Below are positions 1 to 64,000 of a stretch of DNA of 64,000 nucleotides, in pieces (position 1 is the stretch's first letter; every line of letters begins with the position of its first letter). The stretch comes from Xanthobacteraceae bacterium (lineage in GTDB: Bacteria; Pseudomonadota; Alphaproteobacteria; Rhizobiales; Xanthobacteraceae): NCBI GenBank assembly GCA_023954195.1, contig JAMLIK010000002.1:62001-126000 (forward strand), in the 5' to 3' direction. The position numbers and the translations under genes were made by a program. Under the pieces are notes generated by a model, which did no database searches, was not told where the DNA came from, and saw only the letters and a program-made list of their open reading frames with translations.

Positions 1-1328
1 CGGCGCAGCCGGTCGGCCTGCGCGGCGATGTCGCCCAGCGCGTCGAAACGCTGCTTCAGCGCGGCGGGATCGGTGAGCGCCGGGGCGTCGGCGTGCTCGG
101 CGGCGAAATCGTCACGCTCGCGCCGGAGCCGCGCGTGGCGCGCCTCGGCCTCGGTGATGGCCTGTTCGGCCTGCCGGCGCCGCGCGATCAAATCGCGCGC
201 CCTGGCCAGCGCCGCGTCGGTCGGCAGCCGCTCCAGCAATGCGATATGCGACGGCAGCGCCAGCCGCCGCGCGCCGTCGTCGAGCGCGGCCCGCGCCGTG
301 TCGCGCGCCTGCCGGCGGCGCGGCAGGTCTTCCAGATCCTTGCGGATCGCGCCCATGCGGTCGCGCAGCGCCTCGATGGCGGCGGCCTGCGCCAGCAGCG
401 TCTCGTCGATCGAAAGCGCCGCGATCTCGGTGGCGTTGGCTGCCTCCGCCGCATCGAGCCCGGCCTGTTCGCGCGCGATCTCGGCCTCAAGCGCAACGGC
501 TCCGCGCCACTCGGCCAGCGTCGCCGGCGGGATCGCGGGCAGATCGGCGAGCGCCGCGTGCGCGACCGCGACGGCGTCGAGCCGCGCCAGCCGGGAGCGG
601 ACCCGCAGGGTGCGCTGCCAGCGGGCGAGCGCCTTGCCGCTGTCGCCGTGTGCTTTGTTGAGCGCCGCCAGCCGCGCCTCGGCCTCGCGCGCGGCGTCGT
701 CCGCCTGCCGCAAGGCGTCGCGGGTGACGATGCTGTCGCGCAACGCGCGGTCCGCTTCATCGCGGCGGTCGGCCGCGATATAGAACGCCTTGCCGCTCGC
801 GCGCCGCGCCGTGAACAACTGGTCCGCCTCGCCTTGCAAATGCTCCTTGAGCCGCGTCAGCGCGCTGAGGCCGGCCGAACTCGCCGCCAGGGTTTCCGCG
901 AGCCGTCCTCCCGCCTTGAGCAGTTCGTCGCCGCCGCGCCGCAGCGCCTCCGCCGTGAGACCGAACTCGCGGTCGAAGCTGTCGCGCGACAGCCCGCCGA
1001 GCCATGGCGCCAGCGTGTCGTCGGGCAGCGGCTGGTCGGCTTCGTCGAGCAGCGTGTTGAGGTTGCCCTTGCGGCGGCGGATCGCCATTTGCCGGCCATC
1101 GGAATGCAGGAGCGTGCCGCCGACGCGCAGCGCGGCGTTGACGTGGCGGAAGTTGTAGGCGGTGCGCGCGCCGAAGCCGAACAAGAGGTCGCCGATGGCG
1201 GCGAGCGCCGAGGTCTTGCCGCTCTCGTTGGCGCCGTGGACGATGTGCAGCGCGGCGTCGGGATCGAACGTCAGCACGCGATCGGTGAAGGCGCCGTAGC
1301 GCTCCAGGGCAAGTCGCGTCAGCTTCAC
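1..1328 (-). CDS. SbcC/YhaN-type AAA ATPase (partial, 3' end outside window)
   Basis: This is the N-terminal part (about 442 codons) of a large SMC-like ATPase of the SbcC/YhaN family, which works with an SbcD-type phosphoesterase in DNA end processing. The start is GTG at 1328, giving VKLTRLALERYGAF, the typical opening of these proteins. A P-loop GANESGKTS lies at residues 32-40, followed by the DLLFGFG block. The rest seen here is rich in Ala, Arg, Glu and Leu with long heptad-like stretches, as expected of the coiled coil. Its GTG overlaps the stop of the phosphoesterase gene (GTGA), so the two are translationally coupled. The C-terminal ATPase half lies beyond base 1. The family call is firm; its exact substrate is not known from sequence. 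Confidence 0.85.
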   Translation of the reverse strand, partial: MKLTRLALERYGAFTDRVLTFDPDAALHIVHGANESGKTSALAAIGDLLFGFGARTAYNFRHVNAALRVGGTLLHSDGRQMAIRRRKGNLNTLLDEADQPLPDDTLAPWLGGLSRDSFDREFGLTAEALRRGGDELLKAGGRLAETLAASSAGLSALTRLKEHLQGEADQLFTARRASGKAFYIAADRRDEADRALRDSIVTRDALRQADDAAREAEARLAALNKAHGDSGKALARWQRTLRVRSRLARLDAVAVAHAALADLPAIPPATLAEWRGAVALEAEIAREQAGLDAAEAANATEIAALSIDETLLAQAAAIEALRDRMGAIRKDLEDLPRRRQARDTARAALDDGARRLALPSHIALLERLPTDAALARARDLIARRRQAEQAITEAEARHARLRRERDDFAAEHADAPALTDPAALKQRFDALGDIAAQADRLR

Positions 1329-2563
1329 GTCGGCGCTCCCGCCAAGAGTCCCGCCAGCAGCGCGCGGGCGTCGTCGCTGATGGTGGCGAGCGTATCGGCC
1401 TTGCGCCACTGGTCGCGCAGATCCTTCGGCAGCTTGTCCTCGATCTCCGTGGCCAGCCGTTCCAGGCTCGCGGCGAAGTCCGGGTCGGTGGCGGCCGCGC
1501 GCAGCATGGCGTCGATATCGATCGCGTCGAGATCCGGCGAACTCGGGCGTGGATGGGGCGGCGCGGTGGTCCGGACCTTGAGTTGCTCGATCCAGCAATC
1601 CTCGGCGAGGCCGAAGCCCATGGCGCGCAGATCGTCCTGCAGGGTCTCGCGGCGCGCGATGAGATGATCGTGCAGCGGCGTCGCGCCGCGCAACGTCGCC
1701 CGCGCCGCGAGCGGACGGTTGTCCGCCGCGTCAAACGCCTCGGTCAACGCCGCCTCGATCCGCGCGACCACGGCGGCCTCGTCGACAAGGCCGCCGACAT
1801 CGATGTCGAGATGCGCCCAGCGCGCGCCGTCGAGCGCGAGCGGCGTCGCCTCGATGACGCGGCCGTCCTCCACGGTGACGCGCATCGCGCCCTTGGGGCC
1901 GGTCTCGCGTACGCTGCGGCCTTGCAGGTTGCCGGGGAACACGATCCACGGATCGCGGCTGACGATCTCGGCGGCGTGGATGTGGCCCAGCGCCCAGTAG
2001 TCGTAGCCGAAGCGCCTGAGGTCATCGACCGAACAGGGGGCGTAGCCGTCATGGCCGGGGCGGCCGTCGAGCGAGGTATGCAGCACGCCGATATTGAGCC
2101 AGCCGTCGCGCCGCGCTGGATAGGTCTGGACGAAATCGCCGGTCAGCCGGTGCGGAAAGCTGCGGCCGTGCAGGGCGACGCGATGGGCCTCCAGTTCCAG
2201 CGTCGCCGCCTTGCCCGACGGGAACACATGCACCGTGTCGGGATAGGGCAGATCGCGCGACATCACGCTGTCGGCGTCATGGTTGCCCTTGACGATATAG
2301 ACCGGGATGCCGGCGCGATGCAGCGCGCCGATGGCGCGGACGAAAAACAGCCCGGTGCCGACGTCCTTCCAGTCGCCGTCGAACACGTCGCCGGCGACAA
2401 TCAGGAACGCCGCCTCGCTGGCGATGGTTTCCGCCACCAGCGCCTCGACGGCGCGGCGGCCGGCCTGCGCGAACCGCTCCGCCACCGCCTTGTCCTTCAG
2501 GCCGAGGCCGGCGAGCGGGCTGTCGATGTGCAGGTCGGCGGCGTGAATGAAGCTGAAGCGCAT
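1325..2563 (-). CDS. SbcD/YhaM-like metallophosphoesterase (DNA repair exonuclease)
   Basis: A 412-residue calcineurin-like phosphoesterase. It shows the family blocks in order: HAADLHIDSPL near the N-terminus, VAGDVFDGDW, VKGNHDADS, LHTS and GHIHAAE. These supply the Asp, His and Asn ligands of a dinuclear metal centre. I chose ATG at 2563 because the protein then begins MRFSFIHAADLH. The frame stays open upstream but only as antisense to rlmJ. The gene overlaps the following SbcC-like ATPase gene by 4 bases, and the pair matches the SbcD-SbcC/YhaN arrangement. The role in double-strand-break or hairpin processing is inferred from the family. Confidence 0.9.
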   Translation of the reverse strand: MRFSFIHAADLHIDSPLAGLGLKDKAVAERFAQAGRRAVEALVAETIASEAAFLIVAGDVFDGDWKDVGTGLFFVRAIGALHRAGIPVYIVKGNHDADSVMSRDLPYPDTVHVFPSGKAATLELEAHRVALHGRSFPHRLTGDFVQTYPARRDGWLNIGVLHTSLDGRPGHDGYAPCSVDDLRRFGYDYWALGHIHAAEIVSRDPWIVFPGNLQGRSVRETGPKGAMRVTVEDGRVIEATPLALDGARWAHLDIDVGGLVDEAAVVARIEAALTEAFDAADNRPLAARATLRGATPLHDHLIARRETLQDDLRAMGFGLAEDCWIEQLKVRTTAPPHPRPSSPDLDAIDIDAMLRAAATDPDFAASLERLATEIEDKLPKDLRDQWRKADTLATISDDARALLAGLLAGAPT

Positions 2564-2647
2564 GATGTTCCGTTGTAGCCGATTATCGCGGCCGTGTAAG
2601 GCGGTCGTCCGGTTGCTTTCCGGCGGCGATGCCGTCACAACGGCGGC

Positions 2648-3508
2648 ATGAATTATCGCCACGCCTTTCATGCCGGCAATTTCGCCGATGTCGTCAAGCA
2701 TCTCGTGCTGGTGCGCATCCTGACCTATCTGCACGACAAGCCGGCGGCGTTCCGCGTCATCGACAGCCACGCCGGCGCCGGCCGCTACGATCTCGCCGGC
2801 AGCGAGGCCACGCGCGGCGGCGAATGGCTCACCGGCATCGCGCGGGTGATGGCGGCGCGCTTTTCGCCGGAGGCGGGCGCGCTGATCGCGCCCTATCTCG
2901 ATATCGTGCGCGCCTTCAATCCGCCGGGCAAGCTGGAGGTTTATCCCGGCTCGCCCCTGATCGCGCGCGCCCTGCTGCGGCCGCAGGACCGGATGACGGC
3001 GTGCGAACTCGCGGACGGGCCGCGCAAGGCGTTGATCGACGCGCTGCGCCGCGACGAACAGGCGCGGGTGGTCGATCTCGACGGCTGGACCGCGCTGCCG
3101 GCGTTCGTGCCGCCGAACGAGCGGCGCGGGCTGGTGCTGATCGATCCGCCGTTCGAGCAGCCGGACGAATTCGAGCGGCTGGCGGCGGTGTTCGCGGAAA
3201 CCTTCGCGAAATGGCCGACCGGCATCTATGTGCTGTGGTATCCGGTGAAAAGCCGCCGCGCCACCGATACGCTGGCGCGGCAGGTGGCGGCGGTCACGGC
3301 CGCGCAGGGCGCGGCCGACAAGTGCCTGCGGCTGGAATTCAGCGTGGCGCCGGCGGCCGAGGGGCAGGGGCTCGTGTCCTGCGGTCTTTTGATCGTCAAC
3401 CCGCCGTGGACGCTCGCCGCCGAACTCAGGACGATCCTGCCGGAATTGCAGAAGCCGCTCGGGCGCGGCGGCGCGGGGCGTTTCCGGCTGGAGGTCGCGA
3501 AGCCGTGA
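2648..3508 (+). CDS. rlmJ: 23S rRNA (adenine(2030)-N6)-methyltransferase RlmJ
   Basis: A 286-residue protein opening MNYRHAFHAGNFADVVKH, the diagnostic start of RlmJ (formerly ComJ/YhiR). It methylates N6 of A2030 in 23S rRNA using S-adenosylmethionine. The SAM-binding region (VIDSHAGAGRYDL) lies near residues 37-50 and the catalytic DPPF motif near residue 165. Length agrees with the family (about 280). It is transcribed away from the SbcD-like gene, with 84 bp between them, and seems to be a single-gene unit. Confidence 0.95.
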   Translation: MNYRHAFHAGNFADVVKHLVLVRILTYLHDKPAAFRVIDSHAGAGRYDLAGSEATRGGEWLTGIARVMAARFSPEAGALIAPYLDIVRAFNPPGKLEVYPGSPLIARALLRPQDRMTACELADGPRKALIDALRRDEQARVVDLDGWTALPAFVPPNERRGLVLIDPPFEQPDEFERLAAVFAETFAKWPTGIYVLWYPVKSRRATDTLARQVAAVTAAQGAADKCLRLEFSVAPAAEGQGLVSCGLLIVNPPWTLAAELRTILPELQKPLGRGGAGRFRLEVAKP

Positions 3509-3512
3509 ACGC

Positions 3513-3542
3513 AAAAAAATCCCGGCCGCGTCGTGGCCGGGA
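3513..3542 (-). terminator. Rho-independent terminator of the outer-membrane protein gene
   Basis: An 8-bp stem (TCCCGGCC with GGCCGGGA, loop of 7) at 3520-3542 is followed on the minus strand by seven T (A tract 3513-3519 on plus). It lies 30-59 bases past the stop of the minus-strand porin-like gene, between converging genes. Confidence 0.8.
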
Positions 3543-3571
3543 GATGGTCGATCGAAGTCTTCTTGCTTTGG

Positions 3572-4225
3572 TCAGAAACGGTAATTGACGCCGACGCGCA
3601 CCAGGCTGGACGAATAGGCGTTGGGCATGCCGGTGATGCCGAAACGGCTGTTCGACAGGTCCATGTAGAGATATTCGATCTTGGCGCTGATGTTCTGGGT
3701 CAGGCCGACCTCGGCCCCCACGCCGATGGTCCAGCCGGCCGTGGTGTGGCTTTCGCGCTGCATCGCCGTTTCGCCGCGCAGGGTGCCGAAGGCGAGGCCG
3801 CCGGTGCCGTAGATCAGGACGTTGTCCATGGCGTAGCCGACGCGGCCGCGCATGGTGCCGAACCACGGATTGCTGAATTTCCAGCCGGCGAAGCGGTTGT
3901 CGGCGCCGTTGAGTTGCAGGTCGGCTTCGAGGCCGATCACCAGCGGGCCGGATTGCACGTTGTAGCCGACCTGGACGCCGCCCGCGAACCCCGACGGATG
4001 GGTCGGATTGTTGGAGACCGAGCCCCAGTTGTAGCCGATATTGCCGCCGAGATAGGGCCCGGCCCAGCTATAGGCGTTGAGCGGCTGATTGACCGTGTAG
4101 GGTCCGCGCGCGCCATACGACCAGTCCGCGGCCTGCGCCGGCGCGGCCAGGACAGCGGCCGAGACACCGGCCAAGGCAAGCGCCGCGACCGTGATGGCGG
4201 TGATTGTCGATGGTGTCCTGGACAT
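3572..4225 (-). CDS. Outer-membrane beta-barrel protein (Omp25/Omp31 type)
   Basis: A 217-residue secreted protein. The N-terminus carries a signal peptide ending near APAQAAD (residues about 28-34). The mature part begins WAGPYLGGNIGYNWG and has alternating polar/aromatic strands, and the protein ends in the C-terminal aromatic VGVNYRF expected of BAM-inserted barrels. This is the layout of the OmpA-like 8-stranded Omp25/Omp31 family common in Rhizobiales. A strong terminator follows. Its upstream region, shared with uvrC, carries two CtrA-type boxes at 4310-4366. The exact function is unknown; structural porin or envelope-stability roles are typical. Confidence 0.85.
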   Translation of the reverse strand: MSRTPSTITAITVAALALAGVSAAVLAAPAQAADWSYGARGPYTVNQPLNAYSWAGPYLGGNIGYNWGSVSNNPTHPSGFAGGVQVGYNVQSGPLVIGLEADLQLNGADNRFAGWKFSNPWFGTMRGRVGYAMDNVLIYGTGGLAFGTLRGETAMQRESHTTAGWTIGVGAEVGLTQNISAKIEYLYMDLSNSRFGITGMPNAYSSSLVRVGVNYRF

Positions 4226-4309
4226 CGCACGTTCCCCGATGGGCGGATACGTCTCGTTACGGTTACGGAATTCGCAACGCGATCGCTCGAATTTATCGAG
4301 AATCCGCCG

Positions 4310-4366
4310 TTAATCGGGTCTTAACGCGGCCTCGGAACACAGCATCGTCGTTAACGGGGTGTTACC
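4310..4366 (+). promoter_or_regulatory. Two tandem CtrA-type boxes (TTAA-N7-TTAA)
   Basis: TTAA-N7-TTAAC at 4310-4325 is an exact match to the alphaproteobacterial CtrA consensus. TTAA-N7-TTACC at 4351-4366 is a second copy with one mismatch. Both read on the plus strand and lie between the divergent omp gene (start 4225) and uvrC (start 4422). A/T-rich half-sites are rare in DNA of this composition. Direct sequence match; binding is inference. Confidence 0.5.
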
Positions 4367-4421
4367 GGAAGCCGGGTTCCCTCGGCTGGCGGGCCGGGCG
4401 CATAAGGCTTAACTTGGCGCC

Positions 4422-6503
4422 ATGGCGAACGATTCCTCCAACACGGCGAAATCCGGGGACCGGCGCGTGGGGCCGGACCTGGGCACGGACGACGCGCCGG
4501 TTGCGCCCGGCCTCGACCCGGCGACGCAGGACATCGATCCGGCGAGCACCGCCGCCGACGCCGGCGATGACGAGGAGACGCTGCCGGAACCGATCGACGA
4601 CGACGCCGAGGTGGCGGCGGCGGGGCCGTTCGCGACCGGGCGAGCGGCGATCGAGCGCGCGGTGCGGCTCGCGCCGACCTCGCCCGGCGTCTACCGGATG
4701 CTGAACGCGGGGCATGACGTTCTGTACGTCGGCAAGGCCAAGAACGTCCGCAAGCGGCTTTCGTCCTATGCCCGGCCGACCGGCCACGTCGCCCGCATCG
4801 CGCGGATGATCGCGGCGACGGTCGAGGTGGAGATCGTCTCCACCGCCACCGAGACCGAGGCGCTGCTGCTGGAGGCCAACCTCATCAAGCAGTTGCGGCC
4901 GCGCTTCAACGTGTTGCTGCGCGACGACAAATCGTTTCCCTACATCCTCATCACCGGCGACCACTGGGCGCCCCAGATCCTCAAGCATCGTGGCGCGCAA
5001 ACCCGGCCGGGCCGTTACTTCGGGCCGTTCGCCTCGGTGGGCGCGGTCAACCGCACCATCACCGCCTTGCAGCGCGCGTTCCTGGTGCGCTCCTGCACCG
5101 ACTCGTTTTTCGAAAGCCGGACGCGGCCATGCCTGTTGTATCAAATCCGTCGCTGCGCCGCGCCCTGCACCGGCGAGATCGATTTTCCCGGCTACGCCGC
5201 GCTGGTGCGCGAGGCCACCGATTTCCTCTCCGGGCGCTCGCGCGCGGTGAAGGAAGACCTCGCGCGCGCCATGGAGGCGGCGTCGAACGACCTCGCCTTC
5301 GAGCGTGCGGCGGTCTATCGCGACCGCCTGGCGGCGCTGGCCGCGATCCAGTCGACGCAGGGCATCAACCCCCGCACTGTCGAGGAAGCCGACGTCTTCG
5401 CCGTGCATCAGGAGGGCGGCTACTTCTGCATCGAGGTATTCTTCTTCCGCACCGGGCAGAACTGGGGCAACCGCGCTTACTTTCCGCGCGCGGAAAAATC
5501 CTTTACCTGCGAGGAGGTGCTGGGCGCGTTCCTCGCGCAGTTTTATGATGACAAGCCGCCGCCGAGGCTGGTGCTGCTCTCGCATGATATCGAGGAGCGC
5601 GACTTGCTGGCGAGCGCGCTCGGCGTCAAGACCGGCTTCAAGGTCGAGGTGACGACGCCGCGGCGGGGCGAGAAGAAGGAACTGGTCGCCCACGCCTTGA
5701 CCAACGCCCGCGAGGCGCTGGGCCGCAAGCTCGCCGACACCGCGACGCAGGCGCAGCTGTTGCAAGGACTCGCGACCGTCCTGGCGCTGCGCCAGCCGCC
5801 GAACCGCGTCGAGGTCTACGACAACAGCCACATCCAGGGGACCAACGCGGTCGGCGCCATGATCGTGGCCGGTCCCGACGGGTTCCTGAAAAGCCAGTAC
5901 CGCAAGTTCAACATCCGCTCCGAGGGCCTGACGCCGGGCGACGACTACGCCATGATGCGCGAGGTGCTGGAGCGGCGCTTCAAGCGGCTGCTGACGCAGG
6001 GGCCGGACCCCGCGCGGCCGGCCGAGAGCAGCGACGAGACGCCGCAGCAATGGCCCGATCTGGTCATCATCGACGGCGGGCGCGGCCAGCTCAACGCCGC
6101 GCAGGCGGTGTTCGACGCGCTCGGGCTGACCCAGGTCGCGCTGATGGCGGTGGCGAAGGGGCCGGATCGCGACGCCGGCCGCGAAACCCTGTTCATGGCC
6201 GGTCGCGAGCCGATCAAGCTGGAACCGCGCGACCCGGTGCTGTATTTCATTCAACGGCTGCGGGACGAGGCGCATCGTTTCGTGATCGGCTCGCACCGCA
6301 AATTGCGCAAGAAGGACATCCGCGAGGCCGGGTTGCAGGAGATCGCCGGCATCGGCCCCACGCGCAAGCGGGCGCTGCTGCATCACTTCGGCACGCTCAA
6401 GGAGATCGAGCGGGCCTCGCTCGCCGACCTTGGCAAGGTGCCGGGGATCAGCGCCGAGAGCGCCCGCCGGATTTTCGCGTTTTTTCACGCGCAAGCAGGC
6501 TGA
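4422..6503 (+). CDS. uvrC: Excinuclease ABC subunit C
   Basis: A 693-residue UvrC, the nuclease that makes both incisions around a lesion in UvrABC excision repair. After an acidic extension of about 70 residues comes the GIY-YIG domain (SPGVYRM ... [15 protein letters not shown]), then the Cys-containing linker ([17 protein letters not shown]), a UvrBC coiled-coil segment, the RNase H-like C-terminal nuclease half ([28 protein letters not shown]) and two helix-hairpin-helix repeats ([26 protein letters not shown]). The long N-terminal extension makes it about 80 residues longer than the E. coli protein. pgsA follows after 59 bp, an order common in alphaproteobacteria. Confidence 0.97.
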
Positions 6504-6562
6504 CGATTGAAATTGATGCGCGGATAGTTGACCTTGGCATAACGGCGGTATTGGTAGAGCAA

Positions 6563-7177
6563 ATGAATACGGTGACCACCAGAGGCTCAGCGCGGAACGG
6601 GTTGTCGGTCCCGAATCTCCTGACCTTTGCCCGGATCGCGGCGATCCCGGTTGTGGTCGGCTGCGTCTACGCCCAGTCGATCATGGATGGCCCGCTGTGG
6701 CTGCGCTGGGTGGCGCTGGCGGTGTTCATCGCCGCCGCCATCACTGATTTCCTCGACGGTTACTATGCCCGGATCTGGGACCAGCAGTCGGCGCTCGGCC
6801 GGATGCTCGACCCGATCGCCGACAAGCTGCTGGTCGCCTCCTGCCTGTTGATGCTGGCGGCGGACGGCATCATCCACGGCTGGACGCTGTGGGCCGCCAT
6901 CGTCATCCTGTGCCGCGAAATCCTGGTGTCGGGCCTGCGCGAATATCTCGCGGCGCTGCGGGTCAGCGTGCCCGTCACCAAGCTCGCCAAGTGGAAAACC
7001 ACCGCGCAACTGGTGGCGATCGGCTTTCTGCTGGCCGGCGAGGCCGGCGACCGGGTGGTTCCGTTCGTTACCCAGATCGGGTTGTTGCTGCTGTGGTTGT
7101 CCGCGATCCTGACGATCTACACCGGCTGGGACTATTTCCGTGCCGGCATCCATCATTTGATCGAGGCCGATTCATGA
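6563..7177 (+). CDS. pgsA: CDP-diacylglycerol--glycerol-3-phosphate 3-phosphatidyltransferase
   Basis: A 204-residue integral membrane enzyme that makes phosphatidylglycerophosphate, the committed step to phosphatidylglycerol and cardiolipin. The CDP-alcohol phosphotransferase signature DG-x2-AR-x8-G-x3-D-x3-D is complete (D65, G66, A69, R70, G79, D83, D87). Five or six hydrophobic helices can be seen. I chose ATG at 6563, giving MNTVTTRGSARNGLSVPN; an in-frame TTG at 6551 is possible. The stop overlaps the moaD start (ATGA). Confidence 0.95.
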   Translation: MNTVTTRGSARNGLSVPNLLTFARIAAIPVVVGCVYAQSIMDGPLWLRWVALAVFIAAAITDFLDGYYARIWDQQSALGRMLDPIADKLLVASCLLMLAADGIIHGWTLWAAIVILCREILVSGLREYLAALRVSVPVTKLAKWKTTAQLVAIGFLLAGEAGDRVVPFVTQIGLLLLWLSAILTIYTGWDYFRAGIHHLIEADS

Positions 7178-7425
7178 AGGTGGTCTATTTCGCCTGGGTG
7201 CGCGAGCGCGTCGGCAAGGCGGAAGAAATCGTCGAGCCGCCGGCCGAGGTGAGCACCGTCGGCGACCTGATCGGCTGGCTGGCCGGGCGCGGCGAGAGCT
7301 ATGCCCATGCCTTCGAGGCGCCGAACGTCATTCGCGCCGCCATCGATCACGCCCATGCGCCGCCGCAAACGGTGATCGCCGGCGCGCGCGAGATCGCGCT
7401 GTTTCCACCGATGACCGGCGGGTAG
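7174..7425 (+). CDS. moaD: Molybdopterin synthase sulfur carrier subunit
   Basis: An 83-residue ubiquitin-fold protein beginning MKVVYFAWVRERVG and ending in the Gly-Gly tail (residues 82-83) that MoeB-type enzymes adenylate and thiolate. The FPPMTGG ending is classical MoaD. It donates sulfur to precursor Z within molybdopterin synthase, together with MoaE encoded 190 bp downstream. The ATG overlaps the pgsA stop by 4 bases. Molybdopterin cofactor made here would serve SorA, encoded at about 36 kb. Confidence 0.95.
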   Translation: MKVVYFAWVRERVGKAEEIVEPPAEVSTVGDLIGWLAGRGESYAHAFEAPNVIRAAIDHAHAPPQTVIAGAREIALFPPMTGG

Positions 7426-7470
7426 GGTTGAGCGGGTTGAAACGGAATCCGAGATCATCGTTTATGTTGG

Positions 7471-7597
7471 TGTGTCCCGGTTGCGGTGCAGCGTGGAACG
7501 CTGCGCCGCAGAACCGGGACCGCATCGACGGCACCGTTCGCGACGATCCCGGATCAGCGAAGCGGCATGAAGAATGCCGCATCGCATCCGGGACACA
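7471..7597. repeat. 127-bp dispersed palindromic repeat (family C) between moaD and moaE
   Basis: The element is bounded by perfect 10-bp inverted ends (TGTGTCCCGG / CCGGGACACA). It contains a shorter inverted pair GCAGCGTGGAACGCTGC followed by CGCAGAACCGGGACC. A related element of the same length lies at 41854-41980 in the opposite orientation and shares that core. No coding frame is credible here. It splits two genes that are usually adjacent. Confidence 0.75.
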
Positions 7598-7614
7598 GAA
7601 AGCGCCATAAATCG

Positions 7615-8082
7615 ATGGGCGTCCCCGTCACGATCCGCCTGCAAGAGGCCGACTTCGACACCGCGCGCGAGATCGCGGCGATGAGCGCCGGCCGCACCGA
7701 TGTCGGCGCGGTCGTCAGTTTCAGCGGCGTCTGCCGCGGCGGTCCGGATGGCGACGCCATCGACGGGCTGACGCTCGAACACTATCCCGGCATGGCGGAA
7801 GCCGAGATCGGCCGCCATGTCGCGGAGGCGCTGGCGCGCTGGCCGCTCATGGGCGTCACCGTCATCCATCGCCATGGCCGCATTGCACCGGGCGAGAATA
7901 TCGTGCTGGTGGTGACCGCGTCGTCGCATCGCGGGGCGGCGTTCGAGGCTGCGGAGTTTCTGATGGACTATCTGAAGACGCGCGCGCCGTTCTGGAAGCG
8001 CGAGGAGCGCGCCGCCGGCGCGAACTGGGTCGACGCCGCCGCGCACGACGACGCGGCCGCCGCGCGCTGGACCAAATCCTGA
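7615..8082 (+). CDS. moaE: Molybdopterin synthase catalytic subunit
   Basis: A 155-residue MoaE. Family landmarks include GAVVSFSGVCRGG, LTLEHYPGMAE, VTVIHRHGRI and the catalytic Lys pair in DYLKTRAPFWKREER (K121 and K128). It forms the heterotetramer with MoaD that inserts two sulfurs into cyclic pyranopterin monophosphate. Start at ATG 7615, after the repeat. The stop shares one base with the prmB start (TGATG). Confidence 0.95.
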   Translation: MGVPVTIRLQEADFDTAREIAAMSAGRTDVGAVVSFSGVCRGGPDGDAIDGLTLEHYPGMAEAEIGRHVAEALARWPLMGVTVIHRHGRIAPGENIVLVVTASSHRGAAFEAAEFLMDYLKTRAPFWKREERAAGANWVDAAAHDDAAAARWTKS

Positions 8083-9101
8083 TGGCGAAAAAAGCGCGCT
8101 CCACGCCGGCACGCGGCAAGGTCACCCGTGCCGCCAAGACGGCCGCGCCGCCCCGTGCGGCCAAGGCCGCGAAGCCGCCTCAGCCCGCGCGCGGCGAGTT
8201 GGTGACGTTGCTGGATTTCGTCCGCTACGCCGTCAGCCGCTTCACCGAGGCGGAACTGGTGTTCGCCCACGGCACCACCGACCCGGTGGCGGACGCGGCG
8301 TTCCTGATCTGCGAGGCTTTGCATCTGCATCCCGACCAGCTTGAGATGTTCGCCACCGCGCGCATCACGGCGGCGGAAGGCGCCAAGCTGCTCGACCTGA
8401 TCGCGCGGCGGGTCGATAGCCGCAAGCCGACCGCCTATCTGGTCAACAAGGTCTACATGCGCGGGTTGCCGTTTTACGTCGACGAGCGCGTGATCGTGCC
8501 GCGCTCCTTCATCGGCGAGTTGCTGGATTCGCATTTCGCCGGATCGGACGAGACGGACGGCGGCGCGTTGATCGACGATCTCGGCGCGGTGGAAAGCGTG
8601 CTCGACCTTTGCACCGGCTCGGGGTGCCTGGCGATCCTGGCGAGCCGTTACTTCCCCAACGCGCGGATCGACGCCGTCGATCTGTCGAAGGACGCGCTCA
8701 AGGTGGCGGCGCGGAACGTCGCCGACTACGGTCTCGCCGATCGCATCGCGCTCCACAACGGCGACCTGTTCGCGCCGCTCGGCGACGCGCGCTACGATCT
8801 CATCATCAGCAATCCGCCCTATGTCGACGCGCGGGGCATGGCGGATTTGCCGCGCGAGTGCCGGCACGAGCCGGGCATGGCGTTTGACGGCGGCGACGAC
8901 GGGCTCGCCATCGTGCATCGCATCCTGCGCGAGGCCGCGTGGCATCTGACGCCGAACGGCGGGCTGCTCTGCGAGATCGGTCGCGGCCGCGACGCGCTGG
9001 AAGCGGCCTATCCCGAGCTGCCGATGCTTTGGCTCGACACCGAGGACTCCGAAGGCGAGGTGTTCTGGATCGACGCCGCGACGCTCGCGACCCTCGCCTG
9101 A
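8082..9101 (+). CDS. prmB: Ribosomal protein L3 glutamine methyltransferase PrmB
   Basis: A 339-residue SAM-dependent N5-glutamine methyltransferase. A Lys/Ala/Pro-rich leader of about 35 residues precedes the PrmB-type N-terminal domain. Then come the SAM motif VLDLCTGSGCLAILAS and the catalytic NPPY in IISNPPYVD (N244). YLVNKVYMRGLPFYVDERVIVPRS is closer to PrmB (L3) than to PrmC (release factors). It starts inside the moaE stop codon. The basic leader makes it about 30 residues longer than the enteric protein. Confidence 0.88.
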   Translation: MAKKARSTPARGKVTRAAKTAAPPRAAKAAKPPQPARGELVTLLDFVRYAVSRFTEAELVFAHGTTDPVADAAFLICEALHLHPDQLEMFATARITAAEGAKLLDLIARRVDSRKPTAYLVNKVYMRGLPFYVDERVIVPRSFIGELLDSHFAGSDETDGGALIDDLGAVESVLDLCTGSGCLAILASRYFPNARIDAVDLSKDALKVAARNVADYGLADRIALHNGDLFAPLGDARYDLIISNPPYVDARGMADLPRECRHEPGMAFDGGDDGLAIVHRILREAAWHLTPNGGLLCEIGRGRDALEAAYPELPMLWLDTEDSEGEVFWIDAATLATLA

Positions 9102-9150
9102 TCTTCAGCCATCGTTGCGATGATCCGGCCCCCGCGTCGGCCGCGCATCT

Positions 9151-9195
9151 GTCGCGCCAATAAGATGTATTGACAATACATCTTATTGGCGCGAC
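9151..9195. promoter_or_regulatory. Perfect 45-bp palindrome, probable NsrR-type operator
   Basis: Two 22-base arms around one central A match perfectly. The core half-site AAGATGTATTG and its inverse (9162-9184) closely resemble the published NsrR consensus (AAGATGYATTT in inverted repeat), bound by an Rrf2-family NO sensor. It starts 49 bases past prmB and ends 93 bases before the DUF2249 gene. It covers a perfect -35 hexamer, so repression by occlusion is expected. The identity of the regulator is inference; its gene is not in this window. Confidence 0.7.
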
Positions 9196-9198
9196 TAT
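9170..9198 (+). promoter_or_regulatory. Sigma-70-type promoter of the DUF2249/NnrS-like cassette
   Basis: TTGACA at 9170-9175 is a perfect -35 element, with a 17-base spacer before a weak -10, GACTAT at 9193-9198. The -35 spans the exact centre of the 45-bp palindrome. Confidence 0.5.
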
Positions 9199-9288
9199 CC
9201 CCGCATCACGAACGGCCTGACGCCACCGATCCACAAAACCGGCGACAGGCCGCGATGCAAGCCCGCGACGGGCGATGAAGGAGCCGCC

Positions 9289-9549
9289 ATGTGTCAGACT
9301 ACTGAAGAAGCCGCCGCCCCCGAAGTCGATGTGCGCAGCCTGATTCCGGCGCAGCGCCACGCCAAGATTTTCCAGCTTGTCGGTGAACTGGCGGCGGGCG
9401 ATTCGTTCGTTCTGGTGAACGATCACGATCCCAAGCCGCTTTATTATCAACTGCAAGCCGAGCATCCGAACGAGTTCTCGTGGACTTATCTGGAGAAGGG
9501 GCCGGCGGTCTGGAAAGTCGAGATCGGCAAGCAGTTCAAGGCCGCGTGA
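9289..9549 (+). CDS. DUF2249 protein
   Basis: An 86-residue soluble protein. The DUF2249 domain covers about residues 13-84 (VDVRSLIPAQRHAKIFQLVGEL, FVLVNDHDPKPLYYQL and the closing WTYLEKGPAVWKVEIGK). Biochemical function is unknown, but the family recurs beside NO-reductase, NnrS, Hcp and Fe-S repair genes and is often under NsrR or NnrR control. AAGGAG at 9278-9283 is a good ribosome site for ATG 9289. It is the first gene behind the NsrR-like palindrome. A short MCQTTEE leader contains the only Cys. Confidence 0.85.
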   Translation: MCQTTEEAAAPEVDVRSLIPAQRHAKIFQLVGELAAGDSFVLVNDHDPKPLYYQLQAEHPNEFSWTYLEKGPAVWKVEIGKQFKAA

Positions 9550-9694
9550 TCCGTTCTGACCGGCGCGCGCGTCCGCGCCGCGCCGGTGATCGCGCTGTCG
9601 TCGGCAATCCCGCCCATCGCAGGGGGCGGTTTGCTGATCGCGCCGGCGGCTTGATGCCGTCGGCGTGCTTTTTCAATTCAAAAGGAATGTCGCC

Positions 9695-11050
9695 GTGGTC
9701 GGCGTCGCTTTATCCCGCTGGACAATGTCCTACTTCGCCGCCGCCGTGATGGCGCTGATCGCCGCCGAGGCGGTGATGCTGGCGGGCATCGGTTATCCGC
9801 AGGCGCCGATCGCCGCGCCGGAGTCGCTGCTGTTGGTTCACCTGGTCGCGATCGGCTGGCTCAGCCTCCTGATGTGCGGCGCTCTGTTTCAGTTCGTCCC
9901 GGTATTGGTGGTCCGCCCGCTCCACAGCGACACGTTGCCGCTGCCGACGCTGGGCCTGCTGGTCGCGGGTCTTGCCGCGCTGCTGCTCGGCTTCGCGCAG
10001 CTTGGCGGCATCGTCCAAACGCCGTTCGCGTTTCTGCCCGCCGCCGCCATCCTGCTTGGCGCGGGCTTCACGCTGGTATTGTGGAATCTCGGCCGCACGC
10101 TATGGGCGGCGCGACCCTTGCCGCTGCCCGCGCGCTTCGTGGTCGGCGGGCTGTGCAGCCTCGCGGCGACGGTGCTGTTCGGCGTCATCTTCGCGCTGGT
10201 GCTGGGCGGTGTCGCCACGGTGCCGCATCTGGTCGATGTCGCAACGTTCGGTCTGCCAATTCACGTCATCGCCGGGCTCGGCGGCTGGCTCACCTTCACC
10301 GCGATCGGCGTCAGCTATCGGCTGCTGGCGATGTTCATGCTGGCTCCGGAGCTTGAGGGCCGCACCACGCGCGGCGCGCTTTATCTGGGCGCGGCGGCGC
10401 TTGCCGCCGTCATCGTCGGGGGCGCCGCGGCGATTTGCCTGGCCGGCAACGTGATGACGGCCGTCGCGATCGGCGGCCTGCTCGGCGTCGCCTGCCTCGT
10501 GCTCTACGGCCGCGATATCGTGCATCTGTATCGCGCGCGAAAACGCCGCGTCGTCGAACTCAACAGCCGCATGGCGGCGGTGGCGCTGGCCAATCTGGCC
10601 GCGACCGTGGCGCTCGGCATCGTTCTCATGGCCGCCGGCCGCTTCACCGATCACGTTGGCGTGGTGGTGTTTCTGGTCGGCTTCGCGTGGCTGACGGGTT
10701 TCGGCCTCGCAAAACTCTACAAGATCGTCGCCTTTCTGACGTGGCTCGAATGCTACGGTCCGGTTCTGGGCAAGACGGCGACGCCGCGCGTGCAGGATCT
10801 CGTGACCGAATCGCGCGCGCAAAAATGGTTCGTGCTGTATTTCGTCGCGGTGTGGATTGCGGCCGCCGCGCTGCTGCTGGCGCAGCCGTGGCTGTTTCGC
10901 TCCGCAGCCGGCGCGATGCTGTTCGCGACCGTCAGCATCGGCGTCGAATTGATGCGCACCCGCCGCCTCGCCAACGTCGCGCCGAATCTGCGCCTGCCGA
11001 AAGGGGTCCGGCCGCCACATCTGCTGCATTCGTCGGTTCAGCTAGGTTGA
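9695..11050 (+). CDS. NnrS/heme-copper-oxidase-I-like polytopic membrane protein
   Basis: About 451 residues, nearly all hydrophobic, with about twelve transmembrane helices. Conserved-looking His positions fall in LLLVHLVAIGWLS and GLPIHVIAGLGGWLTFTAIGVSYRLL. These resemble heme-ligand helices in the NnrS/cytochrome-oxidase-subunit-I-like proteins encoded beside DUF2249 genes. The dense CuB His cluster of true oxidases is not apparent, so a catalytic oxidase is unlikely. I chose GTG 9695 because AAAGGA at 9681-9686 is well spaced; GTG 9665 and ATG 9725 are in-frame alternatives. A role in NO or respiratory-heme protection is inferred from family and context. Confidence 0.65.
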   Translation: MVGVALSRWTMSYFAAAVMALIAAEAVMLAGIGYPQAPIAAPESLLLVHLVAIGWLSLLMCGALFQFVPVLVVRPLHSDTLPLPTLGLLVAGLAALLLGFAQLGGIVQTPFAFLPAAAILLGAGFTLVLWNLGRTLWAARPLPLPARFVVGGLCSLAATVLFGVIFALVLGGVATVPHLVDVATFGLPIHVIAGLGGWLTFTAIGVSYRLLAMFMLAPELEGRTTRGALYLGAAALAAVIVGGAAAICLAGNVMTAVAIGGLLGVACLVLYGRDIVHLYRARKRRVVELNSRMAAVALANLAATVALGIVLMAAGRFTDHVGVVVFLVGFAWLTGFGLAKLYKIVAFLTWLECYGPVLGKTATPRVQDLVTESRAQKWFVLYFVAVWIAAAALLLAQPWLFRSAAGAMLFATVSIGVELMRTRRLANVAPNLRLPKGVRPPHLLHSSVQLG

Positions 11051-11061
11051 AGGAGACCAGC

Positions 11062-11598
11062 ATGACAACGCAATTCATCGACGTCGATGTCCGCCCCATC
11101 CTGCGCGCCGGCGGCGAGCCGTTCGGCGCGATCATGGCGGCGGTGACCAAGCTGCAACCCGGCGAGGGGCTGCGGCTGCTGGCGACCTTCAAGCCGGTGC
11201 CGCTGTTCCAGGTGCTGGGCGCGCGGGGATTCAGCCACGAGGCGCGGGAGATCGGCGGCGGCGATTGGGAGGTGCTGTTCTCGCCGGGCGCGGCCGCCGC
11301 CGCGCCTGCGCCCGCCGCCGCGCCGGCCACGCCGGCGGCGAGCGACGATGCGTGGCCGCAGCCCGCGCAGGAAATGGACAACCGCGATCTTGAGCCGCCG
11401 GAGCCGATGGTGCGCATTCTCGCCGCGACCGAAACCATGGCGAAGGGCGCGGTGCTGTCGGCGCTGCTTTGCCGCGAGCCGATGTTCCTGCTGCCCGAAT
11501 TGGCCAAGCGCGGCCACGCCTGGCGCGGCGGTTTCGAGCCCGACGGCACGACCTACAAGATCCTCATTCGCGTCGGAGCCGCGAAGGAGGCCGCATGA
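11062..11598 (+). CDS. Tandem DUF2249 protein
   Basis: A 178-residue protein with two DUF2249-like domains, about residues 6-75 (VDVRPILRAGGEPFGAIM ... GDWEVLFSPG) and 103-174 (NRDLEPPEPMVRILAATE ... TTYKILIRVG). An Ala/Pro linker of about 35 residues separates them. The second copy has diverged strongly at its start. GAAGGAG at 11049-11055 overlaps the end of the membrane-protein gene and serves ATG 11062. The stop overlaps the DUF59 start (ATGA). Function is unknown; the duplicated fold beside an Fe-S assembly protein suggests a metal or redox role. Confidence 0.8.
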   Translation: MTTQFIDVDVRPILRAGGEPFGAIMAAVTKLQPGEGLRLLATFKPVPLFQVLGARGFSHEAREIGGGDWEVLFSPGAAAAAPAPAAAPATPAASDDAWPQPAQEMDNRDLEPPEPMVRILAATETMAKGAVLSALLCREPMFLLPELAKRGHAWRGGFEPDGTTYKILIRVGAAKEAA

Positions 11599-11915
11599 CG
11601 CCGCAAGCCAATGAAGCCTTCGTCGAGCGGATCAGGGAGGCCCTGCGTCTCGTGATCGATCCCGAGCTTGGCTACAACATCGTCGATCTCGGGCTGGTTT
11701 ACGACATCGAGGTCGAGGACGGCGGCGTGGTGCGGGTGGCGATGACGACGACGACGCGCGGCTGCCCGGCGACCGGCTATCTCAAGGACGGCGCGCGCGA
11801 TGCGGCGTGGAGCGTGCCGACGGTCGAGTTCGTCGATATCGCGCTGACCTACGACCCGCCATGGACGCCGGACATGATGACCGAGGATGCCAAGCGGCAT
11901 CTCGGGATCATGTGA
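11595..11915 (+). CDS. MIP18/DUF59 (PaaD/SufT-like) Fe-S assembly protein
   Basis: A 106-residue single-domain protein with the family signature DPELGYNIVDLGLVY (about residues 23-37) and the conserved Cys in TTTRGCPATGYL. MIP18/SufT/PaaD proteins help mature Fe-S clusters, and PaaD assists the phenylacetyl-CoA epoxidase reductase. No paa or suf genes are nearby, so here it most likely belongs to the DUF2249 cassette. It overlaps the preceding gene by 4 bases and the next by 1 (TGATG). Confidence 0.88.
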   Translation: MTPQANEAFVERIREALRLVIDPELGYNIVDLGLVYDIEVEDGGVVRVAMTTTTRGCPATGYLKDGARDAAWSVPTVEFVDIALTYDPPWTPDMMTEDAKRHLGIM

Positions 11916-12127
11916 TGGCCGCGCCCGAACATGCGGCGAAAGCCGCCGCGGCCACGCCGCTGGTCGGCGTGCTGCTGGCGAGCCTGGAGGCGCTGGCGGC
12001 CAGCGGCGAAGCCGACGCCGCCTGCCGCCTCGCGGGACAAGCCTGCGCGGAACTGCGACACAGCGATCCGGCGGCATGGCGGCGCTTCAATGTGTTCCTG
12101 CACCGGATGATTAAACACGTTTCCTGA
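11915..12127 (+). CDS. Small unknown protein of the DUF2249 cassette
   Basis: A 70-residue protein I do not recognise. It is Ala-rich and predicted all-helical, with the block ACRLAGQACAELRHS and the C-terminal RRFNVFLHRMIKHVS. Two Cys and three His in the last 35 residues could bind metal or heme, but no known motif is complete. The start codon uses the last base of the DUF59 stop (TGATG), which strongly argues that it is translated. The call as a real gene rests on this coupling. Confidence 0.65.
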   Translation: MAAPEHAAKAAAATPLVGVLLASLEALAASGEADAACRLAGQACAELRHSDPAAWRRFNVFLHRMIKHVS

Positions 12128-12188
12128 AAAGCGCCTGCCGCGCCTTGCCATGACAGACCTGTCGTGACCGATACGGGACCATTACCGC

Positions 12189-12503
12189 ATGTCGACGATT
12201 CCTTCCGAAATGCCGCCCGGCTTTGTCGCCTACGGACGCTCGCCGGATTTCCATTCCGACAACCTGCCCGCCAAGCTGCAATCGGCGCACAGCACCAAGG
12301 CCGGGACATGGGGCCTGCTGCACGTGCTCGACGGCGTCGTCCGGTTCCGGCTGGAAGCTCCGCATCAGGGCGAGAAGATCGTGCGCGCCGGCGAAACCGT
12401 CGTGATCGAATCGCAGGTGCCGCACCGGGTCGTCTTCCTCGAACCGGGCCGCATGTTCGTCGCGTTCTACCGGCAGGCGGAGGCGGGCGTCTCCGCGACG
12501 TGA
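12189..12503 (+). CDS. DUF1971 (TehB-like cupin) protein
   Basis: A 104-residue cupin with STKAGTWGLLHVLDGVVRFRL, a GETVVIESQVPHRVVFLEPGRMFVAFYR core and a single conserved His in VPHRV. This is the DUF1971 domain, found alone or fused to TehB-type tellurite-resistance methyltransferases, and often seen near nitrogen-oxide stress genes. It is 61 bp beyond the 70-residue gene with no terminator, so it probably ends the same transcript. Substrate unknown. Confidence 0.8.
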   Translation: MSTIPSEMPPGFVAYGRSPDFHSDNLPAKLQSAHSTKAGTWGLLHVLDGVVRFRLEAPHQGEKIVRAGETVVIESQVPHRVVFLEPGRMFVAFYRQAEAGVSAT

Positions 12504-12523
12504 CGGCGGGTCGGGCCGTCACG
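12499..12523. terminator. Hairpin between converging cupin and GT39 genes
   Basis: Perfect 8-bp stem CGTGACGG / CCGTCACG with a 9-base loop, beginning at the stop of the cupin gene. There is no T tract on either side, so termination or RNA protection is only likely, not shown. Confidence 0.4.
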
Positions 12524-12537
12524 GTCGCCCGCCGGAC

Positions 12538-14193
12538 TCAGCGTTGCGGCGGGCGCGGCGCGGCCCGTGCCGCCTCCGGCGGGACGAAATGGATTTCCCA
12601 GCTCACCGCCGGTCCCGGCTTGCCGTTGAAGAAACGCCGGGTGCTGATGATGGTCCGCATGGCATCGGCGGCGTTGGCCTTCATCCAGGCATCGCATTGG
12701 CGATGGAACGGACCGCCAGCTTCGCAAATGCCGATGAAGCCGGACCGCCGCGCATCGGCCGCGGCGATCAGGCCCGACGGCGGCTCCTCGGGGGCCAGCG
12801 GCGTCGGATGGTCGGGGCTGTAGAACGCCATGAGATTGGCGACCCGCGTCGATCCCACCACCGCCGGCCACGGCGTGTTGTAGCGCAACCGCCATTGCTG
12901 GGTGAGATCGCGCGCGAGGTCCGAGCGGCCGTCGATCGCCTCGTTGCCGCCGGCGTCGATGGTGACGCGCGGCGCGAGGCGGCTGGCGATTTCCGGCGCG
13001 GCCGCGAGCGCTCCCAGGCTGGCGAGCAGCCAGATCGCGACGATGCGGAACAGCGCAATGCGCGGGACGCGCAGCATCGGGATCGCCAGCAGCGAGAGCG
13101 GCACCAGGAAAAACAGCGGAATGCCCCAGTCCGTCTTCATGTAGACCGCGAACGCGACGCCGCCGAGCGGCGGTCCGATCGCGATCACCCCCTGGATGAT
13201 CCAGATCTGGATCGCCCGCGGGATCCGCACCGCCGGATTGGGCGCGCGCGACCAGTTCAGCCGCGCCATCTTCGGGAAATTCCGCACCAGCGCCAGCGAG
13301 CGCCACGGCGGAAAAATCAGCGCCAGGGCGCCGATCGCGACCGGCGGCAGTAGCATCGCGACGCTATGTCCGAGATAATTGCCCGCGAGGCGGAGGCTTT
13401 CGAGGCGGCTGGAAATTTCATAGGCGCCGCCCGCATAGGTCAGCGGCTCGAAGTCGTTGCGCCACAGCCACGCAAGATGCGGCGTCAACGCCGCCAGCAT
13501 GGCCGCGATCGCTACCCATGGCGCGGGCGAGCGCAGGAATGCAAGCCGCTGCGGATGCAAGAGCGCGGCGATGCCGATGGCGCCGATCATCGTCAGCGCC
13601 CAGTATTTCGCCAGCAGCGCCAGCGCGCCCGCCAGCCCGAGCCAGAGGCCGGAAAGAGCGGTTCGCTTGTCGAACGCATGCAGATAGGCCAGCACCAGCA
13701 GCGGCATGGTGGCGAGCTGGATCAGGTCGGCGTTGAATTTGAAGCCCTTGAAGTTGAAGATCGGATAGATTGCCAGCATGACCACGACGAAGAACGCCCG
13801 GCGGCGGTCGACCACCTTGAGCGCGATCAGCCAGCACACCCAGAGGCTGAACCCGATGACCGCTATCGCCAGCGCGTAGGCCGACCCGTCGGTCACCGGA
13901 AACAGCCTGAACCAGACGCCGGCGACCCAGCCCGACAGCGGCGGATGCTTGCCGTAGCCGAGCAGGAACTGTTGGCCCCAGGCATAGGCTTCGGCGATGT
14001 CGAAATGGATGTCCTGGCCCTGCTTCAGCACGGTGAGAATGCGGCTCCACAGCGCCACATGGAGCACGATGAAGCCCGCCACCAGCGCCCGGCTCACTTT
14101 CGCGTGGGTCGCGCAGGCGGCGACCCAGGCGGCCATCCGCCGCCAGCCGGAGCGGCGGCGGCGCAAACGGGCGGGCGATGGGGAAACAGGCAT
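12538..14193 (-). CDS. GT39-family glycosyltransferase (ArnT/dolichyl-phosphate-mannose type)
   Basis: A 551-residue membrane protein with a basic N-terminus and about ten transmembrane helices. The first periplasmic loop carries DIHFDIAEAYAWGQ, matching the acidic D/E-rich loop 1 of GT39/ArnT enzymes, followed by GYGKHPPLSGW, a typical KHPPL motif. These enzymes move a sugar from a polyprenyl phosphate to lipid A, protein or another envelope target. A soluble C-terminal domain of about 140 residues follows. The acceptor cannot be read from sequence. The gene stands alone between the cupin and lepA. Confidence 0.85.
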   Translation of the reverse strand: MPVSPSPARLRRRRSGWRRMAAWVAACATHAKVSRALVAGFIVLHVALWSRILTVLKQGQDIHFDIAEAYAWGQQFLLGYGKHPPLSGWVAGVWFRLFPVTDGSAYALAIAVIGFSLWVCWLIALKVVDRRRAFFVVVMLAIYPIFNFKGFKFNADLIQLATMPLLVLAYLHAFDKRTALSGLWLGLAGALALLAKYWALTMIGAIGIAALLHPQRLAFLRSPAPWVAIAAMLAALTPHLAWLWRNDFEPLTYAGGAYEISSRLESLRLAGNYLGHSVAMLLPPVAIGALALIFPPWRSLALVRNFPKMARLNWSRAPNPAVRIPRAIQIWIIQGVIAIGPPLGGVAFAVYMKTDWGIPLFFLVPLSLLAIPMLRVPRIALFRIVAIWLLASLGALAAAPEIASRLAPRVTIDAGGNEAIDGRSDLARDLTQQWRLRYNTPWPAVVGSTRVANLMAFYSPDHPTPLAPEEPPSGLIAAADARRSGFIGICEAGGPFHRQCDAWMKANAADAMRTIISTRRFFNGKPGPAVSWEIHFVPPEAARAAPRPPQR

Positions 14194-14368
14194 TCGCGGA
14201 CCTTTTCACGTCCCCTGAAGACCGCCTCGAACGGCGGCGGGCGGGGATTCCGGAACCGGGAAAGCGTTCACTACTAGATTCGGCCGCCCCGGAAGGCAAA
14301 TCAGCCCGGCGTGAGTTGGGGGAGCCAAGACGGTTGCTGGTCCGGTGAGCCAATGCTATCTCGCGCCG

Positions 14369-16174
14369 ATGACCAAAGCCCCGATTTCCAACATCCGCAA
14401 TTTCTCCATCGTCGCCCATATCGACCATGGCAAATCGACGCTGGCCGACCGCCTGATCCAGACCACGGGCGGGTTGCAGGACCGCGAGATGAAGGAACAG
14501 GTGCTCGATTCGATGGATATCGAGCGCGAGCGCGGCATCACCATCAAGGCCCAGACCGTCCGCCTTCACTACAAGGCGAAGGACGGCAAGGACTATGTCT
14601 TCAACCTGATGGACACGCCCGGCCACGTCGATTTCGCCTATGAGGTCAGCCGCTGTCTCGCCGCCTGCGAGGGCGCGTTGCTGGTGGTCGACGCCTCGCA
14701 GGGCGTCGAGGCGCAGACGCTCGCCAATGTTTATCAGGCCATCGACAACAACCTCGAAATCGTGCCCGTTCTCAACAAGGTGGACCTGCCGGCCGCCGAG
14801 CCCGAGCAGGTCAAGCAGCAGATCGAGGACGTCATCGGCATCGACGCCTCCGATGCGGTGATGATCTCGGCCAAGACTGGGGTCGGCATTCCCGACGTGC
14901 TGGAGGCCATCGTCACCCGGCTGCCGCCGCCGCAAGGCGATCGCGCCGCGCCGCTGAAGGCGTTGCTGGTCGATAGCTGGTACGATGTCTATCTCGGCGT
15001 CGTGGTGCTGGTGCGCATCGTCGACGGCGTCTTGAAGAAGGGCAGCCGCATCCGCATGATGGGCACCAACGCGGCTTACGATGTCGAGCGCGTCGGCTTC
15101 TTCACGCCGAAGATGGTCAATGTCGAGGAACTCGGCCCCGGCGAGGTCGGCTTCATCACCGCCGCGATCAAGGAGGTCGCCGACACCCGCGTCGGCGACA
15201 CCATCACCGACGACCGCCATCCGGTGGCGGACATGCTGCCGGGCTTCAAGCCGGCGGTGCCGGTGGTGTTCTGCGGCCTGTTTCCGGTCGATGCCGACGA
15301 CTTCGAGACGCTGCGCGCGGCGATGGGCAAATTGCGTCTCAACGACGCCAGCTTCTCGTTTGAAATGGAAACCAGCGCCGCGTTGGGTTTCGGCTTCCGC
15401 TGCGGCTTCCTCGGGCTTTTGCATCTCGAAATCATCCAGGAACGGCTTTCCCGCGAGTTCGACCTCAACCTGATCGCCACCGCGCCGAGCGTCATCTACA
15501 AGATGCATTTGACCGACGGCCGCGAGATCGAGATTCACAATCCGATCGACATGCCGGACGTGGTCAAGATCGCCGAGATCGAGGAGCCGTGGATCGAGGC
15601 CACCATCCTCACCCCCGACGACTATCTCGGCAGCGTGCTGAAGTTGTGCCAGGAGCGGCGCGGCGTGCAGAAGGAACTGACTTACGTCGGCGCCCGCGCC
15701 ATGGTGAAATACGAGCTGCCGCTCAACGAGGTGGTGTTCGATTTCTACGACCGGCTGAAGTCGGTGTCGAAGGGCTACGCCTCGTTCGACTACCACCTCA
15801 CCGACTACCGCGCCGCCGACCTGGTCAAGATGCAGATCCTCGTCAACAACGAGCCGGTGGACGCGCTGTCGATGCTGGTGCATCGCACCCGCGCCGAGGG
15901 GCGCGGCCGCGCCATGGTCGAGAAGATGAAGGAGCTGATCCCGCCGCACATGTTCCAGATTCCGATTCAGGCGGCGATCGGCGGCAAGGTGATCGCGCGC
16001 GAGACGGTGCGCGCGCTGCGCAAGGACGTCACCGCGAAGTGCTACGGCGGCGACATCACCCGCAAGCGCAAACTTCTCGAGAAGCAGAAGGAAGGCAAGA
16101 AGAAGATGCGGCAGTTCGGCAAGGTCGACATTCCGCAGGAAGCGTTTATTGCCGCGCTCAAGGTGGATGGCTGA
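14369..16174 (+). CDS. lepA: Elongation factor 4 (LepA)
   Basis: A 601-residue translational GTPase. G1 is [10 protein letters not shown]3 DTPGH, G4 NKVD. LepA-specific C-terminal features appear, including [22 protein letters not shown] near the end. It back-translocates or helps mature 30S particles, with a role at low temperature or altered ionic strength. I chose ATG 14369 ([17 protein letters not shown]); an in-frame GTG at 14345 would add 8 residues and is less typical. It stands alone, followed by a family A repeat. Confidence 0.97.
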
Positions 16175-16204
16175 AGGACGGGCGACGCCTCCTCACCTTA
16201 CGGC

Positions 16205-16322
16205 GTCGTCCTCGCGCAGGCGAGGACCCAAAACCCCTGGCGTTGGTTATTACAAATAACTTGGCCCCGTGAAGGAGCCGAATCGCTGCGGCGTATGGGT
16301 CCCCGCCTGCGCGGGGACGACA
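16205..16322. repeat. Family A dispersed repeat, copy 1
   Basis: Begins with the small hairpin GTCCTCGCGCAGGCGAGGAC and ends with its counterpart GTCCCCGCCTGCGCGGGGAC, with CCTGGCG and GCTGCGGCGTAT sub-blocks between. Other copies are at 22972-23089, 32253-32371 and 34841-34950. It fills most of the space between lepA and the histidine kinase gene. Confidence 0.8.
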
Positions 16323-16371
16323 TTCTTGGGGTTGCGAGTCTCCGCGCGCCTCACACCCGAATCTCCTCCCC

Positions 16372-17760
16372 TCACACCGGGATCCGCACCGTGGCGCGCA
16401 GGCCGCCCATCGGGCTGTCGCCGAGGGTGACGTCGCCGCCGTGCGAGCGGGCGATGTCGCGGGTGATGGCGAGACCCAGTCCGCTGCCGCCCTGATCCTG
16501 GTTGCGGGCGTCGTCGAGCCGCAGGAACGGCTTGAATACGTCCTCCCGCATGTTTTGCGGAATGCCGGGACCGTCGTCGTCCACCGTGATGGTCAGCCAG
16601 CGATGGTCGCGATGCCCGGCGATGGCGATGGTGGAGGCGTAGCGCGCGGCGTTCGATACCAGATTGCCGAGGCAGCGCTTGAACGCCGCCGGTTTCACCG
16701 TCACCACCGGCAGCCCCTGGAACGACACCGTCGCGGTCTGGCCGTCGCGCTCGGCGTCGCCGCGCAGCTCCTCTAGCGTCGCGGAAATGTCGGTCGGCTG
16801 CGCCCGCTCGTCGCCGTCGCCGCGGGCGAAGGCGAGATAAGCCTCCAGCATGCCGGACATCTCGTCGACGTCCTTGCGCATGCCTTCAAGCTCCGGATTG
16901 TCGCCGATCAGTTCGAGTTCGAGCTTGAAGCGGGTCAGGATGGTGCGCAGGTCGTGGCTGACGCCGGCCAGCATCGCGGTGCGCTGCTCCATGGCGCGCT
17001 CGATGCGGGTTTTCATTTCGATGAAGGCGTGCGCCGCGCGCCGCACCTCCAGGGCGCCGCGCGGGCGGAAGTTCGGCGCCTCGCGGCCCTTGCCGAAGCT
17101 CTCGGCGGCGTCGGCGAGCCGCACGATCGGCCGAATTTGGTTGCGCAGGAACAGCACCGCGACGATCAGCAGCACCGTCGAGGTGGAAAACATCCAGAGA
17201 AAGAAGATCTCCGAGTTCGAGGCGTAGGCGGCGCTGCGCTGCGCGAACACCCGCATCACCGAATCGTCGAGCTGCACGCGGATTTCCACCAGCGAGGAGC
17301 GCCCGACGGTGTCGATCCAGAACGGCCGGGAAATCTGCCGGCCGATCTGCGCCGACAGCGATTGGTCGAGCAATGAGAAGAACGGCTTCGGTCCGGGCGG
17401 CGGCATGTCGCCGACGGGCAGGAAATCCACCACCAGCCCGAGCCGCTGCTGCGCGATCCGCCGCAGCAATTCATGGTCTTTGTCCTGCGGATAGCCCTTG
17501 TAGATGTCGATCATCGCGGCGATGTCCTGCACCACTGTCGCCGACAACCGACGCGTCACCGTGTTCCAGTGCCGCTCCATGAACACGAACGCGACCACCG
17601 ATTGCAGCACCACCATCGGCACGATCATGATTAAGAGCGCGCGGGCGTAGAGGCCCTTCGGCATCCAGTTCTTGAACGAGTTGCCGAGGCGCGCATTGAA
17701 GGCGGCGAGGCGCTGCGCGGCACCGCGGATCAGGGTCAGGCCGCTGTCGAGGGTGCTCAT
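16372..17760 (-). CDS. EnvZ-like sensor histidine kinase
   Basis: A 462-residue membrane kinase. A first transmembrane helix (ALLIMIVPMVVLQSVVAFVF, about residues 41-60), a periplasmic domain of about 120 residues, a second helix (LWMFSTSTVLLIVAVLFL) and a HAMP region come first. The H-box SHDLRTILTR (His near 268), N-box NLVSNAARYA, G1 DDDGPGIP and G2 GGSGLGLAI follow. It is the last gene of a marR-ompR-kinase operon, 10 bp after the regulator gene, and most likely phosphorylates that regulator. The signal is unknown. Confidence 0.92.
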   Translation of the reverse strand: MSTLDSGLTLIRGAAQRLAAFNARLGNSFKNWMPKGLYARALLIMIVPMVVLQSVVAFVFMERHWNTVTRRLSATVVQDIAAMIDIYKGYPQDKDHELLRRIAQQRLGLVVDFLPVGDMPPPGPKPFFSLLDQSLSAQIGRQISRPFWIDTVGRSSLVEIRVQLDDSVMRVFAQRSAAYASNSEIFFLWMFSTSTVLLIVAVLFLRNQIRPIVRLADAAESFGKGREAPNFRPRGALEVRRAAHAFIEMKTRIERAMEQRTAMLAGVSHDLRTILTRFKLELELIGDNPELEGMRKDVDEMSGMLEAYLAFARGDGDERAQPTDISATLEELRGDAERDGQTATVSFQGLPVVTVKPAAFKRCLGNLVSNAARYASTIAIAGHRDHRWLTITVDDDGPGIPQNMREDVFKPFLRLDDARNQDQGGSGLGLAITRDIARSHGGDVTLGDSPMGGLRATVRIPV

Positions 17761-17770
17761 CGGCGCGCGC

Positions 17771-18496
17771 TCACGGCGAGGCGACCAGACGATAGCCGAC
17801 GCCGCGCACCGCTTGCAGGAACAACGGATTGGCCGGGTCGCGCTCGATCTTGCGGCGCAGCCGGTTGATCTGCACGTCGACCGCGCGCTCGTTGACGGTG
17901 CCGCCCGCTCCGGTGAGATCGCCGCGCGACACCGTCTCGCCCGGTATGGCGGCGAGAATGCGCAGCATCTCGCGCTCGCGGTCGGTCAGATGCACCACGG
18001 TTTCGCCCTCCCGCAGTTCGCCGCGGTCGAGATAATAGACGAACGGCCCGAACCGCACTGATTCCACTTTCGCGACCGGCGCGGGCGTGGCGCGCTTGAG
18101 GATGTTGCCGATCCGCAGCAGCAGTTCGCGCGGCTCGAAGGGCTTTGCGACATAGTCGTCGGCGCCGATCTGCAAGCCCTCGATGCGGCTTTCGGCCTCG
18201 TGCCGCGCGGTCAGCATCACGATCGGCACCGTCGAGGTAGTGCGGATGAAGCGCGCCAGTTCGAAGCCGTTTTCGCCGGGCATCATCACGTCGAGAATCA
18301 GCAGATCGAAATGCAGCCCCTGCAACTTGGCGCGGGCGTCGGCGGCGCTCATCGCGGTGGTGACGCGATAACCCTCGCTGGCGAGAAAGCGTGACAGCAG
18401 ATCGCGGATGCGGCGGTCGTCGTCGACCAGCAGCAAATGCGGGGCGTCGTCGGCGGGTTGGATCGGCGGGTGTGCCATGGGTGAAACCGTTGTCAT
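17771..18496 (-). CDS. OmpR-family response regulator
   Basis: A 241-residue regulator. The receiver domain has the acidic DDD cluster (residues 25-27), phospho-Asp 69 in LLILDVMMPG, Thr in MLTAR and Lys in AKPFEP. The C-terminal winged helix has NERAVDVQINRLRRKIE and GVGYRL. The ATG directly abuts the TAA of the marR gene. A MarR gene next to an OmpR-type regulator recalls petP-petR of Rhodobacter capsulatus, though there the pair sits beside petABC; this parallel is inference. MAHPP at codon 7 is an alternative start. Confidence 0.92.
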   Translation of the reverse strand: MTTVSPMAHPPIQPADDAPHLLLVDDDRRIRDLLSRFLASEGYRVTTAMSAADARAKLQGLHFDLLILDVMMPGENGFELARFIRTTSTVPIVMLTARHEAESRIEGLQIGADDYVAKPFEPRELLLRIGNILKRATPAPVAKVESVRFGPFVYYLDRGELREGETVVHLTDREREMLRILAAIPGETVSRGDLTGAGGTVNERAVDVQINRLRRKIERDPANPLFLQAVRGVGYRLVASP

Positions 18497-19060
18497 TTAG
18501 TCCCGCGGCGCGGGACGGTGATGCTCCAGCAGGCTTTCCAGCACCTTGTCGGATTCCTCGCGATCGATCATGGCGCGCAGGAACTGGCTGACGGCGGCGG
18601 CCTCCGACGGGCTTAAGTCCCGCATCGCCCGCGTGATCCGGTCGGTCTGCAAGCCGGCGAGTTTCGCGATCAGCGTCTCGCCCTTGGCGGTGGCGTATAG
18701 CAGGCGCTGGCGGCGGTCATGGTCGCCGGCGCGCTGCACGATATAGCCTTCCTCCAGCAATTGCTTGAGGACCCGCCCCAATGATTGCTTGGTGATGCGC
18801 AGCACGCCGAGCAGGTCGGCGACGGTGAGGCCCGGATAGCGATGCACGAAATGCACGACGCGATGATGGGCGCGGCCGAAGCCGAACGCCTCCAGCACAT
18901 GGTCGGCGTCGCCGACGAAGTCGCGATAGGCGAAGAACAGCAGCTCGATGATATCCCAGCGCAGCGGCGGTCCCTCGCCGCCCGGCGCGGCGGCGTCGCG
19001 CGCCCCCGCGGCGGCGCTCTTGGTCCTGACTTTGCCCTTCGCGAAATTTATGTCAGTCAT
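18497..19060 (-). CDS. MarR-family transcriptional regulator (PetP-like)
   Basis: A 187-residue protein. The winged helix covers about residues 65-130, with VADLLGVLRITKQSLGRVLKQLLEEGYI as helix-turn-helix and DHDRRQRLLYATAKG as the wing. I chose ATG 19060 (MTDINFAKGK); an in-frame TTG at 19081 would add 7 residues. A perfect ACGTA-N2-TACGT palindrome lies 5 bases before the ATG and may be an autoregulatory operator. It is the first gene of the operon with the OmpR-type regulator and kinase. Confidence 0.9.
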   Translation of the reverse strand: MTDINFAKGKVRTKSAAAGARDAAAPGGEGPPLRWDIIELLFFAYRDFVGDADHVLEAFGFGRAHHRVVHFVHRYPGLTVADLLGVLRITKQSLGRVLKQLLEEGYIVQRAGDHDRRQRLLYATAKGETLIAKLAGLQTDRITRAMRDLSPSEAAAVSQFLRAMIDREESDKVLESLLEHHRPAPRD

Positions 19061-19064
19061 ATTG

Positions 19065-19076
19065 ACGTATCTACGT
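19065..19076. promoter_or_regulatory. Candidate MarR operator
   Basis: ACGTA-TC-TACGT, a perfect 12-bp palindrome just before the marR start codon. MarR proteins often repress their own genes through such sites. Short, so chance occurrence is possible. Confidence 0.3.
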
Positions 19077-19349
19077 TCCAATGTTACAAAAACAATGACG
19101 AGGACGAAACATTAGATCGTTTTCATCCCGTCCTCGGTTCCGGGGTGCGCGACCTGTCTATTTCCGCGCAAACTTTCGGATCCTGTTCTAACATTCGCAC
19201 GGCTTTGCGGCAGGCTCTTTTACGGATGCGCGGGGCGTCAATTCCCCGTTCCGTGAAAATTGAAGGCCGGCCTGCGGCGGAACGGCATCAGGTTGACGAC
19301 AATCCGGCCAGGCGCGTGGGCGCCGGCCGCCAGATCGGGGAGATGGTCC

Positions 19350-20462
19350 ATGGGAGTTTCATTCGACAAGGCTGATGGCTCGCTCTGGTTGAATTTCGAC
19401 GTCCGGCCCGCCGCCAACCCGACTTCCGACGCCGCTCGCGCCGCCAAGCTGGCCGATCCGGGCTTCGGCCGGGTGTTTACCGACCACATGGCGGTTGTCC
19501 GCTACAACCCGACCGAGGGCTGGCACGGCGCGCGCATCGAATCCCGCGCCAACTTCGCGCTCGATCCGGCCACCGCCGTGCTGCACTACGCGCAGGAAAT
19601 CTTCGAGGGACTGAAGGCGTACCGGCGCGACGACGGCGGCGTCAACCTGTTTCGCCCCGATGCCAACGCGCGGCGCTTCCGCAATTCGGCCGACCGCATG
19701 GCGATGGCGCCGGTGCCGGAGCCGGTGTTCATCGAGGCGGTGGAGCAACTGGTGAAGATCGACCGCGCCTGGATTCCGGGCGGCGAGGGCAGCCTGTATA
19801 TTCGCCCGTTCACGATCGCCAACGAGGTGTTCCTCGGCGTCAAGCCGTCGGCGGAATATATCTTTGCGGTGATCGCCTCGCCGGTCGGCTCTTACTTCAA
19901 GGGCGGCCCCGCGCCGGTTTCGATCTGGGTCTCGGAGACCTACACCCGCGCCGCCGTCGGCGGCACCGGCGCGGTCAAGTGCGGCGGCAACTACGCGGCA
20001 AGCCTGCGCGCACAGGCGGAGGCGATCGAGCGCGGCTGCGATCAGGTGGTGTTTCTCGACGCGGTCGAGCATCGCTACATCGAGGAACTGGGCGGCATGA
20101 ACGTGTTCTTCGTGTTCGACGACGGCTCGCTGTCGACGCCGCCGCTCGGCACCATCCTGCCCGGCATCACCCGCGACTCGATCATCGCGCTGGCCAAGGA
20201 GGCCGGCACGGCGGTGCGCGAGGAGCCTTACACCATCGACCAGTGGCGCGCCGATGCCGCCAGCGGCCGGCTCAAGGAAGCCTTCGCCTGCGGCACCGCG
20301 GCGGTGATCTCGCCGATCGGCAAGGTGTGCTCGGCGCATGGCGACTTCCAGATCAACGGCGGCGCCGCCGGCGAGGTGGCGATGGGCCTGCGCAAAAAGC
20401 TGGTCGACATCCAGTACGGCCGCGCAGCCGACACGCATAACTGGATCCGAAAGGTGTTTTGA
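19350..20462 (+). CDS. ilvE: Branched-chain amino acid aminotransferase
   Basis: A 370-residue fold-type IV PLP enzyme of the long (eukaryote-like) BCAT group. It interconverts Leu, Ile and Val with their 2-oxo acids. Landmarks are YAQEIFEGLKAYR, RFRNSADRMAM, SLYIRPF, the PLP Lys in GAVKCGGNYAAS (about residue 210) and EELGGMNVFFVF. GGGGAG at 19337-19342 supports ATG 19350. It is divergent from the marR operon with 289 bp between. No attenuator was recognised. Confidence 0.93.
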   Translation: MGVSFDKADGSLWLNFDVRPAANPTSDAARAAKLADPGFGRVFTDHMAVVRYNPTEGWHGARIESRANFALDPATAVLHYAQEIFEGLKAYRRDDGGVNLFRPDANARRFRNSADRMAMAPVPEPVFIEAVEQLVKIDRAWIPGGEGSLYIRPFTIANEVFLGVKPSAEYIFAVIASPVGSYFKGGPAPVSIWVSETYTRAAVGGTGAVKCGGNYAASLRAQAEAIERGCDQVVFLDAVEHRYIEELGGMNVFFVFDDGSLSTPPLGTILPGITRDSIIALAKEAGTAVREEPYTIDQWRADAASGRLKEAFACGTAAVISPIGKVCSAHGDFQINGGAAGEVAMGLRKKLVDIQYGRAADTHNWIRKVF

Positions 20463-20471
20463 CGCAACCTC

Positions 20472-20615
20472 CGTCATTGCCGGACTTGATCCGGCAATCC
20501 ATCTTCATAAAACAGTCATGCTCCGCGCAGGCGGAGCATGACGCATCCGACTTCAGTGAATCGCGTAAGGCCCGGATGTACTGGATCGTCCGCCTTCGCG
20601 GACGATAACGCCTGC
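20472..20615. repeat. Composite of three palindromic repeat units
   Basis: Three hairpins stand in a row: a unit with TTGCCGGA and TCCGGCAA (20472-20498), GTCATGCTCCGC-GCAG-GCGGAGCATGAC (20515-20542), and CGTCCGC-CTTC-GCGGACG (20586-20603). The third unit recurs, inverted, at 60237-60270. They fill the gap between the converging ilvE and MATE genes. Confidence 0.7.
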
Positions 20616-20628
20616 TTCCTGGATATTC

Positions 20629-22026
20629 TCAATTCAGCGGCACCAGGCCCAGCCGTTCGCGCCGTATCCATCGCATCATCATCAGGATGGCCACGACGGC
20701 GAGCCCCGACGCCAGCCCGACCCAGATGCCGACGCCGCCATAGCCGAGCTTGAAGGCGAACAGCAGGCTGAGCGGCATGCCGCAACCCCAATAGCCGAAC
20801 GCGGCATAGAGCATCGGCACGCTGGTATCCTGCAAGCCGCGCAGCATGCCGGCGCCGACCACCTGCGCGCCGTCGGCGAGCTGGAAGATCGCCGCCCATA
20901 GCAGGAACAGCGTCGCCATCCGCGCGACCGCCGTGTTGGCCGGATCGGTGACGTCGATGAACGCGCCGATCAGCACATTTGGAAATGTCAGCAGCACCAG
21001 GCTCATCGTCGCCATGAACGCCATCGCCATCGCGAAGGCGGCCCAACCGGCGCGGGTGATGCCGTCGCGTTGGCCCGCGCCGTGGGCGAGCCCGACCCGC
21101 ACCGTCGCCGCCTGTCCGAGCCCGAGCGGCACCATGAACGACGCCGCCGCGATCTGGATCGCGATCGAATGCGCGGCGATCGCCGCCGTGCCGAACTGCC
21201 CCATGATGAACACGGCGGCGTTGAACAGCGTGATTTCCAGCATCATCGTCGCGCCGATCGGCATCCCTAAGCGCCACAGCGTGACGAGGCGCGGCCAGTC
21301 CGGCCGCCACCAGCGCCCGAACAGATGGAAGCGGCGAAACTGGCGGTCGGCCAGCACCACGACGACGAGGCCGAGAAACATGAAGCCGTTCGACAGCGCC
21401 GTCGCCAACCCGGAGCCGCGCAGGCCCAGCGCCGGCAGGCCGAGATGGCCGAACACCAGCGTCCAGTTGGCGAGGATGTTGAACAGGATCGCCGCCACCG
21501 TCACCACCATCGCCCAGATCGGCCGCTCCAGGGCGGCGACGAACGAGCGCAGCGTGATGAACCCGAGCGCGGGCAGAAAACCCCATTGCAATTCGCGCAT
21601 GAACAGGTGCGCGTCGGCCGCGAGTTGCGGTTCCTGCCCGAGCATCAGCAGCACCGCGTCGGCGTGCCACAACAGGGCCCACGCCGGAACGGAAATAATG
21701 ACGGCGGACCACAGGCCCTGACGAAAGGTGCGCCGCACCTCGCGCACGACATGACGCCCGCCGCCGATTGTCTCGGCCATCATCGGCGCGGTCGCGGTGA
21801 TGAGGCCGATGGCGAAGATCAGCAGGCCGAAATAGAGATTGACGCCAAGCGTCGCCGCCGCGAGCGCCGACGGGCCGAGCCGGCCGAGCACGATGACGTC
21901 GGTGGTGGTCAGCGCGATCTGCGCCAGATTGGTCAGCACCATCGGCCAGCCGAGCGCCAGCGTTGCCCGGAATTCTCCGAGCCAGGCCTGGCGCGAGCGC
22001 GCGTTTCGGCAGGCAGCGAATAGCAT
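20629..22026 (-). CDS. MATE-family efflux transporter (NorM-like)
   Basis: A 465-residue membrane protein with twelve predicted helices in two homologous halves. The N-terminal ALGWPMVLTNLAQIALTTTDVIVLGRLG is a textbook MATE start. These pumps expel cationic drugs or metabolites in exchange for Na+ or H+. Substrate unknown. An intrinsic-terminator-like hairpin lies on the same strand about 65 bases upstream of the ATG, so transcription may be attenuated. Confidence 0.92.
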   Translation of the reverse strand: MLFAACRNARSRQAWLGEFRATLALGWPMVLTNLAQIALTTTDVIVLGRLGPSALAAATLGVNLYFGLLIFAIGLITATAPMMAETIGGGRHVVREVRRTFRQGLWSAVIISVPAWALLWHADAVLLMLGQEPQLAADAHLFMRELQWGFLPALGFITLRSFVAALERPIWAMVVTVAAILFNILANWTLVFGHLGLPALGLRGSGLATALSNGFMFLGLVVVVLADRQFRRFHLFGRWWRPDWPRLVTLWRLGMPIGATMMLEITLFNAAVFIMGQFGTAAIAAHSIAIQIAAASFMVPLGLGQAATVRVGLAHGAGQRDGITRAGWAAFAMAMAFMATMSLVLLTFPNVLIGAFIDVTDPANTAVARMATLFLLWAAIFQLADGAQVVGAGMLRGLQDTSVPMLYAAFGYWGCGMPLSLLFAFKLGYGGVGIWVGLASGLAVVAILMMMRWIRRERLGLVPLN

Positions 22027-22327
22027 GGCGACACGACCATCAAGGCGGCGGGATTGAGGTGACGGCGCAAAAACCGATTGCGAAAAACAGCGGAACCCGC
22101 GGCGGTCGCGCCGCAGGTTCCGTGCATTCCGCGTGAAATCGCCGCTTACCTAAGGTGAATGCGGTGATTTGGCCAGAGCCGGCGTCGCGGGTTTGGCCCG
22201 CGCCCCCGCATCGCGTCGGCCGCGGAATGCGAATCCTGGACTGAAATCACCGGCTTGACAGTCGCCGAGCAAGTGGCAACTCTGAAGGTCCACGATCTCC
22301 GCTCCGCGAACCTGAAAGGGATATCCG
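22027..22327. other. Divergent intergenic region between MATE and phasin genes
   Basis: Holds the minus-strand terminator-like hairpin (22077-22122). It also has a TTGACA at 22255-22260 that could be the -35 of the phasin promoter, though the -10 (AACTCT at 17 bp) is poor. No credible coding frame. Confidence 0.5.
22077..22122 (-). terminator. Terminator-like hairpin upstream of the MATE gene
   Basis: Stem CGGAACC-N-GCGGCG with its complement (loop GTCG region) at 22091-22122, followed on the minus strand by CTGTTTTTCG. No recognised minus-strand gene ends here, because the phasin gene upstream is on plus. It is either the end of an unannotated small RNA or a leader attenuator. Confidence 0.6.
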
Positions 22328-22756
22328 ATGACCGATGACGGCAAGTCCAACGAAGGCAAGGCGGGCGAGATGCCGCTGTTCGATTTCACCAAGATGCTCG
22401 GCCAATTCAAAATTCCGGGCGTCGATTTCGCCTCGATCATCGAGCGCGAGCGCAAGAACATCGAGGCGCTCGCGGCGGCCAACAAGGTCGCGTTCGAGGG
22501 GTGGCAGGCATTGATCCGCCGGCAGTCCGAAATCCTGCAACAATCGATGCAGCAGGCGATGACCGACGCGCAGTCGGAAAACGCCGTCGCCAAGCGCGCC
22601 GAACTCGCCAAGGAGCGATTCCAGGGCGCCCTCGACAACATGCGCGAGCTGGCCGAGATGGCGACGAAATCGCAAAAGGATGCGTTCGATATCGTGCGCA
22701 AGCGGATCGAGGAGAACATGGAAGGCTTCCGCAACTTCGGGAAGAAGGACGATTAG
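22328..22756 (+). CDS. Phasin-family protein
   Basis: A 142-residue, strongly helical, charged protein. The N-terminal LFDFTKMLGQFKIPGVDFASIIERERKNIEALAAANKVAFEGWQ block, followed by amphipathic coiled-coil repeats, is the phasin (TIGR01841-like) layout. Phasins coat polyhydroxyalkanoate granules; some act more broadly in stress. AAAGGG stands at 22314-22319 for ATG 22328. It is not linked to phaCAB genes here. Confidence 0.88.
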   Translation: MTDDGKSNEGKAGEMPLFDFTKMLGQFKIPGVDFASIIERERKNIEALAAANKVAFEGWQALIRRQSEILQQSMQQAMTDAQSENAVAKRAELAKERFQGALDNMRELAEMATKSQKDAFDIVRKRIEENMEGFRNFGKKDD

Positions 22757-22779
22757 AGCGGAGGCCGATCTGACTGGAT

Positions 22780-22900
22780 CGTCATTGCGAGGAGCGTGAG
22801 CTCCGAAGCAATCCGGCTATCGTAACGAAAAGAGCTGGATTGCTTCGCGGAGCCTGTGCTCGGACAACGCGAAGCGTTGATCCGAGTGCTCGCAATGACG
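22780..22900. repeat. Family B dispersed repeat, copy 1 (121 bp)
   Basis: Bounded by CGTCATTGCGAG / CTCGCAATGACG. The right half GCTTCGCGGAGCCTGTGCTC and what follows is almost identical to the copy at 39802-39922, which has the same length. The middle differs. Confidence 0.85.
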
Positions 22901-22971
22901 GTGATTCGCTCGGATCGCAAAACGCGCTAACCGAAGACTGATTTCACATACGGGCTTGCACCGCGAACAGC

Positions 22972-23089
22972 GTCGTCCCCGCGCAGGCGGGGACCCAGAC
23001 GCCGCAGCGGTTCGGCTCCATCGCCGGGACGAGGTTCTTAAAACAGCCAACGCCAGGGGTTCTGGGTCCTCGCCCGCGCGAGGACGACA
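22972..23089. repeat. Family A dispersed repeat, copy 2
   Basis: Starts with GTCCCCGCGCAGGCGGGGAC and ends with GTCCTCGCCCGCGCGAGGAC. It contains ACGCCGCAGCGGTTCGGCTC, as in copies 3 and 4. Confidence 0.8.
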
Positions 23090-23170
23090 ACGGGGCTATC
23101 CGATTCAACCTCGAACAATCATACTCCAGAACGGAATCCGATCTGACCGGATCGTCATTGCGAGCAACCA

Positions 23171-23330
23171 TTAAGGAGAGGTTTGTGCGGTGAGCCATGG
23201 AGAGTGGCGTGCGAGGACGGAGTTGGCGTAAGTCAGGAGTTTTCGGGCGCATGCGACGAGGGCGAGCTTGTGCGGCTTGCCTGCGGCCTTGAGGCGTGCG
23301 TCGTGCCCGCTGGAATTCGCCGTGATCGCG
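23171..23330 (-). pseudogene. IS110-family transposase C-terminal remnant
   Basis: The minus-strand frame ending at 23171 reads ARLKAAGKPHKLALVACARK and then LLTYANSVLARHSPW. This matches the conserved C-terminus of IS110/IS1111 (IS116/IS902) transposases: the FYxRLxAAGKPxKxALxAxxRKLL pattern. Upstream the similarity dissolves into unrelated residues, and no DEDD catalytic half is found. About 50 codons survive. The frame stays open to 23503, but only this part is recognisable. Transposition ability is lost. Confidence 0.65.
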
Positions 23331-23521
23331 CGGTGCCCTTTCAACAGCGCGGATCTCCATATCCGCCGCTTGCCGAATCTTGAAAAGACCGTCCGGTCCT
23401 CCGCCGATGCGGCCGTCCAATCGCGCGTGCCACGTTCGCTTTTGGCGATCGTCCCCGACGCGCGGGCCGCCATATTGCGAAAGGCCCGGCCAGGTCCGGG
23501 CATTTGCGTTTCGGGAGGCGG

Positions 23522-24217
23522 CTACACCTCCAGCCAATCCTTTCGGATGGTCTCGTTGGCCTTGAGTTGGTCGGGCGTTCCCTCGAACACGATCTGGCCG
23601 TGGCCCATGACATAGAGCCGGTGCGAGATCCGCAGTGCGATCGACAGTTTCTGCTCGACCAGCAGGATGGCAAGGCCGGCGGCGGCGATGCGCGCGATCA
23701 GGTCGCCGACCTGCTGCACGATGATCGGGGCCAGACCTTCGGTCGGCTCGTCGATCATAATCAGCTCGGGGTCGCCCATCAGCGTGCGGCACGTCGTCAG
23801 CATCTGCTTCTCGCCGCCGGAGAGCACGCCCGCCGCGGTGTCCGCGCGCCGGGCGAGGTTGGGAAACATCTCCAGCATTTCCTCAAGCTTCCAGCGACCG
23901 GGCTTGCGCGGGTTCTTGATGCCGAGCATCAGGTTCTGGCGCACCGTGAGGCCCGGAAAGATATCGCGGTGCTCGGGAACGTAGCCGAGGCCGAGATGGG
24001 CGATCTTGTAGCTGGGGAGGCCGGCGATATCCTTGCCCTTGAAGCGGACGATGCCGTGCGGCGTCACCTCGCCCATGATCGCCTTGACGGTGGTGGAGCG
24101 GCCGACGCCGTTGCGCCCCAGCAGGCTGACCACTTCGCCGGCCTGGATGTTCATGTCCACACCCTGAAGGATATGGCTCTTGCCGTAATAGGCGTGCAGG
24201 TCCTTGACTTCGAGCAT
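23522..24217 (-). CDS. livF: Branched-chain amino-acid-type ABC importer, ATPase LivF-like
   Basis: A 231-residue ABC ATPase starting MLEVKDLHAYYGKSHILQGV. It has LSGGEKQML as signature and MIDEPTEGLAP as Walker B, as in LivF. The Walker A is unusual: GRNGVGRSTT places Arg40 (CGC codon) where the ATP-binding Lys is normally found. The codon is clear in the sequence. Either this subfamily tolerates Arg or this site is impaired, with LivG carrying the active one. The ATG shares a base with the livG stop (TAATG). Last gene of the operon. Confidence 0.9.
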   Translation of the reverse strand: MLEVKDLHAYYGKSHILQGVDMNIQAGEVVSLLGRNGVGRSTTVKAIMGEVTPHGIVRFKGKDIAGLPSYKIAHLGLGYVPEHRDIFPGLTVRQNLMLGIKNPRKPGRWKLEEMLEMFPNLARRADTAAGVLSGGEKQMLTTCRTLMGDPELIMIDEPTEGLAPIIVQQVGDLIARIAAAGLAILLVEQKLSIALRISHRLYVMGHGQIVFEGTPDQLKANETIRKDWLEV

Positions 24218-24966
24218 TAGTGGTCCTCCTCGCCAAGGTAGGCTTCCTTGACCTTGGGATTGCCGCGAATTTCCTCCGGCGTCCCCGAGGCGATGATGTT
24301 GCCGTAGACCAGCACCGAAATCCGGTCGGCGAGGCCGAACACCACGCTCATGTCGTGCTCGACGATCACCAGCGTGCGGCCTTCGGTCAGACGGCGGATC
24401 AGGGCGACGGCGCGATCGGTCTCGGTATTGCTCATGCCGGCGGTCGGCTCGTCCAGCATGATGACGCTGGCGCCGCCGGCGATGGTGATGCCGATCTCCA
24501 GTTCGCGCTGCTCGGCGTAGGTCAGAAGGCCGGCCGGCACGTCGCGCCGGTGGGTGAGATGGATGTCCTCAAGGATTTCCGCCGTGCGCTGCCGCACCTC
24601 CGGCAGGCTGTCGACATTCTTCCAGAACGCGTAGCGGTGACCGGTCGCCCACAGCACGGCGCAGCGGATGTTTTCCCACACCGTCATCTTGGCGAAGACG
24701 TTGGTGACCTGGAACGAGCGCGACAGGCCGCGGCGGTTGATCTCGAATGGCCGCAGGCCGGAAATCCGCTGCCCGTTGAGGTCGATCTCGCCCGAGGTCG
24801 GCGTGATGTGGCCGCTGATGAGGTTGAAGGTCGTGGACTTGCCGGCGCCGTTCGGCCCGATAATCGCGTGACGCTCACCCTGGCCGATGGTCAGGTTGAG
24901 GTCGCGGATGATGTGGACGTTGCCGAACTTCTTTTCGACGGCACGGACTTCGATCGCGTTGGTCAT
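24217..24966 (-). CDS. livG: Branched-chain amino-acid-type ABC importer, ATPase LivG-like
   Basis: A 249-residue ABC ATPase with a canonical Walker A GPNGAGKST, Walker B VIMLDEPTAGMS and H-loop VIVEHDMSVVFGLADR. FNLISGHITPTSGEI and RSFQVTNVFAKMTVWENI are typical of LivG. The C-loop reads LTYAEQRELEIG rather than LSGGQ; the LSYGEQR form is usual in LivG. The ATG overlaps the livM stop by 4 bases. It pairs with LivF to power the LivHM permease. Confidence 0.93.
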   Translation of the reverse strand: MTNAIEVRAVEKKFGNVHIIRDLNLTIGQGERHAIIGPNGAGKSTTFNLISGHITPTSGEIDLNGQRISGLRPFEINRRGLSRSFQVTNVFAKMTVWENIRCAVLWATGHRYAFWKNVDSLPEVRQRTAEILEDIHLTHRRDVPAGLLTYAEQRELEIGITIAGGASVIMLDEPTAGMSNTETDRAVALIRRLTEGRTLVIVEHDMSVVFGLADRISVLVYGNIIASGTPEEIRGNPKVKEAYLGEEDH

Positions 24967-26267
24967 GCGTGATATCCTCGCTCGCGGGCCACTGTCATGG
25001 CGCGATCCCAGGCGTCGGTGACGCCGCGCCAGGTCATGCGCGCGACGTAGAAGCCGCCGATGGTCAGAACCGCCGCTATCAGCCAGGTCATCGGGCTCGC
25101 GAGATCGAAGGGAATGCGGAACAGATGGATGGTGCCGCTGCCGGAGCCGCCCTGGGAATAGACCGCGAGGATTTCGATCGCGAGGATCACGCCGCAGGCG
25201 AACAGGAGCGTCGGCACCAGCGCGATCAGGTAGGCCGGCAGGACCATCGGCAGGGTGCCGGCGCGCAACAGCGGGCGGTGCATCATCAACAGGCTGGTGA
25301 GGCCGCCGGGAGCGAACATCACGATGCCGATGAAGATGATGCCGAAATAAAGCTGCCAGACCGAGGTGACGTCGGACAGTTCGAGTTGCAGCATCGTCAC
25401 CACGACGGCGCCGAGCACCGGCCCGAAGAAGTAGCCCACGCCGCCGATGAAGGTCGCGAACAGTACGACGCCGGATTGCACCGCGCCGAGATAGGCGGCG
25501 TTGGCGATCTCGAAATTGATCGCCGCCAGCGCGCCGGCGATGCCGGCGAAGAAGCCGGCGAAGCAGAACGACAGATAGCGCACCACATGCGGATCGTAGC
25601 CGATGAACTGAACGCGCTCGGGGTTGTCGCGCACCGCGTTGCACATCCGCCCGAGCGGCGTGCGGGTCAGGGCATACATCGCGATCGCCGAGATGATGAG
25701 CCAGAACCCGATCAGGTAATAGACCTGGATCTGCGGCCCGAAATTCCAGCCGAACAACGCCGGCAGGTCGGTGCGGTTGGTGGTGATGCCGGCCTCGCCG
25801 CCGAAGAAGCTGCGCAGGATGAGGGAGGACGACGCCACCAGTTCACCGATGCCGAGCGAGATCATCGCGAACACCGTTCCGGCGCGCTGGGTCGAGACCC
25901 AGCCGATGATGATGGCGAACACCAGGCCGGCGAAGCCGCCGATCAGCGGAACGAACGGCAGCGGTACCGGCAGCCCGTGGGCGGCGATGGCGTTCATGCC
26001 GTGAACGGCGAGGAATCCGCCGAGACCGTAATAGACGGCGTGACCGAACGAGAGCAGTCCGGTCTGGCCGAGCAGGATATTGTAGGACAGCGCGAAGATG
26101 GCCGCGATGCCGATCAGGCTGAAGGTGGTGTGCGAGCCGCCGGACCGGAAGATCAGCGGCAGCACCAGCACGGCGACGATGAAAATGCCCCAGGCGGCGT
26201 AGAAGCCGACATTTCGCGCGGGAGCGGAGTCGGTGGGCGAGGGGGCGCGGGAAGTCAAGTCGGTCAT
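24963..26267 (-). CDS. livM: Branched-chain amino-acid-type ABC importer, permease LivM-like
   Basis: A 434-residue permease with about ten helices. The region NILLGQTGLLSFGHAVYYGLGGF is the LivM hallmark, and the coupling segment RTPLGRMCNAVRDNPERVQFIGYD lies mid-protein. It is longer than most LivM proteins (about 320-420) because of an extended C-terminal part that carries further helices and ends near WDRAMTVARERGYHA. The start overlaps the livH stop by 4 bases. Confidence 0.92.
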   Translation of the reverse strand: MTDLTSRAPSPTDSAPARNVGFYAAWGIFIVAVLVLPLIFRSGGSHTTFSLIGIAAIFALSYNILLGQTGLLSFGHAVYYGLGGFLAVHGMNAIAAHGLPVPLPFVPLIGGFAGLVFAIIIGWVSTQRAGTVFAMISLGIGELVASSSLILRSFFGGEAGITTNRTDLPALFGWNFGPQIQVYYLIGFWLIISAIAMYALTRTPLGRMCNAVRDNPERVQFIGYDPHVVRYLSFCFAGFFAGIAGALAAINFEIANAAYLGAVQSGVVLFATFIGGVGYFFGPVLGAVVVTMLQLELSDVTSVWQLYFGIIFIGIVMFAPGGLTSLLMMHRPLLRAGTLPMVLPAYLIALVPTLLFACGVILAIEILAVYSQGGSGSGTIHLFRIPFDLASPMTWLIAAVLTIGGFYVARMTWRGVTDAWDRAMTVARERGYHA

Positions 26268-27211
26268 GTTTCACGTGTCCCCATGAGACCCATCGGGCGG
26301 ACGATCAGCATCAGCACCAGCAGCACGTAAGGCAGGATCGGCGCGATCTGCGCGATAGTCACGTTCCAGACGTCGGTGAGCAGCGAGGGGCCGATGGAGG
26401 GATCCAGCGGCCCGAAAAGACTGGCGAGCGAGCCGTTCACCGACACCGCGAAGGTCTGCACCAGGCCGATCAGCAGCGAGGCGAAAAACGCGCCGGGCAG
26501 CGAGCCGAGGCCGCCGACCACGATAACCACGAACAGGATCGGGCCGAGCAGCGCGGCCATGTCCGCCTGGGTCACCAGCGCCGGGCCGGCGATGACGCCG
26601 GCGATCGCCGCCAGCGCGGTGCCGACCCCGAACACCATCATGAAGACGCGGCCGACATTGTGCCCGAGATGGGCGACCATGTTGGGGTGGGTCAGCGCGG
26701 CTTGCACGATGAGGCCGACGCGCGTGCGCTTGAGGACGATCAGCAGCGCGATGAAGATCACCACCGACACCAGCAGCATGAACATCTTGTAGGCGGGATA
26801 GTTGGTCGAGAAGATCGTGAAGGCCGGGAAGTCGAGCAGCGCCGGCACGCGGTAGTCCATCGGCAGCTTGCCCCAGATCATCTGCACCACCTGCTCGATC
26901 GCGAAGGCGAGACCGAAGGTGAGCAGCAGTTCGGCGACGTGGCCGTGCTTGTGGGTCTGGCGCAGGCCGTAGCGTTCGACCGCCATGCCGATGGCGCCGA
27001 CCAGCAGCGGCGCCAGGACCAGGGCCGGCCAGAAGCCGATCCACCGGGTCAGTTGATAGCCGAAGAACGCGCCGAGCATGTAGAAGCTGGCATGGGCGAA
27101 GTTCAGCACGCCCATCATGCTGAAAATCACGGTCAGGCCGCTCGACAGCAGGAACAGCAACATGCCGAACAGCACGCCGTTCAGGGTGGAAATGACGATC
27201 AGCTCAAGCAC
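26264..27211 (-). CDS. livH: Branched-chain amino-acid-type ABC importer, permease LivH-like
   Basis: A 315-residue permease with about eight helices. The opening LELIVISTLNGVLFGMLLFL and MMGVLNFAHASFYMLGAF are classical LivH, and the coupling segment is RTRVGLIVQAALTHPNMVAHLG. I chose GTG 27211. The frame remains open upstream to about 27361, but those residues are not family-like and no ATG fits. It lies 270 bp after the binding-protein gene, separated by a GC-rich hairpin. Confidence 0.9.
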   Translation of the reverse strand: MLELIVISTLNGVLFGMLLFLLSSGLTVIFSMMGVLNFAHASFYMLGAFFGYQLTRWIGFWPALVLAPLLVGAIGMAVERYGLRQTHKHGHVAELLLTFGLAFAIEQVVQMIWGKLPMDYRVPALLDFPAFTIFSTNYPAYKMFMLLVSVVIFIALLIVLKRTRVGLIVQAALTHPNMVAHLGHNVGRVFMMVFGVGTALAAIAGVIAGPALVTQADMAALLGPILFVVIVVGGLGSLPGAFFASLLIGLVQTFAVSVNGSLASLFGPLDPSIGPSLLTDVWNVTIAQIAPILPYVLLVLMLIVRPMGLMGTRET

Positions 27212-27434
27212 GGGACAGCCACCGGGTTGGAGTTGAAACGGGTTGGCACTGGAAGTCGTGCATGGTGCGGCGGAAGCGATCGCGAACCCTTCGACGGAGC
27301 AGGGAACGATTGAATCCGGCGCGGGAGAAGGCTGCCGGTCCGGCGATTCCCGACCGAGCAAGGACCTGACCAGGCGGCAGGTCGATGATCGGGCGAAACC
27401 GTGAGCGATCCGGCGGTCTCGATCTTGCTCCTGT

Positions 27435-27465
27435 CCCGCCGCGGCACGCCATGCGCCGCGGCGGG
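27435..27465 (-). terminator. GC hairpin between binding-protein and permease genes
   Basis: Perfect 11-bp stem CCCGCCGCGGC / GCCGCGGCGGG with a 9-base loop, 17 bases past the livJ-like stop, without a T tract. In ABC importer operons such hairpins often stabilise the upstream binding-protein mRNA and lower downstream expression; that role is inferred. Confidence 0.5.
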
Positions 27466-27481
27466 ATGGAGCGGCGTTGCG

Positions 27482-28726
27482 TCAGGGACGCTTCATCTTG
27501 CAGGTGGTCGGAACGGTGGCCTGGGCGGTGTCGATCTTGGCGATCAGCTTCCAGCCCCATCCGGTGCCCTCCTCGTCGAACGGCTCCTTGTCGGTGCGGC
27601 TGCCGAACGACGAGATGTAGATCGGTTGCAGGAACTGATGGTCTTCCTTGCGCATGATGCCCTTGCCGCCGTTGAGGACGTCGAACTCCATGCCTTCCAG
27701 CGCGGCGGCGACCTTGACGGGATCGAGCGACTTGGCCTTCTCGGCGGCAAGCTTGAACATCCGCATCTGGTTGACCGCGCGTGGATACCACAGCGTAACA
27801 CCCACCTTGGCGCGGAAGGCCTTCTCGAAATCGACCGCGGGCTGGTAGCCGGCGTTGGCGACGCCCTCGGTGATCTGGTAGACCTGATGATCGAGGCCGG
27901 CCTGCTTGATCGCGGTCGGGCCGCCGGCGCCGCCGGCATAATAGGTGTACCAGTTGACCTTGAGGCCGGCGTCGGCGGCGGCCTTCAGCAGCAGCGCGAT
28001 ATCCTGCCCCCAGTTGCCGGTGATGACCGAATCCGCGCCCGAGGCCTTGATCTTGGCGATGTAGGGCGCGAAGTCGGTGATCTTCAGCAGCGGATGCAGT
28101 TCGTCGCCGACGATCTGAATGTCGGGACGCTTGGCCGCGAGCATCTTGCGGGCCTCGGTGCGGACCGACTGGCCGAACGAGTAGTCCTGATTGATCAGGT
28201 AGACCTTCTTAACCGACGGAACGCCCTTCACGTAATTGGTGAGCGCTTCCATCTTGATGTCGGAGTTGGCGTCCCAGCGGAAATGCCAGTAGCTGCATTT
28301 CTCGTTGGTCAGGATCGGGTCGACCGCGGCATAGTTGAAATAGAGCATTTCCTTGCCGGGATTGCGCGAATTGTGCTTGGTCACGAAATCCGACAGCGCC
28401 GCGGCGACCGCCGAGCCGTTGCCCTGGGTGATGTAATGGATGCCCGCATCGACGGCCTTCTGGGCCTGGATCAGGCTTTCCTGCGGATTGGTCTTGTTGT
28501 CGAGCGGGACGATTTCGACCTTCTGGCCGAGGATGCCGCCCTCGGCGTTGATCTGATCGGCGAGATACTGGAAGGTTTTCAGGCCGACTTCGCCGACGCT
28601 GGCGCCGCCGCCGGAGAGCGGATCGATGTAGCCGATCTTCACGGTGTCCGCCGCGCGCGCGGGGGCGCCGAAGACCGGCAAGGCCAGCACCGGCAACGCC
28701 AGCGCGGCAAGCATCAATTTACGCAT
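27482..28726 (-). CDS. Branched-chain amino-acid-type ABC importer, periplasmic binding protein
   Basis: A 414-residue secreted protein. Signal peptide MRKLMLAALALPVLALPVFG, cleavage near ARAAD. The mature start VKIGYIDPLSGGGASVGEVG is the type I binding fold of the LivJ/HAAT family. Two Cys near the middle and end (KCSYWHF; TTCKMKRP) may pair. GGGAGGAG at 28735-28742 strongly supports ATG 28726. It heads the importer operon. The ligand could be Leu/Ile/Val, another amide or an aromatic acid; sequence alone does not decide. Confidence 0.9.
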   Translation of the reverse strand: MRKLMLAALALPVLALPVFGAPARAADTVKIGYIDPLSGGGASVGEVGLKTFQYLADQINAEGGILGQKVEIVPLDNKTNPQESLIQAQKAVDAGIHYITQGNGSAVAAALSDFVTKHNSRNPGKEMLYFNYAAVDPILTNEKCSYWHFRWDANSDIKMEALTNYVKGVPSVKKVYLINQDYSFGQSVRTEARKMLAAKRPDIQIVGDELHPLLKITDFAPYIAKIKASGADSVITGNWGQDIALLLKAAADAGLKVNWYTYYAGGAGGPTAIKQAGLDHQVYQITEGVANAGYQPAVDFEKAFRAKVGVTLWYPRAVNQMRMFKLAAEKAKSLDPVKVAAALEGMEFDVLNGGKGIMRKEDHQFLQPIYISSFGSRTDKEPFDEEGTGWGWKLIAKIDTAQATVPTTCKMKRP

Positions 28727-29492
28727 ATTGTTCTCCTCCCTGAGGTGATCGGTTCTAATCGAAAGTCGAAAATGCCATCGGCGCGCGAAAGAGTAAATGA
28801 CTTCGTGCATCAGCGCGGGTGACAAGTGTTCGCGCGCACGGTTTCCGGATGATCGCGGTTCATGCCGCCGGCGAAAACATCAGAGCTAGCGGAGGTTCGC
28901 GCGCGGCTGACGATCCGCATTTTCGCACCGGCGCGGTTCGCTGCTCCGCGCCCGGACAGGATCCGATCCGGGGTGTTCGTTTCGGTCCGGGATGTTCGTT
29001 CCGGGGTGCTCGTTCATCGCTTCCTCCATTCCCGCCTGAGCATGTTGTTTCTCTTGTTGCGCTCGCGCGGCATCCGATGGCGCGGGATCATCAAAGACTA
29101 AAACGAAGTCGGAGCGCAATAACAAAGTGGGCGCGCGGCCGCGAGACAGGCGAGGGCGCGATCGGCGAGCGCGCTGAACGCCGCGAAAGCCTTGGATAAT
29201 TGCGTCGCCGCGCGGCTTCCATCGCGCTTCGCGCGAACTGTCCGATTATCACCCTCAACGGCTGAATGAACGCGCGGTCATCGCAACCATCGCTCGCCTC
29301 GACGCGTGACGATGGGACGCAGGCGACGCGCGGGAATCAATGACCGCGATCCGGATCACGCACGTCCTGGCGCGTCATGATCGGTCAAGACCCGGCAATC
29401 GACTATTTTCAAGAAGATGGATGCGCGGATCGAGTCCGCGCGTGACGACGGACGATTCGGCCGGGAGCCCAAGGACTGCATGCGGTGAAACG
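28727..29492. other. 766-bp stretch without a recognised gene
   Basis: Upstream region of the liv-type operon. Open frames here lack family resemblance and normal composition. I see three imperfect 15-base copies of TCCGGGRTGYTCGTT (28967-28981, 28986-29000, 29000-29014) and a degraded repeat with CGCGGA-TCGAG-TCCGCG (29416-29432). The promoter of the binding-protein gene must lie here but no clear -35/-10 pair was found. Confidence 0.6.
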
Positions 29493-29960
29493 TCAGTCCT
29501 GCGTCTGGCAGACATCGACCCATTCGGCGGCGGTCAGTTCCGCCATGCGCCGCGGGGAAATCCGCACCGCGCTGTTGGTCGAGCCGGCCGCCGGCACCAC
29601 CACGTCAAATGCTTGCAGCGAGATGTCGCAATAGACCGGCAACGGCGTCTTCAGCCCGAACGGACAGACGCCGCCGACAGGATGGCCGGTGATCTCGACG
29701 ACTTCCTCGGGCCCTAGCATGCGCGGCTTGGCGCCGAAGGCGGTGCGCGCCTTCTTGTTGTCCAGCCGCGCGGTGCCCTTGGTCACCACCAGCAGATGGC
29801 GGTCGCCGACGCGCAGCGACAGCGTCTTGGCGATTTCCTCGGGCTTGACGCCGAAGGCCTCGGCGGCGAGCGGAACGGTGGCCGAGCTTTTGTCGGATTC
29901 CAGCACCGCGATGTCGGGCGCATGGGTCTGGAAAAACGCGCGGACGGATTCGACGCTCAT
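29493..29960 (-). CDS. YbaK/EbsC-family aminoacyl-tRNA deacylase
   Basis: A 155-residue single-domain protein. MSVESVRAFF starts it, followed by LVVTKGTARLDNKKAR and the conserved GHPVGGVCPFGLK loop of the YbaK/EbsC family. These proteins hydrolyse Cys-tRNA(Pro) or related mischarged tRNAs in trans. The VVPAAGSTNSAVRISP tail, with the typical GSTNSA-like segment, supports the call. It lies 35 bp after the amidohydrolase gene and may be co-transcribed with it. Confidence 0.9.
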   Translation of the reverse strand: MSVESVRAFFQTHAPDIAVLESDKSSATVPLAAEAFGVKPEEIAKTLSLRVGDRHLLVVTKGTARLDNKKARTAFGAKPRMLGPEEVVEITGHPVGGVCPFGLKTPLPVYCDISLQAFDVVVPAAGSTNSAVRISPRRMAELTAAEWVDVCQTQD

Positions 29961-29995
29961 TTTCGATTTTTGCAAGTTGGAGCGTGATTCCGCGC

Positions 29996-30865
29996 TTACA
30001 TGCCGAGCAGTTTTCGCGCGTTGGCTTTCAGCACCTTGGGCCGCACGTCGTCTCGGATGTCGATCTTGGCGAAGTCCGAAAGCCAACGGTCCGGCGTAAT
30101 CACCGGCCAGTCGGAACCGAACAGCATCTTGTCCTGCAACAGCGTGTTGACGTAGCGCACCAGGATCGGCGGGAAGTATTTCGGCGACCAGCCCGACAGG
30201 TCGATGTAGACGTTCGGCTTGTGGGTGGCGACCGACAGCGCTTCCTCCTGCCAGGGGAACGACGGATGCGCCAGGATGATTTTCATCTCGGGAAAATCCA
30301 CCGCGACGTCGTCGATATACATCGGGTTGGAATATTTCAGCCGCATGCCGTTGCCGCCCGGCATTCCGGAGCCGACGCCGGTCTGCCCGGTGTGGAACAG
30401 CGCGATCGAGCCGGCCTCGGCGATCGCCTCGTAGAGCGGGTAGGCCATGCGGTCGTTGGGATAGAAGCCCTGCATGGTCGGGTGGAACTTGAAGCCCTTG
30501 ATGCCGTAATTCTCGATCAGGTTGCGCGCCTCGCGGGCGCCGACCTTGCCCTTGGCCGGATCGATGCTGGCGAACGGGATCAGCACGTCGCTATTCTGCG
30601 CCGCCAATTCCGCCATCTCGTAATTGTTGTAGCGGCGGAAGCCGGTTTCGCGCTCGGCGTCGACCGGGAAGATTACCGCCGCGATGTTCTTGGAGCGATA
30701 ATAGGCGGCGGTCTCCGGCACCGTCGGCGGGTGCTTGTGCGGGGATTTGAAATACTCCGCCATCGCCGCCTGGAAATCGTCGTAACCGTCGTCGCCATGG
30801 GTGCCGCACGGCTCCTCGGCATGGGTGTGGATGTCGATGGCGATGACGTCGTCGAGATTGGGCAT
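29996..30865 (-). CDS. Amidohydrolase-2 family metal-dependent hydrolase
   Basis: A 289-residue TIM-barrel protein of the ACMSD/OMA-hydratase-like group. Metal-site motifs are AIDIHTHAE (first strand), KGFKFHPTMQ, IALFHTGQTG, ILAHPSFPW and LFGSDWPV with its terminal Asp. Members decarboxylate, hydrate or hydrolyse small ring-derived acids; the substrate here is unknown. A 25-bp near-perfect inverted repeat at 30904-30928 lies just upstream and overlaps a TATAAC -10-like element, suggesting tight transcriptional control. Confidence 0.85.
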   Translation of the reverse strand: MPNLDDVIAIDIHTHAEEPCGTHGDDGYDDFQAAMAEYFKSPHKHPPTVPETAAYYRSKNIAAVIFPVDAERETGFRRYNNYEMAELAAQNSDVLIPFASIDPAKGKVGAREARNLIENYGIKGFKFHPTMQGFYPNDRMAYPLYEAIAEAGSIALFHTGQTGVGSGMPGGNGMRLKYSNPMYIDDVAVDFPEMKIILAHPSFPWQEEALSVATHKPNVYIDLSGWSPKYFPPILVRYVNTLLQDKMLFGSDWPVITPDRWLSDFAKIDIRDDVRPKVLKANARKLLGM

Positions 30866-31172
30866 GGTGGTTCCCCCGGATCGGCGGCCGGGCGGCCTCG
30901 CCGAATTGGTTATATCTCATAATCAATTTCACGGTCGTCGTAAAGCCATGGCCGCCGTGCGGCCCTGAAGCAGGCGCGCGGTGCGTCATGGCGGTAAATT
31001 CACCGGAAACCGCGCCCCGCCAACATTGACAGAGGCGGCGCGGCTGCATTAGAACGCAGCCATCCCGCGCGGCCCGGCCGCGAACGGGCTTGTTCCCTTA
31101 TTTGTCAGATTCGGGATTCGCTAGATTCGGCCTGTCGCGCACGGCCTTTCAACACGCTTGTAGGATTGTCCC
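30866..31172. other. Divergent intergenic region, amidohydrolase / rpmJ
   Basis: Contains the inverted repeat at 30904-30928 and a TTGACA (31026-31031) with a 17-base spacer to TTAGAA (31049-31054), a possible rpmJ promoter with a poor -10. No coding frame. Confidence 0.4.
30904..30928. promoter_or_regulatory. Inverted repeat over the amidohydrolase promoter
   Basis: AATTGGTTAT and ATAATCAATT (one mismatch as inverted repeat) around a 5-base spacer, 39-63 bases before the ATG. On the minus strand it includes TATAAC, a good -10 match. Candidate operator for an unidentified regulator. Confidence 0.45.
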
Positions 31173-31298
31173 ATGAAGGTCCGTAACTCATTGAAATCGC
31201 TGCGCAGCCGCAACCGCAACAATCGCCTCGTGCGCCGCAAGGGTCGCGTCTACGTCATCAACAAGGTGCAGCGCCGCTTCAAGGCGCGCCAGGGATAA
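31173..31298 (+). CDS. rpmJ: 50S ribosomal protein L36 (zinc-free type)
   Basis: A 41-residue basic protein opening [20 protein letters not shown] and continuing [21 protein letters not shown]. This is the Cys-less (C-minus) L36 form with the usual alphaproteobacterial length. It lacks all zinc ligands. It stands alone, as normal in Rhizobiales, and is followed by a hairpin at 31354-31405. Confidence 0.93.
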
Positions 31299-31353
31299 GC
31301 CGGCCGATCGCGGTCCGCCCGAGCGGTCGCCCGATTTGAAGGCCAAACCGTTT

Positions 31354-31405
31354 GAAAGACGAAGCCGTCCGGCGCATCTTGCTCCGGGCGGCTTCATCGT
31401 CTTTC
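31354..31405 (+). terminator. Probable terminator after rpmJ
   Basis: Long imperfect stem GAAAGACGAAGCCG-N-CCGG with CCGG-N-CGGCTTC-AT-CGTCTTTC, 56 bases past the rpmJ stop, ending in CGTCTTTCC. The stem is strong, the T tract weak. Confidence 0.5.
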
Positions 31406-31436
31406 CAGCGCCATAACTCGCGGCTAGTCTCCGGTC

Positions 31437-32117
31437 ATGGCCATGAGAGCAGTTTTGCGATTGATCCTCGGATCGTTGGGCGGCACGCGCGTTTTCAGCG
31501 GCGCCGTCGCCGCGCTGGTGCTTGTGGCGGTGCCCGTCGCCGCGCCGGCGCAACAGGCGCGGCCCGCGCCGGGCCAGCCGCACGATCCGCAGCTTCCGGC
31601 GCCGCCCGCCAAACTGCCGGCTGTCGGGGCCGATCATGCGCGGGGACTGGATTTCCTGTTCGGCGCGCTGAAGGCGGCCCCGGACGAGGCCAGCGCCCGG
31701 CATGTCGAGGCGCGGATCTGGGCGCAATGGATGGCGACGCCGAGCGACACCGCGCAACTCCTGATGGCGCGGGTGAAGGCCGCCGTCGACGCCAAGCAAC
31801 TCGACGTCGCGCTCGAACTGCTCGACGCGCTGGTCAAGCTGCGTCCCGACTACACCGAGGCGTGGAACCGGCGGGCGACGGTCTACTACCTGAAGGACGA
31901 TTACGATCGCGCCTTGCACGACATCGAGCAGGTGCTGGCGCGCGAGCCGCGTCATTTCGGGGCGCTGGCCGGGCTCGGCATGATCCTGCGCGATCTCGGC
32001 GACGACAAACGCGCGCTCGACGCGTTCCGCAAGGCGCTGGCGATCAACCCGCATCTCGACAAAATTCCCGAACTGGTCAAGACGTTGACCGAGAAGGTCG
32101 AGGGCCGCGACATCTGA
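31437..32117 (+). CDS. Secreted TPR-repeat protein
   Basis: A 226-residue protein with a signal peptide (hydrophobic GAVAALVLVAVPVAAPAQQ, about residues 22-40) and a Pro/Ala-rich linker. About three tetratricopeptide repeats cover residues 110-225, for example PDYTEAWNRRATVYYLKDDY and PRHFGALAGLGMILRDLGDD. It is a periplasmic or outer-membrane protein-interaction module of the type common in Rhizobiales; partner unknown. ATG at 31443 is an alternative start. Confidence 0.85.
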   Translation: MAMRAVLRLILGSLGGTRVFSGAVAALVLVAVPVAAPAQQARPAPGQPHDPQLPAPPAKLPAVGADHARGLDFLFGALKAAPDEASARHVEARIWAQWMATPSDTAQLLMARVKAAVDAKQLDVALELLDALVKLRPDYTEAWNRRATVYYLKDDYDRALHDIEQVLAREPRHFGALAGLGMILRDLGDDKRALDAFRKALAINPHLDKIPELVKTLTEKVEGRDI

Positions 32118-32433
32118 TCGCGGCGGGACGTCTTGCGGCAAATCTTCTCGCGGCAAACCTCTGGTGGGTCGAGAGACCACGGATATTTTCAAGCGTGATT
32201 TTAGAAGCTGATCGAAATTTGTTTTGCGCGCGGGCATGCAACATCAAAGGCGGCGTCCCCGCGCAGGCGGGGACCCATACGCCGCAGCGGTTCGGCTCCA
32301 ATAACCGAAGTCGAGGCTATCCATGACGACCAATGCCGGGTTTTGGGTCCCCGCCTGCGCGGGGGCACGACGCCGTGGGCGGAGATGTGTTTTGCGACCA
32401 ACGGCATTTCAAGTCAGACCTCTAGGAGCTTTC
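32118..32433. other. Gap with family A repeat upstream of the mechanosensitive channel
   Basis: Contains a short direct repeat (CTTGCGGCAAATCTT / CTCGCGGCAAACCTC at 32131-32161), a family A repeat at 32253-32371 and the TAGGAG ribosome site of the next gene. No coding frame. Confidence 0.6.
32253..32371. repeat. Family A dispersed repeat, copy 3
   Basis: Starts GTCCCCGCGCAGGCGGGGAC, has ACGCCGCAGCGGTTCGGCTC and ends GTCCCCGCCTGCGCGGGGGC. Near-complete copy. Confidence 0.8.
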
Positions 32434-34815
32434 GTGTCGCGACAGGTTTCGCCGTTCATCGTTGCCGCGCTGTTGCTGCTGGCGGGCCCGGCGCTGGCGC
32501 AGAATGGCGCGAAGCCCGCGCCCGCGCCGCAGGCGTCAGGCGAGGCGTTGACGCCGGAGCAGGCGCGCCGCGCGCTTGAGACCTTGCAGGACGACGCCAA
32601 GCGCGCGCAGATGATCGAGACGCTGCGCGCCATCGCCAAAACCGCGCCCGCGCCGGCGGACGCCGCATCGGTCGCGCCGGACACCGCCGCGCCAGCGGCC
32701 AAGCCCGCGGCCGACAAGCCGGCGGCCGACAAGCCGGCGCTCACCCTCGACGCCGACAGCCTGGGCGCGCAATTGCTGCTGACGATTTCCGGCTGGATCT
32801 CCCAGGCGACGCGCGAGGTGACCGATGCCGCCCGCAGCGTCACCCATGTTCCGTCGCTGTGGTACTGGCTGGTGAACACCGCCACCGATCCGTTCTATTA
32901 TCAGGTGCTGCTCGATATCGCCTGGAAGTTCGTGCTGGTGTTCGGCTGCGCCTTCGCGGTGGAATGGCTGATGCTGTGGGCGCTGCGGCGACCGTTGCGG
33001 GCGCTCGAAGCCCGCATCCCGCGCGTCATCAAGGCTCCCGCGCCGGAGCCGGAGCCGCCGCCGTCCGCCGCCGGTCCGGCGCGCGAGGCGGGCCGCCGCC
33101 GTCGCCGGTTGCGACTGGCGCGGCTGTGGCAATCGCTGCTGCGCCTGCCTTACGTGCTGGCGCGGCTGGGGCTCGAACTGGTGCCGGTGCTGGTGTTCGT
33201 CGCGGTCGCCTCGCTGATGCTCGACACCCAGATCGGCGGCGTCATGATGACGCGGGTGGTGATTCTGGCGATCATCAACGCCTACGCGCTGTGTCGCGGT
33301 CTGGTCTGCGCGGCGCGGGCGTTGGTCGGTCCGCTCGGCATGTTTCCGACCCGCGAGGAAACCGCGGCCTATGTCGAGGTCTGGACCCGGCGCATCGTCA
33401 CGGTCGGCATCTCCGGGATTACCTTCGCCAACGTCGCGCTGCTGCTCGGCCTCAATCGTGTCGGTTACGGCGCGTTGTTGCGGCTGGCGATGCTCGCGGT
33501 TCATCTGTTGCTGGTGGTCGTCATTCTGCAATGCCGGGCGCCGGTGGCGCGCGCGATCCGCGCCGGGCGCGGCAGCCAGGGCGCTGTCGCGTCGATGCGC
33601 AACCGCATCGCCGGGGTATGGCACTACGCCGCCATTTTCCTCGTGCTCGGGTTATGGGCGGTGTGGGCGCTGAATATCCGCGACGGCTACACGCTGCTGC
33701 TGCAATACGTCGTCGGCACCATCGTCGTGGTGGTCGCGGCACGGCTCCTGCTGGTCGTGCTGCTCGGCCTGATCGATCGCGGCTTCCGTATCAATGCCGA
33801 CGTGCTGCAACGGTTTCCCGGATTGGAAACGCGGGCCAACCGCTATTTGCCGCTGCTGCGCCGGCTGGCGGGCTGGGCGGTGACGGCGCTCGCCGTGGTC
33901 GTCCTGCTGCAAGTGTGGGGGGCGGATACCCTGGTGTGGTTCTACGGCAGCCAGATCGGCAGCCGCCTGTTGTCGGCCATCGTCACCATCGGCATCGCGG
34001 TGGGGGCGGCGGTGGCGATCTGGGAGGCCGTCAACGCCATGACGGATCGTCAGCTGGCGGCGCTCACTCGGGACGGCGAGGCGGCGCGCGCGGCGCGGCT
34101 GCGCACCTTCCTGCCGATGCTGCGCACCGCGCTCCTGTGCATCATTCTCTCGGTGGTGGCGCTGACGGCGCTGAGCGAGATCGGGATCAATATCGCGCCG
34201 CTGCTGGCCGGCGCCGGCATCATCGGCATCGCCGTCGGCTTCGGTTCGCAGCGGCTGGTGCAGGACGTGATTACCGGACTGTTCCTGCTCTTGGAAAACG
34301 TGGTGCAAGTCGGCGACGTCGTCACCGTGTCCGGCCTCACCGGCACGGTGGAGAACGTCTCGATCCGCACCATCCGGCTGCGGGCTTCCGACGGCGCGGT
34401 GCATATCGTGCCGTTCAGCTCGGTCACCAGCGTCACCAACGCCAGCCGCGGCGCCGGCAACGCGGCGGTCAATGTCAGCGTGTCCTACAAGGAGGATACC
34501 GACCGCGTCGGCCAGGTGCTCAAGGATATCGTCAAGGGAATGCGCGAGGAGGCCGAGTTCAAGCCGCTGATCCGCGGCGATCTCGAATTGTGGGGCGTCG
34601 ACAAGGTCGACGGCGGGACGGCCACTCTCGCCGGGCAGATCCGCTGCACCCATGGCGGACGCTGGCCGGTGCAGCGCGAATTCAATCGCCGGATGAAGCT
34701 GCGTTTCCAGGACGAGGGCATCGAACTGGCCAGCAACGCCTCGACGCTGGTGGTGCAGGCGCCGCTTCCGGTGGAGATCGAGACACCGCCGCCGCAACGC
34801 CGCGCCGCGGAGTAA
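32434..34815 (+). CDS. Large mechanosensitive ion channel (YbiO/MscK-like, DUF3772-type)
   Basis: A 793-residue MscS-superfamily protein. A signal peptide (VSRQVSPFIVAALLLLAGPA) and a periplasmic Ala/Pro/Lys-rich region come first, then about ten membrane helices. The C-terminal pore helix and beta domain carry GAGIIGIAVGFGSQRLVQDV and LFLLLENVVQVGDVVTV, characteristic of MscS. It relieves hypo-osmotic pressure. GTG 32434 is chosen because TAGGAG stands at 32424-32429 and it yields a complete signal peptide; the frame upstream is repeat DNA. Confidence 0.9.
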   Translation: MSRQVSPFIVAALLLLAGPALAQNGAKPAPAPQASGEALTPEQARRALETLQDDAKRAQMIETLRAIAKTAPAPADAASVAPDTAAPAAKPAADKPAADKPALTLDADSLGAQLLLTISGWISQATREVTDAARSVTHVPSLWYWLVNTATDPFYYQVLLDIAWKFVLVFGCAFAVEWLMLWALRRPLRALEARIPRVIKAPAPEPEPPPSAAGPAREAGRRRRRLRLARLWQSLLRLPYVLARLGLELVPVLVFVAVASLMLDTQIGGVMMTRVVILAIINAYALCRGLVCAARALVGPLGMFPTREETAAYVEVWTRRIVTVGISGITFANVALLLGLNRVGYGALLRLAMLAVHLLLVVVILQCRAPVARAIRAGRGSQGAVASMRNRIAGVWHYAAIFLVLGLWAVWALNIRDGYTLLLQYVVGTIVVVVAARLLLVVLLGLIDRGFRINADVLQRFPGLETRANRYLPLLRRLAGWAVTALAVVVLLQVWGADTLVWFYGSQIGSRLLSAIVTIGIAVGAAVAIWEAVNAMTDRQLAALTRDGEAARAARLRTFLPMLRTALLCIILSVVALTALSEIGINIAPLLAGAGIIGIAVGFGSQRLVQDVITGLFLLLENVVQVGDVVTVSGLTGTVENVSIRTIRLRASDGAVHIVPFSSVTSVTNASRGAGNAAVNVSVSYKEDTDRVGQVLKDIVKGMREEAEFKPLIRGDLELWGVDKVDGGTATLAGQIRCTHGGRWPVQREFNRRMKLRFQDEGIELASNASTLVVQAPLPVEIETPPPQRRAAE

Positions 34816-34840
34816 GACAGGCCAACTTGCAGCACGAGCA

Positions 34841-34985
34841 CCGTCGTCCCCGCGCAGGCGGGGACCCATACGCCGCAGCGGTTCGGCTCAATCAATCAGG
34901 TCAAAGTCACTCAACAATAGCCGACGCCAGGGTTATGGGTCCTCGCCGGAGCCTGTCATCGGGCGGCTCTTTGCGCCGACCCGCT
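34841..34985. repeat. Family A repeat, copy 4, fused to a fragment of another repeat
   Basis: The left part is a standard family A start (GTCCCCGCGCAGGCGGGGAC, ACGCCGCAGCGGTTCGGCTC). At about 34949 it breaks off into GCCTGTCATCGGGC..., the beginning of the unit found at 60325-60407, itself internally deleted. Looks like one repeat inserted into or recombined with another. Confidence 0.65.
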
Positions 34986-35022
34986 GGCGACGACGACGAT
35001 TCGTTTTCGGTCGTGACGCGGA

Positions 35023-35358
35023 TTATTGCGACGCGGTCGAATAAGTCTGCGTCAGATACTCGACGATCTTCGGAATGTCGGCGTCCTCAATCGGCGCGCC
35101 GTAGACCTTGACCATCTTGTTGACCTCGGCGGTCCAGAAATCCTTGCCGAATTTCGGGCCGCGCGGCTGGGTCTGCACGTAGTCCGACGAGTGGCAGGCG
35201 GTGCAGTTGTTCATCACCACCTCGCGGTTGGGGCCCGGCTTGAACGCCGCGGTCTCCGGCGGCAGCGTGATCTTGAGCGGCCTGGCCTGGGCGGCGGCAA
35301 GGCCGAGACCGGCGGCAAGCGCGAACGTGGCGGCGGCGAGGCGCATCGATGCTGTCAT
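35023..35358 (-). CDS. sorB: Sulfite dehydrogenase cytochrome c subunit (SorB-like)
   Basis: A 111-residue secreted monoheme cytochrome c. Signal peptide to about AAAQA (residue 25), then one CTACH heme site (C52, C55, H56) and a distal region DIPKIVEYLTQTYS. The size and position directly after sorA, with an 11-bp gap, match SorB of the Starkeya-type SorAB enzyme, which takes electrons from the molybdenum subunit and passes them to soluble cytochrome c. GAGGAGAACG precedes ATG 35358. Confidence 0.85.
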   Translation of the reverse strand: MTASMRLAAATFALAAGLGLAAAQARPLKITLPPETAAFKPGPNREVVMNNCTACHSSDYVQTQPRGPKFGKDFWTAEVNKMVKVYGAPIEDADIPKIVEYLTQTYSTASQ

Positions 35359-35369
35359 GATCGTTCTCC

Positions 35370-36587
35370 TCAGGCTGCCGTGACGCGGACGGTCTCGACG
35401 ACGTTGCGCATGTATCCGGCCGGATTCCACGATGCCTGCATTGGCTGCGTCTTGCCGTCGTTGCTGGTGGCGCGCACCCTCAGCTCATGGGCGCCCGCCG
35501 GTAGCCGGACGGTGGCGTGCCATTCGCGGAACGAATAGTTGCCGAGGTTCTTGCCGAGCGTGGCGGGCTGCCAGCTCTTGCCGCCATCGGCCGATACCGC
35601 GACCTCCTTGATTCCCTTGCCGCCGTCGAAGGCGATGCCTTTCAGGTGCGTCTTGCCGGCCTTCACTTTTGCGCCGTCGGTCACGTTGGTGATGAACGAG
35701 CGCACCGTGAAGCGATTGATCGGAATGGTCGCCTTCGGCGCGGTGCCGGGCTCCACGCAATGGCAGTCGTTGTCGGGAATGCGATAGGCGGTCTTCATCC
35801 AGAAATTGTCGTAGACGTGGTCGATCACCGCAATTTCGTTGAGGTGCTTGACCCAGTAGGTGCCGAAATAGCCCGGCACCACGAGGCGCACCGGAAAGCC
35901 GTTCAGCATCGGCAGATCCTCGCCGTTCATCGAATAGGCCAGCATCACCTCGCCGTCGCGGGCGTGATCGAGGTCGAGCGCCTTGGCGAAGTCCGGCGTC
36001 TTGTCGCTGACCGGGCCGTCGAGCCCGCCGAACACCACCTGCTTGGCGCCGGCCTGCACGCCGGCCTTCTCCAGCACGGCTTTCAGCGGCACGCCCTTCC
36101 AGCGCGCGTTGCCCATCGCGCCGTTGCCGGACTGGCCGCCGGCGACGCGCGGATCGAAGAAGCCGCGGCTGTTGCCGGAGCATTGCGTCACCGCGACGAT
36201 TTCCCTCGCCGGCATTTTGCGGAGATCGGCCATCGACAGCTTCAGCGGCTTGTCGACCTTGCCCTTGACCTCGATGGTGAACTTGGCGGGATCGATGTCG
36301 AGCGGGATATCGGCGAGATGATAGCGCACGAAGAACGCATCGTTGGGCGTGATGACGCCTTCGTTGTAGACCGAGAACGGTGTTTCCAGTTGCGGCGGGC
36401 GGGTGGTCTGCAAGATCAAAGGCCGCTTCTGCGGATATTGCGCCATCGGTCGCTCGCCGTTGCCGAACGGCAGCGTGACGGTTTTGGCGGTTTTGGCGAA
36501 AGCGCTGATCGAGCCGAGAACGGATCCGGCGCCCAGTGTGGCGACGGTCGCGGTGGTGCCCGCGAGCAGACGGCGTCTGTCGAGCAT
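35370..36587 (-). CDS. sorA: Sulfite:cytochrome c oxidoreductase molybdenum subunit (SorA-like)
   Basis: A 405-residue periplasmic molybdoenzyme. The Tat-type leader MLDRRRLLAGTTATVATLG is followed by the sulfite-oxidase fold. The Mo-binding Cys is C136 in VTQCSGNSRGFF, and GYFGTYWVKHLNEI lies in the cofactor domain. A C-terminal Mo-co dimerisation domain follows (RSFITNVTDGAKVKAG and after). It oxidises sulfite to sulfate. Molybdopterin comes from the moaDE pathway encoded at 7-8 kb. GAGGACCATC stands before ATG 36587. Confidence 0.9.
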   Translation of the reverse strand: MLDRRRLLAGTTATVATLGAGSVLGSISAFAKTAKTVTLPFGNGERPMAQYPQKRPLILQTTRPPQLETPFSVYNEGVITPNDAFFVRYHLADIPLDIDPAKFTIEVKGKVDKPLKLSMADLRKMPAREIVAVTQCSGNSRGFFDPRVAGGQSGNGAMGNARWKGVPLKAVLEKAGVQAGAKQVVFGGLDGPVSDKTPDFAKALDLDHARDGEVMLAYSMNGEDLPMLNGFPVRLVVPGYFGTYWVKHLNEIAVIDHVYDNFWMKTAYRIPDNDCHCVEPGTAPKATIPINRFTVRSFITNVTDGAKVKAGKTHLKGIAFDGGKGIKEVAVSADGGKSWQPATLGKNLGNYSFREWHATVRLPAGAHELRVRATSNDGKTQPMQASWNPAGYMRNVVETVRVTAA

Positions 36588-36797
36588 GATGGTCCTCCTG
36601 TGGACGCGCAGTCCATTTTGACGATCCGGGTTCTGGAGGCCCGGCCTCGTTCAACTCCGGCGCTGACGACCGGACAGGAGGTCAGCGTTCGAAGCCGCGT
36701 AGAGAACTGGAAGCATGGGCCATGCGGCGGAATGACGCAAGGGCCGCCGGGATCAGGCCACACGGGCGGACGTCAGGGTTCGAGCCGAAGCGAGACG

Positions 36798-36865
36798 TCA
36801 TCGTCCGCCACCGGGGCCGCGTCGGAAGCGCGTTTACGCGCGTCTTGGACGCGCTATGGCGCGGC
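36798..36865. repeat. Dispersed repeat running into the 3' end of pyk
   Basis: This segment is a reverse-complement relative of 60339-60407, differing at a modest number of positions; for example AGCGCGTT-ACGCGCGTCTT and GACGCGC-ATGGCGCGG are shared. The last 12 bases (36854-36865) are the final codons and stop of pyk. Confidence 0.7.
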
Positions 36866-38290
36866 GTCGCTGCGCGGCCCGACATAGGCGATGCGCAGCA
36901 TATTGGTCGCGCCCGGCGTGCCGAGCGGGACGCCGGCGACGATGATGACGCGCTGGCCGGCGCGCGCGAAGCCGTCGCGGAAGGCGATGCTGCCGGCGCG
37001 GTCGACCATGTCGTCCTGATCGTGGGCGTCCTCGGCGACGACGCAATGCACGCCCCAGACCAACGACAGCTTGCGCCCGGTGGCGAGGTTCGGCGTGATC
37101 GCCACCACCGGCGGCTTCGGCCGCTCGCGGGCGACGCGCAAGGCGGTGGAGCCCGAACTGGTCCAGCAGATGATGGCGGACAGTTCGAGCGTTTCGGCGA
37201 TCTGCCGCGCGGCGTCGGCGATGGCGTCGCCGATGGTGGCCTCCGGCTCCGGCCGCTGCGCCATCAGCACGCCGCGATAGGTCGGGTCGCGCTCGACCTC
37301 CTCGCCGATGCGGTTCATGGTGGAGACCGCCTCCACCGGAAACTTGCCGGCCGCCGATTCGGCGGACAGCATGATGGCGTCGGCGCCTTCATAGACCGCG
37401 GTGGCGACGTCGGAGACCTCGGCGCGGGTCGGCACCGGCGACTGGATCATCGATTCCAGCATCTGCGTCGCCACCACCACCGGCTTGCCGGCCCGGCGCG
37501 CCATCCGCGTCATTTGCTTTTGCAGGCTCGGCACCCGCTCGACCGGCAGTTCGACGCCGAGATCGCCGCGCGCCACCATCAGCGCGTCCGAGACCTCCAT
37601 GATGTCGGCGAGGCGCTCGATCGCCTGCGGCTTCTCGATCTTGGCCATGATCGAGGCGCGGCCGCGAATCAGCTTTCGTGCCTCGATCACGTCCTCGGCG
37701 CGCTGCACGAACGACAGCGCCACCCAGTCGATGCCGGCGACCAGCGCGGCTTCGAGATCGGCGCGATCCTTCGGCGTCATCGCCGACATCGGCAGGTCGG
37801 TGTCCGGCAGGCTGACGCCCTTGCGGTCCGACATCCTGCCGCCGATGACGACGCGGGTGACGGCGCGGTCCGTTGCCGCCTCCTCGACGATCAGGCGGAC
37901 CTTGCCGTCGTCCAGCAACAGCGCGTGGCCGGGCTGGAGCGCCGCGAGAATTTCCGGATGCGGAAGCTGGACCCGCGTGGCGTCGCCGGGCGCGGGGTCG
38001 GAGTCGAGCGTGAAGCGCGCGCCGTTGTGGAGTTGGATCGCGCCGCCGGCGAACGCGCCGAGCCGCAGCTTCGGCCCCTGGAGGTCGACGAGAATGCCGA
38101 TCGGGCGGCCGTAGCTGCTTTCGACGTTGCGGATGGTGTTGACCAACTCCCGCATCTTGTCGTGCGGCGTATGGCTCATGTTGATGCGGAACAGGTCGGC
38201 GCCGGCCTCGAACAGCCGCCGGATCATGGCGCTGTCGGACGAGGCGGGGCCGAGGGTGGCGAGAATCTTGATGCGGCGCAGGCGTCTCAT
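36854..38290 (-). CDS. pyk: Pyruvate kinase
   Basis: A 478-residue enzyme of lower glycolysis (phosphoenolpyruvate + ADP to pyruvate + ATP). Landmarks: KILATLGPASSD, RINMSHTPHDKM, DLQGPKLRLG, the catalytic IMAKIEKPQAIE (Lys) and GDLGVELPVERVP, MLESMIQSPVPTRAEVSDVA and the C-terminal allosteric domain. ATG 38290 overlaps the DUF1036 stop by 4 bases. The final residues and stop codon coincide with a dispersed repeat, so the C-terminus may be remodelled relative to homologues. Confidence 0.95.
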   Translation of the reverse strand: MRRLRRIKILATLGPASSDSAMIRRLFEAGADLFRINMSHTPHDKMRELVNTIRNVESSYGRPIGILVDLQGPKLRLGAFAGGAIQLHNGARFTLDSDPAPGDATRVQLPHPEILAALQPGHALLLDDGKVRLIVEEAATDRAVTRVVIGGRMSDRKGVSLPDTDLPMSAMTPKDRADLEAALVAGIDWVALSFVQRAEDVIEARKLIRGRASIMAKIEKPQAIERLADIMEVSDALMVARGDLGVELPVERVPSLQKQMTRMARRAGKPVVVATQMLESMIQSPVPTRAEVSDVATAVYEGADAIMLSAESAAGKFPVEAVSTMNRIGEEVERDPTYRGVLMAQRPEPEATIGDAIADAARQIAETLELSAIICWTSSGSTALRVARERPKPPVVAITPNLATGRKLSLVWGVHCVVAEDAHDQDDMVDRAGSIAFRDGFARAGQRVIIVAGVPLGTPGATNMLRIAYVGPRSDAAP

Positions 38291-38871
38291 TGTTTTGGCC
38301 CCGAAGGGGTGGGCGGCGGCGGTGGCGGCAGGCCGGGCGCGCCTCCCGGCGCCGTATTGTGCGGGGCGTTCGGCAGGCCGGGAAGCGGTCCCGGCGCGCC
38401 GCCCGGATTCTGCTGGCCGGCTTCTGTCAATTGGACGGTCCATGAACGTTGCTCGCCGGTGTCGACCTCGAAAAAGCCGGTGCGGTCATAGCCGCGCGCC
38501 AGACAATTCTCGGTGCCCCGGATGGTGAATTCCTTGTCGCGCGAGCACATGAAAGCCTGGCCGGACCATTCGCCGCCGCGGTCGTAGTCGAGGGCGTAAA
38601 TGTAGTAATACCGCGCGATCAGGGTGCCCCTTAGCAGGGTCTCGCAACTGCGCGATGACACGTTCCACCAGCCTTCCGTCACCCACCCTTCCGCGTCCTT
38701 GTAGCCGAGCGCGATGCCGACGCGGCTGGAGGTGTTGTTGCAGAGGCGGAAATCGGCGCGCGCGGGCGCGCTCCACCAGCCGGTGACGGCCAGCGCCAGC
38801 ACGCAGGCCGGCAGCGCCGCGCGGCAACGGCGGCGGAACGGGCGGCGGCAGGGGGAATCGTCTCGAGTCAT
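38287..38871 (-). CDS. DUF1036 secreted protein
   Basis: A 194-residue protein with a basic leader and hydrophobic signal segment (CVLALAVTGWWSAPARAD). The DUF1036 domain covers about residues 40-150 (RLCNNTSSRVGIALGYKDAE, WNVSSRSCETLLRG, YYYIYALDYDRGGEW, FMCSRDKEFTIRGTENC). Five Cys suggest disulfides. A Pro/Gly tail closes it. The domain is widely found just ahead of pyk in Rhizobiales; its function is unknown. It is translationally coupled to pyk. Confidence 0.88.
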   Translation of the reverse strand: MTRDDSPCRRPFRRRCRAALPACVLALAVTGWWSAPARADFRLCNNTSSRVGIALGYKDAEGWVTEGWWNVSSRSCETLLRGTLIARYYYIYALDYDRGGEWSGQAFMCSRDKEFTIRGTENCLARGYDRTGFFEVDTGEQRSWTVQLTEAGQQNPGGAPGPLPGLPNAPHNTAPGGAPGLPPPPPPTPSGPKQ

Positions 38872-39044
38872 CCGTTCAGGCTATAGCAAATCATCGCGGA
38901 TTTGGCGTGGGTGACGCGGCCGGCTCAACCGATGGCGACCGGTCGGGCGCGCGGAGCGTTCTTTCTCGCACATGAAGCTGGGAAAATCTGTGGCTGGCCC
39001 CATTTTGAGTTAAAGTCCCCGACATTTCCATTGAGAGCAGCGCC

Positions 39045-39353
39045 ATGGCGATCGACGAAAAGACCACGACCGAACTGGAAGCCGCCGTATTCCGCCGCCT
39101 GGTGGCGCATCTGCGGCAGCGAACCGACGTGCAGAACATCGATCTGATGAACCTCGCCGGCTTCTGCCGCAACTGCCTGGCCAACTGGATGAAGGAAGCC
39201 GCCGACGCCAGCGGCGTCGCGTTGAGCAAGGACGAAAGCCGCGAGGCGGTTTACGGCATGCCTTACGATGACTGGAAGGCGAAATACCAGGGGACGGCCA
39301 GCCCCGAGCAACTCGCCGCCATGGCCAAGGTCCACCCGGCCGGCGGCCGTTGA
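39045..39353 (+). CDS. DUF1244 protein
   Basis: A 102-residue soluble protein with RRLVAHLRQRTDVQNIDLMN, FCRNCLANWMKEAA and MPYDDWKAKYQ, the DUF1244 signature. The FCRNC pair could hold a metal. Function unknown; the gene is well conserved in alphaproteobacteria near pyk and gapR. It is divergent from DUF1036-pyk. Confidence 0.9.
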   Translation: MAIDEKTTTELEAAVFRRLVAHLRQRTDVQNIDLMNLAGFCRNCLANWMKEAADASGVALSKDESREAVYGMPYDDWKAKYQGTASPEQLAAMAKVHPAGGR

Positions 39354-39390
39354 GGCGGCGCGACACCACAGTGGCGCGGCCTCGCCGTTT
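39352..39390 (+). terminator. Possible terminator after the DUF1244 gene
   Basis: Stem GAGGC-N-GCGCG with CGCG-GCCTC, followed by GCCGTTTTCTTC. The stem has a bulge. Confidence 0.4.
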
Positions 39391-39521
39391 TCTTCTGTGG
39401 GGCCGCTGTGGATGAGCCGGATGCCGCCTTGACGAAAGGCGCCGCACTCTTGAGTGTCGCCCGGCCACGCGGGGCGCTTTCGGCCTCCGCCCATCCATCA
39501 TCAGTTCAGTAGGAGTGCACG

Positions 39522-39794
39522 ATGGCCACCGCCGCCGCCGCCGTCCAGGACGAGCCCGCGACCCGATTCGCCAAGGACCAGCTCAAGGCCATCATCGAAC
39601 GCATCGAGCGCCTGGAGGAGGAGAAGAAGGCGATTTCCGACGACATCAAGGATGTCTACGCCGAGGCCAAGGGCAACGGCTTCGACGTCAAGGCGCTGCG
39701 CACCATCGTGCGGATGCGCAAGCAGGACGCCGACGAGCGCGCCGAGCAGGAAACCATTCTGGAGACCTATCTCCAGGCGCTGGGGATGCTGTGA
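39522..39794 (+). CDS. gapR: GapR-type nucleoid-associated protein (DUF2312)
   Basis: A 90-residue DUF2312 protein, helical, with [20 protein letters not shown] and [20 protein letters not shown]. In Caulobacter the family member GapR binds overtwisted, A/T-rich DNA ahead of replication and transcription forks and is essential for normal growth. Basic residues lie in the central helices. AGGAG is at 39511-39515 before ATG 39522. It lies 5 kb from a TacA-like gene, as in Caulobacter, where the two are also close (from memory; to be checked). Confidence 0.9.
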
Positions 39795-39801
39795 GATCGA
39801 T

Positions 39802-39922
39802 CGTCATTGCGAGGAGCGCAAGCGACGAAGCAATCCAGTCCCTGTCGTGTGGCTTTCTGGATCGCTTCGCGGAGCCTGTGCTCGGACAACGCGAAGCGTT
39901 GATCCGAGTGCTCGCAATGACG
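39802..39922. repeat. Family B dispersed repeat, copy 2 (121 bp)
   Basis: Same ends and length as 22780-22900. Shares CGGAGCCTGTGCTCGGACAA and the following bases nearly unchanged. Lies between converging gapR and the DUF882 gene. Confidence 0.85.
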
Positions 39923-39946
39923 GGTGAAACGAGAATTTAACTTACG

Positions 39947-41566
39947 TCAGCGCAGCGCGGCGGTCTGGAACGTCACCGTTGGCAGGCTGGCGACGGCCGA
40001 GCCGGTGAAGCGGTCGCAGACCATGCCGGATTGCGGATTATCGCCGAAGCTCGCCGCGACGGTGATGCGCGGCTTGACGAAGTGGGTTCGCATCGTCGTC
40101 ATGTCCGGCTCGCCGAACACGGTCGAGGACATCGCCGTGGTCGCGCTCGGCGACAGGATCATGGCGCGCATCCAGACGGTGTCGGTCTTCGTGGCGGCGG
40201 CCAGCCGGGTCGAGACCGTGACCCGGCCGTCGCGGCCCTGACGGCCTTTCGTCACCACCGTGGTGACGTCGTTGACAGCCATCGGATTGTGCGCGGCCGA
40301 ACGCGGCCGGGTGTGGCGCGGGATCGGCGCGCTGGCGGCGACGATGTGGGCGCGATCGACCGGCGACGGCGCGGGCGCATAGGCGAGAGCGTGGAAGGCG
40401 TGGTCGATGCTGGCGGTGGTCTGCGGATCGACGGCGTTGGAGAGAGCTTGCCGCGCGGTGATGGCGGCGACCTGCGCCGGCGTCGCCTGCTTCGGCTTGG
40501 TTGGCGGCGTGTCGCCCCAGAAGCCGCGTGAATTGATGATGTCGGCGGGAGTTTTGAAGCGGGGTTCGCTTTCGGCCGTGACCGGGATCGGCGCGGGCGG
40601 GACCAGACGCTCGGCGGATGCGACCTGATAGCTGGCGGCGACCGCCGGCTTGGCGCGCGGCAGCGGCACCGGATCGGCGGATGCCGCGGGCTGCGCCTCG
40701 GCCACCACCGTCGCCGGCGCGGGTCTGGCGGCGGCGGGGGTGGCCGCGCTGGCGGCGGGCGCCTCGTCATCCTCGTCGCCGGCCGTCTTCGACTTGAACA
40801 GCGCCGCGAACAGGTTCTTCGGCTTCTGGAACGCGAAGCCGTCGTCTTCCTTGCCGCGCTTCTGGATATCGGCCAGCGCCAGTTGATAGCCGGCCAGCGG
40901 CTTGCCGTCCGACGGCACATGCACGGTGCGGCCATCCGGGAAGACCCGCGCGAGCTGGTCGTGGGTCATGCGCGGCCAGTGCCGGATGCTGCCGGTGTCG
41001 AGATGGACGAACGGTGATCCGGAGGTCGGGTAGAAGCCGACGCCGCCGCGTTGCAGCCGCAAGCCGGCGAAACGGATTTTCTCCAGCGCCACGCCGGGGA
41101 TGAAGAAGTCCATGGCGCGGCCGAGCATGTGCTGGCTGTGGCGCGCGACGCCGGTGTGGGCGGAGCGGCGGCGCAGCATGGCGTTGGTGGCGGGGGAGCG
41201 GTAGGAGGAAATGATCTGGATCGGCTTGGTGCCGTCGACGTCGCGATAGACTTCCCACAGGATGTCGAACAGATGCGGGTCCATCGTGGTCTGCGCCTGG
41301 TTACGCCAGTCGCGCAGGAAGTGATTGAGCTGTTTCAGCGCCGCCTCGTCGTAGCGGCCGTTGCGCTTGTAGGTGATGGTCAGGTCTTCGCCGGAATGGG
41401 TGTGGTGGAACGACAACGTGCGCGTCTGGCGCGAGGCGGTGGCGTCATGCACGGAGCCCGCGCCGGCCAGCAGCAGCAGCGATGTCAGCCCGGCGCCGTA
41501 ACCGGCGCGTGACAGAAGCAGCGATTTGAAAACGCGAACGAAACCGACCGGCACGAATGAGCCCAC
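39947..41566 (-). CDS. DUF882 (YcbK/MepK-like) peptidoglycan peptidase
   Basis: A 539-residue secreted protein. The first 170 residues after a signal segment are the M15-like DUF882 domain with SQHMLGRAMDFF (zinc His and Asp) and FVHLDTGSIRHW (second His). These are the ligands of MepK-type murein cross-link hydrolases. A 330-residue Ala/Pro-rich low-complexity tail follows, unusual for the family (about 180-200 residues), ending in a Thr/Ser-rich domain. I chose GTG 41566; no strong ribosome site is seen. A CtrA-like near-match at 41644-41658 lies upstream. Confidence 0.85.
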   Translation of the reverse strand: MGSFVPVGFVRVFKSLLLSRAGYGAGLTSLLLLAGAGSVHDATASRQTRTLSFHHTHSGEDLTITYKRNGRYDEAALKQLNHFLRDWRNQAQTTMDPHLFDILWEVYRDVDGTKPIQIISSYRSPATNAMLRRRSAHTGVARHSQHMLGRAMDFFIPGVALEKIRFAGLRLQRGGVGFYPTSGSPFVHLDTGSIRHWPRMTHDQLARVFPDGRTVHVPSDGKPLAGYQLALADIQKRGKEDDGFAFQKPKNLFAALFKSKTAGDEDDEAPAASAATPAAARPAPATVVAEAQPAASADPVPLPRAKPAVAASYQVASAERLVPPAPIPVTAESEPRFKTPADIINSRGFWGDTPPTKPKQATPAQVAAITARQALSNAVDPQTTASIDHAFHALAYAPAPSPVDRAHIVAASAPIPRHTRPRSAAHNPMAVNDVTTVVTKGRQGRDGRVTVSTRLAAATKTDTVWMRAMILSPSATTAMSSTVFGEPDMTTMRTHFVKPRITVAASFGDNPQSGMVCDRFTGSAVASLPTVTFQTAALR

Positions 41567-41643
41567 CCAGAGGACGTTCAGTCAAAAATTCTTTCGCAAC
41601 CCCACGCAGCGAAAGAAGGATAACGAGCCTTAAATCAGGAGGG

Positions 41644-41658
41644 TTAATCGAGATTTAC
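41644..41658 (+). promoter_or_regulatory. CtrA-like box (TTAA-N7-TTAC)
   Basis: One mismatch from TTAA-N7-TTAA, 78 bases upstream of the DUF882 gene start. Weak on its own, but similar boxes lie before the tacA-like and omp genes. Confidence 0.3.
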
Positions 41659-41853
41659 CCCCAAACCGGATTGGATCGATAAACCTAGCCCGGCGACTAT
41701 GGCGAAAAATAGCCCGCGACCGGCGGCGGGAGCGGTCATGGTTAACGCGACGGACCCCGTCGTTGTGGCGAGGCCCGCTGATATCATTGATGAATTTGTT
41801 AAATTCCGAGAAATATCGGATCGGATGTCTTTATTGGGTCGCTGAAAATGGCT

Positions 41854-41980
41854 CCGTGCCCTGGGCGCGCTGCGGCACGAAGTGACGCTGCGCAGAACCG
41901 GGGCCGTCCCACGCACGGTATTTGCGACGGTCCCGGTTCTGCGAAGCAGCGTTTCACGCTGCATCGCGCCCGGGACACGG
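41854..41980. repeat. 127-bp dispersed palindromic repeat (family C), copy 2
   Basis: Ends CCGTGCCCTGGGCGCG and CGCGCCCGGGACACGG (two mismatches as inverted repeat). Read on minus it shares GCAGCGTGAAACGCTGC and CGCAGAACCGGGACC with the moaD-moaE element. Confidence 0.7.
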
Positions 41981-42018
41981 GGAGTTGGAAGCTGATCTGC
42001 TCGCTTTGCAACAGTCCG

Positions 42019-44154
42019 TTACCGGTAGATCCTCCGGCGCTGGCCGTATTCGGCGGCCGGGGGCGGCGCCTGGGTCGGGATGCCGAACAGCCGCTCGAAG
42101 AAGTTCGGCCCGCTGTCGTTGCCGAAGCCGAAGCGGTCGTTGGCGGCGACCGGAAGCTGGGCGCGCGGCCGCGAATAGTTCGGCTGGGCGTGGGCGACCA
42201 CGGCTTCGAGGTTCTTGTTCTTGCCGTTGCGCAGCAGCGCCAGCATGGCGGCGTCGCGCCCGTAGATGTCGGGACGGATGTGCAGCTTGCCGGCGTCGTC
42301 GACGAACGCGGTCTGATAGGTGATGTTCACCGGTATCGGCGTCGCGAACTTGATGTCGTGTTCGGTGGTGCCGTACATCGCGCGGATCTTCTCCGGCGTG
42401 TAGTGCGCGTCGGGCATCGCGATGTTCAGCAGGATCGCCGCGTACTGGTCCGGGTTCTGCACCCGCATGCAGCCATGGCTGAAGGCGCGGACGTCACGCG
42501 AGAACAGGCCCTTGTCCGGCGTGTCGTGCTGGTACACCAGGAACTTGTTCGGGAAGTTGAAGCGGATGCGGCCCAGCGCGTTGCGCTCGCCCGGCGGCTG
42601 CGAGATGTGGATGGTGCCGTCGCGGTTCTGCTCCAGCTTCAGCCCCATCCGCTCCAGCACGGTCGGGTCCTGCTGCAAGGCCGGCAGGTATTCGTTGTTG
42701 ATGATCGAGGGCGGCACGTTCCAGGTCGGGTTGACCGTGATGTATTTCATCGTCTCGGTCAGCAGCGGGGTGGCGTGCTTGCCCGGCTTGCCGACCACCA
42801 CGCGGGTTTTCCACACCTCGGCGCCGTTCTGCATCACCTTGAGGGTGAAATCGGGAATGTTGAGGATGGCGTAGGCATCGCCCAGCGAGGCCGCCCCGAG
42901 CTGGCGCGGCAGCCAGCGCCAGCGCTCCATGTTGACGACGATGGTGTCGATCTCGCGGTCGCGCTTCGGACTGTTGATCGCCTTCACGGTGCGGTCGTCG
43001 AGCACGCCGGTCGCCTTCAGGCCGGCATGGGCCTGGAATTTGCGCACGGCGGCGGCGACGGCGGCGTCGTAGCGGGTGTCGTCCGGATTTTCGGTGACGC
43101 CGAGCTTGGCGCGCAGTTGCGGCACGCGGGTATCTTCCATCGCGACCGGATGCGGATTCTTCTTGGTCTTCCTGGCGAGCGACAGCGCCGGGCCTTCCGG
43201 CAGCAGCGTCACCGGGCCTTCCGCCTGGCCGCGCAGCTCGGCGAGTTTGGCGCGCAGCTCTTTGTAAAGCTTGTGCGGCGGGTTGTAGGCTTGCAGCGCC
43301 GATGAGGCATCCTTCGCCGTCGTGACATTGGCGAGCACCTCGTTGGGATCGACCGGATGCTCCGGATACTGGATGTCGGCGCTGACCTGCGACCAGTGCA
43401 TCTGGCCGCTCTGCGCCTGGCGCGCATAGTCCAGCATGCTGGCGGTCAGCTTGAGGTCGGCGTCCGCCAGCGCGTCGGGGCCGGTCGCCGCGGCGAAGTT
43501 CGGCACCGGATATTCGGCCGGGTCGAGGCCGTCGGCGGCGGCATCGTTAAGGCGAGACACCACGGCCTTGGCGCGCGCGGTGAGGGCGCCGCCCTCGGTC
43601 CACAGCGGCGCGTAGTCGCGCGCGGCGTAGAATTTCTCGACGGCGGCGCGCTCGTTCTTGCGGCTGAAGAATTTCGCGGCGCGGGTTTGCAGCGTGTCGC
43701 GCAACGCATCGGCGACCGGCTGGTCGGCCGGCGCGGCCGTGGCGGCGGCCTTCACCGGCTCGGAGGCGGCGGGCGCGGCGGCCGGTTCGGCGGCGGGCGT
43801 GGCAACCTCGCGCGGCGCGGCCGGCGTTTCGGTCACGCTGGCGCTCGGCGCGGTGGCGGGCGTGGTGCTGGCGGTGGTCTCGGCGGCGTCGGCGGATGCG
43901 GGCTTGGCGTCGGCGGCGGTCGGAGCCGGCGCTGTCGTTCCGACGTCGACGGCGGTCGGCGGCGGCACCAGGCTGGTGTCGGGCATGGGCACGCCGGCAT
44001 CGATCGCCTGTTCGGTGGCGTTGTCCGCCGCGGGCGCGGTCTGCGCCAGCGCGCTTGAGGCCGACACCGTCAGGAATGTCGCCGCCACCGCCATCAGCAC
44101 GCGGTCAAATCCACCTCGGCCCGTACCCCGCCGGCTCATCGAATCGTTCCGCAT
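42019..44154 (-). CDS. L,D-transpeptidase (YcbB/LdtD-like)
   Basis: A 711-residue secreted enzyme. Signal segment VLMAVAATFLTVSASSALAQ, an Ala/Pro/Thr-rich linker of about 120 residues, then the YcbB scaffold (AAVEKFYAARDYAPLW), a peptidoglycan-binding repeat (YDAAVAAAVRKFQAHAGLKA) and the YkuD catalytic domain with AFSHGCMRVQ (Cys562). It forms 3-3 cross-links or links proteins to murein. ATG 44154 fits AAGGGA just upstream; GTG/ATG further up or ATG at codon 6 are alternatives. It adjoins the DUF882 hydrolase, a cross-link maker beside a cross-link cutter. Confidence 0.9.
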   Translation of the reverse strand: MRNDSMSRRGTGRGGFDRVLMAVAATFLTVSASSALAQTAPAADNATEQAIDAGVPMPDTSLVPPPTAVDVGTTAPAPTAADAKPASADAAETTASTTPATAPSASVTETPAAPREVATPAAEPAAAPAASEPVKAAATAAPADQPVADALRDTLQTRAAKFFSRKNERAAVEKFYAARDYAPLWTEGGALTARAKAVVSRLNDAAADGLDPAEYPVPNFAAATGPDALADADLKLTASMLDYARQAQSGQMHWSQVSADIQYPEHPVDPNEVLANVTTAKDASSALQAYNPPHKLYKELRAKLAELRGQAEGPVTLLPEGPALSLARKTKKNPHPVAMEDTRVPQLRAKLGVTENPDDTRYDAAVAAAVRKFQAHAGLKATGVLDDRTVKAINSPKRDREIDTIVVNMERWRWLPRQLGAASLGDAYAILNIPDFTLKVMQNGAEVWKTRVVVGKPGKHATPLLTETMKYITVNPTWNVPPSIINNEYLPALQQDPTVLERMGLKLEQNRDGTIHISQPPGERNALGRIRFNFPNKFLVYQHDTPDKGLFSRDVRAFSHGCMRVQNPDQYAAILLNIAMPDAHYTPEKIRAMYGTTEHDIKFATPIPVNITYQTAFVDDAGKLHIRPDIYGRDAAMLALLRNGKNKNLEAVVAHAQPNYSRPRAQLPVAANDRFGFGNDSGPNFFERLFGIPTQAPPPAAEYGQRRRIYR

Positions 44155-44499
44155 TCCCTTGGCCTTTCGCTCTAGACTCTCAGTGAGAACCGTCCTGCCC
44201 ACGGCACAGTTCCGCTTTCAAACGCGCGCCGTCCGGCACCTGATCCTGCGCCGGTCGGCAATCGATCCCGCGAAGATGGAACCCCCGCAAAGCCCATCGC
44301 ATCGCGATGCGCGCCGCGATTCACCCGCAGAATAGACGCATGGCGCACTGCCAACCAGCGGGGCGGCGGATGGTTCACGACAAACTGACCGGGAATCCGA
44401 TGCTTTGCAACGCGAGCGGCCGCCCGCCGGGCGCTTTTGCGTGTGTCTGTCACCGGCCCGCAACGGTTCAAGCGCGCGGCGTTTCGCGGGCCGGACAGA

Positions 44500-45972
44500 T
44501 CAGGCGTCGGTGGCGGAGGCATGGTCGAGCTTTCGATACAGCGTTGAGCGTCCGATTTTCAACCGTCGCGCGACTTCGGACATCTGGCCGCGGTAGTGCG
44601 AGATCGCGAAGCGGATGACTTCGTTTTCGATTTCTTCCAGCGGGCGCATCTCGCCGGCTTCGGTGAGCATGGCGAGCGAGCCGTCCGGCAGCGGGGCGAT
44701 TGGTATGTCTGCACCGGCCAATTCCGGAGTGACCGCGGGGAACGCGGGCTCGATTGTCAGCGGCTCGGCGACGGCGTCGGGCGTCGCGAGCGGCGGCGCG
44801 GCGAGCTGCGGGAAATCCGCGAGCCCGAGTCGGTCGTCCTCGCTCAGCACCACGGCGCGGTAGACCGCGTTTTCGAGCTGCCGGATATTGCCGGGCCAAT
44901 CGAGTTGCATCAGCCGGGTCATCGCCTCGCCGCTGACGCCGGTGATGGTCCGGTTCTCCTCGGCGCAGAATCGCGCCAGGAAATGCCGCACCAGATGCGG
45001 GATGTCCTCCCGCCTTGTGCGCAGCGGCGGCACGGTGAGCGGCAGCACGTGCAGGCGATAGAACAGATCCTCGCGGAAGTGGCCGGCCTTGACCTGATCG
45101 AGCAGCTTGCGGTTGGTCGCCGAGATGATCCGCACGTCGACCTTGACCGGGCGGCGGCCGCCGACCGCCTCGACGGTGCCCTCCTGCAAGGCGCGCAACA
45201 GCTTGACCTGGGCGGCGAGCGGCAGCTCGCTGACCTCGTCAAGGAATAGCGTGCCGCCCGAAGCCTCGACGAATTTGCCGGTGTGACGCTCGGTGGCGCC
45301 GGTGAACGCGCCTTTCTCGTGGCCGAACAGGATGGATTCCACCAGGTTGTCGGGGATCGCGCCGCAGTTCACCGCGACGAACGGCTTACTGGCGCGTTCG
45401 CCGCTGCCGTGGATGGCGCGGGCCATCAATTCCTTGCCGACGCCGGAATCGCCCTCGATCAGCACCGGAATGGTCGAGGCGGCGGCCTTGCGCGCGGTGC
45501 GCAGCACGGCGGCCATGGCTTCGTTGCGGGTGACGATGGCGGCGAAGGTCAGCCGACCCTCGCGGCTGTGCTTGATGCGCTGGAGTTCGCCCTTCAGCGC
45601 GCTGGTGTTGAGGGCGTTGCGCAAGGATACCTGCAAGCGCTCGACGCCGACCGGCTTGACCACGAAATCGTGGGCGCCGGCGCGCATCGCCGACACCACG
45701 TTGTCGATGCCGCCATGGGCGGTCTGCACGATCACCGGAACAGCGAGCCCGGCCTCGCGCATGCCGCTCAGCACGCCCATGCCGTCGAGGCCGGGCATCA
45801 CCAGGTCGAGCACCACGGCGTCAATCGGGCGCGCGTCCGCGTCGGTCAGGCGCGAAAGCGCGGCGTCGCCGCTCTCGACCACCACGGTTTCGTAGCCGGC
45901 CCGCTGCACCATGTTCTCGACCAGACGGCGCTGCACCGCGTCGTCGTCGGCGATCAGAACGGTCGCAACCAT
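44500..45972 (-). CDS. tacA: TacA-like sigma-54-dependent response regulator
   Basis: A 490-residue NtrC-type activator. Receiver domain with phospho-Asp56 (VVLDLVMPG), AAA+ domain with Walker A GDSGVGK (to K180), sigma-54 contact GAFTGA at 221-226 and Walker B TLFLDE, and a C-terminal Fis-type helix-turn-helix (MSEVARRLKIGRSTLYRKL). The length and the DAVVLDLVMPG...IDNVVSAMRAGAHDFVVKP receiver resemble Caulobacter TacA, a CtrA-controlled cell-pole regulator. A perfect CtrA box lies 60 bases upstream. The symbol is given for this resemblance; orthology is not proven. Confidence 0.75.
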   Translation of the reverse strand: MVATVLIADDDAVQRRLVENMVQRAGYETVVVESGDAALSRLTDADARPIDAVVLDLVMPGLDGMGVLSGMREAGLAVPVIVQTAHGGIDNVVSAMRAGAHDFVVKPVGVERLQVSLRNALNTSALKGELQRIKHSREGRLTFAAIVTRNEAMAAVLRTARKAAASTIPVLIEGDSGVGKELMARAIHGSGERASKPFVAVNCGAIPDNLVESILFGHEKGAFTGATERHTGKFVEASGGTLFLDEVSELPLAAQVKLLRALQEGTVEAVGGRRPVKVDVRIISATNRKLLDQVKAGHFREDLFYRLHVLPLTVPPLRTRREDIPHLVRHFLARFCAEENRTITGVSGEAMTRLMQLDWPGNIRQLENAVYRAVVLSEDDRLGLADFPQLAAPPLATPDAVAEPLTIEPAFPAVTPELAGADIPIAPLPDGSLAMLTEAGEMRPLEEIENEVIRFAISHYRGQMSEVARRLKIGRSTLYRKLDHASATDA

Positions 45973-46031
45973 GGTACTCTCCGCGTGGAACGCCTATCTG
46001 TTTCGAATCGGGGCACTTTCGCCGATGCCGA

Positions 46032-46046
46032 TTAACGTGCTCTTAA
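46032..46046. promoter_or_regulatory. CtrA-type box upstream of the tacA-like gene
   Basis: TTAA at 46032-46035, seven bases, TTAA at 46043-46046. It is 60-74 bases before the minus-strand ATG at 45972, the expected position for activation. Caulobacter tacA is itself a CtrA target (established). Binding here is inferred. Confidence 0.5.
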
Positions 46047-46151
46047 GAGCTGGCGCCGCGATTTCGCTTCCTCGCGTCGTCTTGCGGGGCGGCGACAAAA
46101 AAGCCACCCTCCGAACAACACCAGACGCATCGAATCGACGGATTGAAGTTC

Positions 46152-48068
46152 ATGGCCCCGCGCTCTGCCACCACCCCTCGCAAAATAGTATCCCGACGCG
46201 CGCTCGGCGCGGCGAAACCGCGTGTCGCGAAGGCCAAGGGGCCGGCGAAGGCCGTCGTCAAGGGAGGGGGCAAGGGGGGCGGCGCATCCGGGATCGGCAA
46301 GCTGCCGGAATGGAATCTGGCCGATCTCTATGCCGGAATCGATGCGCCGGAGGTGGCGCGCGATCTCGACGCGCTCGACGCCGACTGCGCGGCTTTCGCC
46401 ACCGACTACAAGGGCCGGCTGGCGGCGGAAACGGCGAAGCCCGACGGCGGCAAATGGCTCGCGGAAGCGGTGCGCCGCTATGAGGCGATCGACGATCTCG
46501 CCGGACGGCTCGCGTCCTATGCCGGACTGGTCCACGCCGGCGACAGCGTCGATCCGGCGATCTCGAAGTTTTACGGCGACGTGTCGGAGCGGCTCACCGC
46601 GGCTTCCGTCAACCTGTTGTTCTTCGCACTGGAGTTGAACCGGCTCGACGACGCGGTGATCGACGCGGCGTTGCGGACGCCGGAGCTGGAACACTATCGG
46701 CCGTGGATCGAGGACAGCCGCAAGGACAAGCCGTATCAGCTTGAGGATCGCGTCGAGCAATTGTTTCACGAGAAGTCGGTCTCGGGCTATGCCGCCTGGA
46801 ACCGGCTGTTCGACCAGACCATTTCCGGTTTGCGCTTTCGGGTCGGGGCCAAGGATCTGGCGATCGAGCCGACCCTGACCCTGTTGCAGGATCGTGCCCC
46901 CGACAAGCGCCGCGCGGCGGCGCAGGCGCTGGCGAAAACCTTCAAGGCCAATGAGCGCACCTTCGCGCTGATTACCAACACGCTGGCAAAGGACAAGGAG
47001 ATTTCCGACCGCTGGCGCGGCTTCAAGGATGTCGCCGACTCGCGGCATCTGGCCAACCGTGTCGAGGGCGAGGTGGTGGACGCGCTGGTGGCCTCGGTGC
47101 GCGCCGCCTATCCAAAACTGTCGCACCGCTATTACGCGCTCAAGGCCGGCTGGTTCAAAAAGAAGAAGCTGGCCTATTGGGACCGCAACGCCCCGCTGCC
47201 GTTCGCCGCCACCGGCGTCATTCCGTGGAATGAGGCGCGAAAAATGGTGCTGACGGCCTATGGCGCGTTCTCGCCGGAGATGGCGCGGATCGCCGAGCGG
47301 TTCTTCACCGAGCGCTGGATCGACGCGCCGGTGCGGCCCGGCAAGGCGCCGGGCGCGTTCTCGCACCCGACCACGCCCTCGGCGCACCCCTATGTGCTGA
47401 TGAATTATCAGGGCAAGCCGCGCGACGTGATGACGCTGGCGCACGAACTGGGCCACGGCGTGCATCAGGTGCTGGCGGCGAAGAACGGCGCGCTGATGGC
47501 GCCGACGCCGCTGACGCTCGCCGAGACCGCCAGCGTGTTCGGCGAGATGCTGACCTTCCGCCGTCTCCTCAACCAGACGCGCGACGGCAAGCAGCGCAAG
47601 GCGCTGCTCGCCGGCAAGGTCGAGGACATGATCAACACCGTGGTGCGGCAGATCGCGTTCTATTCGTTCGAGCGCGCGGTGCATACCGAGCGCCGCAACG
47701 GCGAACTCACCGCCGAGCGGCTCGGGCAACTATGGCTGAGCGTGCAGGGCGAGAGCCTCGGCCCGGCGATCGAGATCAAGCCGGGCTACGAGAATTTCTG
47801 GATGTACATCCCGCACTTCATCCACTCGCCGTTCTACGTCTACGCCTATGCGTTCGGCGATTGCTTGGTGAACTCGCTCTATGCCGTCTACGAGAACGCC
47901 GCCGACGGCTTCGCGGAGCGCTACCTCGCGATGCTGGCGGCGGGCGGCACCCGTCACTATTCGGAATTGCTCAAGCCGTTCGGCCTCGACGCCCGCGACC
48001 CGAAATTCTGGGACGGCGGCCTGTCGGTGATCGCCGGGATGATCGACGAACTGGAGGCGATGGGGTAG
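46152..48068 (+). CDS. M3-family oligoendopeptidase (PepF-like)
   Basis: A 638-residue cytosolic zinc peptidase of the M3/oligoendopeptidase F group. The catalytic HELGH (H431, E432, H435) sits in VMTLAHELGHGVHQVL, with the third ligand Glu in LAETASVFGEM. An Arg/Lys/Gly-rich leader of about 50 residues precedes the WNLADLYAGI start that most homologues have; it may be a genuine extension or the true start may be further in. ATG 46152 lacks a strong ribosome site. Confidence 0.88.
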   Translation: MAPRSATTPRKIVSRRALGAAKPRVAKAKGPAKAVVKGGGKGGGASGIGKLPEWNLADLYAGIDAPEVARDLDALDADCAAFATDYKGRLAAETAKPDGGKWLAEAVRRYEAIDDLAGRLASYAGLVHAGDSVDPAISKFYGDVSERLTAASVNLLFFALELNRLDDAVIDAALRTPELEHYRPWIEDSRKDKPYQLEDRVEQLFHEKSVSGYAAWNRLFDQTISGLRFRVGAKDLAIEPTLTLLQDRAPDKRRAAAQALAKTFKANERTFALITNTLAKDKEISDRWRGFKDVADSRHLANRVEGEVVDALVASVRAAYPKLSHRYYALKAGWFKKKKLAYWDRNAPLPFAATGVIPWNEARKMVLTAYGAFSPEMARIAERFFTERWIDAPVRPGKAPGAFSHPTTPSAHPYVLMNYQGKPRDVMTLAHELGHGVHQVLAAKNGALMAPTPLTLAETASVFGEMLTFRRLLNQTRDGKQRKALLAGKVEDMINTVVRQIAFYSFERAVHTERRNGELTAERLGQLWLSVQGESLGPAIEIKPGYENFWMYIPHFIHSPFYVYAYAFGDCLVNSLYAVYENAADGFAERYLAMLAAGGTRHYSELLKPFGLDARDPKFWDGGLSVIAGMIDELEAMG

Positions 48069-48086
48069 GTCGCGGCCGGTAATTTG

Positions 48087-48129
48087 CGTTGTACAATACG
48101 TGGTACAATGTTATACATATTGTACAACG
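48087..48129. promoter_or_regulatory. Toxin-antitoxin operator with embedded promoter
   Basis: Perfect 12-bp arms CGTTGTACAATA (48087-48098) and TATTGTACAACG (48118-48129) around a 19-base spacer. The spacer holds another GTACAAT. Each arm contains the self-palindrome TTGTACAA. A -35-like TTGTAC (48089-48094), 17-base spacer and TATACA -10 (48112-48117) fall inside it. This fits autorepression by the MazE-like antitoxin. Confidence 0.7.
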
Positions 48130-48209
48130 GAAAGCGTCTCATCGATCGGCGATTGTAACGAAAATCCTTACGATGCGGCGGCGCGGCGCGATCAAAAAAG
48201 GGTCCGGTC

Positions 48210-48434
48210 ATGGTCATTGAGATCAGGAAAATCGGCAATTCGGTCGGCCTCATCCTTCCGAAGGAACTGCTGGCGCGGTTTAATCTGAAGGAAGGCGATA
48301 AGCTTTTCCCGGTCGAGCAACCGAATGGCGGATTGCTGCTCACGCCTCACGATCCGAATTTCCAGAAAGCCATGGAAGTCGCCCGCCGCGGCATGAAGCG
48401 GTATCATAATGCGCTGGCTGAATTGGCGAAATAG
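48210..48434 (+). CDS. AbrB/MazE-type antitoxin
   Basis: A 74-residue protein. The N-terminal IEIRKIGNSVGLILPKELL is a SpoVT/AbrB swapped-hairpin DNA-binding domain as in MazE-like antitoxins; the C-terminal NFQKAMEVARRGMKRYHNAL is a helical toxin-binding tail. AAAAGGG lies ahead of ATG 48210. The next gene, 35 bp on, encodes a Doc-like toxin. Local G+C is lower than in flanking genes, consistent with transfer. It probably binds the TTGTACAA palindromes upstream. Confidence 0.88.
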   Translation: MVIEIRKIGNSVGLILPKELLARFNLKEGDKLFPVEQPNGGLLLTPHDPNFQKAMEVARRGMKRYHNALAELAK

Positions 48435-48469
48435 GGAAGATAGAGTGTGCCAGGACAAGGCGCGGTGTA

Positions 48470-48862
48470 ATGCACGAGCCTGTCTGGCTGACGCTTGAAA
48501 TCGTTATCGCGATACATGGCGAGCAACTTGCGATCCACGGTGGCGCGGACGGCTTACGCGATCAGGGTATGCTTGAGTCGGCGCTGGAGCGGCCTCGGAA
48601 TCGCTGGCTCTACGAGCAGGACGATCTCGCCGAACTTGCCGCCGCCTACGCATTCGGCATTGCCAGGAATCACCCGTTCGTCGACGGCAACAAGCGCACG
48701 TCGCTGCTGGCGCTATATACTTTCCTGGGCGTGAACGGCGTCGATTTCGTCGTGCCTGAAGCGGAGGCGGCGGCCATCATCCTCGCGCTTGCGGCCGGCG
48801 AGGTCAGTGAGGGAAGCCTGGCGCGCTGGGTCAAGGACAACTGGCCATCTGAAAATCCCTGA
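48470..48862 (+). CDS. Death-on-curing (Doc/Fic-fold) toxin
   Basis: A 130-residue Fic-fold protein. HPFVDGNKRT at residues 68-77 is the Doc form of the Fic motif, in which Lys replaces the second Gly of HxFx(D/E)GNGRxxR. Doc proteins phosphorylate EF-Tu and stop translation, rather than AMPylating. AAAYAFGIARNHPF and VNGVDFVVPEAE are typical. Partner to the MazE-like antitoxin; this pairing differs from classic Phd-Doc of phage P1. Confidence 0.9.
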   Translation: MHEPVWLTLEIVIAIHGEQLAIHGGADGLRDQGMLESALERPRNRWLYEQDDLAELAAAYAFGIARNHPFVDGNKRTSLLALYTFLGVNGVDFVVPEAEAAAIILALAAGEVSEGSLARWVKDNWPSENP

Positions 48863-48962
48863 ATGGATGCGAGCCGAAGCCCTCAGCCGGATTGCGGCCG
48901 TTGCTCTCCCATGCTGATTGCGCTAATGGCAATTCAAACGTCGGACGGGCCTGGAGGGACGG

Positions 48963-49115
48963 ATGTCCAGTCACAACGAGATCGCCTACTCAACCGCGGA
49001 CGGCAACGACTACGCCGAACACGAATCGACCTATGTCTTCTTCACCAAGCTGGTCAAATTTGGTACGACCGCCGTCATTATCGTCCTGATCCTGATGGCA
49101 TTCTTCTTGGTTTGA
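48963..49115 (+). CDS. aa3-type cytochrome c oxidase subunit IV
   Basis: A 50-residue protein: a soluble N-terminus (MSSHNEIAYSTADGNDYAEH) then ESTYVFFTKLVKFGTTAVII and a single membrane helix ending FFLV. This is the small bacterial COX IV (pfam07835-type), an accessory subunit of the aa3 oxidase. GGAGGGA at 48954-48960 precedes ATG 48963. The gene lies upstream of pntAA, an order usual in Bradyrhizobiaceae. Short, and easily overlooked. Confidence 0.88.
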   Translation: MSSHNEIAYSTADGNDYAEHESTYVFFTKLVKFGTTAVIIVLILMAFFLV

Positions 49116-49191
49116 TGACGTTTTGGCGCGGCCCGGCCGGGCGCGCCGCCATTTGTTTCACCGCAACGCATCGCGTGTCGCCGGAGGCTTT

Positions 49192-50319
49192 ATGAAAATT
49201 GGTGTGGCCAAGGAGGTCGACGCTGCCGAACCGCGCGTCGCCGCGACTCCCGATACGGTGAAGAAATTCAAGGCGCTGGGCGCGGACGTCGCGATCGAGC
49301 CGGGCGCCGGGATCAAATCCGGTCTGCTGGATTCGGACTACGAGGCCGCCGGCGCCACCGTCAGCGCTGAGGCGCTCAAGGACGCCGACATCGTCGTCAA
49401 GGTCAAGCGGCCGGAGGCGAGCGAGGTCGCGCGCTACAAGAAGGGCGCGCTGGTCGTCGCCATCATGGACCCCTACGGCAACGACGCCGCGCTGAAGACC
49501 ATGGCGGATGCCGGCGTCGCGGCGTTCGCGATGGAATTGATGCCGCGCATCACCCGCGCGCAGGTGATGGACGTGCTGTCGTCGCAGGCCAACCTCGCCG
49601 GCTATCGCGCGGTGATCGAGGCGGCGGAAGCCTTCGGCCGCGCCTTCCCGATGATGATGACCGCGGCCGGCACGGTGCCGGCGGCGAAAGTGTTCGTGAT
49701 GGGCGTCGGCGTCGCCGGCCTTCAGGCGATCGCCACGGCGCGGCGTCTCGGCGCGGTGGTGACCGCGACCGACGTGCGGCCGGCGACGAAGGAGCAGGTC
49801 GAGAGCCTCGGCGCCAAATTCCTCGCCGTTGAGGACGACGAGTTCAAAAACGCGCAGACGGCCGGCGGCTACGCCAAGGAAATGTCCAAGGAGTACCAGG
49901 CCAAGCAGGCCGCGCTGACCGCCGAGCACATCAAGAAGCAGGATGTCATCATCACCACCGCATTGATCCCCGGACGCCCGGCTCCGAAGCTGGTGACGGC
50001 CGAGATGGTGAAATCGATGAAGCCGGGCTCGGTGCTGGTCGATCTCGCGGTCGAGCGCGGCGGCAACGTCGAGGGCGTCGTCAGCGGCCAGACCGCCGAG
50101 GTGAACGGCGTCAAGATCATCGGCATCCCGAACCTCGCCGGCCGAGTCGCGGCATCGGCCTCCAGCCTTTATTCTCGCAACCTGCTGTCGTTCATCGAGA
50201 CCATGATCGACAAGTCGACCAAGGCGCTCGCCGTCAACTGGGACGACGAACTGGTCAAGGCGACGGCGTTGACGAAAGACGGCGCGGTCATCCATCCGAA
50301 CTTCCAGCCGAAAGCATAG
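49192..50319 (+). CDS. pntAA: NAD(P) transhydrogenase subunit alpha, part 1
   Basis: A 375-residue soluble NAD(H)-binding domain I of proton-translocating transhydrogenase. [21 protein letters not shown] opens it; [21 protein letters not shown] is the nucleotide fold and YSRNLLSF lies near the end. GGAGG at 49183-49187 fits ATG 49192. With PntAB and PntB it couples hydride transfer between NADH and NADP+ to proton entry, supplying NADPH. Confidence 0.95.
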
Positions 50320-50330
50320 GGGCTCAAGCC

Positions 50331-50651
50331 ATGCACGCCATTGAGATGGTCGATCCGTTCGTATTCCGTCTGTCGATCTTCGTGCTCGCGGTGTTCGTCG
50401 GCTACTTCGTGGTGTGGTCGGTGACGCCGGCGCTGCACACGCCGCTGATGAGTGTCACCAACGCGATTTCGTCGGTGATTATCGTCGGCGCGCTGCTCGC
50501 GGTCGGCGTGGCGCTGGTCGGCGATCATGGCGGTTCGCTGTGGGCGCGCGGCTTCGGCTTCATCGCCCTGATCTTCGCCTCGGTAAATATCTTCGGCGGC
50601 TTCCTGGTCACCCAGCGCATGCTGGCGATGTACAAGAAGAAGCAAAAGTGA
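50331..50651 (+). CDS. pntAB: NAD(P) transhydrogenase subunit alpha, part 2
   Basis: A 106-residue protein with three or four membrane helices ([60 protein letters not shown]). It is the membrane half of the alpha subunit, split from domain I as in Rhodospirillum and other alphaproteobacteria. Lies 11 bp after pntAA and 42 bp before pntB. Confidence 0.95.
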
Positions 50652-50693
50652 ACGGCGTCCACCTCAAGGTGACGATGGCAACGGGGACATGAG

Positions 50694-52094
50694 ATGAACG
50701 CCAATCTGTCAGCACTACTGTACCTCGTGGCCGGGGTTCTGTTCATCCTGTCGCTGCGCGGGCTGTCGAGTCCGGCATCGAGCCGTCAGGGCAACATGCT
50801 CGGCATGATCGGCATGGTGATCGCGGTCCTCACCACGCTGGCGGCGCATCCGCCGGCGGACGGCGTGGCCTGGCTCCTGGTGGTGCTCGGCATCGCCATC
50901 GGCGGCGGCATCGGCGCGGTGATCGCGCGGCGGGTGCCGATGACGGCGATGCCCGAACTGGTGGCGGCGTTCCACTCGCTGGTCGGCATGGCGGCGGTGT
51001 TGGTGGCGGCGGGCGCGTTCTACGCGCCGGAAGCCTTCGGCATCGGCACGCCCGGCCATATTCATGGCGCCAGCCTCGTCGAAATGTCGCTCGGCGTCGC
51101 CATCGGCGCGCTGACCTTCACCGGTTCGGTGATTGCGTTCCTGAAACTGTCGGGCCGCATGTCGGGCGCGCCGATCATTTTGCCGGCGCGGCATATCATC
51201 AACATCGTGCTCGGCCTGGCGTTGATCTTCTTCGTTGTCGGCCTCGTGATGTCCGGCAGCGCGCTCGACTTCTGGCTGATTACCATCATCGCGCTGGTGC
51301 TCGGCGCGCTCCTGATTATCCCGATCGGCGGCGCCGACATGCCGGTGGTGATCTCGATGCTCAACTCCTATTCGGGCTGGGCGGCGGCGGGCATCGGCTT
51401 CACGCTGGGCAATTCGGCGCTCATCATCACCGGCGCGCTGGTCGGCTCCTCGGGCGCGATCCTGTCCTATATCATGTGCCACGCCATGAACCGCTCGTTC
51501 ATCTCGGTGATCCTCGGCGGCTTCGGCGGCGAGACCGCGGCGGCCGGCGGCGGGGGCGGCGGCGAAGTGAAGCCGGTCAAGCTCGGCTCGGCGGACGACG
51601 CGGCTTTCATCATGAAGAACGCCCAGAAGGTCATCATCGTGCCGGGCTACGGCATGGCGGTGGCGCAGGCCCAGCACGCGCTGCGCGAAATGGCCGACAA
51701 GCTCAAGGCCGAAGGCGTCGAGGTCAAATACGCCATCCATCCGGTGGCGGGCCGCATGCCGGGCCACATGAACGTGCTGCTGGCCGAAGCCAACGTGCCC
51801 TATGACGAGGTGTTCGAGCTTGAGGACATCAACTCGGAGTTCGCCCAGGCGGACGTCGCCTTCGTGATCGGCGCCAACGACGTCACCAACCCGGCGGCGG
51901 AGGAAGACAAGACCTCGCCGATCTATGGCATGCCGGTGTTGCAGGTCTGGAAGGCCGGCACCGTGATGTTCATCAAGCGCTCGCTGGCGTCCGGTTATGC
52001 CGGCATCGACAACCCGCTGTTCTACCGCGACAACACCATGATGCTGCTCGGCGACGCCAAGAAGATGACCGAGAACATCGTCAAGGCGATGTGA
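50694..52094 (+). CDS. pntB: NAD(P) transhydrogenase subunit beta
   Basis: A 466-residue protein. The first part holds about eight or nine membrane helices forming the proton channel; the C-terminal 180 residues are the NADP(H)-binding domain III (VIIVPGYGMAVAQAQHALRE, KYAIHPVAGRMPGHMNVLLA, GANDVTNPAAEED, MPVLQVWKAGTVMFIKRSL). Gly-rich linker at about residues 283-291. A strong terminator follows. Confidence 0.96.
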   Translation: MNANLSALLYLVAGVLFILSLRGLSSPASSRQGNMLGMIGMVIAVLTTLAAHPPADGVAWLLVVLGIAIGGGIGAVIARRVPMTAMPELVAAFHSLVGMAAVLVAAGAFYAPEAFGIGTPGHIHGASLVEMSLGVAIGALTFTGSVIAFLKLSGRMSGAPIILPARHIINIVLGLALIFFVVGLVMSGSALDFWLITIIALVLGALLIIPIGGADMPVVISMLNSYSGWAAAGIGFTLGNSALIITGALVGSSGAILSYIMCHAMNRSFISVILGGFGGETAAAGGGGGGEVKPVKLGSADDAAFIMKNAQKVIIVPGYGMAVAQAQHALREMADKLKAEGVEVKYAIHPVAGRMPGHMNVLLAEANVPYDEVFELEDINSEFAQADVAFVIGANDVTNPAAEEDKTSPIYGMPVLQVWKAGTVMFIKRSLASGYAGIDNPLFYRDNTMMLLGDAKKMTENIVKAM

Positions 52095-52128
52095 CGACGG
52101 CAAGCCGTGAAGACGGTGCAGGGATGCG

Positions 52129-52161
52129 AACGGCCGGGCCTGTCCCGGCCGTTTGTTTTTA
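52129..52161 (+). terminator. Rho-independent terminator after pntB
   Basis: Perfect 10-bp stem AACGGCCGGG / CCCGGCCGTT with a 5-base loop, followed by TGTTTTTA. Ends the pnt operon. Confidence 0.9.
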
Positions 52162-52213
52162 TGGGCGCGACGGGAATGCTTCCCCACGGCCGAAAACGCG
52201 ATAGTCTGACGCC

Positions 52214-53305
52214 ATGAGCGCCCATGCCCCGCTGCCTCGATCGTCCTGGCTGTTTCCGACGCTGGCGGTCGCCTTCTTTCTTTTCGCCACCGGGATCGGC
52301 TGGGAATTCACCCGCTCGCTCGCCGGGCTCGCCTACGCGGCCATCGTCCTCGTCATCCTGTTCGGCACCGTGTTCGCCGCCGTCCATCATGCCGACGTGA
52401 TCGCCGAGCGGGTCGGCGAGCCCTACGGCACCCTGGTGCTGACGCTGGCGGTGACGGTGATCGAGGTGTCGGTGATCTCCACCATCATGCTCGGCGAGAA
52501 CGGCGTGCCGACGCTGGCGCGCGACACCGTGTTCGCCGTCGTCATGATCGTCTGCAACGGCCTGGTCGGCGTCTGCATCATGAGCGGCGGCTTCCGCTAT
52601 CGCGAGCAGGACATCCAGGCGACCAGCGCCAGCGTCTATCTCAGCGTGCTGATCGTGCTGGCGACCATCACGCTGGTGCTGCCGAACTATACGCTGACGA
52701 CGCCGGGTCCGTTCTATTCGAAGGCGCAACTGGTTTTCGTCAGCGCCGCCACCATCATTCTCTACGGGGTGTTTCTCTACATCCAGACCATGCGGCATCG
52801 CGATTATTTCATCGGCGGCAATGCTTCGGGGGAGGCCCATCCGGTATCGAACCGGATGCTGTGGATCAGCATCGCCCTGCTGCTGCTGGCGCTGGTCGGC
52901 GTCGTCGCGCTGGCGAAGAAATTCTCGGTCGTGATCGACGCGGTCGCCATCGAGATCGGCGCGCCGCCGGCGTTCGCGGGCATCGTCGTGGCGCTCTTGA
53001 TCCTGCTGCCGGAAAGCGTCGCCGCGATCGGGGCGGCGCGGCGCGACCAGCTTCAGCGCAGCATCAACCTGGCGCTCGGCTCCTCGCTCGCCACCATCGG
53101 CCTGACCATCCCGGCGGTGTCGGCGGCCGCGATCATCCTCGGCAAGGAGCTGGTGCTCGGCCTCAGCCCGCGCGAGATGGTGCTGCTGGCGATGACCATC
53201 CTCATCAGCATGCTGACGCTCGGAAACGGCCGCACCAACATCCTGTTCGGGCTGGTGCACGTGGTGGTGTTCGCGGTATTCCTGTTCATGGCGTTCGTTC
53301 CATAA
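52214..53305 (+). CDS. chaA: Calcium/proton antiporter ChaA-like
   Basis: A 363-residue membrane protein with about eleven helices and two acidic ion-binding repeats, VLTLAVTVIEVSVISTIML and VALLILLPESVAAIGAAR, typical of the CaCA/ChaA family. It exports Ca2+ (or Na+/K+ at high pH) for H+. The length matches E. coli ChaA (366). The cupin gene follows at 16 bp, probably co-transcribed. Confidence 0.9.
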   Translation: MSAHAPLPRSSWLFPTLAVAFFLFATGIGWEFTRSLAGLAYAAIVLVILFGTVFAAVHHADVIAERVGEPYGTLVLTLAVTVIEVSVISTIMLGENGVPTLARDTVFAVVMIVCNGLVGVCIMSGGFRYREQDIQATSASVYLSVLIVLATITLVLPNYTLTTPGPFYSKAQLVFVSAATIILYGVFLYIQTMRHRDYFIGGNASGEAHPVSNRMLWISIALLLLALVGVVALAKKFSVVIDAVAIEIGAPPAFAGIVVALLILLPESVAAIGAARRDQLQRSINLALGSSLATIGLTIPAVSAAAIILGKELVLGLSPREMVLLAMTILISMLTLGNGRTNILFGLVHVVVFAVFLFMAFVP

Positions 53306-53321
53306 GCTTGCGGGAGTTCCC

Positions 53322-53609
53322 ATGTCCATCGCTGCGATATCCGACGTTCAGATCGACAATGACGAAGTTCGCGTCACCGAATGGCGGCTGCCGCCGGGCA
53401 GCGCCACCGGCCATCATCGCCACGGGATGGACTATGTGATCGTGCCGGTGACCGACAGCGACATGACCATCGTCGCGCCCGACGGCTCGCGTTCGGTCGC
53501 GCAGTTGCGGATCGGCAAATCCTATTTCCGCAAGGCGGGGGTCGAGCACGACGTGCTCAACGAAACCGGCAACGCCATCGTGTTCCTCGAAGTCGAACTG
53601 AAGGCGTAG
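53322..53609 (+). CDS. Small cupin-domain protein
   Basis: A 95-residue single cupin barrel. The metal motif GHHRHGMDYVIVPV and the second His in GVEHDVLNETG are intact. It could be a small dioxygenase-fold or ligand-binding protein; substrate unknown. It follows chaA closely. Confidence 0.8.
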   Translation: MSIAAISDVQIDNDEVRVTEWRLPPGSATGHHRHGMDYVIVPVTDSDMTIVAPDGSRSVAQLRIGKSYFRKAGVEHDVLNETGNAIVFLEVELKA

Positions 53610-53617
53610 CGCGGCGC

Positions 53618-54010
53618 ATGCGGATGGTCCGGCGCATCCTGATCGCCTGTCTGGCGCTGGCATTGACAGCCGTCGGCCTGTCGCCGGGGCATGCGATGCG
53701 ATGCGCGTCCGACGCCGGAACGGCCGCGATGGCAGCCTCGGCCCATCGTCACGCCGATATGGCGGATATGGCGGAGGCGGCCGCGCATCACGCCGTGCCG
53801 GATCGCGCGGTCGATCATGGCGACCGCCATGCCGCCGCGCCGACCTGCGATTGCGGCTGCTTCAGCCTGTGCAACGCCATCGGCGTCGCGCCGGCGCGGA
53901 TCGAGGCGCTTGAGCGCCGCGCCGTCGATATCGATTATGGCGTCGTCGCAGAGGGCGCTCCCGACGGCATCCCGTTCATCGATCCCGGAATCCCCATTCG
54001 CGAGGCATGA
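53618..54010 (+). CDS. Secreted Cys/His-rich protein, probable metal binding
   Basis: A 130-residue protein of no family I recognise. Signal peptide MRMVRRILIACLALALTAVG ending near SPGHA. The mature part has at least eight His and many Met (HRHADMADMAEAAAHHAVP) and a CDCGCFSLCN cluster of four Cys. It resembles the DUF2946-like periplasmic proteins found with copper or zinc systems. ATG 53618 begins 9 bases after the cupin stop. The next gene, an outer-membrane protein with His-rich start, lies 79 bp on. Metal binding is inferred from composition. Confidence 0.6.
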   Translation: MRMVRRILIACLALALTAVGLSPGHAMRCASDAGTAAMAASAHRHADMADMAEAAAHHAVPDRAVDHGDRHAAAPTCDCGCFSLCNAIGVAPARIEALERRAVDIDYGVVAEGAPDGIPFIDPGIPIREA

Positions 54011-54089
54011 GACGGCGGCGGTTCGCCGCCCGGCCGACGCGCCCATGGCGGGCGCATGCTCTCATTGTCCGGACGATCCGAGGATACCG

Positions 54090-55550
54090 ATGTTGCCGTT
54101 TCCCTTGCCTCGCGGCCGAGGCCGCGTTCCGTTGCTGATGCTCGGCGCCGCGGCCGTGCTGGCCGTCGTTCCCGCTGCTGTCCGCGCCCAAGACGCGATG
54201 CCGCGCGGTCATGCCGGGCATCAGCCCCATTCGCGGGTTTCGCCGCCCGGCCACGCCGCGCATCCGCCAAAATCGCGCCCCGCGCGCAAGCGACAGCGGC
54301 CGCCGTCCCCCGCCGCGCCGGCATCGACCGCCGATCATGCCGGCCACGACATGGCCGCGCAGGATGGGGCGGGGCACGATTCGCACGTCGCCGCCTGGCT
54401 CGGCCCCTACGCCATGACCCGCGAGGCGTCCGGCACCAGTTGGGTGCCCGACGCCACCCCGCACGAGGGCCTGCACCGGAAACTTGGAGACTGGAGCGTG
54501 ATGACCCATGGCGCGCTCAACCTGGTCTACAACCGGCAGGCGGGACCGCGCGGTGCCAGCCAGACCTTTGTCGGCGGCATGGTGATGGCGATGGCGCAGC
54601 GGCCGCTCGGCGACGGGACGCTCGGCCTGCGCGCGATGCTGTCGCCGGAGCCGTTGATGGGGGCTTCGGGCTATCCGCTGCTGCTCGCGGCCGGCGAGAC
54701 GGCGGACGGCCGCCATCACCTCGTCGACCGTCAGCATCCGCACGATCTGTTTATCGAGATGGCGGCGAGCTACAGCGTCAATCTCTCCAGGACGTCGAGC
54801 GTGTTCGTCTATGGCGGCCTGCCGGGCGAACCGGCGTTGGGGCCGCCGGCGTTCATGCATCGCACCAGCGGCATGGACAACCCCGAGGCGCCGATCAGCC
54901 ATCACTGGCTGGATTCGACTCACGTCACCTTCGGCGTGGTGACCGCCGGCGTTGTCGTCGACACCTGGAAATTCGAGGCGTCGGCGTTTCGCGGCCGCGA
55001 GCCGGATCAATATCGCTACGACATCGAGCGCCCGGCGCTCGACAGTTTCGCCGGACGGGTGAGCTGGAATCCGAGTCGTGAATGGTCGGTGCAGGTGTCC
55101 TATGGCCGGCTCCATTCGCCCGAGCAACTGGCGCCGGAGGTGAACGAGAACCGCCTCACCGCGTCGGCGATCTACACCACGCCGTTCGGTGACGGCCATT
55201 TGTGGAGCACGACGCTGGCCTGGGGCCGCAAGATGTCGCGGCCGGGCGACACGCTCGACGCCTTTCTGTTGGAAAGCGCGGTGATCCTGAAGGACAACGT
55301 CACCCTGTTCATGCGCGCCGAGCGGGTCGAGCAGAACGAACTGACGCACGACGTGCCCGGCCTCGACGGCAAGACCTTCACCGTCAACAAGGTGTCGGCC
55401 GGCGGCGTTTACGATTTTCTCCGCACCGAGCGCGCCAAATTCGGAATCGGGGCGCTGGTCAGCCGCTATGGCCTGCCTGACGCGCTCAAGGCCGAGTACG
55501 GTCGCGATCTCACCAGCTACATGGTGTTCGGCCGCTTGAAGTTCTTCTAA
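54090..55550 (+). CDS. Outer-membrane beta-barrel protein with His-rich N-terminus
   Basis: A 486-residue secreted protein. Signal segment VPLLMLGAAAVLAVVPAAVR, then a His/Pro/Lys-rich stretch (RGHAGHQPHSRVSPPGHAAH, DHAGHDMAAQDGAGHDSH). The remaining 370 residues alternate as amphipathic strands and end MVFGRLKFF, an outer-membrane barrel C-terminus. GAGG at 54080-54083 serves ATG 54090. Function unknown. The His-rich leader and its Cys/His-rich neighbour suggest copper or other metal handling; similar barrels occur near copper-resistance genes. Confidence 0.65.
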   Translation: MLPFPLPRGRGRVPLLMLGAAAVLAVVPAAVRAQDAMPRGHAGHQPHSRVSPPGHAAHPPKSRPARKRQRPPSPAAPASTADHAGHDMAAQDGAGHDSHVAAWLGPYAMTREASGTSWVPDATPHEGLHRKLGDWSVMTHGALNLVYNRQAGPRGASQTFVGGMVMAMAQRPLGDGTLGLRAMLSPEPLMGASGYPLLLAAGETADGRHHLVDRQHPHDLFIEMAASYSVNLSRTSSVFVYGGLPGEPALGPPAFMHRTSGMDNPEAPISHHWLDSTHVTFGVVTAGVVVDTWKFEASAFRGREPDQYRYDIERPALDSFAGRVSWNPSREWSVQVSYGRLHSPEQLAPEVNENRLTASAIYTTPFGDGHLWSTTLAWGRKMSRPGDTLDAFLLESAVILKDNVTLFMRAERVEQNELTHDVPGLDGKTFTVNKVSAGGVYDFLRTERAKFGIGALVSRYGLPDALKAEYGRDLTSYMVFGRLKFF

Positions 55551-55680
55551 TCCGCGACGCGGCGGATTGGCGGTTTGCCACCGGTCCGTCGCGATTGATC
55601 CTTCAATCGGCCCCAAAGCTCTCGCACCAAGGCATGATTGGGTGGGAACATCCGCCGCATCGCCTCGGGAGTGGCCGCCG

Positions 55681-56316
55681 ATGCTCAAATTGATTTCGAA
55701 GTTTGTTCTGAACGTTTTTCCCTCGGTCGCGGCCTCGGTGATCGGGGGCTACATCGTCCATAGTTACATCTACGCCAGGCCGGTCGCGCCCGCCGTGACG
55801 GTGTCGGCGCCTGCATGGACGGCGGATACGGCCAGGATCGATGGCGCGCCGGTCGCCATGCCGGTTCCGGTCGTTGAAAAGGCCGTCGCAACGGAGACGC
55901 CGGTGGCTTCCCCCCAGCGGCCGGAGGCGGCGGCGATATCATCGCGAAGCGCTCGTGGACCGGCGCGGACCGCCAGCGAGCGATTCAACGTCACCCATCG
56001 CGGCGGCCATGCCCTGCTGCCGGCGCCGCAACGCGAACATGCCGCGCACGGGGCGATGCTGATGCCGGCGGTCGAGACGGTGTCTGACCCGCAGGGTGCG
56101 GAATCGCCGATCGGGCCGCCGATCGATCTGGTGGCCACGCCGGTACGATCCGGTCTGGATCGCCTGATTCCGCCGGTGGCGGAGATGGCGCTGGTCAAGC
56201 GGCTGTCGGCGCTTTCAACCGATCTGGAAACGATGCTGGTGTCCCAGACCCGGTCGGCTGCGGACGGTGTCGCCATGACCGCGAAATCGGTGTTCCACGC
56301 CATGATGCCGCGATAG
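55681..56316 (+). CDS. Unknown membrane-anchored protein
   Basis: A 211-residue protein I do not recognise. MLKLISKFVLNVFPSVAASV starts a single N-terminal membrane helix; the rest is Ala/Pro/Val-rich and low complexity until an amphipathic C-terminal region (DRLIPPVAEMALVKRLSALS). Topology suggests a periplasmic tail. I chose ATG 55681, since upstream codons are not typical. A bidirectional terminator follows. Confidence 0.55.
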   Translation: MLKLISKFVLNVFPSVAASVIGGYIVHSYIYARPVAPAVTVSAPAWTADTARIDGAPVAMPVPVVEKAVATETPVASPQRPEAAAISSRSARGPARTASERFNVTHRGGHALLPAPQREHAAHGAMLMPAVETVSDPQGAESPIGPPIDLVATPVRSGLDRLIPPVAEMALVKRLSALSTDLETMLVSQTRSAADGVAMTAKSVFHAMMPR

Positions 56317-56340
56317 CGCGGCCCCGACCGATCCGCCGTC

Positions 56341-56376
56341 AACAAAAACGCGGGCCGTACGGCCCGCGTTTTTGTT
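56341..56376. terminator. Bidirectional terminator (perfect 36-bp palindrome)
   Basis: AACAAAAACGCGGGCCGT followed by its exact reverse complement, T-rich on both strands. It serves the unknown gene (plus) and rpsU (minus). Confidence 0.9.
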
Positions 56377-56396
56377 ATTTCATTATCGCGGGCGGT

Positions 56397-56696
56397 TCAG
56401 CGCGGACCGCGCGGAGCAGCGCCTGCGCCAGGGCCGCGCGCGCCACGGTCGCCGCCGGGGCCGGCGCCGAACACCGGCTTCGGCTTCATCGGCAACAGAC
56501 CCTCGCGCTGCAACTTCTTGCGAGCCAGCTTGCGGGCGCGGCGCACGGCTTCGGCCTTTTCGCGGGCCTTCTTCTCGGACGGCTTTTCGTAGTGGCCGCG
56601 GAGCTTCATCTCGCGGAAAATGCCCTCGCGCTGCATCTTCTTCTTGAGCGCCTTGAGAGCTTGATCGACGTTATTATCGCGGACGAGAACCTGCAC
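56397..56696 (-). CDS. rpsU: 30S ribosomal protein S21
   Basis: A 99-residue protein. [20 protein letters not shown] is the S21 core, followed by basic helices ([20 protein letters not shown]). It starts at GTG 56696, with GAGG at 56704-56707. A Gly/Arg/Pro-rich C-terminal tail of about 25 residues makes it longer than the enteric 71-residue form; Rhizobiales commonly have such tails. Confidence 0.95.
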
Positions 56697-56954
56697 GCGC
56701 CATCCTCTTTTCAATAAACCGGATTGGAATTCTGGGAAGGCAGGGGCGACTAAGGCCGTATCCCTCACCTCAAGGGCGTCGCTGTACCAGATCGAACCGG
56801 CAATGTCCACTCCGACCGGGCGGCGCAACGGCGGTATTTGGCGGCCATTTCCACCTATTCTTGCGGCGGTCCGGCGGCCGGCAACTCGACAGCCTCACGC
56901 GCTTGATTCCATAGTCGCGGGGCGATTCGCGACTCGATGGGGAGAGATCAATCG

Positions 56955-57671
56955 ATGAACACTCAAAAATACGTCGCCGAGGCGATCGGAACCTTCTGGC
57001 TGACTTTCGCCGGTTGCGGCAGCGCCGTGATCGCGGCCGGGTTCCCGCAAGTCGGGATCGGGCTGCTCGGGGTCGCCCTGGCCTTCGGTCTGAGCGTGGT
57101 GACCATGGCCTACGCCATCGGGCATATTTCCGGCTGCCACCTCAATCCGGCGGTCACCGTCGGGCTCGCCGCCGGCGGCCGCTTTCCGACCGGGCAGGTG
57201 GCGCCCTATATCATCGCCCAGGTGATCGGGGCCATCGTCGCGGCGGCGGTGCTCTATCTAATCGCCTCCGGCGCCCCCGGCTTCGACCTCGCCAAGGGCT
57301 TTGCCTCGAACGGGTTCGGTGACCACTCGCCCGGCAAATACAGCCTCGGCGCGGCCCTGATCTGCGAAGTGGTGATGACCATGGTGTTCCTGTTCATCAT
57401 CATGGGCTCGACCCATGGCAAGGCCCCCGCCGGCTTCGCGCCGCTGGCGATCGGCTTGACGCTGACCATGATCCACCTCGTCAGCATTCCGGTGACCAAC
57501 ACCTCGGTCAATCCGGCCCGCAGCACCGGACCGGCGCTGTTCGTCGGCGGCTGGGCGTTGCAGCAATTGTGGCTGTTCTGGGTGGCGCCGCTGGTCGGCG
57601 GCGTGCTCGGCGGCGTGCTCTATCGCTGGCTCAGCCCGGACGATCCGGCCGGCGCGGTGACCGGCAAGTGA
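56955..57671 (+). CDS. aqpZ: Aquaporin Z
   Basis: A 238-residue MIP channel with six membrane helices and two NPA motifs: HLNPAVT (residues 64-66) and VNPARS (about 186-188). [11 protein letters not shown] and [10 protein letters not shown] are AqpZ-like. It passes water rather than glycerol. GGGGAGAG at 56939-56946 fits ATG 56955. A bidirectional terminator follows. Confidence 0.95.
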
Positions 57672-57691
57672 CCGGTCGATAACACGACGGC

Positions 57692-57721
57692 AAAAGGACC
57701 ATGGCGCGCCATGGTCCTTTT
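57692..57721. terminator. Bidirectional terminator between aqpZ and purK
   Basis: Perfect palindrome AAAAGGACCATGGCG plus its complement, followed by TTGTTT on plus. Lies between converging genes. Confidence 0.85.
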
Positions 57722-57748
57722 TGTTTGGGCCGGAGGAAGCGGCGCGAG

Positions 57749-58870
57749 CTACGGCCTGTTCGCGTCCGGCGGCGTGACTTCCGTAACATGCCCCATCTTG
57801 CGGCCCGGACGCGCCGCGCCCTTGCCGTAGAGATGGACGGTGGCGCCTGGCACGGTCAGCCAGCGTTCGAAGTCGTTGATCTCGTCGCCGATCAGGTTGG
57901 TCATCGTCACCACGCCGTGGCGCAGCGGCCTGGCCAGCGGCCAGCCGGCGATGGCGCGAATGTGCTGCTCGAATTGCGAGACCGACGCGCCGTCCAGCGT
58001 CCAGTGGCCGGAGTTGTGGACGCGGGGGGCGATTTCGTTGACCAGCAGCGTCGGCCCGTTCGCGCCGGGCGCCACGAACATCTCGACCGCCAGCACGCCG
58101 ACATAATCGAGCGCGGCGGCGATGCGGGTGGCGATGGCGCGGGCTTGCGCCGCCAAGGGCTCCGGGATGCGCGCCGGCGCGCGGGAGTGCTTCAGGATAT
58201 GGTTGCGGTGTTCGTTCTCGGTGACGTCGAAGCATTCGACCTGACCGTCGGCTCCGCGCGCGGCGATCACCGAAATCTCGCGTTCGAACGGCACGAAGCC
58301 TTCGAGGATGGCGGACTTGGTTTCGAGATCGGTCCACGCCGCGTCGGGGTCGACGCCCTGGCGCAGCATGGCCTGCCCCTTGCCGTCATAACCGAAGCGG
58401 CGGGTCTTGAGCACCGCGGGGAGGCCGATGGTGGCGATCGCGGCCCGTAGCGCGGCGGCCGAGGCGACGTCGGCATAGGGCGCGGTGGCGATGCCGAGGC
58501 TGTTGACGAAATCCTTTTCGGCAAGCCGGTCCTGGGTGATTTCCAGCACCTTGTGGTTGGGCAACACCGGCCGCCGCGCCGACAGCACCATCGCGGTGGC
58601 CGCCGGCACGTTCTCGAATTCGTAAGTGACCACGTCGACACCGGCCGCGAACAGTTCGAGCGCCTCGACGTCGGCATATTCGGCGCAGGTCGCGTTCGAC
58701 ACCACGTCGAACGCGGGCGAGTCGGGGTCGGGCGAAAACACCTGGCAGCGCAGCCCCAGCCGCGCCGCGGCCAGCGCCAGCATCCGGCCCAACTGGCCGC
58801 CGCCGAGAATGCCGATGGTGTCGCCGGGTTTCAGCCGGGTCTGACCTCTGTCCGTATTTGGATCCGTCAC
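57749..58870 (-). CDS. purK: N5-carboxyaminoimidazole ribonucleotide synthase
   Basis: A 373-residue ATP-grasp enzyme. [20 protein letters not shown] opens it, then [36 protein letters not shown] and [14 protein letters not shown]. It converts AIR, ATP and bicarbonate to N5-CAIR in purine synthesis. GTG 58870 overlaps the purE stop (GTGA). Confidence 0.96.
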
Positions 58871-59355
58871 GTCGCGCCCTCCGGACGCTCGGCCACGGCC
58901 GCCGTCTGCCGCCGCCGCCATTCCGCCAGCCGGCCGGCGAGGGCGGGGTCGTTGAGCGCGAGCACGCTGGCGGCGAGCAGTGCGGCGTTGACGGCGCCGG
59001 CGCGGCCGATCGCCAGCGTGCCGACCGGGATGCCGGCCGGCATCTGGACGATGGAATAGAGCGAATCGACGCCGGACAGCGCCTTGGACTCGACCGGCAC
59101 CCCGAATACCGGCAACTCCGTGAGGGCCGCCGTCATGCCGGGCAGGTGCGCCGCGCCCCCGGCGCCGGCGATCACCACCTTGCAGCCGGCGGCCTTGGCG
59201 CCCTTGGCGAAGGCATAGAGCCGGTCCGGCGTACGGTGCGCCGAGACGATCAGCGCCTCGTGCGCGATCCCAAGCGCGGCCAGCGTCTCGGCGGCATGGC
59301 GCATGGTGTCCCAGTCCGATTGGCTGCCCATGATAATGGTGACGGGGGCGTTCAT
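58867..59355 (-). CDS. purE: N5-carboxyaminoimidazole ribonucleotide mutase
   Basis: A 162-residue class I Pur[51 protein letters not shown] and [14 protein letters not shown] are all signature blocks. It converts N5-CAIR to CAIR. I chose ATG 59355 ([11 protein letters not shown]). It is coupled to purK. Confidence 0.96.
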
Positions 59356-59519
59356 CGCGTCGATTCTTTTCGAATATTCAGAAATGTAAGCTGGATTATC
59401 CGTTTCACCCGACCGGGGCAAGGCATCCGTCGTCGCGGCTTGAATGGAACGGGAGCGGCGCGGGGGTGTGATGGGTAATCCGCATTCTCACCCACGGCGT
59501 GCAAATCCGCGTCTAAGTC

Positions 59520-59723
59520 CTAGGCGATGATATCCGGCGTGATCTGGTCCTCGATGAACGCGATGCGGTCGCGCAGCGCCAGCTTGCGCTTCTTCAGCCG
59601 CTGCAACCGCAGCAAATCCGGCGCCGGCGATTGATGCAGCGCGTCGATGGCCGCGTCGAGGTCGCGGTGCTCCTGTTGCAACCGCACCAGCTCGGCGCGG
59701 AGCTCGCGTTCGTCGTTGGTCAT
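59520..59723 (-). CDS. DUF465/YdcH-family protein
   Basis: A 67-residue coiled-coil protein, MTNDERELRAELVRLQQEHR then DLDAAI and LLRLQRLKKRKLALRDRI, the YdcH/DUF465 pattern. Function unknown. It is divergent from a second DUF465 gene at 59956. Confidence 0.85.
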   Translation of the reverse strand: MTNDERELRAELVRLQQEHRDLDAAIDALHQSPAPDLLRLQRLKKRKLALRDRIAFIEDQITPDIIA

Positions 59724-59955
59724 GTTCACTGGAAATCTTGTATCGCGAACCGGTGGCTGCAACCCATGCGGAAGGCATTATCCAGACGATTGGCCGGGCG
59801 CGCAAGCGGGCCCGGTTCCACGCTCACGTTTTGTTTTTCATAGCCGCGCCGGAACAGGGATCCGCGACCTTATAGCTATCGACAGAATTCCCATGTCATG
59901 TAGACTTCATCATCCAAATCGCGTTTGAGATTCATCCCGACCGAGGAGGTTATAA

Positions 59956-60141
59956 ATGGCGGTTCAGTCGCATCTCGATGAGCTGGAACGAAAGCACCGC
60001 GTTCTCGAGAGTGAGTTGCACGAGGCCCTCAGGCATCTGTCCACCGACGATCTGCGCATCGTCGAACTCAAGCGGCGAAAATTGCTGCTCAAGGATGAAA
60101 TCGAAAAGCTTCGGCAAAACACCGCCGCCACGCTGCATTAG
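59956..60141 (+). CDS. DUF465/YdcH-family protein
   Basis: A 61-residue coiled-coil protein, MAVQSHLDELERKHRVLESE then LHEALRHLSTDDLRIVELKR and RKLLLKDEIEKLRQ. GAGGAGG at 59942-59948 is an excellent ribosome site. Paralogue of the gene at 59520-59723, which reads the other way across a 232-bp gap. Confidence 0.88.
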   Translation: MAVQSHLDELERKHRVLESELHEALRHLSTDDLRIVELKRRKLLLKDEIEKLRQNTAATLH

Positions 60142-60469
60142 CAAACGATTGAAAACGGCAGGCTGTTAAACGGCTCCGTCACCCGGACGCCGGTCGCGGC
60201 GCGATATGCCGCTCTACAGAGCCTGAACGGAAACGAGGTGTCATCGTCCGCGAAAGCGGACGATCCAATATCCCGCGCGAACGCATGGGAAGCCCGATCC
60301 AACGGAGAATACCGGATGCTCCGAAGCCTGTCATCGGGCCGCGCCATGGCGCGTCGAAGACGCGCGTGAACGCGCTTTCGGCGCGGACCCGTCGGCGGAG
60401 CATGACGGTTTTCGTGTTGCATACTCACCGCGTCGCCCCAATTCAAAAAACGCCGGGGGCGAAGCCGGA
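60142..60469. repeat. Repeat cluster between DUF465 and FAD oxidoreductase genes
   Basis: Contains ATCGTCCGC-GAAA-GCGGACGAT (60243-60264; relative of 20583-20609) and a unit at 60316-60407 with ATGCTCCG and CGGAGCAT ends. A reverse-complement relative of the latter runs into pyk (36798-36865). No coding frame. Confidence 0.65.
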
Positions 60470-61573
60470 TCACGCTTGCGCCAACTCCGCGGCGTGATCG
60501 GCGATGGCGAGGCACGACGTCAATCCGGGCGACTCGATCCCGAACAGATTGATAAGCCCGGCGACGCCATGGTCGCGCGCGCCTTGAATAATGAAATCCT
60601 GCACCGCCACCGCGGGCGGGACGATCTTCGGGCGGATGCCGGCATAGCCGGGCGTCAGCGCGCCATCGGGAAGGCCGGGCCAATAGCGGCGGATCGCCGG
60701 ATAGAATTTTTCGGCGCGCGCGGGGTCGACGGTGTAATCGATGTTGTCGATCCATTCGACGTCCGGGCCGAATTTGGCCTGGCCCGCGAGATCCAGCGTC
60801 AGGTGCACGCCCAGTCCGCCGGGTTCCGGCACCGGATAGATCAGGCGCGAGAACGGCGCGCGGGCGCTGCAACTGAAGTAATTGCCCTTGGCGAGGTAAG
60901 CCTGTGGGATGAGGCCGGGCGGCATGCCGTCGATCCGGCGCGCCACCGTGGTGGCGGCAAGTCCGGCGGCATTGACCAGCAGGCGGCATCGCAGCGACAT
61001 CGGCGCTTCGCCGCCGACATCGATCTCGATACCCTCGCGCGCGACACGCGCTCGCGCGAGCGGGGCATGAAAGGCGAAGGCGGCGCCGGCCGCTTCCGCC
61101 TCGCCGCGCAGCGACAGCATCAGGGCGTGGCTGTCGACGATTCCCGTGGAGGGTGACACCAGCGCCGCGCGGCAATCGAGCGCGGGCTCCAGCGCGCGCG
61201 CTTCCGTCGCGCTGAGGACTTGCAGATCGTCGACGCCGTTGGCTGCGGCGCGCGCCTGGATCGATTGCAACCGGTCGACTTCCTCCGGCCGCGTCGCCAC
61301 GATCAGCTTGCCGCAATTGCGGTGGGGAATGCCGTGGTCCCGGCAATAGGCGTAGAGCGCCCGCTTGCCGCTGACGCACATCCGGGCCATCAGGCTGCCG
61401 GCGGCGTAGTAGATGCCGGCGTGAATCACCTCGCTGTTGCGCGACGACGTGCCGGTGCCGATGGCGTCCTCCGCCTCCAGCACCACGACCTCGCGGCCGG
61501 CGCGCGCCAGCCGCCGGGCGATCGCCAGGCCCACCACGCCCGCCCCGACAATGACGCATTCGATCTGATCCAT
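60470..61573 (-). CDS. FAD-dependent oxidoreductase (LhgO / L-2-hydroxyglutarate oxidase-like)
   Basis: A 367-residue DAO-fold flavoprotein. The dinucleotide motif [20 protein letters not shown] starts at residue 8; [14 protein letters not shown] and CGKLIVATR match the LhgO group, as do [11 protein letters not shown] and the closing [19 protein letters not shown]. Likely oxidises a 2-hydroxy acid such as L-2-hydroxyglutarate. I chose ATG 61573; the upstream frame is not family-like. Divergent from the potA gene, 221 bp apart. Confidence 0.85.
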
Positions 61574-61794
61574 CGGCACTCGGCTCGTTGGCTGGATTGG
61601 AAATCCGAGCGGCAGTGATCGCACCGCCGGCGCTGAACCGCAAGGTCGCTTGAAGCGTCGGGGAATCCGCGCCTGCCGCGTTTTGCCGCGCGGCGGTTGA
61701 GCCCGCCCGCATCCCCGGCTACATGGGGGGCCTGCGATCCAGCGACGCGCGGATTTTCGCGTGACGGGCGGCGGCATCCTCGGGAGCGACAAGG

Positions 61795-62934
61795 GTGGAA
61801 GCAGTTTCAGACATCACGTCACAGGCGGGCACGGCGTTGCCGCTGTTGCGCATCGACGGCGTCGGCAAGCGATTCGGCGGATTCACCGCGGTCGATGGCG
61901 TTTCGCTCGACATCCGCCCCGGCGAGTTCTTCGCGCTGCTGGGGCCGAGCGGCTGCGGCAAGACCACGTTGCTGCGGATGCTGGCCGGCTTCGAGACGCC
62001 GGATTCGGGGCGGATACTCCTCAATGGGGAGGACGTCGCCGGGACGCCGCCGCATCTGCGGCCGGTCAACATGATGTTTCAGAACTACGCGCTGTTTCCG
62101 CATCTTTCCGTGCGCGACAACATCGCCTTCGGCTTGCGGCGGGCGGGGATGCGGCGCGCCGAGATCAACGCGCGCGTCGCCGAGCTGGTGGCGCTGGTGC
62201 GGCTCGAAGGGCTGGAGAAGCGCCGTCCCGAGCAATTGTCGGGCGGTCAGCGTCAGCGCGTGGCGCTGGCGCGGGCGGTGGCGCGGCGGCCGCGATTGCT
62301 GCTGCTCGACGAGCCGCTGGCGGCGCTCGACAAGAAACTGCGCGACAGCACGCAGCGCGAACTCAAGGCGCTGCAACGCACGCTCGGCCTCACCTTCATC
62401 GTCGTCACCCACGATCAGGACGAGGCGATGACGCTGGCCGACCGGATCGGGGTGATGAACGCCGGTCAGCTCGTTCAGGTGGCGACGCCGCGCCAGCTCT
62501 ATGAGACGCCGCGCTCGCGCTGGGTCGCCGAGTTCGTCGGCGACATCAACATCATCGAGGGCCGGATCACGACGCGCGAGGCGGGCCGCCTGCGCCTGAC
62601 GACGGGTGGCGCGGGTGAACTCGCCGCGACCTTGCCGCCCGAGTTCGGCGACGCCGCCGAGGTCTGCGTCGCCGTCCGGCCGGAAAAGATCAGATTGTCG
62701 CTGCGCCCGCCGGTGGACGATCCCGCCGGCGGCGCGATCAACCGGCTGGAGGGCACGGTTCGCGACGTCGGCTATCTCGGCAGCGCGTCGTCCTACACGG
62801 TCGCGCTCGACGGCGGCGCCAGCTTGCGCGTGTCGCTGGCCAACGCGGCGCGGCTCTACGCCGACGCCTATGCCGTGGGCCAGCGGGTCACGGCATGGTT
62901 CTCGCCCGACGACTGCATCGTGCTGGATCGATGA
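61795..62934 (+). CDS. potA: Polyamine-type ABC importer ATPase (PotA/PotG-like)
   Basis: A 379-residue ABC ATPase. Walker [10 protein letters not shown] (residues 50-58), signature [14 protein letters not shown], Walker [14 protein letters not shown]-loop [10 protein letters not shown], and a C-terminal TOBE domain from about residue 285. [15 protein letters not shown] is typical. Starts at GTG 61795. Together with the next two genes it forms a spermidine/putrescine-type importer; the actual substrate is not certain. Confidence 0.88.
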
Positions 62935-62935
62935 G

Positions 62936-63847
62936 ATGAGCGGACGCAACCTGTTCACCCGGCCGGCGCGGCTCGCCGCCATCGCGCCCTATGGCTGGAT
63001 GGTGCTGTTCTTCCTGGTGCCGTTCGGCTTCGTGCTGAAGCTCAGCCTGTCGCAGGTGGCCAACGCCCAGCCGCCCTATCTGCCGGTGTTCGATCTAAGC
63101 GCCGGCTGGCGGGCGCTGGTCGCGGCCGCCTCCGTGCTGTCGCTCGACAATTTCCGCCTGCTGCTGTCGGATGATCTATATCTCGCGGCCGGCCTGCGCA
63201 GCCTGACGGTGGCGGCGACGGCGACCGCGCTGCTGCTGCTGCTCGGCTATCCGGTGGCCTATGCGATGTCGCGCCTGCCGCGCCGCTTTCAGCCGTTGGC
63301 GATGATGCTGGTGATCGTGCCGTTCTGGACCTCGTTCCTGATCCGCGTCTATGCCTGGATCAACATCCTGCAACACGACGGCCTGCTCAATCAGGTGCTG
63401 CTGGCGCTGCACGTGGTGTCCGCGCCGGTGGTGTGGCTGTCGACCGACACCGCGATGTATATCGGCATGGTCTATTCCTATCTGCCGTTCATGATCCTGC
63501 CGCTCTATGCGACGCTGTCGAAGCTCGATCCTTCGCTGTGCGAGGCCGCCGCCGATCTCGGCAGTTCGCCGTTGCAGAGTTTTTGGCGGGTGACGCTGCC
63601 GTTGTCGCTGCCCGGCATCGGCGCCGGCGCGCTCTTGTGCTTCATCCCGCTGGTCGGCGAATTCGTCATTCCCGATCTGTTGGCCGGGTCGGACGCGCCG
63701 ATGATCGGCCAGACCCTGTGGCTGGAGTTCTTCACCAATCGCGACTGGCCGGTCGCCGCCGCGACGGCGGTGATGCTGCTCGCCATCCTGCTGTTGCCGC
63801 TCGTGATCTACGACCGGTTTCAGCGCCGCCAGATGGTGCGGCCATGA
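62936..63847 (+). CDS. potH: Polyamine-type ABC importer permease (PotB/PotH-like)
   Basis: A 303-residue permease with six membrane helices. APYGWMVLFFLVPFGFVLKL at the start and the EAA loop EAAADLGSSPLQSFWRVTLP are characteristic. It begins one base after the potA stop. GEFVIPDLLAGSD is typical of the PotB/H group. Confidence 0.9.
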   Translation: MSGRNLFTRPARLAAIAPYGWMVLFFLVPFGFVLKLSLSQVANAQPPYLPVFDLSAGWRALVAAASVLSLDNFRLLLSDDLYLAAGLRSLTVAATATALLLLLGYPVAYAMSRLPRRFQPLAMMLVIVPFWTSFLIRVYAWINILQHDGLLNQVLLALHVVSAPVVWLSTDTAMYIGMVYSYLPFMILPLYATLSKLDPSLCEAAADLGSSPLQSFWRVTLPLSLPGIGAGALLCFIPLVGEFVIPDLLAGSDAPMIGQTLWLEFFTNRDWPVAAATAVMLLAILLLPLVIYDRFQRRQMVRP

Positions 63848-64000
63848 GCGCGCCCCGCCGCTTCGATGCGATGTCGCGGTTCAACGTCGCCGCGCTGGCG
63901 CTGGGGCTCGCGTTCCTGTACCTGCCGATCGTGATCCTGGTGATCTATTCGTTCAACGCCTCGCAACTGGTCACGGTCTGGGGCGGCTGGTCGCTGCGCT
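63844..64000 (+). CDS. potI: Polyamine-type ABC importer permease (PotC/PotI-like), partial
   Basis: The first 52 residues only; the window ends inside. ALALGLAFLYLPIVILVIYS followed by FNASQLVTVWGGWSLR is the classic PotC/PotI opening. ATGA overlap with potH. The periplasmic binding protein, absent upstream, is expected further on. Confidence 0.85.
   Translation, partial: MSAPRRFDAMSRFNVAALALGLAFLYLPIVILVIYSFNASQLVTVWGGWSLR

Follow-up and report, generated by a model that had tools for sequence, protein, structure and literature searches.

This locus raises two linked questions, namely, what kind of element the palindrome at positions 9151 to 9195 is and why its symmetry reaches as far as it does. 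In the window, i.e., the whole 64-kb stretch of DNA that was analysed, the two 22-nt arms of this 45-bp element (9151 to 9172 and 9174 to 9195) are 100% complementary around a single A at position 9173, exactly as the preliminary description of this DNA had it. The next longest arms among palindromes with zero or one central base measure 18 and 15 nt, and first-order Markov simulation of the window (10 copies) gave arms of up to 11 nt; the 22-1-22 symmetry is far beyond chance. The two shorter perfect palindromes, at 56341 to 56376 and 57692 to 57721 (18- and 15-nt arms, respectively), have T-rich right ends and, read by eye, look like bidirectional terminators. The 45-bp element, its box, and its outer arms carry no strand assignment. 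It comprises an inner 23-bp box, AAGATGTATTGACAATACATCTT (9162 to 9184), flanked by a left outer arm, GTCGCGCCAAT (9151 to 9161), and a right outer arm, ATTGGCGCGAC (9185 to 9195), so that the symmetry continues for 11 bases on each side of the box and not for the ten originally counted.

The inner box is an 11-1-11 inverted repeat of the AAGATGYATT type. The same architecture is seen in the NsrR box of Escherichia coli ytfE, and 19 of the 23 letters are equal (four differ, counted by eye) when the comparison is made with the box as printed in PMC5320621. The centres are not the same, TTGACAA here versus TTTAAAA in E. coli, and a full -35 element is thus built into the box studied here; also unlike the E. 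coli operator, its symmetry extends 11 bp on each side, and NsrR was not found in the genome (see below). With up to three mismatches allowed, the core matches only once in the 4.18-Mb genome.

Relatives carry this box at the same place. The first gene after it encodes a DUF2249 protein, a match to which was detected in 17 of 61 genomes (this one and 60 relatives). All six congeners that keep a close orthologue of the gene (G002 to G007, 83 to 90% identity) have the box just upstream of it, as does G014, which belongs to another genus and has an orthologue at 77%. When eight of the promoters are aligned, hardly any position of the core varies, which is not true of the flanks; the left outer arm is not conserved. 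The seventh congener, G001, lacks any DUF2249 match, and its sole site has three mismatches. This weak box (L065, 1501 to 1523) is situated just upstream of a DUF1971-like gene, by eye the counterpart of the gene at 12189 to 12503 in the window. With no more than two mismatches, the core turns up in 25 of the 391 genomes of the family, compared to none for a reversed-pattern control. Most congeners have one box, and two or three are present in some relatives (G014 [L068, L070, and L071], G005, G067, G069, G112, G161, and G175), where the regulon is thus larger than in most congeners. A scan of public-genome contigs with the core returned 14 stretches, five of them from the congeners G002, G003, G004, G006, and G007. 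The other nine were examined as eight-kb loci: five contain an nsrR-like gene, including an Acinetobacter locus in which the site precedes a flavohemoglobin-like gene (named by eye); two more contain only the DUF2249 four-gene operon; and the remaining two (L085, from a Clostridia MAG, and L091, from Marinicaulis) contain none of the five proteins sought, i.e., neither an nsrR-like gene nor the DUF2249 operon.

A promoter is embedded in the box. TTGACA occupies positions 9170 to 9175 of the + strand, within 9162 to 9184, bearing out the proposal that the palindrome sits over a -35 element. The centre of this hexamer is half a base off the symmetry axis. At 17-nt spacing it is followed on the same strand by the -10-like hexamer GACTAT (9193 to 9198), into which the right outer arm runs. 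The pattern was examined in 27 promoters, defined as boxes with a DUF2249 relative starting no more than 1.2 kb downstream, several of which are close relatives of one another: TTGACA is exact on the gene strand inside the box in 21, and a -10 pattern (A at position 2, T at position 6) is found at 17-nt spacing in 20, versus 0, 2, 3, and 0 at 15, 16, 18, and 19 nt. Six of the 27 have no exact TTGACA and seven have no -10 pattern. GACTAT itself is a weak -10, matching only three of the six consensus letters by our own count, which explains why a simple promoter scanner reported no promoter in the window. By its position over the -35 element, the box is placed to block RNA polymerase, and a repressor bound to it would cover that element.

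The downstream genes all lie on the + strand. The first, at 9289 to 9549, encodes the 86-aa DUF2249 protein (PF10006, E = 2.2e-29). The second, at 9665 to 11050 (start codon not settled), encodes a 461-aa membrane protein with a heme-copper-oxidase fold which gave no Pfam or NCBIfam match; it is closest to cbb3 oxidase and NO reductase chains, and only two histidines are invariant across 18 homologues. Next come a protein with two DUF2249 stretches (11062 to 11598), the second of which also weakly matches TusA, and a FeS_assembly_P (SufT/PaaD-like) protein (11595 to 11915; PF01883, E = 7.1e-19, with all NCBIfam matches below cut-off). Together these four genes make up the predicted DUF2249/heme-copper-fold/DUF2249/FeS-assembly-domain operon. 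A DUF1971 cupin-like gene further on (12189 to 12503, PF09313) is a candidate member only.

In the congeners, the expected regulator is at hand. Their NsrR protein matches PF02082 at 4.3e-39; among NCBIfam models the best is NsrR, below its cut-off and with RirA almost level, and the Rrf2 superfamily model is the only one whose cut-off is reached. Among solved structures, the closest in sequence is NsrR 5n07 (E = 7.9e-20), in which three cysteines align with those of the congener protein. The gene is present in 7/7 congeners, each time between a truncated-globin-like gene and a PAS gene (both named by eye). At the family level, an Rrf2 protein over the Pfam cut-off was found in 24 of the 25 genomes bearing the box at up to two mismatches (7 in a first search and 17 of 17 in a second). 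The loci checked as NsrR-like are those beside globin and PAS in the congeners, and the 17 genomes count as having an Rrf2 over cut-off. Four of the 24 (G014, G084, G161, and G207) have an Rrf2 gene no more than 0.5 kb from the box. The designation of the core as NsrR-type is supported, the same box being found at the same promoter in relatives with NsrR or another Rrf2 protein and, in some, right beside the Rrf2 gene.

The sole exception among the 25 is the genome studied here, whereas all 24 others have the protein. Searching the genome for an Rrf2/NsrR gene had been suggested from the outset, and the PF02082 model gave no match in it; controls were positive in 13 of 14 genomes, and 58 of the 61 genomes of the set contain the domain. 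A tblastn search with the congener NsrR returned a single match (best E = 0.17). This assembly, then, presents the very circumstance that the preliminary description had named as counting against its reading, a genome with no NsrR/Rrf2 protein. The absence makes a working NsrR circuit in this genome less likely but leaves the identity of the box by descent untouched. The inner 23 bp is, as its sequence and distribution indicate, an NsrR operator by descent; because a cognate NsrR, present in 7/7 congeners, was not found in the same genome, we file it as such and not as a working NsrR operator.

The surroundings expected for the gene bear marks of change. A DNA search with the congener locus recovered the PAS part at 86% identity, the nsrR and globin parts giving only short noise; a globin search of this genome, run without a positive control, found nothing. 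The PAS gene lies 40 kb inside a 367-kb contig, next to other neighbours and without nsrR, so the locus has been rearranged, and a contig that simply stops short of nsrR does not account for its absence. In four congeners compared, PAS adjoins nsrR, and 4.7 to 7.5 kb lie between PAS and a DUF488-like gene (named by eye); here 80 bp separate the DUF488-like gene from PAS (L099, 5489 to 6414, contig C5), a spacing that we read as a trace of the rearrangement which accompanied the loss of nsrR. A tblastx comparison of the 2.6 kb beyond PAS with the nsrR regions of four congeners gave no match, and a tRNA scan of the rearranged locus detected none. In G003 and G001 a cytochrome-oxidase-subunit-I gene comes after PAS, and two oxidase-subunit matches were found on other contigs of this genome. 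On contig C1 (L073), about 1.1 kb past one oxidase-subunit-I gene, whose homologue neighbours PAS in congeners, is a transposase-like frame (identified by eye; 3399 to 3770), which may have brought about the rearrangement. For the membrane-protein gene, nucleotide trees place this genome as sister to G002, G003, G004, and G006, with G005 and G007 outside, and by this position among the congeners the loss of nsrR is derived. Third codon positions give this genome a long terminal branch (about 0.46), and its core is nonetheless the same as that of G006. An unchanged core on so long a branch means that the loss is recent, that something still maintains the site, or that nsrR was left unassembled.

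As to the outer symmetry, 45 distinct boxes were listed and one overlapping second site in L095 was dropped. Perfect outer runs of at least 7 bp occur in 5 of the remaining 44 boxes, versus 0.23 in shuffles that ignore the relatedness of the boxes (0/5000), and 39 have no such run. The five runs measure 11 bp here, 10 bp in L089, and 7 bp each in G007, L102 (G278), and L113 (G112), and their letters differ, but CCTTAA is common to L089 and L102. Pairing over positions 4 to 12 is near expectation (126 versus 116; 696/5000 shuffles). Where the three inner flank positions are matched, 5 of 15 boxes extend for four more, compared to 0.18 expected (0/20000); the figures are 4 of 11 versus 0.21 (0/20000) for whole-genome loci only (34 boxes), and the 36 boxes at no more than two mismatches show the same excess (5 versus 0.22). 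If the inner three positions are not conditioned on, runs of four at positions 4 to 7 are found in 5/44 boxes versus 0.68 (6/20000) and in 4/34 versus 0.71 (84/20000). A few long perfect runs beyond chance, with the rest near chance, are to be expected if one arm is sporadically re-copied from its partner, i.e., from quasi-palindrome correction. Compared with G006, the right outer arm is similar (9 of 12 letters) and the left is not (4 of 12; both our own counts), suggesting that the outer symmetry was copied from right to left, with the reservation that left flanks are poorly conserved throughout. The left outer arm (9151 to 9161) was thus likely copied from the right one by template switching, a process that makes quasi-palindromes perfect in E. 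coli (PMC7202029) and that has been proposed for RNA hairpins (PMC8794818).

Other explanations have to be weighed against these data. The NsrR circuit could be intact, with nsrR present in the organism and missing from the assembly because of a gap or an unassembled plasmid. This would agree with the perfectly kept core, with the Rrf2 proteins of nearly all box-bearing family genomes, and with an assembly in 7 contigs; we hold it to be unlikely, as the completeness of that assembly is 99.39% and the PAS gene, whose neighbourhood houses nsrR in 7/7 congeners, is well inside its contig with nsrR absent there. The loss of nsrR being granted, the palindrome might have been kept, even lengthened, afterwards, either through template switching that re-copies the free half from the promoter-constrained half or through adoption of the site by a non-Rrf2 regulator, a sequel that strikes us as rather unlikely.

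Selection on the entire 45 bp as a wide operator, its outer symmetry kept by two co-operating dimers or by an adopted non-Rrf2 regulator, is quite improbable. The perfect 22-bp arms and a core unchanged in a genome where Rrf2 was not found are in its favour, and 14 Crp/Fnr-type HTH matches were obtained in the genome at E ≤ 0.001, none of them linked to the site. Yet a conserved wider operator should show shared outer letters, and the outer arms are missing at most boxes, differ among the few that have them, and lie in positions whose pairing stays close to expectation. The earlier suggestion that two dimers or a second protein account for the wider symmetry is, as a conserved site, not supported. 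It is highly improbable that the palindrome serves the upstream methyltransferase gene as a hairpin terminator or an RNA element: although it begins 50 nt past the stop codon of that gene and its RNA folds well (-37.8 kcal/mol, z = -8.4), the T run is absent, and what relatives conserve is the core with its built-in promoter, the upstream genes differing. A terminator scan yielded no terminator-like site at 9151 to 9195, and this reading was rejected.

An orphaned NsrR operator by descent and an outer symmetry made by template switching, taken together as one joint reading, constitute the explanation that we consider probable. From known NsrR biology, a dimer of the Fe-S protein NsrR would sit on the box in the relatives and block RNA polymerase until NO attacks its cluster and NsrR lets go. 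Repression by NsrR on this box is not certain, because one alpha-proteobacterial NsrR has been reported to activate promoters with its site over the -35 region (PMC11014258). In this genome, nsrR and the neighbouring globin gene would have been lost together with the rearrangement of their locus. This would leave the operator orphaned and the operon probably expressed free of NsrR control. On each side, the additional 11 bp would then come from replication template switching at an existing palindrome and not from a wider binding site.

The box shares its sequence, promoter spacing, and first gene with alpha-proteobacterial NsrR boxes (Xanthobacteraceae/Hyphomicrobiales MAGs and others). As for the template-switch products, PMC7202029 describes imperfect inverted repeats whose symmetry is improved or completed, whereas the case made here is built on operator flanks compared between species and not on observed mutants or on an imperfect precursor seen in the same species. 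Literature searches for NsrR palindromes in alphaproteobacteria with nitric oxide, for NsrR together with DUF2249, and for quasi-palindromes at bacterial operators or in transcription factor binding found no paper, and titles and abstract beginnings on regulator loss held nothing on point.

If the operator is indeed orphaned, the locus is a naturally occurring example of an operator that has stayed whole after the disappearance of its repressor, and it opens the questions of how fast operators decay and whether a palindrome can maintain itself. Preservation of operator symmetry by a mutational mechanism, with no binding protein involved, would, to our knowledge, be new to regulatory evolution. 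The example is also a caution that extra protein contacts need not lie behind a long perfect operator symmetry. For the alpha-proteobacteria, the conserved box ties a poorly known DUF2249/heme-copper-fold/FeS-assembly operon, as predicted here, to the NO-responsive NsrR regulon.
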